From NCBI GenBank assembly GCA_016928495.1, contig JAFGKQ010000017.1, positions 1-6,607 of the forward strand: a DNA stretch of 6,607 nt, written 5' to 3'. Within the stretch, counting starts at the first letter, position 1, and each line of letters begins with the position of its first letter. This DNA is from Candidatus Fermentibacterales bacterium (GTDB lineage Bacteria; Fermentibacterota; Fermentibacteria; Fermentibacterales; JAFGKQ01). The notes under the pieces were generated by a model. The model saw only the letters and a program-made list of their open reading frames with translations. It was not told the DNA's origin and did not search any database. The position numbers and the translations under genes are program-made. Positions 1 through 6,607 of the stretch are shown piece after piece.

Positions 1-475
1 CGACCCAGTCCGAGAACGCGATCTTCCCGCCTGTCCTCAGCACTCTGGCGGCCTCAGAGACCAGGCGGTCCTTGTCATCCACGTAGCACCAGGCGTCCTC
101 GCCCCAGACTACGTCGAACTCTCCATCCGCCCAGGGTATGCTGGTCACATCACCGAGCCTGTAACTGATCAGCCCCGAGAGGCCCTCCTCGGCGGTTCTC
201 CTCTCGGCCTCGCTGACCATGTGCTCGGTGGCATCCAGGCCGTAACCAGCGATGCCATAGTTTTTTACGAGGAAGCGGAGGCCGGCGCCGAGTGCGCTAC
301 AGAGGTCGAGGACCTTCTGGCCACTCGCGATGCCCGCCTTCTCCGCCAGGATCTTCGACTCGGACCAGCCGCCCACGTGGATCTGCTCCCCCATGATGAG
401 CTCCCAGAGCTTGCCCTCCGGCCCGCTGTACACCTGCTTGACGTTCGAGAGCCCGATGTCGTGCAGTCTATTCAT
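1..475 (-). CDS. Class I SAM-dependent methyltransferase, 3' part cut off by the window edge
   Basis: 158 codons are visible from an ATG at 475. A strong Shine-Dalgarno (GGAGGAGAG) ends about 7 bases before it, which fixes the start. The visible part is the Rossmann-fold half. A lead-in segment WELIMGEQIHVGG (residues 24-36) resembles the entry region of glycine/sarcosine/dimethylglycine N-methyltransferases and related small-molecule methylases. Motif I lies at residues 55-65 (VLDLCSALGAG), the acidic ribose-binding residue after strand 2 is D81 (GLDATEHM), and the D120-D121-V-V-W region followed by VLRTGGKIAFSDWV matches strands 4 and 5. Motif I is unusual: the common D-x-G-x-G-x-G reads D-L-C-S-A-L-G, so the first two glycines are Cys and Ala. 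The substrate cannot be deduced. It is separated from the metal operon by 362 non-coding bases and is probably transcribed on its own. The fold is near certain; the betaine-pathway resemblance is only a family impression. Confidence 0.88.
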   Translation of the reverse strand, partial: MNRLHDIGLSNVKQVYSGPEGKLWELIMGEQIHVGGWSESKILAEKAGIASGQKVLDLCSALGAGLRFLVKNYGIAGYGLDATEHMVSEAERRTAEEGLSGLISYRLGDVTSIPWADGEFDVVWGEDAWCYVDDKDRLVSEAARVLRTGGKIAFSDWV

Positions 476-515
476 GCTTCTCTCCTCCATCCGGTTTGTC
501 GGGCTGCGTATGCCT

Positions 516-533
516 GACGGGGCGGTGCCCGTC
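516..533 (-). other. Hairpin in the methyltransferase leader, 40 bases before the start
   Basis: GACGGG (516-521) and CCCGTC (528-533) pair perfectly around a six-base loop. On the minus-strand transcript this would be a six-pair, GC-rich stem shortly upstream of the Shine-Dalgarno of the methyltransferase at 475. No T tract follows, so a simple intrinsic terminator is unlikely. It could be a leader structure or chance in GC-rich DNA. Confidence 0.35.
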
Positions 534-577
534 GCTTCCTGGCTGGACACCCGTACCCGGGCCTGATGCTCGAAGGA

Positions 578-590
578 CCCGAGAATCGGG
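578..590 (-). other. Short inverted repeat CCCGA-GAA-TCGGG
   Basis: A five-pair stem with a three-base loop in the non-coding region upstream of the left methyltransferase. It may be one element of a structured leader; on its own it is weak evidence. Confidence 0.25.
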
Positions 591-613
591 GATGTGAGCG
601 ACACCTCCCTTCG

Positions 614-639
614 TTCGCCTGCGGGCTTTCGCCGGCGAA
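614..639 (-). repeat. Perfect 12-base palindrome plus a third copy of its half-site
   Basis: TTCGCCGGCGAA at 628-639 is a perfect palindrome. A second copy of the half-site TTCGCC lies at 614-619, so GGCGAA (634-639) could pair either with 628-633 (as a DNA operator) or with 614-619 (as an RNA stem with a 14-base loop). It could be a dimeric regulator site or a switchable leader stem. No known regulator motif is recognised. Confidence 0.35.
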
Positions 640-675
640 GTCGGGATCTGGGGGAGAGTGCCGGGAAAGCTCAGC

Positions 676-713
676 GAGTCATGCGGACGGAGCTCCGACG
701 GAGCCCCCGACTC
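676..713 (-). other. Nested stem-loop in the intergenic region
   Basis: An inner perfect repeat GCTCCG-A-CGGAGC (692-704) is flanked by outer arms GAGTC (676-680) and GACTC (709-713). The one-base inner loop means the innermost pairs would open in RNA. No T-run follows on either strand, so it is not a typical intrinsic terminator. It could mark the 3' end of the metal operon or be part of the methyltransferase leader. Confidence 0.3.
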
Positions 714-788
714 ACGATTCAGACCTGGAGCCTGTAGAGGCGCGATAGCGACACGCCAGCCTCCTTTCCCGACCAAAGTAGTATGGGT

Positions 789-817
789 ATTTTTCGTGAT
801 CCGTCCCCCCGAGTCAA
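789..817 (-). promoter_or_regulatory. Candidate sigma70-type promoter for the left methyltransferase
   Basis: On the minus strand, TTGACT (817 to 812, five of six matches to the -35 consensus) is followed after 17 bases by AAAAAT (794 to 789, four of six matches to the -10 consensus). This is one of the few AT-rich stretches in the region. It sits just past the end of the CbiO gene and would give a leader of roughly 305 bases before the ATG at 475. It was found by eye and the -10 is imperfect. Confidence 0.4.
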
Positions 818-837
818 TATCGGCAGAAGGATCCGTG

Positions 838-1605
838 TCAGTCGGCAGATATGGAGTGACTGTGTCCGTTCTCCGGGGAGTGGTGAGCCAGAGAGTGCGG
901 CTTCTCCAGGCCGTGCGAGGTCATGAGCCGCTCGTCGGACATGAGCTCCCGCGATGAGCCGTCAGCAACGATCCTGCCCTGGTCCACGATGACCACTCTC
1001 GGGCAGACCTCGAGAACCAGCTCCAGGTCATGGGATGCGACCAGCAGGGTCTCGCCCGATTCACTGAGGAATCCGATGAGGCTCCTTCTGGAGCGCGAGT
1101 CCAGGCTTGCATCCGGTTCGTCGTAGAGGATGATCTCCGGGCTCATGGCGGACACCGCAGCCATGGTCACCAGCCTCTTTTCCCCCCCCGACAGGTGATG
1201 GGGTGGTCTGGACGCCAGGTGAGCTACGCCGAAACGCTGCATCGAGTCCCTTACCAAGGCCCCGATCCGGTCGGGGTGGAGGCCCGTGTTGGCAGGGCCG
1301 AAGCCGATGTCCTCCTCCACGCTTGGGCAGAAGAGCTGATCGTCCGGGTCCTGGAAGACCATCCCTATGGCCGGGTTGAACCTGCCTGGCACTATCGGGG
1401 CCCCTCCGATGGAGATGTTGCCGTGATCGGGGCGAAGAACCCCTGCCGCGAGGAGGAACAGGGTGGTCTTGCCCGAGCCGTTGGGGCCTATCACGCCGAC
1501 CTTCTCGCCTCGGGCGATGCTTAGATCGATGGAGTCTATCGCTCCGGGCTTCTCGGGGTAGGAGAAGACCAGCCCCCGAATGTCCAGAGCACTGGTGCCC
1601 GTCAT
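838..1605 (-). CDS. cbiO: ECF-type nickel/cobalt transporter ATPase, CbiO/NikO family
   Basis: 255 residues. This cytoplasmic ABC ATPase energises the NikM/CbiM-CbiQ permease on the two genes just upstream. Motifs: Walker A GPNGSGKTT (40-48), Q-loop Q85 in MVFQDPDDQLF (the PDDQ-F form typical of ECF ATPases), signature LSGGEKR (138-144), Walker B EIILYDEP (157-164, catalytic E163, with Tyr before the Asp), D-loop SLD (167-169) and H-loop H192. Length is normal for a single-domain CbiO; one ATPase gene suggests a homodimer. The ATG start overlaps the CbiQ stop as ATGA (1602-1605), and AGGTGGAG precedes it by about 4 bases. The frame stays open far upstream, but that stretch lies within the CbiQ gene and has no family features. 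The C-terminus (231-255) carries six histidines, including H241, H242, H248 and H250. Co versus Ni cannot be told from the ATPase. Confidence 0.96.
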   Translation of the reverse strand: MTGTSALDIRGLVFSYPEKPGAIDSIDLSIARGEKVGVIGPNGSGKTTLFLLAAGVLRPDHGNISIGGAPIVPGRFNPAIGMVFQDPDDQLFCPSVEEDIGFGPANTGLHPDRIGALVRDSMQRFGVAHLASRPPHHLSGGEKRLVTMAAVSAMSPEIILYDEPDASLDSRSRRSLIGFLSESGETLLVASHDLELVLEVCPRVVIVDQGRIVADGSSRELMSDERLMTSHGLEKPHSLAHHSPENGHSHSISAD

Positions 1606-2327
1606 CCCGCTCCACCTCTCAGGGCCAGGTCGGCCGCGACCAGGCCCGCGGACAGCAGGACGATGACCGCCAGGATCAGGACGTCCCTGAAGCCGCAGCC
1701 GCTGCCGCGAAGCGGCGGCATGCCACTCGAGGAATAGCCCCTGAGCTTCATCGCCCTGTGAACCCTGGTCGCCCTCTCCTCGCTCCTCACGAGAAGCGTG
1801 CCGATGAGCCCGGCCTCCACACGTACGGCTCTCAGCGGGTTGGCCGCGCTCTCGTAACCCCTCAGCCTCCTCGCGGTCCTCATGCTCCTGAAGTCCTCCC
1901 CCAGCACGCTGACGTACCTCGCGGCGAGCACTCCCATGTCGACCAGCAGAGAGGGTAGCCGGAAGCGTCGGAGCGTCCGCGCCAGCTCGAGGAAGCCAGC
2001 CGTTGCCGAAAGGACCGTCGCGCATACGACCAGAGAGACTATCTTGCAGAGAAGGAGCGAGCCGCGCGCCGCACCGATGGCCGCTCCGTCCCGCGAGAAC
2101 AGAGCCAGGAACAGGAACAGCATGAGGCCGATGAGAAGAGGGCCTCTGAGGCGGTCCCGGAGGCTCCGCAGGGGAAGCCGGGATGCTGCGCCCAGCATCG
2201 CCGAGACGAAGACCAGTACCGGGCCCATCACCGGAGATCGCGTCAGCCCCATGCAAAGCAGGAGGAGCGCGAAGCCAGGCAGCTCGAGGTCCGTCGACCA
2301 GCGATGCAGCAGGGTCCCCCCGGTCAA
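1602..2327 (-). CDS. cbiQ: ECF transporter transmembrane (T) component, CbiQ/NikQ family
   Basis: 241 residues. Integral inner-membrane subunit that couples ATP hydrolysis by CbiO to movement of the substrate-binding component. Hydrophobic segments lie at about 16-28, 33-47, 62-78, 90-108, 125-140 and 214-234. The two cytoplasmic coupling motifs that dock into the ATPases are clear: A152-R-R-L-R-G157 and A192-M-K-L-R-G197, each followed by Tyr. The start is taken as TTG at 2327, which overlaps the preceding stop as TTGA (2324-2327); the next in-frame ATG (residue 26) would remove most of the first membrane segment. The ribosome site before TTG is weak (GAGCA), so translation is probably coupled to the gene before it. 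The end overlaps CbiO by 4 bases. Family assignment is firm; the exact start is likely but not certain. Confidence 0.93.
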   Translation of the reverse strand: MTGGTLLHRWSTDLELPGFALLLLCMGLTRSPVMGPVLVFVSAMLGAASRLPLRSLRDRLRGPLLIGLMLFLFLALFSRDGAAIGAARGSLLLCKIVSLVVCATVLSATAGFLELARTLRRFRLPSLLVDMGVLAARYVSVLGEDFRSMRTARRLRGYESAANPLRAVRVEAGLIGTLLVRSEERATRVHRAMKLRGYSSSGMPPLRGSGCGFRDVLILAVIVLLSAGLVAADLALRGGAG

Positions 2328-2959
2328 TGTGCTGCTCGCAGGATTCCCGGCCTCACCTTCAGCAGGAACGCGACAACGCCGGCGGTCAACGCTCCCTCTA
2401 CTAGAGCGACCGGGATATGGGCCAGCATCATCGCACCGACCGCCACTCGCTCCGCAGAGGCATCGAGGTAGCCCGGGATGGTTGCGATGAGCGTGACGGA
2501 CACGAGCCCTGCCGACAGCAGCACTCCGACGGCCCCGGCCAGGAACGCTCTGAGCCTCGAGGGCATTCCGGCTCCCGTCCTGGCCGCCCCGAAGACCAGC
2601 GAGGCCGCTATTGCCCCGAGACCCATGGCGGTCGCGTTGAAGCCAAGTGTCGTGAGCCCGCCGTGCGAGAACATGACCGCCTGCATCGCGAGGCCGACGA
2701 GTATGGCGGGGAAGGCATAGCTCCCCAGCAGAACCCCGAGCAGGCCGTTCAGAACCAGGTGAACGCTCGACGGCGGAACGGGCACGTGGACCCAGGAAGC
2801 GACGAAGAAGGCTGCGGCGAGGATGGAGGCCCTTGGAATGCCCTCCTCGGGGTTCTTCAGCCTGGCTATCCGCCTGAGCGATGCCCAGGTCAGAGCGCCG
2901 GCTGCCGCGTAGCCGCCGGCGCAGACCTCCATAGGCAGCACGCCGTCAGGAACGTGCAT
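2324..2959 (-). CDS. cbiM: ECF transporter metal-binding (S) component, NikM/CbiM family
   Basis: 211 residues. Inner-membrane component that captures Ni(II) or Co(II) from the periplasm. The N-terminus MHVPDGVLP is the family hallmark: in structurally studied NikM the amino terminus, His2 and His67 coordinate the metal. Counting from the ATG at 2959, the histidine of the conserved SVHLVLNGLLG segment falls at exactly residue 67. That start also has AGGAAG 7 bases upstream, whereas an in-frame ATG six codons earlier (2977) has no ribosome site and would bury the essential Met-His. Later family features are QAVMFSHGGLTTLGFN (93-108) and HIPVALVEGALT (181-192). About six hydrophobic segments are seen. 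The SVHLVLNG form looks closer to NikM-type than to the SCSHPTG form of B12-linked CbiM, so nickel is slightly favoured. It overlaps the upstream gene by 14 bases. I use the cbiM symbol for the family; nikM may be more accurate. Confidence 0.94.
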   Translation of the reverse strand: MHVPDGVLPMEVCAGGYAAAGALTWASLRRIARLKNPEEGIPRASILAAAFFVASWVHVPVPPSSVHLVLNGLLGVLLGSYAFPAILVGLAMQAVMFSHGGLTTLGFNATAMGLGAIAASLVFGAARTGAGMPSRLRAFLAGAVGVLLSAGLVSVTLIATIPGYLDASAERVAVGAMMLAHIPVALVEGALTAGVVAFLLKVRPGILRAAH

Positions 2960-3455
2960 CCGTCTGCTTCCTGACATGCGCCCGCCACGAGAAGAAGAAG
3001 AACGTGCCGACGAACCCCCATCCGACGCAGACCGCCATCACGATCATCTGCAGGGTTCCGGGACCGCCGCCCCCGCGAGCCTCCGGAGCCGGGTCGACCA
3101 GGTCGACGTGCACGATGTCGCCATGACCGGCCTGGCGGACCTGAACGTCCCAGGTTCCGGAGGCTTCGCGGTCGTCGGGCTCGAAGCAGAATCGCCCGGT
3201 GTCATCGGTAGCTCCATGAAGCCATGGCTCGGACGGGTCGGCCGGCGAGTAGACGATCACCTGGGCTCCCGCCATGGGCGTTCCATCGTCGTATAGCGCC
3301 TCGATACGAACGACCGGCCCGTCAGCCTCCCAGAGGATCCTGGCGCCATGGGCCTGGGCACCGCCCCGAAGCAGGAGAGCCGCCAGAGCACAGCAGAGAA
3401 GGGCCGGCGCCGGCCCCCGTAGACGGGAGCCGCTCAGTCGGAGCGATGCACGCAC
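2946..3455 (-). CDS. nikL: NikL-like accessory protein of the Ni/Co ECF transporter
   Basis: 169 residues. Signal peptide: basic start (R2, R6, R11, R13), hydrophobic core about 16-29, cleavage motif AQA (33-35), giving a mature protein that begins H36-G37. Residues 40-120 form a beta-rich transthyretin/carboxypeptidase-regulatory-like domain (VVRIEALYDDGTPMAGAQVI, GATDDTGRFCFEPD, GTWDVQVRQAGHGD). A Gly-rich linker (127-134) leads to one membrane helix (about 135-157) and a short basic cytoplasmic tail. This signal-domain-helix plan, next to cbiM, matches NikL of NikKLMQO systems, a proposed extracytoplasmic accessory subunit. The start is GTG at 3455, with GGGAGAGGG upstream, overlapping the previous gene by 22 bases; no other initiator fits before the signal peptide. 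A NikK (DUF4198) partner is not present here. The molecular role of NikL is not well defined. Confidence 0.85.
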   Translation of the reverse strand: MRASLRLSGSRLRGPAPALLCCALAALLLRGGAQAHGARILWEADGPVVRIEALYDDGTPMAGAQVIVYSPADPSEPWLHGATDDTGRFCFEPDDREASGTWDVQVRQAGHGDIVHVDLVDPAPEARGGGGPGTLQMIVMAVCVGWGFVGTFFFFSWRAHVRKQTDARS

Positions 3456-4282
3456 AGGCAGTGGCCCTCTCCCACGTGCCCCAGCGTTGGCAGGATCTCG
3501 AGCAGCTTCCCATAGGCCTCGGGGTCCATGCTCCCTGCAAGGTCGGCCATCGTCACGTCAAGCAGCCCATCGGCGGCGAGATCAACGAAGGGCTGGAAGC
3601 CGATGGCTCCGACATTCAGCTCGTCATCAGGGGAGCTGCCCGCATCCCCGAAGAGGTGGTCGAAGTGGAAGGTCATCTCCACATCGGCTTCTCCGCCCTC
3701 GGCGAGGATGCCCTTGCGCTGGTCGCCGACGTACTCGCCCCCGTAGAAGCTGCAGTCCAGGTCCAGCCCGATGCGGAAGGATATGGTGTCGGCGTTCTTC
3801 ACCGCGCTGCCCGACAGCAGTATCGCGCTCGGAGCCATCTCGCCCTCGACTCGAGGCGCTACTCCCCATGCCAGGGCGTTGTAGTGTCCCGCCGGAACAT
3901 CGGCCATCACGCCTATCCGGATGGGCTCCGCCGTCTCGTCCCCCTCCGCAAGGTCGATCTCGATCGGACCGCTGAGGAAGACCGTCTCGACGGGCTCCGG
4001 GAGGGCGCCCTCGTGTGGGTCGTAGGGAGGGTCCGTCTGCATTGCGCTGACTCCGGAGACGTTCACCCAGGCATGATCGAACGAGATCTGCCAGTCGTCC
4101 TTCGAGGTGAAGCCCTGCCTTATGAAGTCCTCACCGTTGGCCGTGAAACAGAGAGTGCCGGCAGGGACGACCATCTGCTCCGTGCTCTCTATCGGCGCCT
4201 CCCCCTCCTGTTCTCCCCCGCAGCCCGCAGCGGCGAGAAGCAGGACGAGGGCCGACAGCGCGGCAATAGCTCTTCCAGTCAT
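3434..4282 (-). CDS. Lipoprotein with His/Cys-rich C-terminus, probable periplasmic metal-handling protein
   Basis: 282 residues. A lipoprotein signal peptide (R4, hydrophobic 9-19) ends in LAAAGC, so C21 would be lipidated; a flexible E/G-rich linker follows to about 38. The mature domain is beta-rich (for example WQISFDHAWVNVSGVSA at 64-80 and IRIGVMADVPAGHYNALAWG at 121-140) and acidic. Possible metal ligands: H206, D208 and H209 in TFHFDHLFGD, and the cluster H269, H274, C275, C277, H279 at the end (GHVGEGHCLCVH). C45 and C177 could form a disulfide. I do not recognise a named family with confidence; the SFDHAWVNV stretch recalls DUF4382-like domains. The ATG at 4282 has GGGAG 7 bases upstream. 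The gene lies between the barrel gene (17-base gap) and nikL (22-base overlap), so metal capture or delivery for the ECF importer is inferred from position and residues. Confidence 0.8.
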   Translation of the reverse strand: MTGRAIAALSALVLLLAAAGCGGEQEGEAPIESTEQMVVPAGTLCFTANGEDFIRQGFTSKDDWQISFDHAWVNVSGVSAMQTDPPYDPHEGALPEPVETVFLSGPIEIDLAEGDETAEPIRIGVMADVPAGHYNALAWGVAPRVEGEMAPSAILLSGSAVKNADTISFRIGLDLDCSFYGGEYVGDQRKGILAEGGEADVEMTFHFDHLFGDAGSSPDDELNVGAIGFQPFVDLAADGLLDVTMADLAGSMDPEAYGKLLEILPTLGHVGEGHCLCVHRSD

Positions 4283-4299
4283 GTTACAGCTCCCGGTTC

Positions 4300-5007
4300 T
4301 CAGAGACACGCGATCAGGCCGGCGGTCAGGCCGGCACTGGCATCGGTCTCGTCGGTTGACGGATAGTAGTCGGCCTGGGTCTCGAGCTCCAGGCCCTCTC
4401 TCAGAGCGAACGTGACGCCGAGCGAGATGGCCTCCAGCTCCGTGGAGGACTCGTCGGAGTCCGGGTAGTGCCCGATCGATGCCGCAGCCAGGACCGTCGC
4501 GCTCGCGCTCAGATCGTAGTGGACCATGGGCGCGATCGATAGGGAGGTGTCTATCGACTGGCTGTCGTCGGGAGCGTTCTCGAAGCCGGTCTCCAGGTTG
4601 AGGTGGGCGCCGGCCCGTTCCCCGAGCGAAAGGCTCAGCTCGGTCCCGGCCATCACCAGGCCCGAGGTCGAGACCGACCCGTAGAGGTCCCAGGCGACCC
4701 TGTCGGACTCGAGAAGCACCCCGAACAGGCCGATCGAGATCGTCTGCGAGGCGTTGCCGAGCCAGGTGTCGGACTCCCCGGTGATGGACAGACTCCCGGA
4801 GATCCTGGGTCTGATGCCTACCCCCATCAGCAGCTCTGTCGACAGAGACGACTCCTCCCGGTCCAGTCCGAGACCGGAGTAGCTCGCGAACACCTCCCAT
4901 TCGCTGAAGCCGAGCTCGAAGGGATCGGTAGGTCCCAGAGCTGCCGCAGCAGGTGCCATGAGGAGCATGGCGATCAGGGTTCCGGCGTCTCGTGTCCTGG
5001 TGTTCAG
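4300..5007 (-). CDS. Exported beta-barrel-like protein, candidate outer-membrane metal channel
   Basis: 235 residues if started at CTG 5007. No ATG, GTG or TTG lies at a sensible place: the first ATG (residue 14) would leave a truncated signal peptide without positive charges. From CTG the N-terminus is a normal signal peptide: R4 and R6, hydrophobic 9-24, cleavage near APAAA-LG. A GGGAGG ribosome site lies about 5 bases before CTG, and CTG overlaps the Fur-gene stop as CTGA (5004-5007). A GTG 19 codons upstream (5064) is a poorer alternative. The mature part alternates polar and hydrophobic residues in many short strands split by acidic, Ser/Gly-rich turns (ISGSLSITGESD, AWDLYGSVSTSGLVMAG, LEAISLGVTFALREGLELET), as in small outer-membrane barrels. 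The C-terminus IACL lacks the usual final Phe. No TonB plug is seen. No named family is recognised; transport is inferred from the operon. Confidence 0.72.
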   Translation of the reverse strand: MNTRTRDAGTLIAMLLMAPAAAALGPTDPFELGFSEWEVFASYSGLGLDREESSLSTELLMGVGIRPRISGSLSITGESDTWLGNASQTISIGLFGVLLESDRVAWDLYGSVSTSGLVMAGTELSLSLGERAGAHLNLETGFENAPDDSQSIDTSLSIAPMVHYDLSASATVLAAASIGHYPDSDESSTELEAISLGVTFALREGLELETQADYYPSTDETDASAGLTAGLIACL

Positions 5008-5465
5008 TTGTTCCCTCCCCCGTTGTGCGCCCCCTTCTGCCCCGCCTCCGAACAGGTCCTGCACAGGCCCTGTATGGCGAAGTGACTTGGGCCGCTGTCG
5101 AAGCCGTATCTTTCCCTCAGATCCTCCAGGAGCGGCCCGATGGGCGCGTCCCGGATTTCCATGACCGATCCGCAGTGCCTGCACACCAGATGCAGGTGAG
5201 GGCCGTGCTTCCCGGTCGCGTAGACCACCCTTCCGGCGCCGAGGTTGGCCCTGGTGGCAAGGCCCTCCTCCACCAGCATCTCCAGCGTTCTGTACACGGT
5301 GGCACGGTTGACGGACTTGGCCCGCTTGTGCGCCTCCCGCAGGACATCGTCGGCAGACATGTGGCGACCGCTGTGCGCGATGACCTCGATGACGATCTCC
5401 CTCTGGGGAGTGATCCTGTAACCTCGCTCCCTGAGCCTGGCCATGAAGGTGTGGCAATGGGGCAT
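5004..5465 (-). CDS. Fur-family metal-responsive transcriptional repressor
   Basis: 153 residues. Cytoplasmic DNA-binding metalloregulator. The winged-helix part has RITPQREIVIEVI (17-29), HMSADDVL (35-42) and the recognition helix VNRATVYRTLEML (52-64). The dimerisation part has H87, H90 and H92 (HGPHLHLVCRHCG) as regulatory-metal ligands, plus a structural zinc site from C95-x-x-C98 and C135-x-x-C138. H35 and H128 may add ligands. The N-terminus MPHCHTF has an extra His-Cys-His. Length is normal. The ATG at 5465 has AGGGAGGA 6 bases upstream; the frame continues upstream only through non-coding DNA and antisense to the next gene. It is the first gene of the metal operon, overlaps the barrel gene by 4 bases, and a Fur-type inverted repeat covers its promoter, so it probably represses its own operon. 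Fur, Zur, Nur and Mur subtypes cannot be separated from the sequence; nickel/cobalt sensing is suggested by context. Confidence 0.94.
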   Translation of the reverse strand: MPHCHTFMARLRERGYRITPQREIVIEVIAHSGRHMSADDVLREAHKRAKSVNRATVYRTLEMLVEEGLATRANLGAGRVVYATGKHGPHLHLVCRHCGSVMEIRDAPIGPLLEDLRERYGFDSGPSHFAIQGLCRTCSEAGQKGAHNGGGNN

Positions 5466-5487
5466 GCCCGGTCCTCCCTCTGGTTGC

Positions 5488-5515
5488 TGCAAATAATCGC
5501 AGGTGCGAATCATAT
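5488..5515. promoter_or_regulatory. Candidate Fur-family operator in front of the metal operon
   Basis: The core TCGCAGGTGCGA (5497-5508) is an inverted repeat with five-base arms. It extends to a 16-base near-palindrome, 5495-5510, with one mismatched outer pair. Together with TGCAAAT at 5488-5494 there are three TGC(A/G)A(A/T)-like half-sites; TGCGAAT (5504-5510) matches the half-site common in Fur boxes of high-GC bacteria. The site overlaps the predicted -10 and start of transcription of the operon. The exact Fur-subfamily specificity cannot be read from it. Confidence 0.6.
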
Positions 5516-5536
5516 CACGAAGATGCGTCACGGCAA
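5509..5536 (-). promoter_or_regulatory. Promoter of the fur-barrel-lipoprotein-nikL-cbiMQO operon
   Basis: On the minus strand, TTGCCG (5536 to 5531) and TATGAT (5514 to 5509, five of six matches to TATAAT) are separated by 16 bases. Transcription would start near 5502, giving a leader of about 37 bases with the Fur-gene ribosome site. The leader is too short for a cobalamin riboswitch. The Fur-type inverted repeat overlaps the -10, as expected for repression. Confidence 0.6.
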
Positions 5537-5574
5537 GTGGTCTGGGCAGGGTGGCCGGGCGCGTGCGACTGCGC

Positions 5575-5580
5575 CATAAT
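5575..5580 (+). promoter_or_regulatory. Possible -10 element of the right-hand methyltransferase
   Basis: CATAAT matches five of six -10 consensus bases and stands out in GC-rich surroundings, 38 bases before the ATG at 5619. The -35 position (TGGCCG at 5552-5557, 17-base spacing) is poor. If used, the promoter would be divergent from the metal operon and outside the Fur-type site. Confidence 0.35.
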
Positions 5581-5618
5581 GCGAGGGCTTCGGAGACGCA
5601 TGAAAGGTCGGACCAGAG

Positions 5619-6428
5619 ATGCAGGGGAAACGGAGCTACCCCGGGTTCGTCGCCGAGTTCTACGACAGGGTTCCATCCTACCAGGATCGCGGGGACGTCG
5701 ACTTCTACCTCGAGGAGGCGGTCGCCACGGGAGGCGATGTCCTCGAGCTGGGTTGCGGCACGGGCAGGGTGGCCGCGGCGACGGCACTCGCGGGACGCAG
5801 AGTCACGGGACTGGACATCTCGCCCAGCATGCTGAAGGTGTTCCGGGACAGGATCGGGTCTATGCCCGAGGACGCCGCATCCAGGATCGATCTGGTGGAG
5901 GGTGACATGCGCCGGTTCGAGCTGGGCAGGAAGTTCGGGCTGATCACCACCCCCTTCAGGTCCTTCCAGCACCTGCTGACCACCGAAGACCAGATGTCCT
6001 GTCTTGCTTGCGTGCGTGCGCATCTCGAGGAAAGGGGGAGGTTCGTGCTCGACCTCTTCAACCCGTCCGTTCCCAGGCTCGCCGATGAGAGGACGAGACG
6101 GGAGTACGGGGAGGAGCCCGAGTTCGAGATGCCCGATGGCAGGAGAGTGCAGCGCGCGTTCCGCAACGACTCGGTGGATTTCGAGCACCAGGTCCTGAAT
6201 GCCGAGATCATCTACTACGTCACTCATCCCGACGGCAGGCGGGAAAGGCTGGTCGACGCCTTCCCCCTTAGGTACCTGTTCCGGTTCGAGGCGGAGCACC
6301 TGCTGGCAAGATGTGGCTTCGAAGTCCTGAGCCTCTACTCCGACTACGACCGGTCTCCTCCCGGCTCCCGGTACCCCGGGGAGCTGGTTTTCGTGTGTTG
6401 CCCCGATTCGGCCCCGGACCGCTCCTGA
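5619..6428 (+). CDS. Class I SAM-dependent methyltransferase (Methyltransf_25-like)
   Basis: 269 residues. A complete class I methyltransferase core: motif I VLELGCGTGRVA (41-52), the strand-2 acid D66 in GLDISPSML, D96 in VEGDMRRF before strand 4, then LITTPFRSFQHLL (108-120), the TPF/FQ-L motif seen in this group, and FVLDLFNPS (142-150) for strand 5. The C-terminal third (about 165-260) is a beta-rich region (VQRAFRNDSVDFEHQVLNAEIIYYV, residues spread over 177-201, and PLRYLFRFEAEHLLARCGFEVL) typical of stand-alone small-molecule methylases. The substrate is unknown. The ATG at 5619 has only a weak ribosome site (AAAGG about 11 bases upstream), so the start is moderately sure. It is divergent from the metal operon, and no metal link is seen. 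It may be co-transcribed with the glycosyltransferase that begins 73 bases after its stop. Confidence 0.9.
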   Translation: MQGKRSYPGFVAEFYDRVPSYQDRGDVDFYLEEAVATGGDVLELGCGTGRVAAATALAGRRVTGLDISPSMLKVFRDRIGSMPEDAASRIDLVEGDMRRFELGRKFGLITTPFRSFQHLLTTEDQMSCLACVRAHLEERGRFVLDLFNPSVPRLADERTRREYGEEPEFEMPDGRRVQRAFRNDSVDFEHQVLNAEIIYYVTHPDGRRERLVDAFPLRYLFRFEAEHLLARCGFEVLSLYSDYDRSPPGSRYPGELVFVCCPDSAPDRS

Positions 6429-6430
6429 AA

Positions 6431-6454
6431 CCTTGCCCGGGCGCGGGGGCAGGG
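6431..6454 (+). terminator. GC-rich hairpin after the methyltransferase
   Basis: CCTTGCCC (6431-6438) pairs with GGGCAGGG (6447-6454), eight pairs including one G-U, around an eight-base loop, two bases after the stop codon. No T tract follows (AGCATCATC), so it may be a weak terminator or an mRNA-stabilising or processing hairpin between co-transcribed genes. Confidence 0.4.
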
Positions 6455-6487
6455 AGCATCATCTGGCTGGCGCTCGAGGCTGCTGAC

Positions 6488-6493
6488 AGGAGG
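6488..6493 (+). promoter_or_regulatory. Ribosome binding site that points to a CTG start
   Basis: AGGAGG is a perfect Shine-Dalgarno, eight bases before CTG at 6502. In the reading frame of the following protein a TGA stop lies just upstream (6484-6486), and there is no ATG, GTG or TTG between that stop and the first predicted strand of the protein. Confidence 0.65.
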
Positions 6494-6501
6494 GCGTCGA
6501 T

Positions 6502-6607
6502 CTGAGCAAGCGTGTCCTCATCGTGTCCCAGGAGTACCCTCCCAGGGTCGGGGGGGCCGGGATCGTGGCGCTTCAGTACGCTGAGGGGCTGAGCTCCAGG
6601 GGACACG
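6502..6607 (+). CDS. Glycosyltransferase family 4-type N-terminus, cut off by the window edge
   Basis: 35 codons are visible. The sequence reads SKRVLIVSQEYPPRVGGAG and continues IVALQYAEGLSSRGH: a first beta strand (RVLIVS), the EYPPRVGGAG loop and a helix ending in RGH. This is the standard opening of GT4 (glycogen-synthase/PimA-like, GT-B fold) glycosyltransferases, where the Gly-Gly loop contacts the donor or acceptor. Such enzymes act in the cytoplasm in cell-surface polysaccharide or glycolipid synthesis. The start is taken as CTG 6502 because of the AGGAGG eight bases upstream and the in-frame stop at 6484; the next usable codon, GTG at 6523, would delete most of the first strand. The catalytic half lies outside the window. 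Confidence 0.78.
   Translation, partial: MSKRVLIVSQEYPPRVGGAGIVALQYAEGLSSRGH

Follow-up and report, generated by a model that had tools for sequence, protein, structure and literature searches.

The locus examined here raises the question of whether a single regulator can control a complete metal uptake route, from an outer-membrane barrel, through an extracytoplasmic lipoprotein, to an inner-membrane importer. TonB receptors and general porins apart, little is known of how nickel and cobalt get across the outer membrane. The window, i.e. the whole stretch of DNA under analysis, is one entire 6607-bp contig of a metagenome assembly (2.3 Mb in 337 contigs) belonging to an uncultured member of the Fermentibacterota. 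On the basis of computed gene order, protein families, genomic linkage, predicted folds, conserved residues and an operator, we conclude that seven of its genes quite probably form an operon for the acquisition of nickel (possibly nickel and cobalt) under a Nur-like repressor, combining a barrel, a lipoprotein and an importer.

As originally described, the operon is a single run of seven minus-strand genes extending from 5465 to 838 in the order fur, barrel, lipoprotein, nikL, cbiM, cbiQ and cbiO. Its tight packing is likewise as described: 17 bases separate the stop codon of the barrel gene from the start of the lipoprotein gene, and all other junctions overlap. Scans of the window proteins assign Fur, CbiM, CbiQ and CbiO to Pfam or NCBIfam families, and return no such family for the barrel or the lipoprotein. 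On either side of the operon lies a methyltransferase-like gene (5619-6428 on the plus strand and 2-604 on the minus strand), the left one being cut off by the end of the contig.

The core of the operon is an ECF nickel/cobalt importer of the NikKLMQO type, a system that is already known. It comprises the substrate-binding S component CbiM/NikM (2324-2977; PF01891, 5e-50; NF004906, 251.9 bits for a cut-off of 205), the T component CbiQ/NikQ (1602-2327; PF02361, 7e-26) and the ATPase CbiO/NikO (838-1605; PF00005, 3e-24; TIGR04521, 5e-54), which has a His-containing tail. The matches to PF01891, PF02361, PF00005 and NF004906 all lie above cut-off, and CbiM contains the metal-binding MHVPDG motif. 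Since the NCBIfam models align from this motif, the true start of CbiM is probably codon 7, at about 2959, and the annotation would be six codons too long. The NikL-like subunit (2946-3455) scores 41.3 bits (E 1.5e-10) with the curated NikL model NF058648, below its cut-off of 100, and is made up of a signal peptide, a small extracytoplasmic domain and a C-terminal transmembrane helix. In Synechocystis, nikKLMQO (sll0381-sll0385) is arranged as K-L-M-Q-O, and its deletion revealed specificity for nickel (PMC5904137). The present operon shares with it the ECF core, and its K-L-M-Q-O order is that of cyanobacterial lipoprotein operons, whereas no adjacent Fur or barrel has been described there. 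The ure2 NikKMLQO system of Brucella also has the ECF core, NikL and a periplasmic K protein, but its gene order differs (PMC2868824). The original statement that this gene set lacks a standard description consequently holds for the barrel and for the Fur protein with its operator, and fails for the NikKLMQO core (PMC5904137, PMC2667541).

The lipoprotein (3434-4282, minus strand) had been viewed as part of a dedicated outer-membrane stage. In bacterial and archaeal genomes, homologues turned up at 80 loci, distributed over Firmicutes, Chloroflexota, Cyanobacteria, Spirochaetes, Desulfobacterota, Actinobacteria and other groups. Profile searches of their neighbourhoods locate NikL directly downstream of the lipoprotein in 77 of the 80 loci and CbiM in 71, two of the exceptions being loci whose contig stops less than 0.3 kb from the lipoprotein. 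This recurrence beside nikL-cbiMQO agrees with the original assignment of the protein to metal uptake; the phyla involved point to a different place for it in the envelope. Firmicutes and Chloroflexota are generally regarded as single-membraned; the lipoprotein accompanies NikLMQO there too, and it is therefore no device for outer-membrane passage, but part of the importer in the inner membrane, where it takes the place of NikK. It is extracytoplasmic and encoded by the first gene of a K-L-M-Q-O cluster, and a lipobox Cys is found in 89% of its homologues. The family is present in half of 148 Cyanobacteriales genomes, with NikL adjacent or near in 37 of the 44 cyanobacterial loci examined and an order of lipoprotein-L-M-Q-O. 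We infer that it may be the cyanobacterial-type NikK, a likeness drawn from gene order; the published primer site for Synechocystis 6803 nik has no copy in 386 cyanobacterial genomes or in the fetched loci. Proteobacterial NikK is a DUF4198 protein; the 25 Pfam families that most often match 87 lipoprotein homologues weakly do not include DUF4198, so that by this mark the lipoprotein family differs from it.

Variations on this arrangement occur in several groups. Five Desulfobacterial loci (L088, L090, L093, L097 and L099) keep the lipoprotein-NikL pair with no CbiMQO nearby, which suggests use with another transporter or with separately encoded MQO components; orphan NikK/NikL pairs of this kind have been reported (PMC2667541). 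An Anaerolineae locus (L049, 7170-10133) encodes a 988-residue open reading frame with four tandem lipoprotein domains, each bearing the FHxDH and GHxGEGH motifs, and in genome G088 a 785-residue Asp-rich reading frame (L120, 3921-6275) lies between lipoprotein and NikL. A DUF3842 gene recurs at five Firmicutes loci (L022, L051, L071, L076 and L086), some 60 bp or less from the operon.

The lipoprotein had also been labelled His/Cys-rich, an overstatement given 8 His and 5 Cys among its 262 mature residues. Its His, Asp and Glu residues, on the other hand, hardly vary. Across an alignment of 87 sequences, W64, E202, T204, F205, H206, D208, H209, F211, G212, N223 and others are invariant, and H269, G271, E272 and H274 nearly so, yielding the signature FHxDH...GHxGEGH. 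AlphaFold2 models the protein with high confidence (pLDDT 93), and the best match of this model among solved folds is the methanobactin-associated copper protein MbnP (PDB 7l6g; Z 10.9 over 186 residues, 11% identity, rmsd 3.5), the next match having a Z of 6.6. Searches of the lipoprotein profile against the sequences of solved structures give matches at chance level only. Some members weakly match DUF4382 and MbnP, and the window lipoprotein has no Pfam match at E<=10; with PF20243 weakly matched by 3 of the 87 members (best E 0.15), the family cannot be assigned to MbnP by sequence. The MbnP-like predicted fold and the near-invariant motifs, in a protein outside Pfam and NCBIfam families and linked to NikL, indicate that it is most likely a metal-binding extracytoplasmic subunit, either periplasmic or at the surface, with a candidate metal site read from conservation alone.

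The original claim of self-regulation finds support in a conserved palindrome at the promoter before fur, with a second copy before the barrel gene in relatives. The window contains a single operator, TGCAAATAATCGCA (5488-5501), the TGCRA-N4-TYGCA core of an extended motif, TTATTGCRA-N4-TYGCAATAA. It lies 7 bp downstream of the -10 element of a promoter-like sequence, TTGCCG-N16-TATGAT with a TG preceding the -10 (5509-5536, minus strand; one found versus 0.1 in shuffles), a placement that suits repression of the whole transcript. In the Fermentibacterota we find 18 sites in 10.2 kb of regions 5' of fur, barrel and lipoprotein genes and none in the remaining 120 kb of these loci, and in the Chloroflexota 14 sites in 10.3 kb versus 3 in 259 kb; in the other phyla among the compared loci the operator was not found. 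All 18 Fermentibacterota core sites have a spacer of 4, and no other spacer is enriched. Four loci (L034, L038, L040 and L014) have two copies, one before fur and the other immediately before the barrel gene. The 14-bp core by itself was rejected as a genome-wide regulon predictor, since its two occurrences in the 2.3-Mb genome equal the control.

Between fur and the lipoprotein gene lies the barrel gene (4300-5007, minus strand, stop codon 4300-4302), which starts either at a CTG at 5007, inside the fur stop codon and downstream of a good ribosome site (GGGAGG), or at an ATG at 4968. Modelled with AlphaFold2 on an alignment of seven homologues, the protein forms a barrel of 12 strands at moderate confidence (pLDDT 76, pTM 0.70), in line with the original reading. 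It thus combines a predicted signal peptide with a closed, even-stranded barrel, as expected of an outer-membrane protein, again at moderate confidence, and it lacks the C-terminal aromatic residue of the beta-signal, the homologous proteins ending in V or L. A profile detects eight copies in 42 genomes of the order, every one of them at a nik locus; seven sit between fur and the lipoprotein gene, and the eighth adjoins fur with the contig ending on its other side. Homologues of barrel and lipoprotein are therefore not scattered away from metal transporters, nor do the models lack a barrel or a candidate metal site, and on both counts the original prediction stands. Since roughly one half of the order's nik operons have no barrel, the protein is not essential to the system.

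The same evidence bears on the possibility that the barrel has a general or unrelated function in the outer membrane, for instance as a porin for acidic solutes or sugars, and shares the operon by chance. Foldseek and VIA searches match the model to the oligosaccharide channels KdgM and NanC, as well as to a COG4313 channel and the copper barrel PcoB, among others; no His or other metal-ligand clusters are present, and the many operons without a barrel are equally in keeping with a chance association. Against this, the barrel occurs at no other locus in the 42 related genomes and always beside fur, and in relatives it has an operator copy of its own. Furthermore, although it shares the 12-strand fold of KdgM, NanC and PcoB (Z 15-18), it has no sequence family match and is strongly acidic: mature barrels have few basic residues and a net charge of -27 to -33, which fits cations and not acidic sugars. 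We thus deem a chance association rather unlikely, and regard the protein as a predicted lineage-specific outer-membrane barrel found only in the nik locus.

At three fetched loci a TonB-dependent receptor stands in place of, or in addition to, the barrel, its gene lying directly upstream of the nik operon (L040, 94-2739; L046, 4677-7310; L050, 5255-7831), and at a fourth only a fragment of such a gene remains (L034, 2458-2739). None of the Fermentibacterota loci carrying the receptor has an operator copy before its gene. The same operon has thus acquired outer-membrane proteins of two kinds, which favours an outer-membrane step without marking out one solution to it. The notion that the barrel makes up for an absence of TonB energy was rejected, ExbD being encoded in 41 of the 42 genomes, that of the window included.

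Genomic context favours nickel as the substrate. NikR genes adjoin the operon at four loci, in Firmicutes, Coriobacteriia, Fibrobacterota and Spirochaetes (NF003381, 4.5e-59 for the one tested), NiFe-hydrogenase small-subunit genes are found near it at three (L022, L051 and L071), and in genome G001 putative large- and small-subunit hydrogenase genes directly follow it. No riboswitch was detected near the operon when the window and 24 related loci were scanned with Rfam. It is these NikR and NiFe-hydrogenase neighbours, together with the lack of a B12 riboswitch, that tip the assignment. The genome of the window encodes NiFe-hydrogenase homologues as well; nearly all the genomes do, so the enzyme is useless for discriminating between those with and without the operon. 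Import of cobalt for B12 would agree with the S component scoring best with models named CbiM, cobalt transporter, and with the switch to cobalt of NikK-type systems in a few proteobacteria (PMC2667541), but it is made distinctly improbable by the neighbouring genes and riboswitch scans just described, by Nur being the nearest solved relative of the regulator, and by the nickel specificity of the cyanobacterial system of the same gene order (PMC5904137).

The regulator itself (5465-5004, minus strand, stop codon 5004-5006) is a Fur-family protein (Pfam FUR, 2.6e-26) and presumably a repressor. Its best solved relative is Streptomyces Nur (PDB 3eyy, E 2.5e-33; next best, 2.8e-19), so that similarity places it with Nur rather than with Fur, Zur or PerR. 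Residues H70 and H72, which we take to be the nickel-site pair of Nur, and H86, presumably its M-site, are not kept; in the alignment with Nur their places are taken by R72, N74 and G88 here. Since the pair is not conserved, nickel sensing by the regulator is plausible at most; the Nur nickel site itself may be a crystal artefact (PMC7055735). The operator has the TTGCAA half-site in common with that of Streptomyces coelicolor Nur, but its invariant spacer of 4 in the Fermentibacterota departs from the Nur box, tTGCaa-N5-ttGCAA (PMC3919588). A role for the protein in sensing zinc (as Zur) or iron (as Fur), with some other metal being imported by the operon, is distinctly unlikely: its family, the unconserved histidine pair and a second Fur gene in the genome, which would permit a division of functions, are compatible with such a role, but the match to Nur is far better than to any solved Fur or Zur, the half-site is Nur-like, and CbiM/NikM transporters take nickel or cobalt.

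Returning to nickel uptake under a Nur-like repressor, we infer metal identity, repression, pore function and hand-over in the following scheme. When metal is replete, the metal-bound regulator would occupy the operator at the promoter and switch off the seven-gene transcript, fur included; metal limitation would allow the operon to be expressed. The acidic barrel may then pass the cation, free or weakly chelated, across the outer membrane. The lipoprotein, with its anchor either in the outer face of the inner membrane or in the inner leaflet of the outer one, would capture it at its His/Asp/Glu site and, together with NikL, hand it to CbiM/NikM with its N-terminal Met-His, while CbiQ and CbiO would power ATP-dependent import towards enzymes such as NiFe hydrogenase.

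An ordinary ECF core is thus joined, under one operator, by an unnamed lipoprotein subunit of wide occurrence and by a barrel specific to the lineage. More broadly, and tentatively, we suggest that the outer membrane of the Fermentibacterota might contain a dedicated, TonB-independent nickel channel, the acidic 12-strand barrel. A Nur-like protein would repress it together with the ECF importer through an operator not described before, and it would feed a metal-binding lipoprotein family of MbnP fold whose members serve NikLMQO importers in many phyla. Since the barrel is linked exclusively to one importer and shares operators with it, its role is open to direct test, and the operator motif allows prediction of nickel regulons in Fermentibacterota and Chloroflexota. 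Neither Pfam nor NCBIfam has an entry for the widespread lipoprotein family, in which a candidate metal site is near-invariant; if the family is the K subunit, this would provide the obscure K of NikKLMQO systems with a predicted fold and ligands.
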